Shown piece after piece: positions 1 through 64,000 of a DNA stretch of 64,000 nucleotides. How positions within the stretch are numbered: position 1 is the stretch's first letter; every line of letters begins with the position of its first letter. The position numbers were made by a program, and so were the translations under genes. Source of the stretch: Branchiostoma floridae (taxonomy: Eukaryota > Chordata > Leptocardii > Amphioxiformes > Branchiostomatidae); assembly GCF_000003815.2 (NCBI RefSeq), contig NC_049996.1, forward strand, positions 6,218,012 through 6,282,011, read 5' to 3'. A model generated the notes under the pieces. That model was not told where the DNA came from, made no database searches, and worked only from the letters and a program-made list of their open reading frames with translations.

Positions 1-1545
1 CACCATTGTCCAATAGACACCTCTAAGTGGATGCCTTGCACACTAAACTTACTATCAATGTTCTTTTCAGCCACAATTTTCCCCTGCAAACCTTTTGCCT
101 GAAAAAGAAAATAAGTTGGGCAGGTGATGGAGGGATGAACAAAAAGGTTTTCCTGGCCAGGTGCATGTTATTTGTTAGACAGAAGCTGTTATCATGTTGG
201 ATAGACTGCAGGTGTAACAGGTAGCACATTTCTGTACGTTTTAGGGCTGTAGTCTAGTTGTACATCCATGTTCTTTCAGAAAACAACTTCAAATGAATCA
301 GATTTTACATTGATAATCCTTTCTTCATACACACAATGCTTCTGTAGCAGATTTTCATAACGGCAAGCATGATTGTATGCGCAAAGAAGGAGACAGTGTA
401 TTTTTACCAATCCCTTCTTTATATAAAACCAAAACTTTTGTGCGAGTGCAAGAAGAAGAAAAAAGATATGGATTTTGTTAACAGATTTGTTCAAACCTTC
501 AACAACATCGACCTGAATAATGTAGCTTGATATACTATGATGGTGGAACATGATTATTGTATTCCTGTAGAGTCCTTGTCTTCTCTGTCTTCAATGCGAG
601 ACCAGGCAACATTACCAACCATTCAAAATATCCTGAAGGATGATGACAGTCCTCTATGTGATTTTCTATCAACCTCACAGTACAACTATAGCCTGCGACA
701 TCCATAACAACCTACTGCTTCTTTTAGTAGAACAGATCACATCCAACCCAAGCATTTAAACTCTATTCAAAGAACTGTTCTATATTTTAAGTTGATTTCA
801 ATTTCACTTATGACAAAAGCAGTACCTTAAAAGTTTGTAAATCAACAAATTTCATGTGCCTATGTTTTGTAGTGTACATGTACATGCAAGTGATTTTAAT
901 AAACTGACCTGAACTAATTGGTCTGCCTTTGCAAGATCCTTACAATGTTATACACACATTTATCATTGCAGTAAATTTTCTCATTCATGAAGAGCATACA
1001 ATGTCATGTATAAAGTACATAAAATATTATCATACTTTTGATTTCTAACGTCAAGCAAATGCAGCCTTTGTAAAGTGGTAGTTTTTGTTTGCTTTTCTTC
1101 AAGGCTTAGCTGAAAACTTTCTTTCTGTTTTGTATTAGCCCTTTTATTTACCTCATTTTTTTTACTACAAATTGATATAACAAATTGAATTGGTGTGGCC
1201 TTGAGAACCCATGGAAACTTGATTATAAGTACATTTATACATGTAATGTGCAACCTCAATAGAAAAACATGATTGCAATCAAGGAAGAAGCACAGTGAAA
1301 TTTCTAAGAACTGAGGTTATTACTTCTCTCAAAAAAAAAAATATTTGTAATATGTGAATCTCTAAAGATAACTTTTACATAGACTTTTACTTGAATTACC
1401 CTCCTAGCTTTATAATTTATGTATGTCAGTGTTTGTTTGTAACTTACAAAACTGATGACCCACTTCTGAACCTAACAAAGTGAGGGGAGGGGGCATGTGA
1501 ACATGAATTGTAGTACATGTACCTTAGTAGTAGATGAGAGCTCAC
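1..1545. other. AT-rich intron or 3' flank of the ITPRID-like gene
   Basis: No convincing exon, RNA gene or repeat was recognised. Short ORFs on both strands have no splice context and look like chance. It probably holds an intron of the ITPRID-like gene, whose remaining exons lie further left. Confidence 0.4.
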
Positions 1546-1710
1546 CTTCACTGTCTCCATGAGACCGGGTGGATCTGACCCCATGTAGCTGTCATCAGCA
1601 AACCCACTGCTGTCCGACTGGGTGCTGTTCTGGTGTGGCAGGCTGCCGGGAGTCCTGACCAGGTGTGTACACCACGCCCCCTCCTCTGGACTCACGTCTG
1701 TGCTGCCAAT
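1546..1710 (-). CDS. ITPRID-like gene, exon with QSDSSGFADD motif
   Basis: 55 codons in phase 0 between CTTCCTTTAG and GTGAGC. The SLPHQNSTQSDSSGFADD stretch is a second family hallmark, placed as in ITPRID2 ahead of the C-terminal coiled coil. Later exons are not in the window. Confidence 0.82.
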
Positions 1711-4700
1711 CTAAAGGAAGACAATGTACAAGCTTTATTGACACGAGAAAAAGTAAGCTTTGTATGGCCATCTATAAACTACAACAAAGAAGAGAGAAAA
1801 AATACAGTGTATCTTACAATTCTACTAATTAAACAGTATAGGGTATTAAGATTCTACTAATTGAACAATATAGGATAATAAGGAAAATCCTCTATACAAT
1901 CAGTTGAGGCTAAACTTGAGTGTCACTATATTTTCTAATCACAAAGCCGCATCTTTTATGTATTTACCTATCTTAGCATTATGAGGACTGTCGGATCTTA
2001 AGAAGTCAAATCTACTTCTGGTATCTAGAATCTTCAAATCTGTAGTATTTAGACATACCTGTAGGAATGAAATGTGAAAAACTTATTGCGTAACTTATAT
2101 AGGGCATTTCATGACAAAGTGAAATTCATTTTCAATTTTGCTTTGGACAAAATGGGCAGAACTTTCGGTCAGGGGCTTCCTGTTTCAATATGATGATCAG
2201 AAATCTCTATTTAACAAAGAAATCTCAAGGCTGATCAAAAACAGCATTCAAGGGCACAACAGTGTCCAACCAGGGAGCTGAAACACAACAGGGCAAGTAT
2301 AACTTACAGAGTCTCCTGACTCCGGGATTCGAACCCACACCGCCAGGTCACAACTTACACCACTAACCACTACACCAAAAGGTCGGACCGTTTGGCATGG
2401 TCAGTTTGGTGGCACTTGAACCACACTTTCATCAACTCCTTGGTCCAACTGCTTGAGATTTGCATGAAGTCGAACAGGAAGGCACATTTCTTGAGTCGAT
2501 ACCCCTCCTTCTGGCTATATTAACGACAATGCGAATATTTGTGGTGCTAAATGATTTTGCTAGCAATTCATACTTTCCTTTGGCCAAATCAAGGAGGTAT
2601 TATTTTCAAGATGATAAAACCTTCTTGGCCGAATTAAGTGAACTAAGCATATCCCTGCATGTAGGATGTTGCCACCAAACAGGAAGGAGAACAATTAACA
2701 CCTACTCCGCAGGCACAGTTTGAATGGATCCACCATTTCTAACCCCCCCTATTGTCCCCTACATTTTGCCTTTCATACCTCTTCCATGTCAAAGGACTCC
2801 TGTGGGCAGGCTGCGTGCTGCTGCGGTACAGACAGACAGACGGGCGTGTCCTCGGGTGTGGACGTCAGCCTGCTTCTCGGCAACAACAGCTCTTCTGGTG
2901 GAGACTCTGCGTCAACGTTTGGCACCTGTTGGAAACATGCCTTCATGATGAATTATGTTATGGGTCGTGTTCAACAGTTACTGTAATATACTCTTCTGAC
3001 TGCTGCCTATCCCTGCGTCAGGGACTCCAGCAGCAGTATAATCAAACCATGGATAGTGAGTGAGTAATATACTCTTCTGACCTGATGTTCATGCAGTCCT
3101 GGTACATTTCAAACCAGGCAATCAGAGATGATAGAGTTCATAATTTTCCCAAACTGCTTTGCAGCCCTTCCCCGTTGGACAAGCAAAATATCATTGCTTT
3201 AAGTCATAGTCTTATTACCAGGGTACTTAGTGTCAGTCCCCATTGCAGCTGAAGATATCCTAGCAAATCTGTTTAACCTGTAAATATCACCAAAGAAACT
3301 TTTTTGGTAAACATGACTTACTTGGTCATCTGAATAATCTGACAGCCCTAAACTACAACTTGTGCTCATCAAGGGGTCACTCTCGATGGCTGTAATAATT
3401 TGTCAAACATTATTTAACTCACTCAAAGGCACAAAGCCCTTCTAGCTCTGTTGACTGATGCACACGCTCCAATTCAAACACTCCATGACTTGGGGAGCCA
3501 CTTTAATTTGCTGATAAATATCATCATTATTGGTAGATTTAATGAGTTTATTGTTCTCTGTACAGAATAAGTAACATGAGTACAGTACAACATTGTCCTT
3601 GTACAAATCCCAAAGCAAATTAAGAACAAAGATTAGTCATGTTCATATTAAATGTGCAATAATATCAATCTCTTTGCCCTTACCTGAGATGTAAACAAAC
3701 TCCCAAAGGAAAGAAAGATGGCTCAAAAATGAAACATAGACTGCCAACTAAAAAATCATGACCACAGTTTGTCCAGATCATGAGATACCAGTACCATAAA
3801 GCTGCCCAAAATCAAATGATCTTGAGGTCTCATTAAGAACTACCCATGTACCAAGTATCAAGACAATCCATGCAGGCACTGTCAAGTTATCCTGGTCACA
3901 GACATATAGACGTCTGACAGACAAAAACACTAGTACTCACACACGTGAACGCTGCCAACAACATAACCTTTGAGGGTAACAATCTGAAATCATCATTCAC
4001 AACAAACCTTTGCAAGTCTACATGTTTTCCTCTTTGGCAATAGACCTTGTACACCTGTAGCATCTGGAGATATCACAACAGCTATCCTTTCCTTGGCTTC
4101 ACGTTTCTCTTCTACTGCAGCTCCCCCTGGGCTCTCCATGGTGAACTGCACATTCACATGTACGTCCGGGAGGTCTCTACTCTGTGTCATTGGACTGACC
4201 CCTGCGACTCCAGCACTGGTCTGTGGAATACTTGTCCAATTGTTGTCTTCCGCATCACTCGGACTATAACATATTCTCCCCAACGTTTCTTCCAGGCCTA
4301 CTGAGAATTCCTGCTCCCGGACATTCTGCAACATTTCCGACAGTTCCTTGGAGTGGAGTGTATTTTCCAGACTGCTGTGTGGCGACTCCTCTTTAACAGG
4401 CTCGAGGATACACTGAATGTGTGGCATGGACAGAGATCTCTTTCTCATCTTCCCCCTGTTGTCATGACTTTTGGCTGCATTGTCTTCACTCAATCTGCTG
4501 TCTTTATCCAGGCTAAAAGACTCTGCACTTCTCTGCTTGACTAGTGTCGCCCTTTTGGTCCGACGTTGTTGTACTTTGGTCGATGTTGAGGCACTGTGTC
4601 CTGGATGTTTGTCTGTAGGCTGCTGTAATGTTTGGACTCCTAAGTCCTCCACTTCACCCATGACAACAGCATTGTTGCCACCAGTACTGGCCGGCCGGGG

Positions 4701-7700
4701 GACCAGATTGTCATTACTCACTGTTACTGATCTCCTCAGCGGGGAACTATGAGCAGTCATGTCCTGTCTGTCATCTGTAGAAGGTTGACAACTACTCCAT
4801 GTGGACTTGGTCATGCCATATGTTCCATGCTGGCTGTATGCAGGAATACTGCCGGTGGACATACGACGATGGTACAGGGTCGACACAGGACATTCATAGA
4901 GACCTTAAAGACGAAAAAAAAAAAAAAACAGTCAACCTTATGAACACACAACTACTGAGTTTATGTCTGGATGGTTTACATTTATCTTTGCCAATATAGT
5001 GACTTTGATACAGCAGAAGATGAAAATCACTTTGTACTACATTGTACTAGCCTGAGTACCATCCGGAAAGTAGTTTGCTCCGGTGTTCATTATATACTAT
5101 ATACAGTCGTTTCTAGCTCTGACATTCATTGTACACTATATAGTCGCTTCTCTGTTGTTCCGTCTGGGAACGCGGACCTCGTTAACGTCTGGAATCATCC
5201 AAATTTTGGACACAGGCGCTGATTGGTCCCTACACAGGAGCAAATCATGGAATGGCTTCAAGCGCTCGTTCGCATGCGGGCACCAGCCTGTTGTCATCGA
5301 ACGAGTGCTCTAGAACCTATTCCTTGATTTGCTCATTAACTGGCGTCACCAGCAACGGTTAGAATGTGCAAGTCTTTAGACGGATAGCAGAAGTGAACAT
5401 ATGTGTAACCTTTTACTAAATGTTGGGCATCAGGTGTTTGCAAAACTTTGTGGTTACTCTTTTGTTTGGCACACCACTCATTTGATTGGTTCTAAGGTAT
5501 CGTACATCATATCTGCAATCCACTGGTGTCTGTAGGATATTTTTCATAACTTTTATAACCAACATCTACAACGATAACTAGAGCTCCATGAACACAAACC
5601 TTTGGCAAATAAATCAAGTTAATTACGTAGAATGATGTCTGTACTGTAGACATAAATGTGTTACTCATTACATTTTATTTCATATGCCTGGAGTTGGTTC
5701 ATAAAATTTTGCCATTAACTATGTAAATTAGATCCCAATTTACAATAATTAATATAAAATCATGATGATCCTTTCATCCCTTCTCGACTTATTCTCTTTA
5801 TAAGTCTGAAAAGAGCGAGAAGAATCCGCACTTCTGTATTAGATTAGACCTATTTTTGTGTGACCTGTACTCAGCTCAGTTGGGAAAAATGCACAATAAA
5901 GGTTTGTTGTCATAATTCATTCATTCATTCACTGTGTGTGTGTGTGTGTGTGTGTTTGTGTGTGTGTGACACTGTGTGTGTGTGTGTGTACACGTGTGTG
6001 TGTGTACACGTGTGTGTGTGTGTGGACCGACCTGCCCATCCTTGCATGGCTGAGTCCTGCCCCCTCTCCCTGGCCATGAACTGTGACAGGTCCACACTAA
6101 ACTGTACTGTGTGTGTGTGTGTGTGGTGTGTGTGTGTGTGTGTGTGTGTGGACCGACCTGCCCATCCCTGCAAGGCTGAGTCCTGCCCCCTCTCCCTGGC
6201 CATGAACTGTGACAGGTCCACACCCCCCCCCCCCACACACACACACACTAAACTGTACTGTGTGTGTGTGTGGACCGACCTGCCCATCCCTGCAAGGCTG
6301 AGTCTGGCCCCCTCTCCCTGGCCAGGAACTGTGACAGGTCCACCCCCCCACACTAAACTGTACTGTGTGTGTGTGTGGACCGACCTGCCCATCCTTGCAT
6401 GGGTGAGTCCTGCCCCCTCTCCCTGGCCATGAACTGTGACAGGTCCACCCCCCACCCCCACCCCCCCACACACACTAAACTGTACTGTGTGTGTGTGTGT
6501 GTGTGTGTGGACCGACCTGCCCATCCTTGCATGGGTGAGTCCTGCCCCCTCTCCCTGGCCATGAACTGTGACAGGTCCACCCCCCACACACACCCCCCCA
6601 CACACACTAAACTGTACTGTGTGTGTGTGTGTGTGTGTGTGGACCGACCTGCCCATCCTTGCATGGCTGAGTCCTGCCCCCTCTCCCTGGCCATGAACTG
6701 TGACAGGTCCACCCCCCCACACTAAACTGTACTGTGTGTGTGTGTGTGTGTGTGTGTGGACCGACCTGCCCATCCCTGCATGGCTGAGTCCTGCCCCCTC
6801 TCCCTGGCCATGAACTGTGACAGGTCCACCCCCCCACACTGAGACTGTTGCTGCAGGAACCGTTCTGGCACACGCAGGCTGCGGTTCTCGTCACGACCTC
6901 CGCCGAACCCCAGGCTCAGCAGCAGCTCTTCGGGGTCACAGGTACGGGACTGCAGCAGACCCTCAATGCTGTTACTGAAGACATTGGAGTAACTTACTGA
7001 GTTTCCACACCACATTATGCAGGGTTCTAGCCAGGATTTCATTTTAGCGTAGTGGGAACGGCATGGTAGCAAAGTGACCAATCAGGAGATTGGTGTGGAA
7101 GGGGGGTGTTGGCCCCTCCACGGTGAAATTTTGATATTGTAGAGTTAAAAGTTAGCACTCTGTTAACATCAGTCAGTTTTGAATGGCATATCATCATTTT
7201 TCATTGTTTAGATATTGATTATTATTAGACATTGCCGAACAAGCAAATGATGGCAAAGCACCACTACACTAGTTAAAAATGAGCGTAGTGGCCCTTATTT
7301 TAGCATAGTGGTCACAAATTTTAGTGTAGTGGCCCACTACGCTAAAATGCACTAGCTAGAACCGTGACATTTTCTAGTATCATATTCATCTTTTTCATTG
7401 TGTTTTTGTGCATCAGGTTTAGTGGTGGCAAAAATGACAGGACACCCTTACTTGGTATCAGAGCACAAAGTGGAGCAACTTCAGTGTGGTTAGTTGGCTA
7501 CTTTACTACATGTACTTTCTGGCAAAGCGTTAGAAATAGATAGACTGCCATTTACATGGTCCTCCAAATGATAGTTCTTTACACATACATGTATCATCAC
7601 ACTACCATAAACAATACTGTCATGTACATCCAAGCAGGGAAAAAAGCAACCATTAACTTTTTATAGAAGAACTGAGACAGTAGACGTAAATATCTTTTTC

Positions 7701-8495
7701 CCACGCATCTTTCAGATGAGTAGTGTTTGCAATATGAATGTTGAGTACCTAGACAGTGATGTTTGTGTTGAAGTCTCGGTGGCATAGCTCTCAAAGCTCT
7801 CTCCCATCTGCATGAGCCTGGCCTGTCTGCTCATCCTGGCATGGTTGGACAGCCAGTAACAGTGGGTCCCAGCAAACACTGCTGATGCAGGGGGCACGCT
7901 GCATGGGGCATTGGTAGAAGGACTTTGAAAGTTTGATACAGAAATGACACTGTTGTTTAGCAATGCAATTAGTATCATACACGTAATTTCAGTCTACATC
8001 AAGGCTCTAGCCAGCGTCCATTTTCCCCATTGATGGAACTTTCCTGGATGTGATGGAAAGTTTTTAAAACCAATCCGTAAACCTCGACGGACAAAAATTG
8101 TGAGCAAGCCTCCGATGAAAAAACATTGCCGAATTAGATCAAACTGATACCAAAATTGAAAATCTCATGGAAAGAAATCTATGACTGAATTCCTCAAAAT
8201 ATGCAAAGTTCTGCCATTTTCCATATAAAATTTCCTTGTTCATAAGATCAAGAGCTGCAGTATTGTTGTTAGTGAAGAAACACTAACCCTTCAGAGACAG
8301 TGGTGACTGCAGGGTCCAAAAGCTTCGCCTCTGAACCCAGAGTTAGGTCATCCTCAGTGCCATCTCCTCGGCTGATCTTTCCAGCTGAAAACCAGTAGGT
8401 TCAAATGTATTGTAATCTCTAACAGTTACAAATTGTGTATATTATGATTTTGCAGACACACGTGCACACACTTCAAACTCACAAACACAAGCACA

Positions 8496-8544
<49 letters not shown>

Positions 8545-11500
8545 CATGTTTGCAATGTATTCATAAATCATATGCAGGCCATGGTCACATCAAATGTTAT
8601 CAAGAAATTTGCATCCATGCAGGAAAGAAACATACACGAACAAGAACATAGCAGGGTTTGAAATACACTTTGGGCTCAAATTGCATTGGTGCAAGTTGAG
8701 CTAAAACTTACTTGCACCAAAAGAAAATTACTTGCACAACCTAAAGTAGACTATTATACCCTTGTAAGTTGAGTAAAAGGGGATCCATGAAAACCACTCG
8801 TTTGGATGTTGTTTTTCCATAGCGCATCATATTGTTGGTTTTATTAACTTTTAAATTTTACAAACAGTTTCATAAAGGGGTGAATTTAGAGCAATTACTG
8901 TCGTATTGAGGTCACCTGAGTGGCACCAAATTGCAGCTCACTCCAGACACTTGCAATTTAGCCCCACCTATTACAAGCTCCTTGCAATTCAGCCCCTGGC
9001 TGCCAAGAGAGAGTAGTCGGCCAACCCAATAACAATAACAATAGGGGTATAAAAGTATAAAAATGATAAATCCTTACAGAAGGGATACTCCATCTCACCA
9101 TCTTCCGCTTCTGTGTCTGTCAGCGGATCATCCACACTGACTGCATATTCTCCTGGGCTGAAAGGACCAATGGAAACTTGTATCCCATGATGACTGACAG
9201 CACTAAACAGTTGTCCTACAGGAAGAGTTTTGGGGTAGGAACTTCTGTGTCTAGAGCCCTGTAGTTTTACATCACTTGATGTTTCTAGATATGTTTGACC
9301 AGTCTCGCTTTGAACATGACCACATTTGGTGATGGTCTGGTAGGTTGTTCCACCATGTAACCACCTGTTAGTAAAGAAATGAGCTCTTGTTTCTAATCAA
9401 GTGTTTACAGCTTCATTGTAAACGGGATCCCCCTAGCTCTTTTCCACGAGTACAAGGAACGGTCAACCTCCCGTCCTAAGGAGTGCAACTGTTTCTCATA
9501 GTGTACACGTGCGGCAAGCGGCATGGCCGGAATCAAACTCACGGCTTCTACATTTACTTCCAAAGGCAGGGTTGCTAATTATAAGGCCAGGGAAAAAACT
9601 GTTCTTGTAATTTTTTTTCTTGTAATTTTTTTAGGTTGGCCAAAACTCTAGTGAGACATATTACAACACAGTTGAACAAAGTAAACTGAAATGCATGAGG
9701 ACACTTGTCTTTCAATGTCAAACTTTAATTTTGTGCATAATAGATACATTTATCCTTAGGACAAGCAGTGTTTTACCTCAATAGAAGCAGGCTGAATAAA
9801 GATTTTAACTGGAAGCTATGTGACTCCACTGCCCACTCCCAAAAAAAGTCTAGGGTCGGGCCTAAGGTTTTTCTAGGGTAGGTAGGGAAACAGGAAACAC
9901 AACATTTTTTTTTCTAGGCCTAACCACTGAACCATGCACACTACCTGCAAGTTTTTGAAAATTTACAATTCATCTAGGGGCCAAAATGTGAAATTGGAAA
10001 GGGAAAAAGTAAGTATTGTATCAAACAATTTATTTCTGTAGATTTTATTTTCATTATCAGCCTACATTACAGTATCACCTTAACTTATGAAGTAGTAGAT
10101 TTTTTTAATCTACTTCAGAAGATGAGCTGTAATGTTTATACTTAGAATCTAACATAGCTACAATCTACCAAACTTTATGTTGTATGAGTCAACAATTTGT
10201 GTGCAACCATTTTTGTCAAATCTGGCATGTTTAAAAAAACATCTACATAAAAAACATCTTCCAGTGAAATTCCAGTAAAAATAAAAACATGCTAATTTTT
10301 ATCTATGAAGAATGATAGAACATCGGGCATTGTCAAGAACACTGGTCCATGAAAAACTTAAATATCCTGCCTTAAAAAACAACAATGAAAACAGAAAACA
10401 AAAGCATGTCTTGCAGATGTAATTAGCAAAGAATATGCCAATTTTGTAGTTTGGGGAAAGTAGAAGATGAAGTACATTTTACAATGGATTGTCCTTTGTA
10501 TGATAGCGATAGAAGCATTTTATTTGACTATGTGTTAAGTAAATATCCCCACTTTAGATACTTGAATAGTAAAGAGAAATTTATATTCCTGACAGATTTT
10601 GATAAACCAACTCTAACCAACCATACAGCTAGCTACATTTATACAATTACCAAGAAGCGAGAGGAAGTCGAATGTCCTAGAATAGATTAGACGCACATCT
10701 ACATATATAGATGTGTATGACTGTTTCCATTGTTACATATATGTGATTCTTACCGTGTGACCTGTACTTAGCCCAGTGGGGCAAAAATGTGCAATAAAGG
10801 TCTTCATTCATTAACCTAAGAGTGTACTCACTACAGTGACACTGCATCTTGGTCCACAGACTTCAGCCACTGTTTCACACTTTCCTGGCTGGATAAACTG
10901 CAAGATCCTATGAAAGATGACAAACAGTAAATTTCTCGAAAGCCCGCTTTAGACTGATGGCAGTGTACTTAGGGGTCAGGAGATCCACACTAAGGAAACA
11001 TCATGGCACATGGCTAATTTGTGTTCCAAGGTATTTTCAAGGCCAGAAAGGATCACCGCTTCCGTCGGACAGCAATTCAGTGTGCATTGAAGACCAAGAA
11101 TCCGAAATAAAATGCTGTGCCTGATCACAACAACCTTTAGCAAGAGAGATTGCATTACCATGCTTGTTTTTAAATTAATGAAATGAACATTTTGCATCAT
11201 GAATGGAAAATGCAACCATGTAAAGTTGGCATGTGATTTTTGCATCATGAACAGGGCCTGGTTTAAGACCCCGTTCACACTCAAAAAAATGAAGCGGCTT
11301 CAACGTCGAAGCCGCTTCAACGGGCAAGCCGCTTCAAAAAAATTACGTTCACACTCATTTCAGACAATCCGATTAATCGCACACAATTTCGTACCTGGAC
11401 TTCAGGTACTTTTTTACAACATTGTTTGTAGGTTTTCTCAAACCCACTCTTAATAGTCTTATATCATGATCCAGAGAGAAAGCTGTTCAAAGATATGCTT

Positions 11501-14500
11501 GTTTTTTGTGATTTTGTTTTAGCTTGCTGTGTTTCCTCTCTCTTCGCGTGATAAAAAAAGCTTTGTTTGCTTCCCATTCCACTTGCCTTGACCGTATACA
11601 GCGATTTTTTTTCTTTCCAGACATTATCATTGGGCACAAAAATCAGTAACGTGAGCAAACCTGTCAGTGTGGCGTGTGTTCCTGCTCCCGATACCTGGAT
11701 ATATAACCTCCAACAGGGGGCAAATCGGAAATTTGCATAGAATCTATCCCGCGTTGCGTTCACACTCGCGATTTCAGCCAAGCGGCTTGTTCACAAGTGT
11801 CTCAAACTACCTCCCAGGGATGGATTGCAAACGAGCCGGATCGGTGAAAATCCAAGCCGCTTGGAGCGTTCACACTCAAGAAAACGATCCGGATCAAGCG
11901 GCTTCGACGTTGAAGCCGCTTCATTTTTTTGAGTGTGAACGGGGTCTAAGTGAACTTGTAAAGGAAATGGGATGTATGCTAATAAGTCTGTGGTATGCTG
12001 TTTCCTGTGTGGAAAGCAAAGCAAAAGTCAGAAGCAAAAATCTAGGGGTGGGTATCCGTACGGTGTACCAGACAAACTTTTTTTCTTGTTGGACCGGTCC
12101 GGAAAAAACGGACCTAAGAAAATTCAGTAGACTAGATAATACCTGCACTATGGTGGCAGTCGTTCACGTGTTTTGAGGCTTATTGGTCCAAGAAAATAGA
12201 GCGGAGTAGAGGAGAGTTGATAGTCATTTTGCTCTATCTTAAATGATGCAGTTAGTGTTGTTAACATGAAGATAGGATACTCCACTAAACAGATTTCTCG
12301 GTAGCGTAATGGAACATTTTGTGTTGCCCATTCACAAACAATTTAAGGTCCAGGTTCAGGTCTGGACCTGTACCTGATCCTCTGGACCTGGACAGTACCT
12401 GTACCTGAATTTTCTGTACTGGTACCCACCCCTAATACACTGCATGTTTGTTCAACCTTCCTTACCAGTTAACTTGGATTTCACATCACATGTGCCCACA
12501 ATGTAAGGACAAATTACAATGGCAATCAGGCCAATTTACTACACTTCATAGTAGTTTAATGGTCAAAGGTGAAAATTTCTGCGATTTTAAAATTTTTCTT
12601 AAATTTTGGGAGCGTGCGATTCCGAGATAAGATTAGATAAGTAGAACTTGCTTTTGTCAGTAAGTGAAATTGTCTGTGTCTCAAAAAAATTTTGAAGCGC
12701 TAATTGTGCTTCAGTCCCAGAGGATGATTATAAGAAGATGTACTGACGAGTAGACTGTGTCCTGGAGGGTCCTGGTAACTCTTTGCTGGTCTCACAGGTG
12801 TCATCAGTAGCCATAGTGTATGGGTAGTCAGGACTCCCTGCAGAACAACACACATTTACAAGTAGTTTACAGTAGTGATGCACATCAGATAGATGCCTGG
12901 ACAATTTGGTACAATATACATATATTGCGTGTGTATTTTTCCAGAATATAGGCTTTATCATCTCTAAAAAGGTGATGTTTTCAGGTCTCTGTGTCTGTCT
13001 GGTTTGTGAACGGCGTAATTTCGGAAGTTGTGAATGGATTTCTAGGATACAGTCAAACCTGCTCAACATGACCACCCTGAGGAGCAGACTTTTGTCAGGT
13101 CACTTTGAACAGGTGGTCGGTTTGAAAGTTAAGCAAGCTTACTTACCTTTTTTTGCGTGCCGTGTGTGTTTGACATTCAACACCTCGCTGACTTACTTCT
13201 TTGCGTGCGTGTGCTTGTTATTTGCCATTAGACACCACGGAAACCATTTACATTTTGTATACTATGCTTCAGGCATGTTGTGAGTTGATACTACAAATTG
13301 ATGCAGAAACAACGGAAATATGATCAACCGAAGTTAATATTCCAAACATTTTGTGCCAAATTTGTTAGAAGCAGGTTATTTACCAACAGGGTCATGAGTA
13401 ATTTCTTCCAATTGGACAGGTCTAGAGGAGAGATTTGGTCCCGTCCATCTCTGCTGACTGGAACTGTGTGGTAGGGTCAACACAACTGGCTCACAGGTCT
13501 CCGTTTGGTCCTCATACATCCTTCAACAGGACCTGTAACATACAACACTAAAACTGCATATCTGTTCCTTTGCCAAGAATTATACTGTAGTAACACGCGA
13601 CCCTTTACTGACGTCACACTTCCGTTCCGGATGTGTGATGTAGGCTTTGGGTCATTTCAACTTGATAAGGATCAGAGGACTGATCGAAAACTTTTTGGTA
13701 AGCGCTTTATTTTGTGTACGGATATAAGGTCTTAAAATTGTAACATATTTGTAGAGTGGACTCTGTTTTACTCTTCTACTGGCATGCTATGGCGGAGTGC
13801 TACAAAATTGACAAAGGGTGACCTCCACTTAGTGCTCCTGAGCACTGCTTGCTGAAAGTACTGTAGTACTGAATAGGACCCCATGGGTATAACTTTAAGG
13901 TATTTCCAGATGAAAACATTTGGAATAAATATGTAACATAAAACATTCCAAACAAAATTTTTTTTAAATGAAAAAAAATTGCGACATTTCTCCTGCAGGC
14001 ATGGATCTTCCCAATGCTCCCACAGAAAAAGCGAGGACAGGAATGACAATTGCACTCAAATCTAATGTCAAGCTCTGTGATTCCTGAAGTTTGAATAATG
14101 GTAAAATATGACAGTAAAACTATATTCTTAGCGAGCACTTGCTATGGCTCCCCAGTTCAACCGTTAGTCAATAGTCAGTATGTACGTATCGCCATACTGT
14201 TGTGTAGTATGGATCGAAATATAATGAAATATGTCTAGAGGAGGAATTCTCCAAACGGTGCTTAGCATGCCAAAGGGCCTTTTTCTTTCAAAATTCTGGG
14301 TATTTTTCATGTAGATGCATATTGAATTGAATTGTGCCATGACCATGACTATGACCAGGAGCATGACCAATGGTATAAACTTGAACACAACACAAGCAAA
14401 ACTGATTCAGCAGAAATGCAACAGCTGGAAACCAGTGAATCCGGAAACAAGGTAACAAACTGTGCAACTTGAGTTTGAAGTTGCCCCAAACAAAATATGG

Positions 14501-15600
14501 TTGGAAGGCACCAATGGGCAGCCTGATTTAATCACACTTCTATAAAGCCTGCCCTACGTTGCCAACAGGGAGGAGCCAGGTACAGCCCTGGACAGCGGAG
14601 TTTGCGTTACACAGACTAACAAATTGGTAAACCAGGTGTTTCGAACCCTGTTCTTCCAAAGATTTGCCCACATACCAAATATCATCAGAATCCATCCAGA
14701 TCAAAAGTATCTGGAAACAGAAACCCTGAAACAGACACCCAAAGCAATACCTCCGGATCCATTTCTAAATCTAATGGAGGATCTTGGCTGAAAGTTGGAG
14801 GCACGGGTTGGTGGACATGTGTTTTCCATGTGGGTGTGGAGCCAGTGCAACTCTGACAGCTCAGTACATGATGATGTACACATAGCAAACACTGAAACAT
14901 ACAAGCCGATCAGGCCTCATAGAGGCAGGTGGCCACAATGACACAGGAAAATTCAACACCTTTCTATTACAACTTAGGCACACTTTACAAACATTTTCTG
15001 AGACGTCTTGGTCTTCCAATGACGTTTCACAAAAATTACACCAATATATATATTGCTTAATGTAGAAATAGAGTGGGCCAGCTACCATCAACAGTGAATT
15101 ACATTATAGCTCGCTACGAAAAAAAACATCCTCGGTATATATAGTACCGAGTTCCCTCACCTGATTTGCTGGTGGCACAGAGTTGTAAAATTTATGGCCC
15201 CAAGTTGACTTTGTATCAGCGTCCTTCAAGAAATGAGTTTCTAGATTATACAGTAAACGTGCAAGCCCGTGTTCCTCGTTGAACGGAGTTCCCAACATGA
15301 CGTTACTAGTTCAGTATTTAAAGATCGTTCAGATGCCAGTGTGCCCCCCTCCCCCACCAAACTTCTGAGTAAATTCTGACCCCGAACATGCTATGACGTA
15401 CAACAGGTCCTTGACAACTCCTCCCAAGGTTACGTGACATAACTGTACCAGCCTTTTGTGACTGAGTTCCACTTTGGTGACAATAACGTCTTAATGTGGC
15501 GATGACAACTGTGACGACAATCTTAGTCCTGCCCTTCTCTATTAAACAGAATTTGGGCTCAAGTCTCCCAAGAACTTACCTTCTCCAACATGGCCGCCAT
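1546..15600 (-). CDS. ITPRID/TESPA1-family (KRAP-like) IP3-receptor-interacting protein, 3' end outside window
   Basis: Spliced minus-strand gene; coding exons 13519-13384, 12837-12748, 10907-10835, 9364-9099, 8384-8288, 7922-7749, 6974-6766, 4903-4008, 2925-2779 and 1710-1546, with a probable 5' exon at 15600-15580. All junction phases agree and give about 751 codons without a stop; the C-terminus lies left of the window. Hallmarks seen: EDDLTLGSEAKLL, the DPEELLLSLGFG motif followed by RVPERFLQQ and GGVDLSQF (the IP3-receptor-binding KRAP domain), and QSDSSGFADD near the end. Known family role: ITPRID2/KRAP and TESPA1 bind inositol trisphosphate receptors and tie them to actin or to receptor signalling; a role here in calcium-store organisation is inferred. 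Between motifs the protein is polar, Ser/Thr-rich and probably disordered. The N-terminus is the weakest part of the model. It could be the single pro-orthologue of ITPRID1, ITPRID2 and TESPA1. Confidence 0.85.
2240..2392 (-). repeat. tRNA-derived SINE
   Basis: The minus strand has an A-box-like TGTAGTGGTTAGTGG and a perfect B box GGTTCGAATCC about 40 nt later, then an unrelated tail. Acceptor-stem pairing is absent, so it is a SINE head and not a tRNA gene. It sits in an ITPRID intron. Confidence 0.6.
2779..2925 (-). CDS. ITPRID-like gene, coding exon
   Basis: Exactly 49 codons in phase 0 between TTCCAACAG and GTATGA. Encodes VPNVDAESPPEELLLPR and a Pro/Thr-rich remainder ending SFDMEE. Confidence 0.78.
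4008..4903 (-). CDS. ITPRID-like gene, large exon
   Basis: An 896-nt exon between CGTCTTTAAG and GTTTGT, entering in phase 1 (GLYECPVSTLYHRR) and leaving in phase 0. About 298 residues, rich in Ser, Gln and charged residues, with basic patches such as RKRSLSMPH. It looks disordered, as in the middle of ITPRID2. Confidence 0.85.
4985..5066 (+). repeat. LINE 3' coding remnant
   Basis: Encodes DFDTAEDENHFVLHCTSLS, which resembles the C-terminal Cys/His segment of non-LTR retrotransposon ORF2 (ED-HF--HC--Y). Only this scrap is readable; a similar, longer copy lies at 10.45 kb. Confidence 0.45.
5857..5931 (+). repeat. LINE 3' tail with (ATTC)n
   Basis: Carries GTGACCTGTACTCAGC then CACAATAAAGG and a run of ATTC. 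The same tail occurs at about 10757 and 37528, marking 3' ends of one LINE family. Confidence 0.6.
5931..6840. repeat. GT-rich minisatellite, 7 copies of a 105-132 bp unit derived from an ITPRID exon
   Basis: Copies of the conserved block begin near 6024, 6150, 6272, 6377, 6509, 6641 and 6758, separated by (GT)n and C-runs. The seventh copy is the 3' end of the KRAP-domain exon itself. On the minus strand each block reads VDLSQF(M)ARERGQDS and keeps the exon's GTCGGT splice-donor context. Copy 3 is the most diverged. The long apparent ORFs across the array are an effect of repetition. Confidence 0.9.
6766..6974 (-). CDS. ITPRID-like gene, KRAP IP3-receptor-binding exon
   Basis: Begins after TGTCTTCAG and ends at GGGCAG before GTCGGT. 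Encodes SIEGLLQSRTCDPEELLLSL then GFGG, RVPERFLQQQSQ and GGVDLSQFMARERGQDSAM. This matches the family core (DPEE-L--LGFG, RIP-RF, GID---F). A run of seven G within the exon sets the downstream frame. Its last third is the source of the adjacent minisatellite. Confidence 0.88.
7023..7363. mobile_element. Small inverted-repeat DNA element in an ITPRID intron
   Basis: The left end GGTTCTAGCCAGGATTTC and following ATTTTAGCGTAGTGGG are mirrored by CCCACTACGCTAAAAT and CTAGAACC at the right end. Arms are about 31 bp and no coding capacity is visible. Confidence 0.6.
7749..7922 (-). CDS. ITPRID-like gene, coding exon
   Basis: Acceptor CTTCAAAG, donor GTACTC. Encodes 58 residues including GTHCYWLSNHARMSRQARL and a Ser/Thr-rich end (TETSTQTSLS) just before the receptor-binding motif. 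Confidence 0.75.
8288..8384 (-). CDS. ITPRID-like gene, exon with EDDLTLG motif
   Basis: Flanked by GTTTTCAG and GTTAGT. Encodes AGKISRGDGTEDDLTLGSEA and KLLDPAVTTV; EDDLTLG-EA-LL is shared with TESPA1 and is a strong family diagnostic. Confidence 0.8.
8488..8543. repeat. (AC)n microsatellite
   Basis: An uninterrupted CA/AC run of roughly 45 nt within an ITPRID intron. Confidence 0.9.
8652..8995. repeat. TTGCA-rich dispersed repeat
   Basis: Begins CAGGGTTTGAAATACAC and contains repeated CTTGCA/TGCAAG motifs up to a CAGCCCCTGG end. It resembles in style the CAGGGCTC elements at 49.5 and 55.5 kb, but is more degenerate. Confidence 0.35.
9099..9364 (-). CDS. ITPRID-like gene, coding exon
   Basis: Flanked by CTAACAG and GTGAGA; 88 codons, fully open in the linked phase. 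The product is Ser/Thr/Gly-rich and ends in an acidic run (DDPLTDTEAEDG) that leads into the conserved EDDLTLG region of the next exon. Confidence 0.7.
9480..9580 (-). repeat. Possible degenerate tRNA-derived SINE
   Basis: The minus strand has GAGTTTGATTCC resembling a decayed B box, with flanking sequence similar in style to the other SINE heads. The A box is poor. Confidence 0.3.
10445..10815 (+). repeat. 5'-truncated LINE, ORF2 C-terminus plus 3' UTR
   Basis: Encodes GKVEDEVHFTMDCPLYDSDR and continues 79 residues to a stop after ITKKREEVE. This is the typical C-terminal zinc-knuckle-like end of CR1/L2/RTE-type ORF2. It is followed by the shared tail GTGACCTGTACTTAGC, AATAAAGG and CATTCATT. 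It lies antisense to the ITPRID gene in an intron. Confidence 0.8.
10835..10907 (-). CDS. ITPRID-like gene, coding exon (ESVKQWL segment)
   Basis: Begins after TTTCATAG. Encodes RSCSLSSQESVKQWLKSVD, corresponding to the short helical NKIEDWL-type segment of TESPA1. Two donors compete: GTAGTG at 10834 keeps the frame, while the better-looking GTGAGT at 10831 would create TAG at the junction. The frame-keeping donor is used here. Confidence 0.65.
11267..11946. mobile_element. PIF/Harbinger-type miniature element (680 bp)
   Basis: Terminal inverted repeats of 51 bp beginning GACCCCGTTCACACTC are perfect as read. The flanks are TAA on both sides (11264-11266 and 11947-11949), the 3-bp target duplication of PIF/Harbinger elements. 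Each TIR contains its own palindrome built on AAGCGGCTTC/GAAGCCGCTT. No transposase is present. Confidence 0.85.
12043..12434. mobile_element. hAT-like non-autonomous element
   Basis: Ends TAGGGGTGGGTATCC and GGTACCCACCCCTA are inverted repeats, and the interior is full of GGACC/GGTCC motifs. No clean target duplication is visible. Related copies lie at 31.4 and 52.8 kb. Confidence 0.55.
12748..12837 (-). CDS. ITPRID-like gene, coding exon
   Basis: Begins after TTCTGCAG and ends before GTCAGT. It continues the phase of the 13.4 kb exon and encodes GSPDYPYTMATDDTCETSK and on, a polar acidic segment with no recognisable fold. Confidence 0.65.
13384..13532 (-). CDS. ITPRID-like gene, exon with probable start codon
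   Basis: The acceptor TTACAG precedes 13532 and the donor GTAAAT follows 13384. In the frame that matches the next exon, a TGA is followed by ATG at 13519, giving MYEDQTETCEPVVLTL. The start has a purine at -3. The exon ends in phase 1. If an upstream exon supplies phase 2 through the AG just before 13520, the protein would extend further N-terminally. Confidence 0.6.
14555..14630. repeat. Short dispersed repeat shared with 62.17 kb
   Basis: Same TACAGCCCTGGACAGCGGAG / TTTGCGTTACACAGACTA block, in the 5' intron of the ITPRID-like gene. Confidence 0.75.
15580..15600 (-). other. Candidate first exon / 5' UTR start of the ITPRID-like gene
   Basis: The minus strand reads ATGGCGGCCATGTTGGAGAAG followed by a strong GTAAGT donor. 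The core resembles a YY1 site (GCCATNTTG), common just downstream of animal start sites. Joining to the acceptor at 13534-13533 gives MAAMLEK-VLLKDV and then a stop, so it is more likely 5' UTR with a short upstream ORF than the true N-terminus. Confidence 0.45.
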
Positions 15601-16670
15601 CGCGCGAGCCAAGATCTGATCTGATTGACGACAAATTAAATCCAAGCGATTTAACATCAGCTAGACGCCACGTTGGGGCAGCAAAGGCACGAGACGAACC
15701 GTTCCTTGTGTATTAAACTGTTCGGTAACAATGTTGTTGGAGTGAAACATGAGAGAAAGTACCATACGTCACCAGCACCAGCTGGCACCAAAGTTTCGAC
15801 GTGTTTTCTACCACTTCCGGTATGCAAGTCCTTCGCTTCCGGTATGTGAGCGCGGGATCTTGTGGTCACGTGACGACGACGTCTTGAGTTAGTAGTTAGA
15901 CGTTTTTGTAGCTCGAAATACTAGGTATTAAAGGAGGACAATCTGACAAAGGCTCGTGTTGTAGCCCATCCTGCACACAATTACTTCAGTTCCATGGTCA
16001 TGTTCATAGGCCATATCAAGGACATCTTTTGTCTTTGTATTTAATCCCAAAGAGGGTCTGCATGCTTTTCCGTAAGGCATTATTAAAGAACGACTTTTTA
16101 ATTTCCCGTAATTCGTAGGGAAGTTATTTTATTTTACGTATTTCGTAAAGATGGTGGGAAAATTTACAACGTAGCCAGTTTCAACGTCATCGAGCCTAAA
16201 GTTAAACATTTCACATAAGGAGTCTATCGGCGAGCCTAAAGGCCTAGAATGTCCTTTAAATCGTAGTTTGGCCTCCGAAAGTAAGTCGTGGCGTGAAATT
16301 GCTCCTGACAATATACAGGAAATGGCGTTTCAGAATGGCAAGATTTCAAAATTTCGCATGACCTCCCTTCCGACGCCTTCACCTTCCATTCGACATGGAA
16401 AAAAACGCGGTAACGTTTATACTAGTAACAAAACAGTGCCGCAGTGAACGAACCCCGCAGTGCCGCACCCGTGTCCCAAGTGCAGTGAGAGTCCACCTTA
16501 AGGGTCTAGCCTAACAGTACTTTTACACTAAACCTCAGACCTCACAAACCTCGGTCTTACACCCTCCTTCGTAACCCCAAAAAGTGTGGCAATTAGAATT
16601 ATTGCCATGGCGACGGTTTTATTGTTTATAAATATTAAGGATTGTTGTTATTAATAAAGGGTTAATGCCC

Positions 16671-16770
16671 NNNNNNNNNNNNNNNNNNNNNNNNNNNNNN
16701 NNNNNNNNNNNNNNNNNNNNNNNNNNNNNNNNNNNNNNNNNNNNNNNNNNNNNNNNNNNNNNNNNNNNNN
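16671..16770. other. Assembly gap (100 N)
   Basis: Exactly 100 unresolved bases inside duplicated copy A; 100 is a conventional placeholder length, so the real size is unknown. Confidence 0.98.
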
Positions 16771-17134
16771 ATTATCTCACCATATACACCGAGGATAAGG
16801 CGGGGCATTAAAGTTATTATCATATAGCCTACCCAAACTTGCAAATTCCTGTATGACGCATAGATCCTTTGGTACTATACGTGTGAATTCCTTTGTCGAA
16901 TTTCTGAAAGTTCAGATTGGTACATACATATGTAAGGAGATTACAGATTGCATTTTGAAACCAAAATGTCCGCAGAAAATATTCGAAACATTGCAGGCTT
17001 TTTAGAAAAACAAAACTCATTATCAATGTTAACAGAAGGAGCCATTCCCCCTTGCAGTCTGCTCCGGCATATGTTTTGCTCCTTTTTATTGGCCAATGCC
17101 TGCATATACCTTTCTTTCGTTCCTTTTGATTGGT

Positions 17135-17262
17135 CAAAATGAATTAACACCCGCACCGGTGTTAATTCAAAATGAATTAACACCAGCACCGGTGTTAATT
17201 CAAAATGAATTAACACCACTGGTGTTAATTCAAAATGAATTAACACCACTGGTGTTAATTTG
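17135..17262. repeat. Tandem array of palindromes (4 units of 30-33 bp)
   Basis: Units start at 17135, 17168, 17201 and 17231. Each reads CAAAATGAATTAACACC, a GC-rich centre, then GGTGTTAATT, so each unit is itself an inverted repeat with half-sites AATTAACACC/GGTGTTAATT. Confidence 0.9.
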
Positions 17263-18189
17263 CACCTGCCTGGCCGGAATCTTTGTGTTACGGCGTCATA
17301 ACCAACGTGGAACGGGGCCTTCTGATTGGTCCGCGGCGCCTGGCTATCTGATAATGAGTTTTAATAGTCGTATTCCATTCGCCTGGTGATTAATGTTTAG
17401 AGAGCATTGCTGTCAAAAGGGGTTCTCTTGTGAGTGAAGGGTGAACTAATAATAGCTTAAGTAGAAATTGATTTAGTTTAGACGTTATTCCCTTTTTGTT
17501 TATCTATGATTATCATTTCCCTTCTTTGTTAAGTATGTTTATGTATACCACTACTACCTTACCCTGTATGCAATTAGCCCTCGGGCATGAATTTGCAATA
17601 AAGATTATTATTAATAATGTAAATGCTTCTCATCAATTTTACAAATCAGACCCTCATTTACATAAATCATATCAGTTGATCATCTTCTCTAGCTAAATAA
17701 CAATATGCTAAAAATATCAAAGTCTTGGCAAAGAAAGCTATTGTAGTATTTTCTAATAATTTATGTAAATGAAACCCTAATTTACTTGATGTATGTCTGA
17801 TAACGTTCAAATATCGTAGTTGCCAAATGTTGCAAGAATGAAATTATCATCATTAACCCCTTTGATATTATAACAATTTCTCAATGATTATGCAAATCAG
17901 ATAACAATTTGTATTATTTCATGCCTATCTAAATTTCTCTATTTTAAAATTACATATGCTATAAGTTCAAAGGCTCCAAGCTACCTCTATACCATGTACC
18001 GGCAATATAAAATTACTGAACTTAGGCTGTTTTATCCATGACGTTTAATTGGTCATGTTTTCATGCTATGGTATTTCTTGTGTGGTTTTGAAATGTTTAC
18101 ACTTTGCATTCATCAATTTTGCCAATAAATGCTATTAAACAAATAAGTTGAATCAGATGTGTAGTGTTTGTTTTAAACTAGACTTGAAA

Positions 18190-18797
18190 CGAAATGGATT
18201 GGTTCTCCCGTCCCACACCCTTAACCAGACGCCAAATGGACACCCTTTACCCCCTGTGAAACTAATGGTGAACCCCTCGCTTGACCCTGAGTGAAATGGT
18301 CTCTTCTTCCCACACCCTCAACCCCTTGTGAAATGTATGGCCCCTTCTCCCCACACCCTTTGCCCCTTGTGAAATGGATGGCCCCTTCTCCCCACACCCT
18401 TAACCCCTTGTGAAACAAATGGTGCATCTCTTGCCTGACCCCTCAATGAAATGGTCTCTTCTCCCCACACCCTTAACCCCTTGTGAAATGGATGGCCCCT
18501 TCTCTCCACACCCTTTGCTCCTTGTGAAACAAATGGTTCATCCCTTGCCTGACCCTGAATAAAATGATCCCTTCTCCCCACACCCTTAACCCCTTGTGAA
18601 ATGGATGGCCCCTTCTCCCCACACCCTTAGCCTTTTGTGAAACAAATGGTCCATCCTTTGCCTGACCCTCAACTCAATGGTCTCTTCTCCCCACACCTTG
18701 TGAAATGGATGGCCCCTTCTCCCCACGTCCTTTGCCCCTTGTGAAACAAATGGCCCCTCCCTTGCCCCTTGTGAAACAAATGGCCCCTCCCTCGCCT
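18190..18797. repeat. CTTCTCCCCACACCC satellite, left block
   Basis: Degenerate tandem copies built from CTTCTCCCCACACCC, TTAACCCCTTGTGAAA and CAAATGG/TTGCCTGACCCT phrases. The block is interrupted at 18798 by an inverted-repeat element and resumes at 19714. Confidence 0.85.
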
Positions 18798-19713
18798 GGG
18801 GTTTACGGAAAAGGCTGGGCTGTCTACCTGGGCTGGCTATCACGTCAGGCTACTTAGACCTACGAAAGCCCATTGGGACAAAAGCTGTTTTAACAGTAGG
18901 GGTTGTTTGTGCTCAGCGAAGAAGCTGTGTCTGAAGGATCTGTGTGTTATTATGTGAATGAGCTGTGTGAAGTGGCAGTGTGTGAAGGAGCTGTTTGTGA
19001 AGCAGCTGTGTTTGAAGGAGCTGTGTGTGAAGGGGCTGTGTGTGAAGCAGCTGTGTTTGAATCAGTGCCACCGATCTTGCGCGCTTGGGAAGGGCTCTTA
19101 ACACGACTTTCCTCCCTTCACTAGGGTAGAGAAAAGAGTACCTAGCTTCGGTAAGGGCCCTCCCTCAGATAGGGCGGAAACTAGGGGTCCTTCCTTCCCA
19201 GTGTAAGTGGTTCAAACCCTTAAGTCCTATGGCCACACATGGGGTAATTGCTGTCGTATTGAGGTCACCTGAGTTAGCCCCAAATCGCAGCAGTTCCAGA
19301 CCCTTGCACTTTAGCAACACTTATTTTAATCTCCTCACAATTCAATTGTCGATCCTAATGTATGGCGCAGAAGCCTGGATCCCGACAGCCACTAAAGAAC
19401 GGCTCCTTTAACGCCTTTGACCAACTAGCCACCAGTCTTAAGACTAATCCAAACAGCCTGAATGTGTGAAGGGAGGAAAGTCGTGTTAATAGCCCTTCCC
19501 AAGGGCACAAGATCGGTGACATATCAACTGATTTGAACCCAGAACCTCTGGGTTATGTAACAAACACAATAGCTTCACACACAGCTTCTTCATTGAGCCC
19601 TACTGCTAAAACAGCTTTTGTCCCAATGGGCTTTCGTAGGTCCAAGTAGCCTGACGTGATAGCCAGCCCAGGTAGCCAGCCCAGGTAGACAGCCCAGCCT
19701 TTTCCGTAAACCC
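18798..19713. mobile_element. Fold-back (MULE-like) element nested in the satellite
   Basis: Outer inverted arms of about 105 bp start GGGTTTACGGAAAAGGCTG. Inversion resumes further in (CACCGATCTTGCGCG near 19069 against its complement near 19500), so nearly the whole element folds back. Satellite flanks CCCTCGCCTG and CCCTTGCCTG look like a 9-10 bp target duplication with one mismatch, as in Mutator-like elements. The left arm carries a 15-bp tandem (GTGTGTGAAGGAGCT) and the middle a LINE scrap. No transposase is visible. Confidence 0.7.
19346..19425 (+). repeat. LINE reverse-transcriptase remnant
   Basis: Encodes QLSILMYGAEAWIPTATKER, resembling the YG-E-W segment after the RT catalytic core in non-LTR retrotransposons. 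It is embedded in the fold-back element. Confidence 0.5.
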
Positions 19714-20000
19714 CCCTTGCCTGACCCTGAGTGAAATGGTCTCTTCTCCCCACAACCTTAACTCCTTGTGAAATGGATGGTCCCTTCTCCCCACACCCTT
19801 TGCCCCTTCTGAAACAAATGGTGCATCCCTTGCCCGACCCTGAGTGAAATGGTCTCTTCTCCCCGCACTCTTAACCCCTTGTGAACTGGATGGCCCCTTC
19901 TCCCCACACCCTCAACCCCTTGTGAAACAAATGGTACACCCCTTGCCTGACCCTCAATGAAATGGCCTTTTCTCCCCATACCCTTAACCCCTTGGAATAG
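19714..20000. repeat. CTTCTCCCCACACCC satellite, right block
   Basis: Continuation of the array broken by the fold-back element, with the same units (TGACCCTGAGTGAAATGGTC, CTTCTCCCC). Degenerate copies trail to about 20320. Confidence 0.8.
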
Positions 20001-20849
20001 CCTCATGGAACACTTCTGCTTAAAAATCAACTAAACACACTTTTGCCCAAAAATGAATCTTAAAAAGTTTGCGTGCAAGAATAGACAATTCCAAACAGGT
20101 AAAAGGGTGAAATAGACCAGTCCAAAAACTCTACCTGTGGTATTGCTGAAATATGGAAATGTTGTTGAAATGGATCCCACATCCTTTAATGTAAAATAGC
20201 CCCTGGTGAAATGAATGGTGGCCCTCTTTCCACACCCTTGGCCCCTGGTAACATGGATAATCCCTCCTTTGCATGACCCTTTACAACATGTGAAATGGGT
20301 GGCCCCCTTTCCAAGACCCTTTAACAGTAATGTTTGTGCTTGACAGCTGTTGAGGCTGAGAGTAGCTGTGGGCCCCCTGGCGTCATGTTTTGGAAATTCA
20401 GGGGCCAGTTTGTAAAGAAGGACATACCGTTTTTGGTATGTAGATAGCATCATGATGCAAAAAATGGTTCTATCCGTTTTGGCCTACAAATCCGACAGCA
20501 AAAATGCATGGTAATGCGACCTCTGACCCGCTGATCATGCACAATCTTGAACTTCTGCGTCAGATTATTGATCTTCGATCGGAATTGAACCAATGTCTTG
20601 CTGAAGCTGCGTCCTGTCAAGGCCTTGGAAATGTCTCTGAAATCATTCTGGTTCCGATCTATGCTATGCCGTTTTCTCTGGATCTCCTGACACAGTCCTC
20701 CTGCGATAGCTCTCAGGACTGCTAGCTCTCAGTCGACCAAGAGGCGACCCTAATTATTGTTATTATAGTAATTAGGATGTTAAGTTTTACCCTATACCTT
20801 TATTTCGTACTCTGTGTAATAGTTGCTGCCGCACATTCTACATATACAG

Positions 20850-20905
20850 TGTACAATTGTCGTGCAATTAATTTCATTCATTCATACATACATATATATA
20901 CTGTC
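20850..20905 (+). repeat. Possible LINE/SINE tail
   Basis: GTGCAATTAATTTCATTCATTCATACATA resembles the GTGCAATAAAG-ATTC tails of the LINE copies elsewhere. The preceding 73-codon ORF at 20504 has no recognisable motif. Confidence 0.3.
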
Positions 20906-21159
20906 AAGGCAAGGACAGTCCACATCAGAGACAAGGGATGTCTATGACAGCATCAAAAAGTTGATAATATGGAGGAAAAAGGATGCCTGAGAAACTAAAG
21001 CTGAATTAAAAACAAAAGCTAACCATCACACCTATACCCAGCCATTACAACGACAGCTATTCCTAACATTCATCTTAAACTTCGAACAACAATTAATATG
21101 CATTGTAGTTTTTCCATTTTGCGGCTGCAGATTGGACGTTGGATCGTGGAATGAACGGA

Positions 21160-21975
21160 CCTGTTCAAGCTTTGCCGTGCCATAACTCAAGAACCTCTTG
21201 ATGAATTAAAATGGTATTTGGTATGTAGGTAGGAGTTGGGAGGACGAAGTTTAGGGTCGATGTTGGCCCCCCTGGTATGTGACCTTGGTACTGCAACAGA
21301 ATTTTTGTTGTTGTTGTATCTTATGACCTGGACATGCTATGGTCTTGATTTTATGGTGGTAGATAGCTTCTGATATCAGGAAGAAGTGTACTAAATATAT
21401 AATGTTCATTTGGGCCCCTAGCGGCTTGCTCTGAAACTGCAAGGGCAATTTTATCAAAATCATCCAAGGAGCTTAACGGAGTATAGGAATGATGGATTTC
21501 CATGATATTTAGCATGCATATATCTTGGAAAGAGATGTACATAATGAAGTGCAAATTATGCATTAATTTGCATACTTAATGAGAAAAGTCTATAGGTACA
21601 GAGTTTTCCATTATAGGACTCAAATACCTGTAACATATGTAGTTTGTGGTAGGTGTAAGATTAGCCAATATCAATTATGCAAATAAGTTCCTGATTTGCA
21701 TAATATTACATAAAATTAATGTCCTAATTCATGTACGTGTAGTAAGTGATTGGATTGTTAACATTGTGACCTGTGTAAGTTAGTTAAAGGTGTACATAAC
21801 TAAGCATGAATTATGCAGATGTGAAAGTTATTTGCATAATCAGAATATTTCATGGAGGTATGAGGTCTCCGAACTCTTGTTTCACTAGCGTTTGTGATGA
21901 TGCTTTGGTTTTAATTATTCGAAATCATTCAAAATAACAGTCTAGCAGTTAACTAGGAGGTATGAGGTCTCCGAA
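21160..21975. repeat. Dispersed repeat ending CATGGAGGTATGAGGTC
   Basis: Phrases such as ATAACTCAAGAAC, GGTACTGCA, GGGCCCCTAGCGGCT and the end ATTTCATGGAGGTATGAGGTC-CCGAACTCTTGTTT match the units at 58.9-61.05 kb and a fragment at 40.65-40.9 kb. Confidence 0.7.
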
Positions 21976-21982
21976 CCCTTGT

Positions 21983-22050
21983 TGTAGGAAGTAGCTCAGT
22001 GGTTAGTGCAAGGGCTCTCGGTTCGACCCGGGTTCGAGTCTAAGGAGGGA
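21983..22050 (+). repeat. tRNA-like SINE head
   Basis: A box TAGCTCAGTGGTTAG and B box GGTTCGAGTCT with normal spacing. Stems do not close into a full cloverleaf, so it was not called as a tRNA gene. Confidence 0.5.
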
Positions 22051-22259
22051 GTATTTTTTCCATTGTCCTTTTTTTTTAAACATCCATTTGTAAACAATAA
22101 TTGTACAGGTTCTGTTGAAAAATTGTACAGGTTTTGTTGTCTATGTTTAATCTTATTGTATATGAATTGTCACGCAGAATAGTGGTACAATATCACTAAT
22201 GAAGATCATAATAAAACAAATTATTCCATCGAAACCATTCGTCGTAAGTGATTCTTTAA

Positions 22260-23880
22260 ACACCATGCTTGTTGTAGCTCGAAATACTGTACTAGGACAA
22301 TCTTACAAAAAGTGTGGCAATTAAAATTATTGCCATGGCGACGGTTTTATCGTTTATAAATATTAAGGATTGTTGTTATCAATGGGTTTTAATAGTCGTA
22401 TTCCATTCGCCTGGCGATTAATGTTTAGAGAGCATTGCTGTCAAAAGGGGTTCTCTTGTGAGTGAAGGGTGAACTAATAATGTAAATGCTTCTCATCAAT
22501 TTTACAAATCAGACGCTCATTTACATAAATCATATCAGTTGATCATCTTCTCTAGCTAAATAACAATATGCTAGAAATATCAAAGTCTTAGCAAAGAAAG
22601 CTATTGTAGTATTTTCTAATAATATCGTTCAAATATCGTAGTTGCCAAATGTTGCAAGAATGAAATTATCATCATCAACCACTTTGATATTATAAAAATT
22701 TCTCAATGATTATGCAAATTAGATAACAATTTGTATTATTTCATGTCTATCTATATTTCTCTATTTTTAAATTACATATGCTATATGTTTGACTGAGTGC
22801 CCTATTACGCGGCTATGAATTGATAACTGATGTAGAGTCATACGCGCACTTACGCCTCTAGATACGGCCGTTTTTCATGGTCCGGATGCGGCGCACCATT
22901 TAGAGCAAGTCACACATGTTGAACTAGAGTTCCACGACCCCATACCTTCGTCATTAATTATGCAAATAAGGCTCTCATTTGCATAAATTATATAACTTGA
23001 TCATCTCCTTCACCAAACAGACGTGCGCAATATATGTTAAGAAAGGAGGATTTTGTCGCATTTTCTTATAATTTATGCAAACAAGGACTCACTTTATTAG
23101 GCTCGCCAATCAGACGTCGCCAAAAACTCGTGTTGTAGTCCATCCTGCACACAATTACTTCACTTCCATGGTCATGTTCATAGGCCAAATCAAGGACATC
23201 TTTCATCTTTGTAATCCCAAAGAGGGTCTGCACGCTCTTTTCAGTAAGGCATAGGCAGGACTTTTTAATTTCCCGTAATTCGTAGGGAAGAAGATGGTGG
23301 GAAAATTTACCGTAAAAACGTAGCCAGTGCATGTGTAAAGCCTGGGGCACAACCCGCCGTACGTGCAAATACGTGCTGTCTACGTGCCAAAACGTGGGCA
23401 ATCTTTTGGAGTCCGTAAGTGGTAAGTACCGTCTCCGTGCGAGCTCGTAGGGAATCCGACGGATTTTGGAGCACGCAGACACGCCACAGAAATTTAAGTG
23501 CATGCAGAACTTCCTCTGCGTTCGGGCTGCGGATTCGCCCTCCGTACGTGCCAGTACGGGCGACGCGCCTGCCATGTACAGCCTCAACGTTTTCAGGAAT
23601 ACGTTGCGGACGTGGCCTCCACAAAAAACGTACGGACAAATTGCACGTACGGCGGGTTGTGCCCCAGGCTTTATAGAGCCTTTAAACATTTCACGTAAGG
23701 AGTAATCGAGCCTAAAAGATGTCCCGTAAATCGTAGTCTGGCCTCCAAAGTTTCGTATTTAAGTCGTTGCGTGAATTTGCCCCTTACAATATACAGGAAA
23801 TGGCGTTTCAGAATGTCAAGATTTCAAAATTTCTCAGGACCTCCCTTCCGACGCCTTCACCTTCGCCCATTCGACATCAT
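22260..23880. repeat. Duplicated segment, copy B
   Basis: Counterpart of 15.9-18.0 kb, with blocks rearranged (the GTGTTGTAG-CCATCCTGCACAC block comes last here) and a TIR element inserted at 23336-23673. Confidence 0.75.
23336..23673. mobile_element. TIR element with ACGTACGGCGGG arms
   Basis: Ends TAAAGCCTGGGGCACAACCC and its complement at 23650-23673 give arms of about 33 bp including CGCCGTACGTGCAA. The interior is rich in ACGT palindromes. A half-copy lies at 36671-36885. Confidence 0.75.
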
Positions 23881-25122
23881 GGGCAAAAATGTAACGTTAT
23901 TGGGGCGTGGCCGTTTTTGCTAATAGAAATGTCATTGAACATGCCCGTAGCCAGGATTTTGGTTTTTGGATTCTGGAGGGGTTCTTTTTAGTACTTGGGG
24001 GACCATCGCGCGAGCTCCCTAGGGGGGGTGCGGGGTTATGCTCCCCCGAAAAAATGAAATATTGACCCTCGGAAACGCTATTTCCTGCATTTTGACTGGC
24101 AAAATGTGCTGGAAGACTAAGCCAAGTTTAACGGAATTTCTATTATTTATAAAGATACAGATTAGGCTTTCGGCGTAAGTCTTAAAGGGCGACTCCCCCA
24201 CTGACATATTTTCACCATGTCTGACAGCGAAGAGAGGAAATGGAGGTCCGGGAAATTTTGAAACCTGGACCCACTGATACGCTATTTCCTGTGATTTCTG
24301 TGGCGATTCGCTTAGATTGAATGAAATTTCTATCGGTGAAAAGTGCCAGTCAGTCTGCCTTTGAAACAAAATCTTGGACTGTAAAAAGCGGACCTTTCAG
24401 CATGAAAAAGTGGACTTAAGGGATTTAAAAAGCTTGTAAAGCACGGAAATTTCGTACACATCAATGGGACACCTTCTTGCATATGTGGAGGGCAGTCCTA
24501 GGCCAGATTTCCGCTCAATTGGTTGTAAAACCAGGGTAAAAAAATGTACTTGTCAAAAACTGAAATGGCCCCAAAATCGCAACATTAAGCATTTTGTTGT
24601 ACTGTATAACAAAATGTCATTGAATCTATGTGGGTATATGATCAAGGCACCTCAGGTCATTCAGTTGTAAAACCAAAAATGACCAAAAAAACTCAATAAA
24701 ATCATTTTAGGGGCAGACATGAAAAAAAAATGAAAAAAAAAAAAAACGTCTGGAGGTTTGGCCCACTCTACCCTTGTGCCAAAATTCAAGTCATTCTATC
24801 CGGGAACGACGGAGATACGGTGGTTTGAAGATTTGACAGGAGAAAGAAAGAAAGAAGAAACATTACGAATACAATATATTTCACGATACCTATAGACGTA
24901 GACGGGGCAAAGGGGGGGGGGGGGGCAAACAAAAAAAAAATCCGACGGGGAAACGTCTATGCGGGGAAAACTCATGGAACCGTTCCACTGCGCCACTGAT
25001 GCGTCGCCAAAAAAAAACTCCGAAACGAGACCCATATTATTTGTTGCACTTGGTGGGTGAGGAGGGGTGAGCGAGTGGTCAGCAGTGATGTTGTTTTTGT
25101 CGTGAGACATTTCCACAACAGG

Positions 25123-25337
25123 ATGACGTTCTACATCAGCCCACCAAAAGGAAACATGTCTTTACACAGACTACACAGCTCGTGTTGTCGGCGCCTGACT
25201 TTCCTGAAGGAAGTTTTCGCCCGTGGTCGGGATTTGTCCAAACTGACCGAGTTGACGTTTCTGTGCAGCACAGTGGAGAGGTCGGACTGTCTAATTGAGG
25301 GCTCCAGAATAGATCAGGCGTCTCACTTCACGCTTAG
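25123..25337 (+). CDS. PRIM2: PRIM2 exon 1
   Basis: ATG at 25123 gives MTFYISPPKGNMSLHRL, aligning to about residue 25 of vertebrate PRIM2 (-FYLQPP--N-SL--). The preceding CACAACAG could instead be a splice acceptor for a missing upstream exon carrying the usual N-terminal extension. Donor GTGAGT follows CTTAG. Confidence 0.85.
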
Positions 25338-28300
25338 GTGAGTGTCTTAAACTAACCACCCTGTCCCTAAGGACCACAAAAAGGATAGGAGTGAACTAGA
25401 CAGGGGAATGGTGCAGGCAGGAAGCCTGAGTTGTTTAAGGCGCCGAAATGGGGTTTCCGGAAACGATGGGTTGGGCAAGCCGGCTGGGTAGTGGGCTGGG
25501 CTAGTATCCCCTATAATGGGGCCTCACAGACTTCTAGTTGGTGGGAGACCAAGTGATGAATGGCTTGTCCTCCAGCATATTTGAATTAGGCATGTCCAAT
25601 TATAGCCAAATATTCAAAGGAGCGACAGGAGGGTGACTACCCAGGTGGTGCTATTCACCTAGACATCATCAATCGCCTGGACTATCAGGATCACATATCA
25701 TCAGGTATAATATCTCAAGGGACCAACTAAGGAGTGCCACTATATTTATATCTTTCACGTATTACTAGATTTTTGCCACCACTTTATCAGAAATTACTTT
25801 TTAAAAAAAATACATGAAATTTATCCTTTATAAATTAGGAACTCAATCACCTGATATAGTCAGGTCAGGTTTTAAAAATCATTGTTGTGGAGAAATGCAT
25901 AGATGCCAGCACGTAAGAAGTACAAATAGCTGTAGCCTAAACCTTGTTGTAAATAACTACAAAGTCGGGGTATGTGTCGAAGTTAGTAAGCCCCACAGAT
26001 AACGATTGAAAAACTTGCACAAGTTTGACGCCTTCCATGCAAGTTGACGAGCGAACGTATCGAGACCATGGCCCGGGAAACTCTTGAATTATTCTTCGTA
26101 AAATAAGACATGTGAAAAAATACCACCACACATAGAAATGATGTTTATTAGACTTCCGAAAAATACTACCTGTGTTCTGTCTTGCCTTTAACTGGGTTGG
26201 ATAAACGGAGCTAAAATGATGCCACAATATTCACCCAGTCGGGGCCCCGCCATGTTACTATCACGCACGAAGGCGGGCGAGCGATGCTCAACACAATGAA
26301 CTTAGTCAACCCGTCCGTAGAGCGACAAACATTCAAGAAAAATCAATCCCTACCAACTAAAAATCCTGTAGCCATTGCTGCTGCCAGAAGACAGGATGAA
26401 AAGGCAATCAAGGAAGCCGAAAAGCGAAAAATAAACTATGCTATCACAGTCCGACGTAAACACTGCACCGCCGTTTTGCGGCAAGTTGGTCTCACCATGA
26501 GAGGTAAACGTTTTAACACACCGTATTTGAATAAGTCGCATTATACAAAATATGACCCATATTTGGTACAAATAAATAGTAATGAAAACTTTTAGTGCTA
26601 TACTATTTGCATAAGATGTTTAAAAATGTACAGCGATGGTCTTGTTGTTACTATGTCGGAGTTTGGACCCCTTTTTTGTGTTGGAACGTTCTGCTAGGAC
26701 GCAAGCCGAAAACCTGCCGTAAGTTTCGTGCGCTGTCAAAGTACAGTGCGGAACGCTACCGTTAAATGAAATATATATCTGTAAAGCTTTAATTACAGTT
26801 GTATACAAGATCTTAACTTGTTTTTGATGAGTTCACTGTAAAATGTACAATGACAAAAGCCATGCGCTTCCACCTAGAACGGCTGTCGAAGTATGGCCCC
26901 CTCCCGTTAGTATGCTGAATACTGGACTGGTGAAATGTTAGTTGTGCAATGATTCTTTATATTTTGATCTAATCAGAATTTTTCCTAGTAGAATTGGAGA
27001 TCGTCCTACTAGAATCGGAGTTCGTCCTAGGACAGATCCCGATTGCAATCTGTACTAGTAGAATCGCTGATTGTCCTAGGACAGATCCCGATTGCAGATG
27101 ATGCTGGTGATTGTCCTGAATCGCAATCCCTACTGTAACATATATATATATATATATAATGGAAGGCGTGGAAACCATTACCCCTGAGAATGAAGAACCT
27201 GGAGAAAGAACTTTAAGAAGTTTTGGAAACTCATAAAACAACAACGTATGAACCATTCTGCAATTGTTTCATTAAAAGAAAAGAAGCAGGAAATAGTTTT
27301 GTCTGTTCGTCGTTGGAAACCGAGTGGTACATTGCGGAAGTTTGACTTTTACCGACACTTTAACTTTAGAGACTAGAGACACTTTAGAGACTAGAGACTG
27401 GTATTGATTCTGAGAACTTAGAACAAGCAATATTATATGTTAGATAGGGCTCTATGGAATGACATGTACTAGCCTGGTCCTAACCTCCTGTCGGTGATGT
27501 ATATATGTACTACCAACACAGATGAGCTTCAATGATATATCTTCTCCTGTTTCTCTCCTCCTAGACTGGCCTGTTGTCAGGACACTGTCATGTCGGAGTT
27601 CCTGGTGGAGGCGGAGACAACACTTTTCTGGTATCGCTTCTCATGTATGGACAAAAATCAACTACTGCACTTATTTCACAAAATTAGGAAGTACGAAAAA
27701 AGACTACAGGATCAGCAAGGTGAAATTGGAAAGTCCAGGAGAGATCTGAAGACAGAAGAAAAATTGCGAGATCTTTTGAAAGTTGTGACAGGCCAGAGTG
27801 GAAACAGCTCCAGGTGGGAAAATATGATACAGTCCTATTTGCACTATTTTCACTCACAATGGAAACATCTCCCTGACATGAGTGCCAACCAGGATGAGGT
27901 AACTCAGTATGACCGGAGAACAGACCTTACCACTATGGACTGTAGCATGCACTGTCATACGGGTTGTCATGCTGCCAGTAGGAGTCATACAGCTTCAGGA
28001 GACTTCAAGGTAATAGCACAAAGAGACACTTGTTATGCAACATCAGAGGAAGAAAAGATTTTCCTGAAGGTTCCCTTCCAGTATACCCTGCAGCTGATTA
28101 CTGACAGAAGGGTGTGTCTACATAAGGGCTTTGCCTATGTACCTTCCATCTACCTTCCAAATGTTGTTGCCAATATTTTTGAAGAGTGCCTTAGACTTGG
28201 TATTGAACTTGCACGCAAGGCAGTCCCCGTTTGTCTGAGCGACCCTCGGATGCGGGAGATGTTTGGTACGCTCCAGCTGCAGTTCTATGAAGATGGGTGC

Positions 28301-30215
28301 CGGGGTGGGGAGGGCGTGGGTGTGGTGTTTGATACCATCAGTCGGCACGATGTTGACAGACTGGTGGACTTCTTCCCACCCTGCATGGCTCATCTGCACA
28401 GGACCCTGAGATACAAGCACCGTCTCAAGCACTTCTCAAGGGTAAGATGTCATACTGAGTAGGGTGCATCCCTGGAACTAGAAGAGTCGTGGTACTGTAA
28501 ATGCAGAAATTTTCGCGGTGGATTAATGTTCGCGGTTTCTGTGGTGACCACTTTACCGCGAACTTAAAACCACCGCGAACATTTTTCTATTATGGTATTA
28601 GACTGCAGTCTATGGTGTTACCGCGAAAAGTCCCTTTTCCCGCTACCACGAAATTAAATCCCCGCGAACTTAAATGCATTTACAGTACTATCATGTTACA
28701 TGTAGAAATTGTACATTACAGTAACATTTGGTAACAAAACATTTGTCAAGACCAGTTTAACTTTAAGAATATATATATAATAGCACTTCAGTTGGAAATG
28801 TTCTAGACATTTCATGGATTTCTGAGGTCTGGGAACTCTTGTTCTGTGTTTAGCTCCAGTACACACTGTTCCTGAAGGACCTGGGCCTGTCAGTACATGA
28901 TGCAGTCTCCTTCTGGCAGCAGGAATACAGCATACCTGCCCACGGGGGTGGCTGTACACATCACTGGGCAAAGGATGGGAGGAGGTACATGTAGGCTGCA
29001 TTGTTGGATCAATAGAAATTCATGTTACTCAACATTTTCTGCCCAATTCTCACATTTCCACTCATAGCCATCTAATGTTTTGTAAGTTAGCTTGCCTCAA
29101 GAAGAAGGTCATGTTCTCACTAAGCGTTTGTGTGTGTGTGTGTGTGCAAAATGGTAAAACTGCTTAATGATAAATGATGGGATTTTCTTTACTTGTGGCA
29201 TTTATTTTATTTCTTTTCAATTGTCAGGTATACATACAACATCAGGCACTTGTATGGTCTGGAGGGGTCCCGTGTTAGCTACAGGTCCCACTGTTGTCAG
29301 GGGATCTTGGTGAGTATGCTTGTTTGTGATTGTGTGTGAACTGTTGCAGGGTAAATCTGAATCAATTACAGTTTCATAAGGAGTCACGTATTAATATTCC
29401 TCATTGATTATGCAATTGAGCACATCAACTAATGTCCTCCTTTGCGTTAAGTTCTGGTTTGGAATTTGATATGACCACCTATCCAAATAGTTCGTAAGAA
29501 TAAGACACAAATCAGAGGCTGTGTCTATAGTTTTGGCTCCAGATTTTCCGGCTATTGCTATAGCAATGAATAATCTTATATATTTTCCCAAGTTGTTTGT
29601 AGTGTTTTTCAGTGTCAGAGATTTGGTTGTGCAGCAAACACTTCCGGATATTAGTGCGCGATAGCGGTAACACGGTTTCCACACCAGAAACTTATTTTTA
29701 TTCAAGAAGCCGATCATGAATATAATCCATCAGTTCTGAAGTTGTTCCACTTTTATTCTCAGGACAGAAGCCTTCAGCCGGGAGAGGAGGGAGGTTGTCC
29801 ATTCCAGCACTTTGACCAGACCCATCTGCAGCAGCTGTTGGATGCTGAAGGGGCGGATGCTGATGTACGCAGCAGGCTGGTATCTATGGTGATGGATCAG
29901 AAACCCCGGCAAGCTTGTCAAGCCTACCTTTTCCACAAGTTGCAGACGACATATTTCAAGACACTTGCAGGAGCGCTTACATACCATCAAGAACAAGGTA
30001 CAAAGGACGCTGGGGTTGAGGTGTGTCTGGAGTGTGGTGGCGCAGGTTCTAGTCAGCAGCAACAGTGTGATATACACGCAGATTGCACTGGCACACTTCA
30101 AACAGATTCAAGTGTCACCACTGGATGTACCACATGTTCTGTTAGGATCAGCAAACCCCTGGACTTCACTAGAGCACTTCTGAGGCTATTGCAGGGGCTG
30201 AAGGATCAAAGTTGA
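25123..30215 (+). CDS. PRIM2: DNA primase large subunit (PRIM2)
   Basis: Exons 25123-25337, 27565-28441, 28854-28984, 29228-29309 and 29763-30215 join in phase to 585 codons plus TGA. PRIM2 holds the RNA-DNA template and, through its C-terminal 4Fe-4S domain, helps the catalytic subunit start primers in the nuclear Pol alpha-primase complex. Seen: N-terminal FYISPPKGNMSLHRL, SHFTLRLACCQ, DRRVCLHKGFAYVP, FFPPCMAHLHRTLR, LQYTLFLKDLG, YTYNIRHLYG, and the four expected cluster cysteines in PPCM, SHCC, GGCPFQH and ACQAY. The protein is longer than the human one (509 residues, from memory), mainly by a linker in exon 2 and a Cys-rich C-terminus. The start may lie further upstream. A polyadenylation signal follows at 30425. 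Confidence 0.92.
26284..26595 (+). CDS. Hypothetical basic 103-residue ORF within PRIM2 intron 1
   Basis: Starts ATGCTCAACACAATG and stops at TAG. The protein is Lys/Arg-rich with an Ala/Glu/Lys helix-like centre (AAARRQDEKAIKEAEKRK) and a C-terminal YDPYLVQ. A GC-rich stretch with GCCATGTT lies just upstream and could be a promoter. Same strand as PRIM2. No family was recognised; it could be a small nested gene, a decayed transposon ORF or chance. Confidence 0.33.
   Translation: MLNTMNLVNPSVERQTFKKNQSLPTKNPVAIAAARRQDEKAIKEAEKRKINYAITVRRKHCTAVLRQVGLTMRGKRFNTPYLNKSHYTKYDPYLVQINSNENF
26985..27115. repeat. Short tandem repeat with CCTAGGACAGATCCCGATTG
   Basis: Several imperfect copies of (G)TCCTAGTAGAAT and of CCTAGGACAGATCCCGATTG in alternation. 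Confidence 0.65.
27565..28441 (+). CDS. PRIM2: PRIM2 exon 2
   Basis: Acceptor CTCCTAG, donor GTAAGA. Encodes RLACCQ through FFPPCMAHLHRTLRYKHRL, including the first cluster cysteine. Residues between the helical N-terminal part and GFAYVP are expanded and rich in Ser, His and Cys compared with vertebrate PRIM2. Confidence 0.92.
28493..28687. mobile_element. Miniature TIR element (TA target) in PRIM2 intron 2
   Basis: Ends TACTGTAAATGCAG and TGCATTTACAGTA are inverted, bounded by TA. The interior repeats CGCGG/CCGCG and TTCGCGG motifs, also partly inverted. Consistent with a Tc1/mariner-type miniature element. Confidence 0.7.
28854..28984 (+). CDS. PRIM2: PRIM2 exon 3
   Basis: The acceptor is taken at GTGTTTAG so that the exon begins LQYTLFLKDLGLSVHDA, matching QYGLFLKGIGL of vertebrates; an AG six bases later would drop LQ. 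Ends before GTACAT. Confidence 0.88.
29228..29309 (+). CDS. PRIM2: PRIM2 exon 4
   Basis: Encodes RYTYNIRHLYGLEGSRV and the second cluster cysteine in SHCCQGIL. Flanked by AATTGTCAG and GTGAGT. Confidence 0.92.
29763..30215 (+). CDS. PRIM2: PRIM2 exon 5 (C-terminus)
   Basis: Begins after TTTATTCTCAG. Encodes GGCPFQHFDQTHLQQLL (third cysteine) and ACQAYLFHKLQTTYF (fourth cysteine), then a tail with extra Cys (CLECGG, CTTC) and the TGA at 30213. Confidence 0.92.
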   Translation, partial: DRSLQPGEEGGCPFQHFDQTHLQQLLDAEGADADVRSRLVSMVMDQKPRQACQAYLFHKLQTTYFKTLAGALTYHQEQGTKDAGVEVCLECGGAGSSQQQQCDIHADCTGTLQTDSSVTTGCTTCSVRISKPLDFTRALLRLLQGLKDQS

Positions 30216-30424
30216 TGTGAGGTGGTGTAGATGTGACATTTATTTATTAGTTTTGCCCTCCAGTTGGATGTTATATACATGTAGATGAATAGTGCTGCTT
30301 CCACAGCCTGTTACAGCTAGCTCTGATGTGAGAACACTTTACTGGTTCATGTGCAATAGCAATTCAATTTTAGTTCTATACACTTGAAAGGAATATTATG
30401 CACTTTTCCTATGTGAGGAAGGGA

Positions 30425-30430
30425 AATAAA
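30425..30430 (+). terminator. Polyadenylation signal of PRIM2
   Basis: AATAAA 210 nt after the PRIM2 stop codon on the coding strand; no other canonical hexamer was noticed nearer. Confidence 0.6.
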
Positions 30431-30483
30431 CAGTTTTATGGCAGTTATTCGTGTATGTCTTCTACAAGAAACCAAATACCGTA

Positions 30484-30580
30484 TGGTGTCGCGTGGCGTA
30501 ATGGTAATTTAAAGGCTCAGACCCACTGGGTTTGAATCCACTGGCATGCCCTGTTGATGTTGTGCCTTGGGAAAGGCACA
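30484..30580 (+). repeat. tRNA-derived SINE head
   Basis: A box TGGCGTAATGG and B box GGTTTGAATCC spaced as in a tRNA, downstream of PRIM2. The body appears to continue into CCTTGGGAAAGGCAC. Confidence 0.55.
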
Positions 30581-30829
30581 AATTAGTTTGTTTCGGCTAT
30601 ACCCACTTTCCACTAGGACGGCGCTCTCGCCGCGCTCTCTCTGTGACCTAAAATTTGACAGATCGCTCAACGAATTCTATAGAAAAGAAACAAATCTTTT
30701 TACACTTTGTGTGTTTTGCTGTCTTCTCAGTCACACTTTTACGTTTTGTATGATATACCCAGTGTGAAAGCGAAGGTTACACATGTCCTATTTAGGTCGC
30801 AGTGAGAGCCTGCAGTGGAAAGGGGGCCT

Positions 30830-30980
30830 TAGGGTAATCTCGAACCAGATCCACGGTGCGTAATGTATAGTATCAAACTTCCCTCTGGTGCCAGTTTGAC
30901 TCCCTTGGCCAGCTACACTCCTTGGCCAGCTTTGATACTATCTTATGGCACCTTAGGATCTGCTTGGAGATTAGCCTTAG
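30830..30980. repeat. Inverted-repeat fragment (AATCTC...AGATCC)
   Basis: AATCTCGAACCAGATCC near 30836 is mirrored imperfectly by GGATCTGCTTGGAGATTA near 30956. The CTCCAAGCAGA phrase recurs at 44.65, 44.82 and 62.34 kb. Confidence 0.4.
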
Positions 30981-31402
30981 GGATACCCCTTGGACAGGAC
31001 ATCAAAAAGAGGTCACATGTTTGAGTAGAGCCATTGCTTGAGCACAGTAAAGAACCCACCACTCTTGTTGAAAATAATAGGGTCCTTCCCAGTGTGAGTG
31101 GATCAAGTTAGTTAATCTGTACAAACCTGTTTTGTTACAACATAAGGCAGTTTTTTGCACGAATTTCATCAATGAGTGCTTGATTGGGCAAAATTAAAAT
31201 GAAGTTAAAAAATGAAACACAAAAGAGTCCAGAAACTTTATTTTGGTCAATCATTTCTCCTTGAATATTTGCTGATTTGCATTGCATTCTACATTTATAT
31301 CATCCAGAACTGTTTAATTGCCATTTACAGTGAAATCCCACTGGTTGTGATGGCACTGGTACATTCATGAGTTGAGCACCAGGCCTACTTGTTTGTAGAG
31401 GT

Positions 31403-31826
31403 GGGTACTGGTACAGAAAATTCAGGTCCAGAGGGTCAGGTCCAGGTCCAAATTCTAGCCTTGACCTGATTGTCTATGTAAACTTGGTCACAGCTGCCAT
31501 AGGCATGCATTTTGTGTACTTGTGTCTATGGTGACTGAAATTTTTGGGTGGACTGAAAGCAGTTGTCCTCAGCAGATGATCATATTGTGGATGTAGTTGC
31601 GGTCGTTAGACCAAGTTTGAATGTATAAACTTGGTAGAAATGACTATAATCTCAACTCAGACATGCGGCAAGGATGATGATGATGATGATGAATCTCAAC
31701 TCTACTTCACTACTACAAATGCCTACTGATATTATTTGTTCATTTTCCAATCTGTCCAATATCCGGTCGACTGATTTTTTTTCAGGTCCTTTTTTTTACC
31801 AGTCCATGAAGAAAACCACCTACTTA
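31403..31826. mobile_element. Degenerate hAT-like element, same family as 12.0 kb
   Basis: Starts TAGAGGTGGGTACTGGTACA and has AGGTCCAGAGGGTCAGGTCC, the complement of the right end at 12.4 kb. The other end near ACCACCTA is decayed. A (GAT)n run sits inside. Confidence 0.5.
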
Positions 31827-32015
31827 TGTGTGTAGGTCACACGGGAATTTGAAAACATATTCAGCCTGGGTTATCATACACCGTTAACTGTGAGCTACAT
31901 GAAAGATCTATAACAGTCATGGAAGTATTGTACACACTTCAGTTGGCATAGACCCTTCTCACAGTTTTTGCAATGACTTGATATTTTAAGAACTTCCATG
32001 TAGAATAGTGTGGCC

Positions 32016-32929
32016 TTACAGACTACTGATCTCATCACTTGGGCTCTCCAGACCAGGCACCATAGACAAAGAAAAATTGCCACTCATTTCCAAAGAGTCT
32101 ATGGAAGGTTGGTCAACACTGAAATCTGGTAACTTTTCCATACTCGACCACCTAGGTAGTCTTGGATGCAAATCCTTAGTAACTGAAGACCATGTAGAGG
32201 TAGCGCTATCCAGATGCATGTGACGTGTGGTAGAGCTGGTACTGATACTGGAACAACTATTGCTGTGAGGGAAGGCTCTGGTAGTGGTAAAATCACCTGC
32301 CTTCGTATGAGTCATCCAATCGTAGGAACGATGAGAGTTTTGAAATAGTGTTTTGGTGGTTGGGACATTGGGAGTAGGAAGTGAAGTCTTCCGAAAAGAC
32401 ACGGGTAATGGCTCCCTTCGTTTCGAAGTGAAACCTAGAGAAGTGGAACCAATTTTTGTCTCTCTTATGTTCATGATATGTCCTGAAGCAGATTGGCTTC
32501 TCCTGAAAGCAGGCTTCTGTGTTGAGTGAATCTCCTTCTTCCTTGGTTGGGAACTTGGGTCATGATGTAGAGTCATCCTGTCATTGAAACCTTTACAGTT
32601 AGGATCAACCAAGGAAGTCATTCTGGACAGGTGAGTGCCTGTGCTGTAGACCAGGGGACGATTGTCACTGTGATGCCTTTTGTACCTGCGATGTTTAAGG
32701 CTAGATGCATCTTCACATTTGTGTTGAGCCAAGTGTACCACTTTTGGCTGGTTTGGAGGCAAAGAGGATGGTTGGATATTGTCGTGATCAGAATCATGAA
32801 GTGAGATCTGTGTGAAACTGTCCAAAACCTCCCTGGACTCTGCTGAATAGTGGAGGCTTCTGTCTGATCTTGTAGAAGACCCTGTGCTCGTCGCATCACT
32901 CCAGCGCCCCTTGTCTGTTTCAGTGACAC
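32016..32929 (-). CDS. Tamalin/CYTIP-like exon 8 (tail, stop)
   Basis: Begins after TACTGTAG in phase 1 and codes for about 303 residues of Ser/Thr/His/Arg-rich, probably disordered tail. It ends SPSDEISSL then TAA. Confidence 0.88.
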
Positions 32930-35900
32930 CTACAGTACAGTGGAGAAGAACTGTAATATTAGCAATGCCACATCATGTCCAACATATGATTTCACAGACT
33001 GATGCTTGCTTTGAATGTTTGGAACATCATTATAAATAGAGTAGTCAGATATACATAAAAGATAGTCATACCAAATGGTGATGATGATTATCTTATATGT
33101 ATATCTGACTTCTCATATTTAAGTTCACGGCTGTTCACGCAGCAGACATGCAACATGTTAGATTAAAAACAAGGCCAATGTGTCAAACGTTAGGCCATTC
33201 CTCATTGGCCTTCATAATAACCAGTTCAACCAATGATACCTTGGCAATTAGCAAAATCAACCAATTACAGGATTGCTGCATGTTTGTGAAATATTTGCAT
33301 CATCATGTTTATAGTTTTAAAATTTCTACAAGAGGCATTATTTATTTACTTTTCTGTCATCAATTTAACTGTATATGCATTGTACTTACTAGTCATAGTC
33401 TTGTATCATTATAATGGAAGCTCATCTGTGTTGGTTTACGTAGTAATCATCAATGCCTTCTCCTATGACTAAGGTATACACGGATCAAATTTTCAACCGC
33501 CACTGTCGCCTTCTTCATGACTACCGGTACTTTGTATGAGATATAAAGGAGGCCATATACATCAGGGCACTCCAGCTATTACTTAACTTAAGGTATGTCA
33601 CCTGGCTATATAGGCATTTTGACCTTCCATTGTTTTCTCGTTAATGAATTAAGAAAGAATGTAATGAATATTAATAGATAGATGGACATGAAAGAATTCT
33701 GAATCTCATTTTTTCGGGCCATATGGATGGCATCATCAGGTTTAATTGCCCCTAATATTTTCTATGAGAAAATACAGCACTTTGGTACATACCACTGCAA
33801 GCTACAAACTCACGTTCAAATTGATATCTTGTAATGACCTGTAGTTACAGTCAAACCTGTATTAGCGTCCACTTTTGCATAGCGACCACCTGGCCATTTA
33901 CTTTGGGATTGGTCAATATACATGTATGCTACTCTATAAAGCAGCCACATCTTTTCTGTTCAATAGTTATAATTGATCTTACACTTTGTACTTCTAAAAT
34001 CAGTGTGGTTTGGGAGAAAAACTGAACGGCAGCTGATTCTATGAATAACTTTGTTTGCCTCATTGACCTCGTTTTCGTCCGCTGTGTAGGCATATTGGTC
34101 ACATGTAGGTTTACTTTGCCATGTTCAGACCACAGACCAGACAATTATAAACTTGAATCAAACTTCAATAAAGACCATAAAACTCACCTTCCAGAATTTG
34201 TTTTTCCTTCATCACCAGAGCTCTAAGTTCCAATTCTTTCTTAAAGAGTAGTCTCTGTAATGGTACAACATTGGTATAAATTTTGATTGCATAAAACATT
34301 TTTGATTGTAAAAATGGTGACCAATTCAAGCCTTTGAGCTGACATCCCAATGACTGTTTATCTTGTTCCCTTGTGTAGAGAATTGTTTTTACCTGAATAT
34401 CTGGTGAACATAAGGCCACACCAACTTTATTTGTTTCTCGGATTTCCCGACCCTCTTTTGTCTGATTTGAAAAAGAAAACAAAAACTTTTCAAATTGATG
34501 GCCACACCTTGTGTTGACAAAATTTCACAGCATCTCCTGTCTCAAATTAAGTATGGGCCTCAAAATCCAGTAGCTGTACGTGCCTATTTTGGACGGTATG
34601 TTTATCATTTTTCTTCAAACTTTGGACTTTGCTACCAGGAACCCTCTAAATGTTGAAAGTTTGGGTTTTCCTGTCCGATCACTCCTACCCCCGACTTTTT
34701 GAAAAGTTTTTTAAAAAAATTTTTACGACCGACCGACCCAATTTTTTTTTCTGAAAAAAATCCGAGAAACAACAAAAATTGAAATAAAATTGGTCTAACC
34801 ACTACCATTTCACCCTGCACAATCAACATTACAGCCCCTCACTTACAACAAACGGTTTTGTTCTTACCTTTATTTGCAATAACTTGACTTCCAGCTCAAC
34901 TTTCTTGATGCAGTTTTCAAACAGCACAATTAGGCTATATTAAAAAAGAGACAGAGTTAGCTTACAAGGAAAAATAGTTCCAGCAGTATCAGTTATCATA
35001 TTTCAGAGGTGAAATATTACGTCATCCATGAGCCCGCTGGATAGAGCCACATGGAAGCACAGTGTAAAGACTAGCCGACTGCTGCCTACCTGTGTCAGGG
35101 ACCCCAGCAGCAGTATTATCAAATACTGACAGGATACTACTACTACATGCAACAAAAGGGACATATCTGTGTAAACATTTACAATGTGGCATTTTAGCAA
35201 TAGGATTTCATCAAGTAGGCCAACTCAGCCATTAGTAATATTCAAGTGAAATATTTCAATACGTGCTTAATCTTCCCAGTCGACTTTCGCATGTAGGGAA
35301 CATTGCTGGTTTTTCCCTCTATGCACATATGAAATGCAAGACTACACCATTAACAACATTAGAAGAAAATGCTTTTTTCAGTAAATCAACTAACGATAGT
35401 TTGTTGCCCGCCTGTCTGATGAGCTTTACTACGACCTGGTGGTCCGCATGCGCCACGACGGAACCATTGACGGACAGGATGACGTCACCTGTGTCAGGAG
35501 ATCGGTTCAAGTTAGCAACATAACAGCTAAACTGTGGCCTTTGTGTTTTTGTTATATTTCACTCCATACCGTAGGTAGAACTCTTTAAGTTCGTCTACAC
35601 ATGTTTTAAGAAGAGAGAAGAGGCATGTAAACTATAGTATGTGTTTACTACCTTTTGTATCAAACTGACTGTATTTAGCCCCAATTGGGCTTGAATATGT
35701 GTAACAGTGGTGTTCAAGGACTGCTAAACCGAAGACGCCTAACGGCTTAAGCCTTTATGGCCGAACGGTTTGCACGTTCGATTTGTGATCCGGCTGCCCG
35801 GGTTTGGCGCGGGTTCGAATCCCGGGAGTCGGGGTGTTGCTTCTTTCTGTTCTTACTCGCCCCTCTGGTTGTTACAATGGTTCCCACGCCGGCCCTGTGA

Positions 35901-38900
35901 GTAACAGGCTAGTATGTGCCACACAGGGATGTCGATCTCGGAGATTCGAGGACGAATCTTGAAAAGAAAAGGGGGAGTAGTGTAACAGTGGTGTTCAAGG
36001 ACTGCTAAACCGAAGACGCCTAACGGCTTAAGCCTTTATGGCCGAACGGTTTGCACGTTCGATTTGTGATCCGGCTGCCCGGGTTTGGCGCGGGTTCGAA
36101 TCCCGGGAGTCGGGGTGTTGCTTCTTTCTGTTCTTACTCGCCCCTCTGGTTGTTACAATATGCAATAAACTTCATTGCCATTATATCAATGAAAAGTATG
36201 GACGGTGTGTTATTGCTGTGTTTACCCGGGGTGAGCCCACAGTAGAAGGCGGGAGAGTCGTCATACACACGGCTGACGTACGTACACAACTCCAGCTCCG
36301 GGCTACCTCTGTGATGGATTCCGTATGTCTAACACAAACAAACAAACAAACAAACTTTCACACAATGAACAATGATTCTCTATATACATGCATGTCTTTC
36401 ACGTCATATAGAACTATAGAACACAATGAATAAAGAGACACTTTTACAAAACCATTGGTTTGAAAAAGTGTCTCTTTATTCATAGTGAAAAAGTGTCTCT
36501 TTATTCATAGACCGCGGCCAGGGTTGGATAAGTTTTTTTTTCAATTCACTTGTCCTATCGGGCAAGTACATAAAAAATTTACTTGCCCGAACCAGCTTTT
36601 CACTTGCCCGAATTTTACCATTTTCTATGTACTAAATCCATCTATGCACTAAATCCATTTTTGTTATTGGCTTGTAGGGAATCCGACGGATTTTGGAGCA
36701 CGCAGATACGCCGTAGAACTTTACGTGCAGGCAAAACTTTGGGTGCACCTTGCGCAACCGTGCGAATGACGTGTGTTGACGTACTCCCTCCCTGCTCTTG
36801 CCAGTCGTTCCCCACGTTTTCAGAAATACGTGGCGGGCGTGGCGGACAAATCGCACGTACGGCGGGTTGTGCCCTTAGCTTTCATGAGTGCCAAATGTCT
36901 CCTTACCTGTGTCCAAATCAGTATTGAGGCAGTACTGAATATTTCCTTACCTGCAGTTCAAATCCAAACGGCTCGCCTCGTATTCGATTCAACACGAGTT
37001 TTCTTCTAAAAGGCAAAACAAATAGTATGCATATCAACACATTGTACGTGGATAACCATACATCTGTGAGCTCTTACGGTGCGTTTCTTACGAGAGCTCG
37101 CGATTTGGAATCTCCAAAAGTGACTAGAAAATTATGTGACGTACCGATGCTGTTCATATGAGAAGTACTAGTATACAATTAGTTTGAAAGAAGTTTCTGA
37201 GAAACAAACTATACCCGCATCCCTCTGGAACAGAGACTATGCAAATACAGTCTGTATTGTAATTAAGATAGAATAGAGGACGAACGTCAAGTTGTAGTAG
37301 TGTGTAGATTGTATACTGTAGAGAGAAATGAAGTGAAAACCAATTTCCTTATTTCATACACCTAACTTCTGTAGAAAAAAATCATATTCCTAATGCAACT
37401 AGACAAACCATCGATCAAATCTGCTCTTTTATCTCCACTATAACAGAAAAGCGAGGAGAAGTTGAATTTATCCAGCAATAGTCTCATTTTGTATCTGTGA
37501 ACTGTATCTTTTCAACATGTCTTGTTGTGACCTGTACTTAGCCCGGTGTGGCAAAAATGTGCAATAAAGGTCTTCATTCATTCATTTACTATTCCTCTGC
37601 TGTGCGACTGTAACGTTACGTGTACGGCATCACCTTCTCCTGTTCTCCTCCGGACTGGTCAGCTCATCACCGCGATTCTGCAGGGAAACAGCATCAGACT
37701 TGTGGACAGCTCAAGAGCAGGTTGGTACGCTATTCACAATCAAAGTTCTTTTAGCGCAATTAATGTCCTCACCAACGTCTGGGACCGCACGTATGGCCAC
37801 AGCAAGTACATTTTTAATGGGTGACATCCTCTGCAGACTGCAAGATTAATCAGATAGGGCCCAAAAAACAAGGTGGGTAAAAAACAAGATGGCTAGGTTT
37901 TTAAAATAGACACCATTACATAAACAAGCTACAAAACATGGTATCACAGCCAACAAGGCATTCATTCCTGTATTCAAGATGTGCACTTTTTTGTGCACTT
38001 GTGTGGTATACTTAATACTGGTTACTGGCAAGTTGGCTGACTGGTGTCACCTTTACAACCATCTAGCTAAATTTTAGTTTCACTTCCACACTCATGGACC
38101 TCGTTAGTGTCACTTTTACAGAGTCCGTTCTACAAGCACAACCATTAACTACAACACAACATATTTTCTCATTTTGGTTATTTCCCGTCATGTTGACCAT
38201 CTCCAAAGACGAATTTTTTGTGTGAAATGAGATGAAAATTTAAAATGAGTGCGCTGATGAGATGAGATAATCCATCACGTTTGCTTGCCGTGGCCTAAGG
38301 AGTGGCAGAGGCAGCTGGGCACAGCCGTACGTCTGTGAGGGCTAAAATTCAGCTCTGATTGTGTCAAAAGTCATAAGTGAATAAGTGAAAAAGTGAATAA
38401 GTCATAATGTTTCACCACCGGAAGTGAGCACACCTGCTTAGTAAGGCAAGAACGTTACTATTTAAAGCAGGTGTTTTTGTGGTACTTTTGTGGGGTTTTA
38501 CAACGACTATGGGCTGTTGGTCTCCAAGACAGGGACCTCTTGTCTGTCATGCGCGACAGAGTCATCTGGAGGGACTTCATGATGTTACATGTTGCATGAA
38601 CTGAACTGATAGCCAGTTTTAGTACTATACTGTGAAATTAGCAAAACTGTGGTGTCGCAATGAGCCAAAATTTGGACGATTTTCAAATAGAGGTCAAATA
38701 GAGGTCATTTTGCTTGGAGAATATACATGCCTCTCCACTCACCAGTTACGCTTCAATTAAACAAATTTACTACAGAATACAAGTAAACATCACATGCGTT
38801 AAGCTTTAAAGCAGAAACACGGGCTCCCGCCATTTTTGCGTGACTCTGTTGTCGTGTTCATGTGCACTGAGGTAAATATCGTGAATATTTAATAGCATCA

Positions 38901-39759
38901 AAGGTTATCCGGTGCTAGCCATTTATCCGCCATAGGAAACATTATTTCCCCCTCTAGATTTCGCCTTCCTTCCCCCCAAATTCCAGCTGGTTAGGCGGTA
39001 TAACTGATATTGAGGGCTTCAATGGCAGAGAAAGACAGAAGACAGCAAACGATATTTATGTGTGAGAAAACATCTATGTGCCCTCATATTCTGGCATATT
39101 GCGTGATAGGCGATCATTATCTATAGTTCGAAAACCACCCTAGAAATATACTCTACATTCCGTTACAACTAGTTTTTTTCGGTCAGATTAGATATTTGTC
39201 AGCCATATGCTCTGGCTGGTCCTTGTTTCTATGACCTGTAGATGTAGCACACCAGTTCTAATAAACCATGACCACGAGCCCACAAGAGTTGGCGAACGCC
39301 GAGTCATACCTGACTGCCCATCTACGTCTGTCCATTGAGCCCTTTGGTATGAATAGCAGTAGTTTCAGATATCAAACGCCTGGTTAATTTTTATCCAGAA
39401 ACGGAGCTTGGCCTTTAAAGTTAGATGAATGTCATTCTCGTTTTCTCTATATTTGCCGTCCTTTTCTGAACTATTTCTACGTTCTTCTTCCTGTAGAGTC
39501 CCTATTACATATATCATATTATTTTTTATCTAGCCAAAGGGAATCTTGTCTTTACAGTCTGTCAGCTTCCTTTCAGAGGCAAGCAGACAGAAATTCTAGT
39601 GGCCATTCTGTCTGCATGTGTGTACATTATTCTATCTCCAGGTAAACAAAATGCATAGGCAGTATGTAAACGTAGTCCAATGTCGTAAAACGTGAAACAA
39701 CTCACTTCGTCCACGGACTCTTCTCGTTGGCTAACACTGGGAATTCTGGAAGTGTCCAT
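32016..39759 (-). CDS. Tamalin/CYTIP-family PDZ scaffold protein
   Basis: Eight minus-strand exons (39759-39706, 37677-37634, 37005-36951, 36328-36226, 35488-35395, 34934-34868, 34254-34188, 32929-32016) join without a phase conflict into 465 codons plus TAA. Order: short N-terminus; SPEENRRRRKLVLNRI; PDZ core FGFELQTYGIHHRG, CTYVSRVYDDSPAFYCGLTP, GDVILSVNGSVVAHADHQVV and LIRQAGNKLSL; a leucine-rich coiled coil; a long Ser-rich tail; C-terminal SDEISSL, a class I PDZ ligand. Tamalin and CYTIP bind cytohesin Arf-GEFs through the coiled coil and receptors through the PDZ domain; the same cytoplasmic trafficking-adaptor role is inferred. FGFE-QTYG-HHR is diagnostic. Probably the single pro-orthologue of vertebrate TAMALIN and CYTIP. 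Confidence 0.9.
33042..33112. repeat. Hairpin in tamalin intron
   Basis: AGTCAGATATACATAAAAGA is mirrored about 30 nt later by TATCTTATATGTATATCTGACT with minor mismatches. Confidence 0.55.
33113..34187. other. Tamalin-like gene intron 7
   Basis: About 1.2 kb including the hairpin, a CAGTCAAACCTG repeat end at 33848 and no recognised gene. Confidence 0.5.
34188..34254 (-). CDS. Tamalin/CYTIP-like exon 7 (coiled coil)
   Basis: Between CCATTACAG and GTGAGT. Encodes RLLFKKELELRALVMKEKQI then LEG, matching the EK--E-R-L---EQ-L-HG segment of tamalin and CYTIP. Confidence 0.88.
34868..34934 (-). CDS. Tamalin/CYTIP-like exon 6 (coiled coil)
   Basis: Between TTTTAATATAG and GTAAGA. Encodes LIVLFENCIKKVELEVKLL, finishing the last PDZ strand and starting the coiled coil. 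Confidence 0.85.
35395..35488 (-). CDS. Tamalin/CYTIP-like exon 5 (PDZ end)
   Basis: Between CTGACACAG and GTTAGT. Encodes GDVILSVNGSVVAHADHQVV then VKLIRQAGNKLS, the C-terminal half of the PDZ fold. Confidence 0.92.
35640..35699 (+). repeat. LINE 3' tail, interrupted by the miniature LTR element
   Basis: GTATTTAGCCCCAATTGGGC runs to TGAATATG, and after the element resumes as CAATAAACTTCATTGCC at 36163; together they match the TTAGCCC-GTGCAATAAAG tails elsewhere. Confidence 0.6.
35700..36157 (+). mobile_element. Miniature LTR retrotransposon (TRIM-like) with tRNA-like LTRs
   Basis: Two 177-bp direct repeats (35700-35876 and 35981-36157), identical as read, start TGTAACAG and end TGTTACA. 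The internal part is only 104 bp. It begins with a possible primer-binding site TGGTTCCCACGCC (35878) and ends with a purine tract GAAAAGAAAAGGGGGAGTAG beside the 3' LTR. ATATG flanks both sides (35695-35699, 36158-36162), a 5-bp target duplication. Each LTR holds a Pol III A-box-like TGGCCGAACGG (35758) and a perfect B box GGTTCGAATCC (35812). No coding capacity, so it would need enzymes from elsewhere. It interrupts a LINE tail in tamalin intron 4. Confidence 0.85.
35758..35822 (+). promoter_or_regulatory. tRNA-like internal Pol III promoter in the 5' LTR
   Basis: TGGCCGAACGG (A box) and GGTTCGAATCC (B box) are 43 nt apart, and the T-arm CGGG-loop-CCCG pairs. The acceptor stem does not close. 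The same unit is repeated in the 3' LTR at about 36039-36103. Confidence 0.65.
36226..36328 (-). CDS. Tamalin/CYTIP-like exon 4 (PDZ middle)
   Basis: The acceptor is GTGTTAG at 36330-36329, chosen because it gives phase 0 and the conserved TYGIHHRG; another AG 20 nt later breaks the frame. Encodes VSRVYDDSPAFYCGLTPG. Confidence 0.9.
36425..36510. repeat. Inverted plus direct repeat of GAATAAAGAGACACTTTT
   Basis: One copy forward, then two copies in complement (AAAAGTGTCTCTTTATTCATAG) in tandem, within tamalin intron 3. Confidence 0.8.
36671..36885. mobile_element. Truncated relative of the 23.3 kb TIR element
   Basis: Shares GTAGGGAATCCGACGGATTT, TTGGAGCACGCAGA and the end GCACGTACGGCGGGTTGTGC with 23.45-23.66 kb. 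The left third is missing. Confidence 0.7.
36951..37005 (-). CDS. Tamalin/CYTIP-like exon 3 (PDZ start)
   Basis: Between GCCTTTTAG and GTAAGG. Encodes RKLVLNRIRGEPFGFELQ, the first PDZ strand and the carboxylate-binding loop (GFEL in place of GLGF). Confidence 0.88.
37385..37590 (+). repeat. LINE 3' end
   Basis: Encodes TIDQICSFISTITEKRGEVE before a stop, parallel to the ORF2 end at 10.6 kb, then the GTGACCTGTACTTAGC / AATAAAGG / CATTCATT tail. Confidence 0.7.
37634..37677 (-). CDS. Tamalin/CYTIP-like exon 2
   Basis: 44 nt between TTTCCCTGCAG and GTGATG, encoding NRGDELTSPEENRR; matches the SPEQQRKVL lead-in of vertebrate tamalin. Confidence 0.8.
37678..39705. other. Tamalin-like gene intron 1
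   Basis: About 2 kb, with a LINE scrap at 38519 and nothing else recognisable. Confidence 0.5.
38519..38602 (+). repeat. LINE C-terminal scrap
   Basis: Encodes GLQDRDLLSVMRDRVIWRDF to a TGA, like the RDR--WR end of some non-LTR ORF2 proteins. Confidence 0.4.
39706..39759 (-). CDS. Tamalin/CYTIP-like exon 1
   Basis: ATG at 39759 gives MDTSRIPSVSQREESVDE and then the donor GTGAGT. An in-frame TGA upstream rules out a longer start in this exon. Confidence 0.72.
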
Positions 39760-40021
39760 CTTCCAATCGTCACCCTTCCGACTTGGGGACACTGGTCACA
39801 TGTCCGGGGCAGGCGAGGCACGGTTTAGAGAATTTTGGAGATTCGGTTTACGGTGGACGGAAAAAGGGGCGTTTTCTGACGCGCGGTTTGCACAGTCTGA
39901 TGGCTGAACAGGTGTACAGACGACCTTTGTCCTCATGGATACATGGCATTACTCAATTATGCACCGTTACGTCATGGGGTTATCGGAACCCACCATTGTT
40001 CTTTAAAGGAGAGAGTAATTT

Positions 40022-40382
40022 CTAGCCTCTACCAGGCTGCCAAGGGCGCTGGAAAAATAGTAGAAATTGGCCAAATAGATTGAAAACACTCCAGAGGAGT
40101 TGGTTGGCCGAGGAATACAGTTTGCGACATGTCGATGGCCGTCTTCTCCTGTCAGCCAATCACGGTCTACTGACAAAGCCATAAAATGATTACTTCAACA
40201 CTTGGCACCTATCAAATAACAATTAGTGGACTTCAAAGGCGATGGCAACTCCCGAAAGGCTTCCCAGGTCGCAAACTGTCCTGCCGGTTCTTCAACTCCT
40301 CTGGTGTGTTTTCAGTCTATTTGGTTAATTTCTACTATCCGATAAGTTACAGCGACCTTGGGAGCCTGATAGAGGCTAGGCA
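40022..40382. mobile_element. Inverted-repeat element upstream of the tamalin-like gene
   Basis: TAGCCTCTACCAGGCTGCCA is mirrored by GGGAGCCTGATAGAGGCTA. Arms run about 110 bp with several mismatches (AATAGTAGAAATT, CCAGAGGAGTTG and GTTTGCGAC are all mirrored). No coding region. Confidence 0.7.
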
Positions 40383-40639
40383 CATTCTAGTGTGCCCCAT
40401 TTCTAGTGTGCGAAAAGACTGGAGAAAGTTGGGCGAACAGAAAGGCTATAAGGAGGACAGCGATGCTATAGAGTTTGAATCAGCAGCATTGAGAAATGTT
40501 AGAACGTCCCATAATTTCGCCCAGCTGACACGTTTGAGTGCGGTAGTATATAAATAAGTATCATTGCGATTCCCTAAACGACAGAAACCACTAGAAATCT
40601 TTAGAAAATTTATCCATGGTCTCGATTTCTTGGTGGCAG

Positions 40640-40900
40640 CTTGTGACGTAAGGAAGAAGTGGTGTATGTTTGGGCCCCCTAGCAGCTTACTCTGGAACTG
40701 CAATGGAGCTTTCGTCAAAAGCTTCCAGGGAGAATATCTGAATAAAGGAACAACGGATTTCGATGATATTTAATATGCAGGTAGCTAAGACTGAGATGCA
40801 CACAACCTAGCATAGATTATGTTAATGTGGCAGTTTTTTTTACATAATCGGAATATCTCATGGACATATTAGGTCTCTGAACTCTTTTTTCAGATTGTTT
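40640..40900. repeat. Fragment of the dispersed repeat seen at 21 and 59 kb
   Basis: TTTGGGCCCCCTAGCAGCTT, AACAACGGATTTCGATGAT and the ending ATCTCATGGACATATTAGGTC-CTGAACTC match that family. Confidence 0.6.
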
Positions 40901-41034
40901 TTGTAGTCTAGAGTTGTAATATCATAAAAAGTAGAGTAGCTTTCTACGAAGGAGGCTATCTGTTCTTCCTGCTCCTCAGTGATAGCAGCCTTCGGTCAAT
41001 TGCACGGAATCCCAAAATCCCAAACCGGCTCCCA

Positions 41035-41496
41035 TTAACTCCAACACAACATGTATGGAATTGTTATTAGGAACAAAAGAAAGCGATATTGGGAGGTCCC
41101 GGGCGTGTCGGCACCATGAAGAGACGCACGCCCAGTAAAGCCTACGCTACATTTCCAAACCGGGGCCCGGTCGGGCTGCTTTCGGGAACGAAAAGCATGC
41201 ATAGATATAAAAGACACCAAACTACACAAAACGTTAAGAGAATAGTCGTTGGATTTTTTTAAATATATATGTACGCACACATTTCTATTTTTCTCTTCAA
41301 CAAATAGCCCGGCCGGGCGCCGATTCGGAAATGTTACGTAGTCATAAAGGCCGTCAAAGCCGGTATTACTAGTTTTTGGGAAATAACTTGCCGTGACATT
41401 CTCAATAAAATTCTCTATCCGTCCTTTATCTAATGACTGCGTTAAGGAGAAAATAGTTGCATATTTTTGTTTTTGAAGTCTCAAAGTTCTTGACAT
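41035..41496 (-). CDS. Hypothetical 153-codon ORF
   Basis: A single open frame with an ATG start and a stop, containing GFDGLYDYVTFPN and HIYLKKSNDYSL. No motif, splice context or promoter was recognised and it sits among repeats, so it may be a transposon relic or chance. Confidence 0.2.
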   Translation of the reverse strand: MSRTLRLQKQKYATIFSLTQSLDKGRIENFIENVTASYFPKTSNTGFDGLYDYVTFPNRRPAGLFVEEKNRNVCVHIYLKKSNDYSLNVLCSLVSFISMHAFRSRKQPDRAPVWKCSVGFTGRASLHGADTPGTSQYRFLLFLITIPYMLCWS

Positions 41497-41554
41497 GCAG
41501 CGACTCGGGTCCTACAGACGGACATAGCAGGGGGCCCCAAAGCCCTTTTCCGTA

Positions 41555-41765
41555 GAGCGTAATCGGCGGTTTTAATTCTACGTACTACGTAGCGGGACCG
41601 CTCGAATTCAACGTAGAGCGTAATCGGTGCATTTTGCGTCGAGCGATATTGGCCCCTTTAATTTAACGTATTACGTAGAAGCTAACCGGATTTTACCGTA
41701 AAACGTAATTCATATTAATTTTTCGTCAAGCGTAATCAAAGTTTCATTAAACTTAACTAGTCTAC
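41555..41765. repeat. Cluster of CGTAGAGCGTAATCGG-type motifs
   Basis: The motif, or decayed forms (CGTCGAGCGATATTGG, CGTCAAGCGTAATC, ACGTATTACGTAG), occurs at least six times, with more at 42655-42725. Confidence 0.7.
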
Positions 41766-41769
41766 CGGC

Positions 41770-42480
41770 AAATTTTACGCGCGAAAATGCTGGAAATTGC
41801 GTTTCAAAGGGTCCAGATTTCAAAATTTCGCCGGACATTCCTTGCTATGGCTCAACACTTCGGCACTGTACATGGTGAAAATATATTGCGGGAGCGTTGT
41901 CCCCCAACTAGTACCGACCTTAGCTATAAAGCTTAGTTAACAAGCAAAATGTGCCCCTTAAAAAAATTATGCAGGAAATGGCATTTCAGAGGGTCGAGAT
42001 TTAAATTTTTCTCCGGGCGCCGGGCGGCCCTTGCCAAGGCTTCAAGCAGCGACGGCTTGGGCCTCCGGCGCTCACGACTCTCCGGCGCCCTCAAAGACGT
42101 TTCTCTGACAGAAATGTCATTACATTGAGCATATGGTCTGCCAGCAAAATTTGTCCCTCAAAATGCAGGAAATGGTGTTTCAGAGGGTAAAAATTCCAAA
42201 TTTTCCCGTACCTACCTTGCGACAGTTCGACTGTTCGTGCTTTCGCCAAGTTTCGGCACTCGAAATCTGAAAATGATGTTTGAGGGCGTTGCCATCTAAT
42301 TGGATGCTATTTAACTTAGCTTAGTCTGTGAGCAAAATTTGCCCTTCAAAATGCATAAAATGGCGTTTCAGAGGGTCAGGATTTCACAATATTCCCGGGG
42401 GAGCATGCCCCCGGACGCCCTAGGATTGTCGCGCCTCCGCTTTCGGTGCTACAAGTGCTGAAAATTACGTCACATGACAA
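41770..42480. repeat. Tandem array of about 170-bp units
   Basis: Four diverged units, each with GCAAAATTTGCCCCTCAAAA, ATGCAGGAAATGGCGTTTCA and GAGGGT--GATTTCAAA, then a GC-rich CCGGG block. Single units occur near 16.32, 23.80, 24.05 and 50.54 kb. Confidence 0.75.
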
Positions 42481-43174
42481 ATTTGCTGTTGCCGCCTTTG
42501 GCCAGCAAGACGTCTTTAGAAGTTAAATTTTAATCTTATTGATGGAATTATCAGTTTTGTTTAGATCTCATCTTCACATGTTCTGCCATCAGCGGAGTTC
42601 AGCCAAAAGACAGTAAATATTTGCATAATGCATTATGAAATTTCGTAATTTAGTGTAGAGCGTAATAAAGTGTCCATAAAGCGTATTACGTAGGCGGCCC
42701 TCCCGAATTTAGCGTCGAGCGTTGTCGGTACCCCCCCTTGGGGGCCCTCATAGCAGTCGCTTTCGGAAGTGCGGTACTTTCCTGATCATCAACTGTCAAT
42801 GCCACTGATCTAACCATAACTACCCTCTGGATACGTAGTACAGTACAGTGCAACGTTACTATACCACCATAGTGTTGGCAGTCAAACCTGTCCCACAATA
42901 AACAGGGCACTGCTTTGAGCTGTCCAAAATTTAAAACTTCGCTTTATTGCATACGTCGGATAATAGCACGTAAAACACTGGCAAATTGAGTGTGCAATTA
43001 AACAGCTTAAACTGTACTCAGAAGCGGTGACAGTAGTAATATTATAGGGACAGTATCATCACCAGTAGCAAGAATGAGCAGATCAGAGGTCATCATCTGA
43101 CAGCCGAGTCAGTCAATAGAAATGAGTCTTTAGAGTTTAAACTCTGGTCGGGTATGAGTGAAACGGGTGAGTCC

Positions 43175-43329
43175 TGGTCTCTACCAGACTCCGGGTCGCT
43201 GGAATACCGTAGAAATGGAACAACTAGAGGAGTAAGCAGGCCAGAGGAGTGTACTACACGCCGGCCAGGGAACAGTACGCGACCTACGTAGGGACCCGGA
43301 GTCTGGTCGCACGGTGCTGGTAGAGACTA
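43175..43329. mobile_element. Small TIR element with 9-bp target duplication
   Basis: Ends TGGTCTCTACCAG and CTGGTAGAGACTA are inverted. GGTGAGTCC flanks both sides (43166-43174 and 43330-43338). ACTCCGGGTC is also mirrored inside. The target size suits hAT or Mutator-like elements. Confidence 0.8.
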
Positions 43330-44640
43330 GGTGAGTCCGACCTTCTAACTCACCAATGCAACTCTTACACCCCCCCCCCCACACACATTTTGTAACGTAC
43401 ACATAGTGGTATAAGGATTTGTGTTCTAAAACCTGGTACGGTTTTATATCTTGACTAGTTTTATTGTATGAATAAAAAGAAATGCAAGGTCAAGTACGTT
43501 TAACCACAGCGTGAATTCCCCAGGGATGGGCAGCAACATTGAATTCGACTGATATGTTACGAAGGGATATCGGCTGACTTTAACTGTAACAACAGCCGTC
43601 ACCATGGCAACGACCGCCAAGACCGCTCCCCATTCTTCAGTTTAGGACTTCACGGTGGCCAAAACCTCGCCCTCCTTTTTCCGCCCTAAAAAAATACTAA
43701 CCCCCAACCCCAATCACTAAGAACGGTAGAATATGGTCTGGCAAGCTCCTTGTAGAGGAAAAGGTCAAGCAGAATATTAAATTTGTTGAGATAATGAGAC
43801 CAATTAGCTATATAGCGGCCCCTCAGATAGTCCTTGTACAGGGCCGACACCTGTGCTCGGCGCCGAAGTGCAAAGTCATATCTCAGGAACCATTTTGATT
43901 TCTGTTCTTACACTTGGTTAAGTTTTATATCTTGACTAGTTTTATTGTATGAATGAAAAGAAATCCAAGTTCAAGTTCGTGTAAGGTCCCATAACACAGT
44001 ATTTTAATATGGACCACCCTGTGGTCAAAAGTAGGTTGGGCAAAAAATAGTACGTCTCAGTTCTTGAAAAGCCATAGAAATTTTTCTGTGCACGTCAGCG
44101 AGTCGGAAACTGTTGTGGATAGTAGAGGAATACGTCAGTTTTATGGCTGTATGGCTTAGCGGGTTATGATGTTTGTTTGGCTGGGCAGAATTTCGCTCAC
44201 GAATCCTGTTCCCGCTATTGAACTTTCGTGTGTCGGCTGCAGTATGGTGACCTCCGCTAGGGGTCGAATCAAAGTGTTTTTTTTACAGGAAAACGAGCAT
44301 TGTCAGCAGACAAACTTAAGCTCATTTTCGCATATCTTGTAGATTCTACCCTGAACTACAACATATTCAATTCTAAATTACTTTTGCACCCTGCGGTAAA
44401 TTTTGAGGCGCCGAACCTCCTCACTTCGGGGTCCGTAACAAGATTTTAACAATGTAAATCCCAATAGGCGGAAAACGGTGTTCTAATGTTTAATACCGTG
44501 GTGTTAGATCTACTGTCCCGACGTCCACCCTTACCCCCCAGTTTATTCTGGATCATTATATAAACACGAAGTACTGCCAGTTAGGGCATCATTTGCACAA
44601 CTAGAGGTAATGAAAATGCTGTAATGATCTGTAATTAGCT

Positions 44641-44832
44641 ACTCTCCAAGCAGATGTTAAGCTCCGGCTGTTTTTTTAACGTTTTTTTAGTCGTTTTTAT
44701 CTGGCTTTCTATTTCTTAGGCTGGCGTTTGGCTGGCGTACTTCAAGAAAAATGACAAAATAGAAAGCCCGATAAAAACAACTAAAAAAACGTTAAAAAAA
44801 CAGCCGGAGCCTAACCTCTGCTTGGAGAGTAT
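44641..44832. mobile_element. Long hairpin miniature element
   Basis: Arms of about 80 bp start TACTCTCCAAGCAGA and contain GGCTGTTTTTTTAACG and TCGTTTTTATCTGGC, mirrored on the right to GCTTGGAGAGTA. TA lies at both ends. Confidence 0.85.
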
Positions 44833-46940
44833 AATTAGCAGACGGGCCACATACTGCTGCACACCTAACGTTGCCTCCATCAACCATCAACACCAAGAAA
44901 TGTCAGAAAAAGTTAAAGGCGAAAATTGACGACCCTGTATTCAGTATGACAATCTTTTCATCCAATTATTTGTTGAACAACTTGAAATAACATTACTTAT
45001 TGACAGCCGTGATCGGTCTATTTTTTTTTTTTTTTTGCTAGATCAAGAACGACAATCCGAACCAAACCCCCTGGTCGAATGATAACGCCCAGGCAAAGTT
45101 GAAGTCCTAGATTTTGAACTGATATTGAAGATGGGGTATGGGTTGGTGGACCGTATTTTGCAATGCCTCAAAATTGACGCTCTCGCCAGATCATTGCAGT
45201 GACTGCCGGTGTCGAATCGTCCGGGATCTGCAAAGTGGGCTTTAAAAATTTCCCGCCACTCCAGTCACGAGGTGCACTGCCGCACTGCGGCAACGCCACT
45301 CCTTTCCTAGACAATATGTGTAAATATAAACAAAAACAAAATTATTGGAGCATGGCTTGGCTGCACAAAGGTGCTAATAACGCTAGTCTAAGAATGTGAA
45401 GATTTTTGTTCTAAGACAATGCTGCGAAACGGTACAAAATGGTGAAATTACTGAATTAACATGAGCTCATGGACCTCATTTACTGGCGAAGGAATATTTG
45501 ACTCTGCTGCCCCTTATGAACTGAATCACGGGGTCGGAAAAATATCCATCCGCGCCTACAACATCAGGATTTTAGGAACAGACAAATTCCGTGCGTATTG
45601 GAGCTCCAGTTTTACTGTATTCTGTTTGTCTACATCTGGTTGAGCAATTTGAACAGAACAATTGGTGTTCAGATCAAGGTTCAGTGACATATCTACAAGG
45701 ATAACACTCGGGAGGTGCGGAAAAGCGGCTGTGACTGGCGAAGGTTGGTGAGTATGTTCACGTCCACCATGTTCAATATGTCCACCATCACGTGCTCGCC
45801 ATTCGGGGGACAAAAATTCAGGCAGAATTCCTTCAATATGACCACAGTGTCATGGAGAATTACCTGTTCCTGTCAGAACAGCAAATAGATACCCCCGAAG
45901 GTACTGTCAAACTATTCACAACGTCAAAAGAGTCTGGCATATTGAAGAAACTGGTAATATTTTCTGCTTCCCATACTGTGCATGCTTGCAACGCCCTCTT
46001 GAGGTTTCTGACCATAGTCACTCCAGTTAACTACCTTTTATGTCCTTCTTAGTACAGACAACCAAATATCTCCGTGTAATAAATGACTTGGAAATGATAA
46101 GCCATGTCCACATCTGTGCTAAATTGTCACAGATGTGGGCATAACAACATAATGTAATTGAAACAACGACTATGTTTGAATCGTTGCGTGCTTATATTAC
46201 AAATGATGTGTTGTGTTTCTCTCCCCTCCGGTTGCTATCTGTGTCGGGTTGTGTTGTCCATCTGCGGTGGCACAGTTAGTGGATATCCCGGGTGCATCTG
46301 ATGACTTCAGACGGGGTGTCCGAAGGACCGTCTGCTGGCGAGCCGCAACTCCAGTCGGTAAGGTCGTCAGTTTTTCCACCCAACTACTGCTTTAAATTCT
46401 GTTAATGTCTAGTCATCAACTTGCAGGAAGAGGCAGTACAGACGTTTCTTGTTCCCATGTGCAAAGTGTGGGCTGGTTAGTCTTGGGAATGAGAGGTAGG
46501 AGTAAATCAAACGAAACCACGAGTGACCTTTGGCAGTGCTGCATACCATGGGGAGGGCGCGCCCCCCTCCCACCTCCCTCCCTCCCTCTGCAGTAGGTGA
46601 CTTGGTGACATGTTATGTACTCTGGATTACGGTATCATTGCCAATCACAGGCATATTTTAACTGAAGTCACTTGTCATATTTTCCTGCTTTTAAACAACC
46701 CGAACCATCCATTTTGCCTCTCAAATTTGAACCATGGTTGGTCCTCAAAATACGCAAAAAATGTTATCGCTAATGAATGTTTCCCGAGTGTTTCCCCATT
46801 GTCGCAGAAAAACAACACAATGTATTCTTTATCTTGTTCTTGTGTGACCGGAATGTCTAAAAGCAGTTCGTGTTTGGTGGTGTCAGGAAACGCACGCTTC
46901 ATGTTCTTGGTTGTAAACAAACCAACAGCTGTTGTGCTTT

Positions 46941-47442
46941 ATAGAAATAGCTAAACTTTCTTTCCAACACTGAATTAATATCGGGACTTACCCTAAATTT
47001 TCGGTCGAACTCCGTCAACCTTGTTCACAGAATGACCCTTTCTATCTCCAGCAGTGACGTCAGGAACACGCCACTTTTGCAGGAGGGGGTCATAAGTATC
47101 AGAAAGTGTATGCCGCCCCCCGTCTCTGTTGAGCGTGGGCCGGTGGGCTCTAATGTGCACTGCCTCCTTCACCCCTCGCGCAAAGAAATCCTGTTCTGAG
47201 TCTAGGATTTTGACATTGTCCAACGAAATGGAATGTCCCGGAGACTCTATGTGTATATGTTGCGCCACCTCAGACGATTTGACCGAGCTAGGACGCCGAA
47301 AGTGGCGTGTTCCTGATGTCACTGCTGGAGATAGAAAGGGTCATTCTGTGAACAAGGTTGACGGAGTTCGACCGAAAATTTAGGGTAAGTCCCGATATTA
47401 ATTCAGTGTTGGAAAGGAAGTTTAGCTATTTCTATAATGTAT
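46941..47442. mobile_element. Fold-back structure with Penelope-like GIY-YIG remnant
   Basis: Arms of about 140 bp (46941-47088 and 47297-47442) are nearly perfect inverted copies: CTAAACTTTCTTTCCAACAC on the left, its complement on the right. The unique centre, on the minus strand, encodes VAQHIHIESPGHSISLDNV then KILDSEQDFFARGVKEAVHI and HRPTLNRDGG. This matches the end of the GIY-YIG endonuclease region of Penelope-like retroelements (AEH-----H-IDWD--KI-----KEA-HI---NRDGG). Only that fragment remains. Confidence 0.7.
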
Positions 47443-47994
47443 TCTACCAACACAGATGAACTTTCATGCTAAGCTGTTGTGCTTATTAGAGTGATGATGA
47501 TATGACATTTCCACTTCCTATTGTATATTTCTCTGCATTGCATATATTTCCTGGTGGAATGAATAGAGTAAAATGAAATGAAAGAAGATAAAGGTTTTTG
47601 TAAATTGACTTGGAAAATAGTAAATACTAAATACTAGAGTCCAGCGTTTCCGCCAGACCTCAGATGAGAGGAGTATCGCGAAATCTGCGAAAATTAGATT
47701 TAACTGGAGCAAGAAAACTACCAACTACAAGGAGGTTTTGATTCGTCCAGAAGGTCAAGACACGGTTCATTACTAAGGCCTACTGCGCATGCCCATCATT
47801 GGGCATAGGCCACGAACTAGCCTCCATCTAAAACCATCAGTAGATTACGAAATTTGAGTTGAGAAATGACAAAAAACATTACGTACATTAGCGGCAAAAT
47901 GTCGCGATATCTGTGTGATGTCAGGGGAAGCTAGCAATGTGATTGGCTTAGACATACCATGCTAAACTGCGACTGCCATTTTCCAGTGTATTTA

Positions 47995-48400
47995 CCCAGA
48001 AAGTCTCTGCCGCTTTTGGAGATCTCAAAGCTCACATCACAAGGAAGCTTATTATACTAGTTGTTTTTATGTCTAACATCTCTTATGTGAGTGATTTACT
48101 AGTATTCTTCCGCAGTGTTGCTTGAAAGTCAGTCGGGAATTTCCCATGCCGTGCACCCAACGGGCATGTTTCTGATCAGCGTGTTTTGGCTTACGATGAA
48201 AACAGAGACTGTTAAAGTTATTTATATAGAAAAAGTTAGCATGTTGTCTTATTTTCTCCCAATCACAACATTTACTTTGTAGTGTTACAGCGAGGACAAC
48301 CGATCTGTTACAAGTACCGCCAGGTTTTTTAAATGTCTGGAGGGCAAATTCGCTAAACGAGCAAATTCGCTGAACGGAGACCTTGAGGAATGGGTTTATA
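47995..48400. repeat. Repeat copy related to 58.25-58.62 kb
   Basis: Shares GCTTTTGGAGA, CTCACATCACAAGG, GTTGTTTTTATG, GATCAGCGTGTT, GACTGTTAAAGTT-TTTATATA and TCCCAAT-A-AACATTTACTTTG with that region, about 70% by eye. Confidence 0.65.
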
Positions 48401-49493
48401 TATAATGAGATTATCATAAGCGAAACGGCGTTGACACACAATCGTCAACAATCATAACAATAGCAAACCAAACAGTGTGTGGCTTTCCGACCGTGGACGG
48501 CATCGCCAAGCCTGTAAGTTCAATGCAATTCACAAAGCTGAGGTTTACATTTTTCGACTTTCTCTGCAAAATGTAGGTCGCACTTTACTTATTGCATCCA
48601 AGCCGTCCAAAACAAAATGAGGCCGTCATTTGACAGGTGGACAGCCCTCTGGTGGAAATGCTGGTAGAGTCTTAAGGTGATACTAAATAGTAGAGTTGCA
48701 AAGTGAGAATTCTGTACTTTTATATTTTTCTGCATTGTATTTTGTGCTCATGGTAATGTAGGTGAACATTGTTCCTACCAAGTGATGTGGTAACTCAGTC
48801 AAACCTGTCTTAGTGGAAACCTTGCATAGCGACCACCTGGCCATTTCAGTTACTTTTTGTCGGTCCCTTGGATTTTTCCCGTTGACCTAAGCATTGGGAA
48901 ATAGTCTATTGCTGCCACCTGTTCAACGTGACCATGGCCACACGATTTCCGGTCCCTTAGATAGAGAAACACTGCCTATTGCGACCATACAGCTGCCGTA
49001 TGTCACCCTGTACTGAGTTTAAAACCATAGTTGGGAGGTCTTGGAGTTCCTGACAGGGTCTTTTTGACGGTAGCAGAAGGTGCGCGTGTCTTGAACATTA
49101 GTGTGCAAGTCTTTGTTGGGGAATTTACCAACATTCCGCATGGCAATATCAATCATTTTCAGTAGATTTGACTTGGGCAGGGTCAGTTGAATATTGCATG
49201 AGAGGATCAAAACAATGTTACTTGGTGAGAGAGATTAGTGGGTACTGAAATGTGGGGTACAAGTTTCGTTATCTAACAACATTGAATAGGTGAACTTGGG
49301 GTGTGCCCTTCCCAGTCATTACCTGCTTGTGATACAGGTATAGTTTTCAGTAGCATGGGAGTGTGTCATAGGGGCGTTAACAGCGATATATCTCCAGAAC
49401 GAAAGGTGCGATCGCGATGATATTTGGTGCATGGGTTGGTGGTGGCTGCCCCATGCTCAGATTTGAATTTGGGTCTCTTTGTGTTTGACCTTC

Positions 49494-49801
49494 AGGGCTC
49501 AAAATACCACCTGCATATGCAGGTTAGTGCAGGTATTTCTGGTGTCTACCTGCACCTAACCTGCACTGGTCCATTTTATACATAAATGTTATGATGTAGA
49601 TGTATGTGGATTGTTATTAGCTGCATTGACTGTTACCACCTATAAAGTATAAAAGAAAAAATAGCAATGGTTCCTGAACAATTCTAGTATGATCCATACT
49701 TCCTAGATTCAGAGTGGTGCAGGTAAACTTTGTCTGGTGCAGGTAATTTTCAATGTTACCTGCACCAGTGCAGGTATGCAGAAAAAAGTATTTCGAGCCC
49801 T
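49494..49801. mobile_element. CAGGGCTC element, copy 1
   Basis: Ends CAGGGCTCAAAATACC and GTATTTCGAGCCCTG are inverted, with ACCTT on both flanks. The interior holds several TACCTGCAC/GTGCAGGTA motifs. The second copy is at 55479, inverted. Confidence 0.8.
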
Positions 49802-50216
49802 GACCTTGATATTGTAGGTTGAGGCTATTTGTGTGGTTGGGGAATCCCCACATACCAATATCTGCTTGGTTGTGAATACAGCTGATGGTTGGGTTTGGGG
49901 TTGCTATGTGATTGATTGGTCTTAGTTTACATGTGTTTTGCAGGAGCCTATGGTACCTTCAATGTATCAGATTACTCTGATCCCCTGTTTTAGTGGCAAA
50001 AGTGTCTCCTGCACTATGACATATGTCAGGTTTCCTCAATCTGTTGCTGTATTGCTCAGGTATGATTTGTGTTCCTTATCATCAGTCTTTGTGGTGCTTC
50101 CAGATCTGTATAGTACTGTGTTGAAAGTTCCTGTGTCCTGTTTGGCAATCATGGTTAAACAGAGGAGGATTGAATTGTTCTAAAGTGGAGGAGAAATGTG
50201 TAGAACGTGAGCGTAA

Positions 50217-51806
50217 GGGACCGTACGATATTTATCGGGGGGAGGGCTGGTGCATTGGAAGTAGGATCAAAAAAATTTTTGATGGCCCTCCCCCCCATCT
50301 CAAAAAAATCTAACGTGACCCTCCCCCTCCCCCTCAAAAAAATCAACATGGCCCGACCCCCTGACCCCCCCCCCCCGGCAGGCATAATCAAACAGGTAGA
50401 AAAACAACGGATAAAATAATCTTAATATAGACGTCAGGGCACAAGGGCGCCAGTGTTCTCGCCAGGATTTTTTCACAGCGTCGGGGCAGGGATCCAGGGG
50501 CATGCTCCCCCGGGAAAATTTGTATTTTCAAACCCTCTAAAACAGAATTTCCTGCAATTTGAGAGGAAAATTATGCCCTTGAGATTGGATGCCGGTTGCC
50601 TTTTTTACTCCCGTTTTTCAGTAATCGACGTCCGCCCTCCCCCAAAAATATGTTACAACTATAAGCTCGGGGAATCAGCAGTCTATGATCTGGCCCGGGT
50701 ATTATTTGTCCAGTCATCTCTATATGAAAATTTTCGGTTTTTGATGCTTCCAAACAGGGCTTTAGCCAGTGAGTTCGTCAGCCCATTGAAAAATCCTGCC
50801 AATTTTTTTCCGACATTGATTAAAGAATGCCTACCTCGTGCGATCGATGTTGCGCCCTCCGGCATCAAATGCTAGTAGTTTTTCCAGAGGATAGAATAAC
50901 GGCGCCATCACATCTTGTGTTTTTTTTCTATTTTGCCCGATGATTTTACTAAAATTTATCATTTATCGAATCGGTCGGGTTTTACAAGGCCGCGCCGTCA
51001 TTTTCCACGAGCGTGCGTTTGTTTCGTGCGACCTCAGGTAACCCCGTTTTCGGCGTGAAATCTTTGGCTCACCACTGGATTTCTTTTTACATAGAGACCA
51101 AGAACGTTATACATTATACGAAGGACGGTGATCTGCTGCGTCTTTGGCAGTAATCAGTGCCGGTGTAGCCTTGAAGGAGTAGCCAGAAAAGACGTCCCAA
51201 CGTGCTGGGCGCTGCGATCGACAGTCCGTCTGGGGAGGGGGGCGTGCCGCGCCATGTGCCACAGACGACAATGCCAGTGCACAGCCGACTCGATCGACGC
51301 TTGACAACAATATTGCGGCCCCTTTTCTGCCGCAAATTTTGTCCTTTTGAAACAAAAGAAATGTTGTAAATAAAAAATAAAGCGTACAGTTTTGGATCCT
51401 TCACATATTTACCGCGCACCGCTTTTGTAACTTAAATATTTGGGGAAACTCAGCCGAGCCGAGTGCGTCTTTCCAGAAAAAAATAAGTCCGGAGACGGAA
51501 TGATGTATGCCTGGCGGGAACGCTGGTCCAGGGCAGCGCCACTTTAGGGGACCTAGGGGGGCGAAGCCCCCCGGAAGCTCTTGCATTTTAGGCTATTCAG
51601 AAGGCTTATTTTATCAGTTTTAGGGCCATGTCAAGATATCAAAACAAAAAATAGTATAAACAATTCTTTCAAAAAAATTAACATGGCCCTCTCCCCTATC
51701 TAAAAAAAAAATTAACATGGCCCTCCCCCCACCTCCAAAAAAATTAACATGGCCCTCCCCCCCTAACGCACCAGCCCTCCCCCCCTGATAAGTATCGTAC
51801 AGTCCC
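50217..51806. mobile_element. PIF/Harbinger-type non-autonomous element (1.59 kb)
   Basis: Ends GGGACCGTACGATA-TTATC and GATAAGTATCGTAC-AGTCCC are inverted and flanked by TAA (50214-50216, 51807-51809). Homopolymer-rich GGCCCTCCCCCC / AAAAAAATTAACATGG phrases lie inside each end. No transposase is readable. Confidence 0.75.
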
Positions 51807-52783
51807 TAAGAGAAAGGTATGTGTATGATTTTTTGAAGTCAGAACATGTACTTTGTGTCATCAATGTGTTTGCTCACTTTTGTACTGATGGTTAAATTAC
51901 ATTTTGTGCCCTTGGTGTTTATCTATATTTCATAATACTGCAGTATGGCTATTATTTTGTGTCCTTGGTTGGGACTTCCTATGGTCTTATTTTGGTGATG
52001 CCATCCCCATAATGTAAGTAGGTAATGAGATTTGGACCATCAGTATCTGCTATGTTTTTGACCTGGATAATCTGTAGTACAGGCAATGTTTGGTAAGTGG
52101 TGGAGGCTTTGTTACTCTGTGACTGGAGGGTAACCTCCAGCGACAGAGTCTTGTGAACAGTTTATGTGTTGAGTGTTCGCACCTATATCTCTATGTTCTG
52201 TTTGCCGCAATTATATGTGGTTTGGCATGTCGTCTGTACTCCGTTGCGAAATGATGCACGTTCTTTTTTTGTTGCGGTAGCTGTTTTATGATGGATGTAA
52301 TAATTTCAGTTTTCACCCCTACGCCATCCGGTATAGTGGTCGAGGTCTTCCTTATGATCGCGCATTAAGCCTTGTGGTAATTGGATACCGTCAAGCAGAT
52401 GTTGCGTTTCTAGTATTGAGGTTGGTTTCACATAGCATACAGTTGTAATGTTAACATCTTGCATGGTTGATAATCATACGCATTTTATGGTTAGAAGTGA
52501 CTTAGAACGTGTTTGATCCTTGGGATCTTTTTTTTTTCGCGGTTGCTGTTTTCATTATTGATGTAATAATTTGAGAATTTCCCTGGTATTGTGGAACAGC
52601 TCGCCTATGGGCCATGTGGTTTGCTAATGACTTATCTCCAACCAGATGTAGGGTTATGTGCATGTCGTGTTGTCAGCTGTCCACAGCTATCACTGCCCCA
52701 TCTTTTTACAATGGTGTGTGTCTCAGGTATCCATTGTGAAACTGTGGCTGTTTTCATTTGGTATAAGTCGATGTGGTGTGTTC

Positions 52784-53699
52784 TAGGGCTGGATACCGGT
52801 TTGGCCGGACCGGTTTTTACCGGTACAACATCCGAGAACCGATTCCAAAAAACCGAAAGTTGTGAACCGTTTTTTTTTGGACCGGAATTCTGAACAATTT
52901 CAAGAAATCTATTGTACTTAGAAATGCTACTAGTACTCCCTCCGGCCATGGAATGACAAAATAGCCATGAATCAAACTAAATTAGCCTACAATAGATTTA
53001 TATTCGTCCCTTTGTGTACCTGTCAGCTCAATTTTAGGTCAACATTGACAATGTGCTACGAAAAAACATCAAATTTTACCACGGCATGAGGCCGACCGAC
53101 GAGGAATCGAGTGGAAAATTCCTCAATTCTTCCGGTAAATTTTCACTCAAAATGAAGAATCCGCATCCAGAAAAAATTACCATGGGACAAACAACATTTC
53201 TTTCTTCTTCTGCACTTGTATTCAATCCATTTTCCAGCTTTGAGGCGATTTGTGTGGTCTTAAAGGAAGAAATTTTAGCGCTCGGCGAACAGGCCGCCAT
53301 CTTGGATTCACACAAAACATTGCGAGTTCTGGCGAGTTCTCGCCTCAAGTCTCGCGAGGGTGCAGTTTAACCTTGCTCGCTAGGAGGCGTTGTTTGATTT
53401 GCATGTAAGATTATAGCCTTGTGTGCAGTGAATTACGTGTAGCATGTTCTCTGAATAAATATAAAACTGCTTTCAATCTCTCTGCTTGGTAGTCACTGAC
53501 AAAAAGGCATAAAAATACACTAATCTGAATATCGGTTTGATGAACTTTATTTAATAAGAATATGATACTATATGATAATATAAGATTACAAAGTAAGATA
53601 TCGACAACTACTATAGAGGATCAGGTTCAGGTTCAGGTCCGGACCTGAACCTAAACCTCTGGACTCGAACCTGATCAAGCCAAAAGGTATCCAGCCCTA
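52784..53699. mobile_element. hAT-type non-autonomous element (916 bp)
   Basis: Ends TAGGGCTGGATACC and GGTATCCAGCCCTA are perfect inverted repeats, and GTGTGTTC is duplicated at both flanks (52776-52783, 53700-53707), an 8-bp hAT target. Interior GGTTCAGGTCCGGACCTGAA palindromes link it to the 12.0 and 31.4 kb copies. Confidence 0.88.
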
Positions 53700-55478
53700 G
53701 TGTGTTCTATATGCAATATTAACACCACAGAAAGCATCACAACCGACATAAACCATAATTAGGTCACAGAGTATGTGACCTACGGTCACTTGTTTATGCT
53801 TTAGATTTGGTATTGTATCTCGCCACTCCTTGGTTTTGGGAAATGTTTGCCGGGTGTTTGCTCTACACAAGTGCTTGTTTGCACACGTCAGATGGTTGTT
53901 TCACTGGTAAATGGTCCCGGCCGAGACGGCTCTGATTGGTCTGAGGCGGTTAGGTTATGGGTGCAACTGCTAGGGTCCAGCGATACAAGCGACCCAGTAC
54001 AAAAAGATATGGCCAGCAAAAGTATACCAAGACTCGGCAAGAGCAAAAAAAAGGCGAAAAAGACCCATAGAGCCTGGTATGGAGGCTAGCACGTGGAAGG
54101 TACATATTGAATAATTACTTAAGAGTTAAAAGGTTTGACATGACTTTCCTATAAGCTGGCAACACATACTGTACCTCCAACACACTAGTTGGTAAACAAA
54201 AATGACTAGATATATTCTATACACTCTTTGCTTTAAAAAAATGATCCAACCAAATACAACAGACCCAATCATCTTCCACCACTATTTAAAAAAAAACAAA
54301 TTACACAAGTGTACAAACACCCAATACATTTCATGCAGGTCTGAGGTCTACGAACTCTTGTTTTTTCTGTTTTCTTGACAAAATTTTTGTCTTCACTATT
54401 TTCATGGCCAAATTAGGCCCAGAACAGAGTGAATGTTTATGATAATTGAAAAGATATTCAATTTGCAAAATGGACATGCCTAATCAGGGTTATAGGCTGG
54501 TATGTAGCTTCTTTGATGATGCAATTTGATGTTGTACAAATTTGCAGGTTGGACTGCCGTGGCAAATAAGTAGGTGTGGGTACGAAAGGGAGTCTGATAA
54601 GGCTGGAACATGTGCTGCCCCTTGTCAAGGGCTTCTATTTTGGAGGCATTTACCAAGCTGGGCATTGGAACAGCTGAGAAGGTTGTACATTCCTCTTAGC
54701 CATGATCTCAGTTCCATTGAGTTTCTCGAGCCTCCATATCAAATTTTCTGGATAAGTCTTGTGAGCACTTGTTTGTAAGCATGGTAAAGACTGGACAAAA
54801 TGTATTTCGCCAAGGTGTCAAGCAGTCAAGATGACGATGCGGTATTTATATTACACTGAACGACCCGTCACACCTAACTTTTGCACATCTATCTGCAAGC
54901 GGTCTTTAAAACTACCACTACCGGTATACCCAGAGAAGATGCCCTTACTGTACTTGGTGATAACAAATTCCACTCTACTATAGTTCTGGCAAAGTACGAA
55001 TTTTTGAACGCATCGATCCTAGGTTGCTAACTCTGGTCTGTATTTGTATCTATATAGCCGGTATAACCGCCGTTAGGCGTAACACACCAGCTTCGCAGGC
55101 ACGCGGCACGGCAGTAGCTGGTTATATTGAAACTATAGGGGTTGTGGGCCAAGTACTATCACTGCAAAATATGAGCCAAATCGATTTTTTGACCCGGAGC
55201 ACTTTTGTTTGATTCTTATAGATATTTGCTCTGAATTTCCCATCTTCTTGCTTCTATAAAACCAGATTAAGTCACAAAACAACAAGTATTTCAAACCCCC
55301 AAAAAGACATCTTTCCACAAAACCTCACGGCAACTTTACCTCTCCTTCAATATTTTTTGTAACTCAAACACTATAAACAGCAAACGTCAGCACTTGTTTC
55401 TCTGTTTACAAAAAAAAAAAATCCTAGAATAACTATGGAAATTGATGTGGCCCGAAGGTGTAAAAAGGATAGTTGTAC

Positions 55479-55828
55479 AGGGCTCGAAATACTTTTTTTC
55501 TGCATACTGGTGCAGGTGGCATTGAAAATTACCTGCACCTGACAAATTTTACCTGCACCACTCTGAATTTAGGTAGTATCATACTGAAATTGTTCAAGAA
55601 GTATTATTTTATACTTAATAGGTGGTAACAGCTAATGCAGCTGATAACAATCCACTTGCATCTTCGTTCGGATTCTCCTGTCACTTGCACCTACACCATA
55701 GGACATTTATGTATAAAACCTAGTACATGGACAAGTGCAGGTTAGCTGCAGGTAGACACCAGAAATACCTGCACAGCTCCAATTTTACCTGCACTAAGCT
55801 GCATATGCAGGTGATATTTTGAGCCCTG
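55479..55828. mobile_element. CAGGGCTC element, copy 2 (inverted relative to copy 1)
   Basis: Ends CAGGGCTCGAAATAC and ATATTTTGAGCCCTG, flanked by TTGTA on both sides. The interior matches the complement of copy 1 over most of its length. Confidence 0.8.
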
Positions 55829-57362
55829 TTGTATCTTCCAGCATGTTGATTACTGTGGCTGTATCAGTCTATGTATCTTGAATTCCCAGAAACTGTTCCA
55901 GTGACCCATTTTTTATTTGAAGACTAGTATTGAAGCAGATGTTTGGTGGATGGAGCTGTTCTAACCATGTCTTGGTTGGACTGGCCTATTTCTTTGTGTG
56001 GGAAAATGAATGACCTTATATGGAAGTGTCTGTTTGTCCACACTATAAATAGTGAGGCCAGGTTTGGGAATCCCTTTGCTGGTTGGACATAGCTTCTGTT
56101 TTCAGGGTGGAGGCTTTCTCAGGCCCACTGGTGTTTCCAAAGGTACCTGCAATTCATCAGAGATATGTTTTATGTATTTTATTCGTCTGGATACATATAT
56201 GAATGACACAATTACAGTCATAGTTAGACAATCCTGAGTTATATATCCTAGTTCCTGAAATCTATATTCTGTTGGGGTCTGTGCATATGCATTGTAGAGA
56301 TGATGTAAGATTTTAATGGTTTGAATGTTATGCCTGTATGATTGTGGAGATTAGTTTGGATTATCTGCTTTCTTTGGAAAATATTAGTATCCACGATGGA
56401 TATTATAGTTCAGGTCGTTTTACTTATGTGTATAAAGAGTATTATGCCATAGGTTACTGGGTCAGTGATATTATGATATAAGATTGGGTAATTCTTCTGA
56501 AAAACATGTCAAGATGTTATCTTTCAATGACTTTTGACCCTAATTAAGGTTTGCCTGTTGGTCCACTTGTAAAATGCTTCCTCGTATCTATAAATCCATT
56601 ATTATAATTCAGATTTTATTTCAGTACATACATAGTATGCATTGAAATAAACTAGTCTGGAATATCAAATTCAGTTGATCATATTTCTGTTGTTTCTACA
56701 TCAATTTCAATTTATTGTATATCTATGGAAAGCTTGTGTGATTTTCTTTCTAAGAATAATTTGGTATCAAACTCATTATCATTGTTAACTCATGGAACAC
56801 ACACTAGACTGCTTTCGTGAGTGGGTCACCAAAAAAAGTGCCCAAATTTCCCGCTTCTGTTCAACACTGTATCGTCCAGTTGTTATGTTGTGGGTGACAA
56901 TGTCAATCCATTTTTCATGTAACTTTTGCTGTACAGAACATCCAAGTTTATCATAGTAGAGTATTTTATGATTGTAAATTCATGGAAGGAGCACCAGGCC
57001 TGCTTACGTACAGGAGGGTCACATAAATAAAGTGCAGAAATTACCCTGCCAGGGGGCCCAAACTTACACGACTTACTCCCCGGCACTTCTGGAACATTTT
57101 ACCTCCAACTTTGAACCTCCGCTGCAGTACCTCAACTTGCTGCTATGAGGCCCATTATTGAATTTGACCTTCCAACCCCTACATATCCACCAAATACCAT
57201 GCAAAACCATCCGCAACGTCTCGAATTATGCTGTCCGCAAACAAACGGACACATACTCGGCCCGCTACCATTGTAATGAAAAATGCTACGCCAACCATTT
57301 TCCACCCGACCTTCCTTCCGCTACTCAAATACCAAATATCACGATTGAGAGTCTATTGACAG

Positions 57363-58841
57363 CTACTCTCATGTCCCTAATAAACATACCTTCCGGAATA
57401 AACATACCCCCCGGACAAATCTTCAAAATCTAATAAACATACCCCCCAGAATAAACATACCCCCCGGAAAATGACCAAATTGACATGTAGACTGTGTCCA
57501 TGCTACTTCTGTTCAAGGGAAAGAAGATAATAAGCAGGTAGGTTATTTTCATTTACTTATACCTGATCACCAAATCAGTTAAATATAGCTGTATGAATAA
57601 TGAATATTGAATAACTATAGATATCTTGTTCAAATTATAATATTTTCTCCATTTTCTAATGAAAGGTATACATACTCCTAACCGGAGGCCAACAGTGCTT
57701 TCAAATAATCAACAAGTGAAAATTTACATGTTAACGTTACATGAATTTCTACTCAGAACTTGAAGCAAGTAATCAATAAATATTTTTGTACATTACTTAA
57801 AATTACGGGCATATCAATAAAATCATTATAAATATAGCTCCAAGTACTCAACCATATATGTTTTAGACATAACCACCAATTAAAACACACATCAACACTC
57901 CCAAAATGGACACAAACTGTTCACAAAGTTTTTGTGAGAGCTCGTCTGTGAAGTAGCCCAGCATTCAGGCCACAAATACTAAATATGTTACAGATTATAT
58001 TTTGCCACTAGAAACCGCTTAAATTAGAAAATTTTATGATTATTTCTGAAATTCAACACTCTGAAAATATATATGACATTTTGAGCCCATCATTACACTG
58101 AAATAAAATCATTTTCACCCGTTTACGGCCTCATTTTAGTGATTCGAATCTGCCTCCCAACAGGGTGCTAGCTTTACTGTCAGTGCGTGTTATTCCTGGC
58201 AGCCATGTTGGATCAGTTTCGGTCTTTTTCTTCCAAGTTTAAAGCTGTTTTTAACGACGGATTTCTGCTGTTTTTGGAGAATTTGCGGCCCCAAAACTCA
58301 CATTACAAGGGAAAGAAGGTTCTAATTGTTGTTTCTTATGTGAAGGAATTATTCGTCCGCCCCGTTGTCGCTGCCGATAGCGCATGGAACCATATGGTCG
58401 GAAATATACTGTACCTGTACATGCTAAAATTATGTGATCAGTGTGTTCATTTACGATGTAAATAGAGACTGTAAAAGTTGTTTATATAAAAAATTGTGCT
58501 TCAAAACGTCAGTGTGGCGGCTTATTTTCCCAATAATAACGTTTACTTTGTACATTCATAGCGAAATCGACCGATATTTTACATAATCGCTAGGATGTTT
58601 GGGTCACAGTGGAGGGGAAATCCGAGCTGCTTCGGCCGAAAATAGTGAATTTTGAGCAAAAATACCGCGGACATATGGACAGAAAACCCCAAACTTTTTA
58701 TTATGCGGTTGTCCCTGGTTAGCAAAGCCCCAATTTTAAAAAAAATAATAAACGTACCGTCCCAAATAAGAACGTACCGGGTGGAATTTTCCTGGGAAAA
58801 AAATAAACGTCCCGATACGTTTATTAGGGACATGAGAGTAC
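57363..58841. mobile_element. TIR element (TA target) enclosing a 92-codon ORF
   Basis: TACTCTCATGTCCCTAATAA at the left is mirrored by TTATTAGGGACATGAGAGTA at the right. AATAAACATACCCCCCGG is repeated four times near the left end (57389-57470), and AATAAACGTACC-type copies lie near the right end. The enclosed ORF (58187-58465) is therefore probably element-derived. Confidence 0.7.
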
Positions 58842-58934
58842 TGTAGTTGACCTACATATCGAGACACAACACCTTGCCATAACCAAAAATATAACCTTCT
58901 TGGCGAAGGTAATAAATACAATCATGAAGGCAGT

Positions 58935-60004
58935 TTAATTACCTCCATGAAATGTCATGGAGGTTATATTTTACCCCGCGTTTGTCTGTGTGTCTGTCTG
59001 TGTGTAAACAAGATAACTCAAGAACGGCTGGGTGGATTGGTTTGATACTTGGTGTGTTGGTAGGGTGTGATGAAAGCTGGAAATGATTAGATTTTGGTCC
59101 CCCTAGCGGCTCCCCTTGGTACTGCAGCGCAACTTCCGGTTTTGCTATCTTGGTGTTCTGAACATGCTATGGTCACGATTTTTGAGTATTAGAAAGCTCT
59201 TGTGCTCAGGAAGAAGTGACATAAGTTTTGGCCCCCTAGCGTCTAGTTTTGGGATAGCAGGGGCATTTTTGTCAAAAACTTCTGACGAGGATAACTCAAG
59301 AAGGGAACAACGGATTTTCATGATTTTTGGTATGAAGGTACCTTGGACAATGTTGTACAAGATGAAGTACTAATTATGCAAAATTATATTACATTTGCAT
59401 AATTAATGAGAATATTCTATCATAGCAGTTTTTTCTATTTATCTCTTGTCTTGGACGTGATATGGTCTTGAAATTTAGGTGGTAGATAGCTTTCAGTGTC
59501 ATGACATAGTGGAGCAAGTTTCAGCCCCCTAACATTTAATTTAGGAACTGCAGGGGCGTTTTTGTCAAGACATTCCAAAGAGGATAACTGCAGAAAGGAA
59601 CGACGGATTGGCATCATATTAGGCATGCGGGTACCTTAGGCAAAGATGTTCATAATGATATACATGTTATGCAAATGAGGACTTAATTTGCATAATTAAT
59701 GAGGAAATTGTATAATTCCATTGTTTTCAATAACTGGACTTCAATAAATGTAACACATGTTAACTATGATAGGTGGAATATAAGCAGATACCAAATATGG
59801 TAATGAGGAACTTATTTGCATAATTTATGTAAAAATTGCAAAAACGCTTTATGCTTAATAATGGGAATTTTATAATGGTGACATGTGTACGTTAGTCAAT
59901 GATGAACAATACCATGCATAAATTATGTTAATGTGCTAGTCAATTGCATGAAATTTACGAAAGCTCTAAATTTTCATGGAGGTATGAGGTCGCCGAACTC
60001 TAGT
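58935..60004. repeat. Dispersed repeat, tandem unit 1
   Basis: Starts near ACCTCCATGAAATG and GTTTGTCTGTGTGT, then AACAAGATAACTCAAGAACG, GGTACTGCAGCGCAACTTCC, several TTTGCATAATTAATGAG phrases, and ends TTTTCATGGAGGTATGAGGT. No protein coding. Confidence 0.85.
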
Positions 60005-61053
60005 TTACCCTGTGTTTGTCTGTGTGTGTGTGTCTGTCTGTGTGTCTGTGTGTAAACAAGATAACTCAAGAACAGTTGGGTGGATTGGTTTCATACTTGG
60101 TGTGTTGGTAGGGTGTGATGAAAGCTGAAAATGATTAGATTTTCGGCCCCATAGCGGCTTCCCTTGGTACTGCAGCGCAACTTCCGGTTTCGCTATTTCG
60201 GTGTTCTGAACATGCTATGGTCACGATTTTTTAGTGTTAGGTAACTCTTGTGCTCAGAAAGAAGTGACATAAGTTTGGGCCCCCTAGCATCTAGTTTAGG
60301 GATAGCAGGGGCATTTTTGTCAAAAACTTCTGAAGAGGATAACTCAAGAAGGGAACAACGGATTTTCATGATTTTTGGTATGTAGGTACCTCGGACAATG
60401 TTGTACAAGACAAAATACTAATTATGCAAAATAGGAGCACAGTTGCATAATTAATGAGAATGTTCTATCATAGCAGTTTTTTCAATGTATCTCTTGTTCC
60501 AGACATGCTATTGTCTTGACATTTAGGTGGTAGATAGCTTTTAGTGCCATAAACAAGTGGGGCAAGTTTCAGCTCCCTAACATTTAATTGTGGAACTTCA
60601 GGGGTGTTTTTGTCAAGACACTCCAAAGAGGATAACTGCAGAAAGGAACGACGGATTGCCTGCATTTTAGGCATGCAGGTAGCTTAGGCAAAGATGTTCA
60701 TAATGATATACATGTTATGCAAATGAGGACTTAATTTGCATAATTAATGAGGAAATTGTATATTTCCCTTGTTTTCAATAACTGGACCTCAATACATGTA
60801 ACACATGTTAATTATGATAGGTGGAATATAAGCAGATACCAAATATGGTAACGAGGAACTTATGTGCATAATTTATGTAAAAATTGCAAAACCACTTTAT
60901 GATTAATAATGGGAATTTTATAATTGTGACATGTGTACGTTAGTCAATGATGAACAACACCATGCATAAATTATGTTAATTTGTTAGTCAATTGCATGAA
61001 ATTTACGAAAGCTCTAAATTTTCATGGAGGTATGAGGTCGCCGAACTCTAGTT
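60005..61053. repeat. Dispersed repeat, tandem unit 2
   Basis: Near-identical direct repeat of the preceding 1.05 kb, ending ATGAGGTCGCCGAACTCTAG, about 170 bp before the first LARP4-type exon. Confidence 0.88.
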
Positions 61054-61221
61054 TTCTAATGTGATCTGTCTGCTCTCTACAGGATTTCTAGTCATGATAA
61101 TCATCATCATCATCTGACTCACTAGAGATGATAATGGTTTTTTTTTTTATGTATCTGTATGTTCTGCCATCCATGTAAATTTCCTTTTGACAATATCTGT
61201 GTCTGTGTCTGTATGTAACAG

Positions 61222-61399
61222 GGAACACCAACACAGAAAGGACCACTGGCATTGAATCCCAACGCGAAGGCCTGGCAAAGTCCCATCACGTCCTCCACCC
61301 CAGACTCTGGCATCGGCAGCACGGAAACATGGCAGGAGTCCGGGGAGCATGCACCACCAACACCTGTGGATGTGTCGGTTGATGGATCAACTGGAGAAG
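61222..61399 (+). CDS. LARP4-type exon with PAM2w motif
   Basis: Between GTATGTAACAG and GTGACT. Encodes GTPTQKGPLALNPNAKAW, then STPDSGIGSTETWQESGE, which parallels the ESSWHEI region after PAM2w in LARP4. Confidence 0.88.
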
Positions 61400-62921
61400 G
61401 TGACTCACCAACACAGAAATTACTTGTGTTGTGTTTGCAAAATTGTGCTCAAAGACTAAAAGTAGAAAATAGTGTGATACATAAGATTAGTCTAATCAAC
61501 TATATGATACAATGTTTACTATTGTTGGGTTTTTCAAAGCTTTGAAAGCAAATGATCCAGAAGTTAAGAAAAATTGTTGTCCATAAACAAAATTCTGGAA
61601 GAACATCAATTCCAAAGTGCACAATCTAGTATCCAAATTTTTATTAGCAATGCACGCAAAGTGTATTCTAATTATTGGATGGAAGCCGTGTGATACAAGC
61701 AGTGTGATGCCATAAGATATGGCCTGGTCTGGAACATGTTTTGAACATTTAGAATTTATGAAAGCTCAGGTTTGACATAAAACAGTTAACCACCAGCCTC
61801 TCCTCTACCAAACCACTACTATCATTGCAAGGTTCCTCAGTGATGGTTGAATGTTTAAGTAACATTAGAAGTGATATTGCAAAGACTGATGTCACCTATG
61901 CTTGTGTTCCAGACATCTTCCCCTTGAATGGGGACATCAACGACATGCAGCCAGTTGCCATGTTTCCCTCGTCTCCGAACCCTACCAAGATAACTGACCT
62001 CCAGGACTCCTCGCCAAGCGGAGTCAACTCCCCCCCGGGGAGTGTCAGCTCCCCTCCCAGCAGTGAATATGCCTTCCCATCATCCACCTCGGCAGGACCA
62101 GCTGCTGCAGGTGAGTTCTACAGTTTCTAGCCTGATTAAATCTCGCTTATAGCAGCCCGCCGAACATCCGCCGGGGAGGGGCCAGTTACAGCCCTGGACA
62201 GCGGAGTTTGTGTTACACAGACTATACTGTTTCTTCTGGTACACTGGACCTGCACCTGGATCGGAACCAAAAATTATACCAGTGGTTACCATTTTTAAGA
62301 CTTTAAAGAGAATTATACCTATTTTCAAAGGTAAACTGTAATCTCCAAGCAGATGTTATGGTAGCATAAGTATCAAAAGCTGGCAATGGAGTGTTGATTG
62401 GCAACCAAAGGATCTGTCAAGGAACAAACTTTGACTTTTTTCAGAAAAAAAATTTCGACCTGTCAGCCCAATTTTTTTCAGAAAAAATTCGAGAAGCAAC
62501 AAATTAAATTGTTGTGGCCTAATGATGTAAAATCAGACAACAGTAGCTGTTTACCGTAAAACCATGACATATGAGTAAAAAGTCAAACCTCACACTAATG
62601 TAAGCATCGGCCACTGTGCTACTTCCCATTGTGTCACAATTTGACCTCTCAGTGCAAAATCGCTACATTTATGTGTTGAAGGTAAAATGTTGTATCTCTT
62701 ACCATTTGAAATGGACACAAAAGAGGCAGTTTCTCATGTCAGTGGTGCCTGGCTATGTCCTAACTTTTGTACCTACACAGGTAAGTCTGAATGAATGTGG
62801 TGAAGTTTACATGTTGAGTTTTGTGCTCAGGTGAAGGGGAGGACAGCCAGGGGGCTGCAACCATGAGTCAAGAGGAGCTGAAGAAAGTTCTCAAGTATCA
62901 GCTGGAGTACTACTTCTCAAG
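61222..62921 (+). CDS. LARP4-type La-related protein, 5' exons (gene continues right)
   Basis: Exons 61222-61399, 61913-62110 and 62831-62921 join in phase. The first carries LNPNAKAW, the variant PAM2 (PAM2w) motif by which LARP4 and LARP4B bind poly(A)-binding protein. The second is a Pro/Ser-rich linker with PLNGDINDMQ. The third ends with EELKKVLKYQLEYYFSR, the first helix of the La motif. Known role: cytoplasmic mRNA-binding proteins that bind poly(A), PABP and RACK1 and stabilise messages. The initiator exon was not found; it should end in phase 0 and be short if it resembles vertebrate LARP4. The rest of the La motif and RRM lie beyond the window. Could equally be called LARP4B; probably the pro-orthologue of both. 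Confidence 0.85.
61913..62110 (+). CDS. LARP4-type linker exon
   Basis: Between GTGTTCCAG and GTGAGT, phase 1 in and out. Pro/Ser-rich, likely disordered, starting DIFPLNGDINDMQPV. Confidence 0.8.
62150..62230. repeat. Short dispersed repeat shared with 14.57 kb
   Basis: TACAGCCCTGGACAGCGGAG followed by TTTGTGTTACACAGACTA occurs here and at 14582-14625, with GGGAGGAGCCAG/GGGGAGGGGCCAG ahead of both. Confidence 0.75.
62831..62921 (+). CDS. LARP4-type exon, start of La motif
   Basis: Between TTTGTGCTCAG and GTACGC. GEGEDSQGAATMSQEELKK, then VLKYQLEYYFSR, the conserved first helix of the La motif; leaves in phase 2. Confidence 0.9.
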
Positions 62922-63164
62922 GTACGCATCGGCAACATTGGAATGTGGTACTAGGAATTGGTTTATTGAGTACTCAAAACTTACAGCATAAACTGAATTG
63001 TGAGGTTGGGTGGGATTTATGTTATTCCAGGGGTATGTTTATTTGGGACATAAGAATCATGCACGGTAGGATGGGTTTCAGGACTTTCCCCCTCAGATCT
63101 GTTGAGGATGATTCCCCCCAGGTCAATTCCCTCCCAGACGTTTCCCCGGGTCGTTTCCCCAGAC

Positions 63165-63990
63165 CCCGTTCACATGAGAAAAAAGCAAGTGAGTTAAACG
63201 AGGAATCCGATTAAAATGACCAATCCAAAGCCATGTGAACAGAACTAATCCGATTGGATTGCCCATTTTGGATTGGATTGGATTGGATTGCAATCCACCT
63301 CGCGAGGTGGATTCGACGCGGGCAATCCGATTGCCGCGCAATCCGATTGACCAGAATCGCCCATGTGAACACAATTGGATTGGATTCGGGCTTGTTTCAT
63401 GGTTTTGACATCATACATACGGGTACAGTGGACATTAGACATACAACCATACCTACAACATGGCAAAAAAGTATGATATACGGGTTAGAAAAGAAGTTTA
63501 TGGGCAAGTTTGCTTGCAAAAATCATCTTACCGCTATATATGGTTAACAACCGGACGCCGCAAGATTCGCCGGAACATGTGCACCTGTTCTTTCCGAAAA
63601 TCGTCAGTGCGGCAGAAGACCGACTGGTTCATTTTGGCAATATTGCCCATGAAAATAGCATATGTGGTTTCGTTTCTCTTCTATTGTTGGAGTCAATGTC
63701 CCAACACCACTAAAAAGGCAAATGTTCTACGAGAAAAACAGTCGGAAGCGTGTCTAAACAGAATTTTCGAGTTTGGGTCACTTCACTGCATGCAAGCAGG
63801 GGCAAGCAGTTTTTTAAAACGAAACACAGACTTTTATTTCAGATAAATACGTGATGAAGTCAAATGTTTTGGTAGCAGTTTCTCCTATTCATGCAACTTC
63901 TGCGACAGATACATTTTATATAGTTAAATGTAGAGTATAATCACACCGCGTGTAACATTTCCACCAATGTAGTGGTCACGTGGTGCATGA
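63165..63990. mobile_element. Left end of a Harbinger-like element, running toward the window edge
   Basis: GACCCCGTTCACATGAGAAA resembles the Harbinger-type end at 11267. It is followed by repeated GGATTGGATTG/CAATCC and the palindrome CCACCTCGCGAGGTGG. A 128-codon ORF (63460-63846) beginning MAKKYDIRVRKEVYGQV follows, with no recognised domain. The right end was not seen. Confidence 0.4.
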
Positions 63991-64000
63991 TAGTGCTATA

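What the first reader, a model, noticed from the sequence alone, without database searches (positions are those of the whole stretch)
35700..36157. Miniature LTR retrotransposon whose LTRs carry a tRNA-like Pol III promoter
The element has identical 177-bp LTRs (TG...CA), a 104-bp coding-free interior with candidate primer-binding site and purine tract, and a clean 5-bp target duplication (ATATG). Each LTR contains A-box and B-box sequences with tRNA-like spacing. Plant Cassandra elements are known to carry 5S rRNA sequence in their LTRs; a tRNA-type equivalent in an animal would be a parallel invention, and I do not recall one described. The two identical LTRs and intact target site suggest recent insertion.
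Basis: partly seen in the sequence, partly recalled or inferred. Interest (0 to 1): 0.8.

Follow-up and report, generated by a model that had tools for sequence, protein, structure and literature searches.

The report
tRNA-promoter mini-retrotransposon in amphioxus
This is a tiny non-coding jumping element of a recently described type (Helenus) whose repeated ends carry a tRNA-like start signal; it is present in hundreds of copies in what is almost certainly the Florida amphioxus, and some copies contain the tRNA that primed their own copying.

Summary
At 35700-36157 lies LTR(177)-interior(104)-LTR(177), with identical LTRs, tRNA-type A and B boxes, a PBS, a PPT and no coding. It is a multicopy family: 39 other near-full-length loci at 97-99% and 240 exact PPT-LTR junctions genome-wide. 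The family makes 4-bp target duplications (34 of 39 loci; shuffled mean 1.2). The window copy's 5-bp ATATG is therefore more likely TATG plus one untrimmed A.

TRIMs with a tRNA-like sequence in the LTR were described in 2024 as Helenus (PMC10886601), in animals too, with 4-bp duplications. The host matches Branchiostoma floridae by assembly size and N50; it is not in that paper's host table.

What appears new is primer capture. The PBS is complementary over 15 of 15 bases to a host tRNA-Glu. Of 61 tRNA-Glu 3' ends found in the genome, 37 carry a CCA and sit at the PBS position behind an LTR-like end. All 37 were read: 31-75 nt of tRNA were copied; 7 are full-length and perfect. At 7 of 22 testable loci a 4-bp duplication encloses the structure (shuffled mean 0.56). 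Pol III transcription remains inferred.

The parts
35696..35699 (.). left target-site duplication TATG (5-bp reading ATATG = 35695-35699)
   Evidence: family rule 4 bp in 34 of 39 loci
35700..35876 (+). 5' LTR, 177 bp, class A
   Evidence: identical to 35981-36157
35758..35768 (+). A box TGGCCGAACGG in 5' LTR
   Evidence: box consensus as quoted in PMC10886601
35812..35822 (+). B box GGTTCGAATCC in 5' LTR
35877..35980 (+). non-coding interior, 104 bp; 100% identical over all 104 bases at 39 of the 40 places scored, the window's own included (492 candidates)
35878..35892 (+). primer-binding site TGGTTCCCACGCCGG, complementary to tRNA-Glu 3' end
   Evidence: 15 of 15 to the CGTGGGAA form, 14 of 15 to the TGTGGGAA form; genomic tRNA-Glu gene L176
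35945..35957 (+). TTCGAGGACGAAT motif; a similar motif stands at the probable 3' end of a host Gypsy family
   Evidence: compare L158/L160
35962..35977 (+). polypurine tract AAAAGAAAAGGGGGAG
   Evidence: AAAAGGGGGAGTAG|TGTAACAGTGG junction found 240 times, reversed control 0
35981..36157 (+). 3' LTR, 177 bp
36039..36049 (+). A box in 3' LTR
36093..36103 (+). B box in 3' LTR
36159..36162 (.). right target-site duplication TATG (36158 = probable untrimmed spacer A)

Best explanation
It is a Helenus-type TRIM (non-autonomous LTR retrotransposon under 1 kb). Inferred: Pol III, recruited by the A and B boxes of the 5' LTR, makes a short RNA that runs into the 3' LTR, so that both RNA ends share LTR sequence. 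Strongly supported: a host tRNA-Glu anneals to the PBS and primes minus-strand DNA; the PPT primes the plus strand; an integrase inserts the cDNA with a 4-bp stagger. Inferred: the enzymes come in trans from a Ty3/Gypsy element with the same primer; at least one such family is in the genome. Shown in the sequence: at 37 places, most of them behind LTRs of this kind, the plus strand ran past nucleotide 58 of the primer and copied up to the whole tRNA, and such molecules integrated.
For: Multicopy family with 4-bp duplications (26 of 34 further loci, 10 of them one event). Two solo LTRs with duplications. No substitution between the LTRs in 26 of 57 same-class pairs (best-scoring copies, so biased to young ones). 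PBS matches a real tRNA-Glu gene 15 of 15. Primer tRNA physically present behind LTR-like ends in 37 places, reversed control 0. A 4-bp duplication encloses LTR plus tRNA at an LTR end at 7 of 22 loci, shuffled mean 0.56, maximum 4 in 5,000. A Gypsy-type family has a tRNA-Glu PBS (14 of 15), a probable LTR start TGTAAC behind a GGGGGAG-like tract, and a TTTGAGGACAAAT motif; an integrase core (PF00665, E 2e-10) lies behind one related LTR. The B box recurs in four LTR types that differ elsewhere.
Against: No transcript data: Pol III use and RNA ends are untested. No tRNA is recognised in the LTR. The A box of LTR classes B and C fits the published form only loosely, and the B box of type D is one base off. 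No TTTT inside the element, so where Pol III would stop is unknown. The interior is only about 79% like the Gypsy family's start over 28 bp that include the PBS (E 0.011), so that family is a candidate or relative, not a proven helper. Five of 39 loci lack the duplication.
Confidence: 0.78

Rival explanations
1. The element is an LTR-type TRIM, but transcribed by Pol II; the A and B boxes are relics of a SINE that once inserted into the LTR.
For: No tRNA recognised; no TTTT terminator in the element; the A box is loose in LTR classes B and C; canonical TRIMs are grouped as Pol II elements (PMC10886601).
Against: The B box persists in four LTR types, one base off in D. Minority-base rate in class A is 0.3-0.4% in the boxes against 0.5-1.5% in the other parts of the LTR, and in class B 0% against 1.3-2.6%; the counts are small.
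Confidence: 0.18
2. The tRNA-Glu copies behind LTRs are real tRNA genes beside which the elements like to insert (as yeast Ty3 or Dictyostelium elements do), not captured primers.
For: Tight LTR-tRNA proximity in 37 of 61 cases.
Against: The copies carry CCA, which the true gene L176 lacks. They start at the PBS position, one base behind CA in 36 of 37; 30 of 37 stop short of, or differ before, the tRNA 5' end. They lie inside the target duplications at 7 of 22 testable loci. A generic pattern for any tRNA found 84 matches (reversed control 19), 55 of them Glu-like.
Confidence: 0.03
3. A local tandem duplication or a pair of tRNA-SINEs that mimics LTRs.
For: The window alone shows only one such pair.
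Against: Thirty-nine further loci of the same architecture, 34 with 4-bp duplications.
Confidence: 0.01

Closest known systems
Helenus (Kojima 2024, PMC10886601)
   Same: TRIM under 1 kb; tRNA-type A and B boxes in the LTR; PBS and PPT; 4-bp duplications in animals; PBS regions like those of Gypsy; bivalve families include tRNA-Glu primers; tandem arrays known in the zebrafish family
   Different: Host is a cephalochordate, not in that paper's Table 1; the LTR promoter half exists in at least three versions on one interior; copied primer tRNA is found in the element, which the parts of the paper that I read do not mention
Cassandra (plants) and Ajax (nemerteans)
   Same: TRIM with a Pol III-type promoter in the LTR
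   Different: They carry 5S rRNA sequence; no 5S match here. Ajax makes 5-bp duplications
Bivalve biv-TRIM (PMC6934838, passages seen)
   Same: Animal TRIM
   Different: No canonical PBS could be unambiguously identified there
Retroviral plus-strand strong-stop DNA that reads past m1A58 (product P1 in PMC13191261, passages seen)
   Same: RT copies the tRNA primer beyond the usual 18 nt, up to its 5' end
   Different: Full copying is reported there for unmodified tRNA, extension past A58 for TRMT6-mutant cells, and P1 is not counted among the usable products; here such products are integrated in a genome

Membership tests
Helenus | TRIM: two LTRs, under 1000 bp, no coding | tested here: met
   458 bp. 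A chance frame of the ORF list (36032-36433) runs out of the 3' LTR into the flank
Helenus | tRNA-type box A (TRGCY...YGG) and box B (GGTTC) in the LTR | tested here: met
   TGGCCGAACGG and GGTTCGAATCC, starts 54 bp apart; 0 of 20,000 Markov controls. Related LTR classes B and C have a looser A box
Helenus | wider tRNA similarity of the LTR | tested here: inconclusive
   No ARAGORN or gathering-level Rfam hit; permissive scan lists only a 13-bit tmRNA match of the same clan. The paper used Censor and tRNAscan-SE, not available here
Helenus | PBS and PPT at the interior ends | tested here: met
   PBS 15 of 15 to tRNA-Glu; PPT junction 240 times
Helenus | 4-bp target duplications in animals | tested here: met
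   34 of 39 loci; window copy itself ambiguous 4 or 5 bp
Helenus | moved by Gypsy enzymes | tested here: inconclusive
   Gypsy-type family with the same primer and similar ends found; mobilisation not shown
Helenus | transcribed by Pol III | not testable with these tools
   no RNA data; unvalidated in the paper as well
Cassandra / Ajax | 5S rRNA sequence in the LTR | tested here: not met
   no 5S match
tRNA-SINE | single unit without LTRs, PBS or PPT | tested here: not met

The most novel reading that the evidence does not exclude
In amphioxus the reverse transcriptase that moves this TRIM (and at least one Gypsy family) repeatedly copies its tRNA-Glu primer far past nucleotide 58, up to the complete tRNA, and the products integrate. 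The retroelements thereby capture their own primer and scatter CCA-bearing tRNA-Glu copies: 37 of the 61 tRNA-Glu 3' ends found in the genome are such captures (a lower bound), 7 of them complete and perfect. LTR reverse transcription would then be a source of new tRNA gene copies. The usual m1A58 stop must be weak or missing here; the copies show no clear excess of substitutions at that position (3 of 55).
Probability: 0.75. Interest if true: 0.75.

Novelty: new member of a known kind. Interest (0 to 1): 0.55.

Why it matters
It extends tRNA-promoter TRIMs to a chordate lineage outside the fishes listed in the Helenus paper, and to a species used as a model of chordate evolution. The captured primers are a fossil record of reverse transcription: they name the primer without an assay, show that read-through past A58 can give integrated DNA, and warn that over half of the tRNA-Glu-like 3' ends counted here (37 of 61) are retroelement debris. 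They also make it testable whether LTR elements create new tRNA genes.

Tried and rejected
A transcription start at LTR nucleotide 35, read from the tRNA-LTR junction in L049, was dropped: junctions at other loci (L161, L141, L142) lie elsewhere.

A possible duplication at L164 (CTTG) was dropped as likely chance, because it does not follow an LTR end; L139 (GATA right at the end of the tRNA copy, by eye) is not in the count of 7.

Misincorporation at A58 as a sign of the methyl group: 3 of 55; the other freely varying positions of the pattern differ in 0 to 7 of 55.

Exact-match scans for a 28-base LTR core in viral and prokaryotic contigs: none.

A search for other LTRs behind the same PPT gave 33 matches against 19 for the reversed control, so many may be chance; 4 of the 33 were fetched. 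They gave a second tRNA-type family in tandem (L132), an element with a different LTR (L130/L131) and a class B copy with a broken second LTR (L133). No autonomous element with the identical interior was found, but the scored lists are capped at 40.

Dropped before counts: the 76% relic in L010; L010 and L016 (L059 and L058 used instead). In one search, 2 of 36 loci without both LTRs. In one search the five mixed-class pairs were kept apart from the 57. In one search, 15 of the 37 capture loci in which no LTR start was recognised; of the 22 kept, some right ends lie outside the stretch fetched.

Novelty searches for captured primers: 10 of 10 papers listed; 12 of 13; 15 of 150; 11 of 11. No listed title or start of abstract reports it; of these papers, only passages on this question were read, in two of them, besides the Helenus paper and biv-TRIM passages already named.
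Full report
OBSERVATION. The window holds LTR 35700-35876, interior 35877-35980 and LTR 35981-36157; the LTRs are identical. The window contains no other copy. A and B boxes start 54 bp apart in each LTR, and 0 of 20,000 Markov sequences of the LTR reproduce them. ARAGORN and gathering-level Rfam see no tRNA; a permissive Rfam scan lists only a 13-bit tmRNA match over the B-box arm besides a plastid motif on the other strand, and that tool hides weaker matches of the same clan.

HOST. The genome that holds the window has 513,431,437 bases in 431 contigs, and its contig C9 is 25,441,410 bases long. A published table gives Branchiostoma floridae 513.46 Mb, N50 25.44 Mb, L50 9 (PMC9673378, passage). 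I take the host to be B. floridae (Cephalochordata); no marker gene was tested.

FAMILY. The element as query gave 46 matches (1024 candidates, 40 scored): the window, 44 at 97-99%, and one relic at 76%. The 44 lie in 39 loci, all fetched. As aligned, 31 of 39 have a 4-bp duplication; with the LTR end anchored, 34 of 39, where shuffled partners give a mean of 1.2 and a maximum of 6 in 2,000. Five of 39 are LTR-INT-LTR-INT-LTR tandems. The LTR alone had 980 candidates, 40 scored; 10 loci not in the first list were fetched, and two are solo LTRs with 4-bp duplications. The exact PPT-LTR junction occurs 240 times, reversed control 0. In the window copy, ATATG can be read as TATG plus an A; the base before the PBS is that same A.

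LTR MODULES. The interior alone had 492 candidates; the 40 scored are 100% identical, 39 over all 104 bases and one over 103. Four, the window included, were already held; 36 were newly fetched. LTR classes A and B agree in 41 of 62 aligned columns over nucleotides 16-75 and in 87 of 91 over 76-165 (alignment). Four main LTR 3' ends occur; two of them are found on both A and B first halves (166 LTRs, 5 unclassed), although part of those counts comes from one amplified copy. All four combinations of two classes and two ends occur, so the LTR is a mosaic. A third class (C, in L147 and L142) and a second family (D, L132) have other promoter halves, with a B box (one base off in D) and a looser or similar A box. 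Recombination in the shared middle part of the LTR, as expected when two RNAs are copied together, would explain this; gene conversion would as well. Of the 36, 34 show both LTRs and 26 have a 4-bp duplication when the LTR end is searched within a short range, which favours matches somewhat; 10 of the 26 share TTCC and are one event.

PRIMER. The PBS TGGTTCCCACGCCGG is complementary to the CGTGGGAA form of tRNA-Glu over 15 of 15 bases and to the TGTGGGAA form over 14 of 15. The genome has 61 places with this T-arm and acceptor end, 6 of them CGTGGGAA, reversed control 0. One of the six, L176, is a tRNA-Glu(CTC) gene by ARAGORN without encoded CCA; another, L177, is no complete tRNA.

PRIMER CAPTURE. 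Thirty-seven of those 61 carry CCA and follow CA plus zero to two bases (one base in 36), the form of an LTR end and PBS; reversed control 0 (compared by eye). The number is a lower bound: at C13 a further one lies 17 bases from a Gypsy-type LTR motif. All 37 were read. The preceding sequence resembles this element's LTR types A-D in 29 (73-100% identity, several only in part), a Gypsy-type LTR in 3 and another LTR in 1; 4 had no match (L147, L138 and L144 match themselves, as they supplied three of the query LTRs). The copied tRNA is 31 to 75 nt long; the search itself demanded 25, so shorter copying was not sampled. Seven are complete and perfect: L049, L140, L143, L151, L153, L161, L162. 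Retroviral RT normally stops after 18 nt, at m1A58 (PMC13191261, passages). An LTR start was recognised at 22 loci; at 7 of them the 4 bases before it recur directly behind an LTR end downstream of the tRNA (L049 ATAC, L141 TCTC, L149 GTTG, L153 CATT, L168 CGAC, L174 TACA, L175 GTTG), shuffled mean 0.56, maximum 4 in 5,000. At L139, GATA recurs right at the end of the tRNA copy (by eye). After the tRNA the sequence goes on into another LTR, an LTR end, the interior or host DNA, so the joins vary. A generic pattern for any tRNA gave 84 matches (reversed control 19): 55 Glu-like and two that look like tRNA-Lys by recall.

HELPER. L138 is a non-Helenus LTR, 72 nt of tRNA-Glu and an integrase core (PF00665, E 2e-10). 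A 32-base motif of that LTR occurs 46 times at up to 2 mismatches, reversed control 0, with three pairs 7.8-7.9 kb apart. The ends of two such copies show a tRNA-Glu PBS, GAGGGGGAGGTAG or GAGAGGGAGGTAG before a probable LTR start TGTAAC, and a TTTGAGGACAAAT motif. This is the kind of element that could supply the enzymes; the shared interior is too short and diverged to prove it.

LITERATURE. Helenus covers this architecture (PMC10886601: parts 1-5 of 6 and the figures-and-tables section read; supplements not available). Its Table 1 lists no cephalochordate. Searches (7 of 7 papers listed; 25 of 66; 18 of 18; 12 of 21; 10 of 275) showed no title or start of abstract that reports this type from amphioxus; unlisted papers were not seen. 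A 2026 meeting report mentions Helenus only in passing (PMC12859917, passages).

VERDICT. The element is real and is a new host record of a known kind. The captured primer tRNAs are the unexpected result.

Noticed in passing
L128:3787-7504 and L129:3839-7559: A DNA transposon of about 3.7 kb (inverted ends CGCCCATTCCTC, 4-bp duplications AACA and TGTA read by eye) carries one copy of this TRIM (5' LTR class B, 3' LTR class A, duplication TTCC). Of 14 interior loci tested against it (of 36), 13 match its flanks, so the TRIM also spreads as a passenger.
   Followed up: partly
G000:C7:7650099-7650126 and C245:43739-43766: Two LTR-end-plus-PBS-like places carry a longer complement that looks like tRNA-Lys, so primer capture may not be limited to tRNA-Glu (isotype recalled).
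   Followed up: no
L132: A second tRNA-promoter TRIM family in tandem (interior copies 86.7-87.6% like the window's), with A-to-B box spacing 66.
   Followed up: partly
L130, L131: An element with the same purine tract and a TGTAACAGGAC start but a different LTR; two copies 98.8% alike over 907 bp, 86% like the last 44 bp of the interior.
   Followed up: partly
L144: Another LTR family, as LTR - 71 nt of tRNA-Glu - partial LTR, on a different LTR sequence.
   Followed up: no
window 27536-28462 and 29655-30215 (+): Open frames that match the DNA primase large subunit (PF04104; the second one is below the curated cut-off).
   Followed up: no
window 36422-36510: 29-bp inverted repeat (93% complementary) with a 25-bp tandem copy just downstream of the element, a possible small hairpin element.
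   Followed up: no
window 58980-61054: Two direct copies of 1,027 bp at 92% identity.
   Followed up: no
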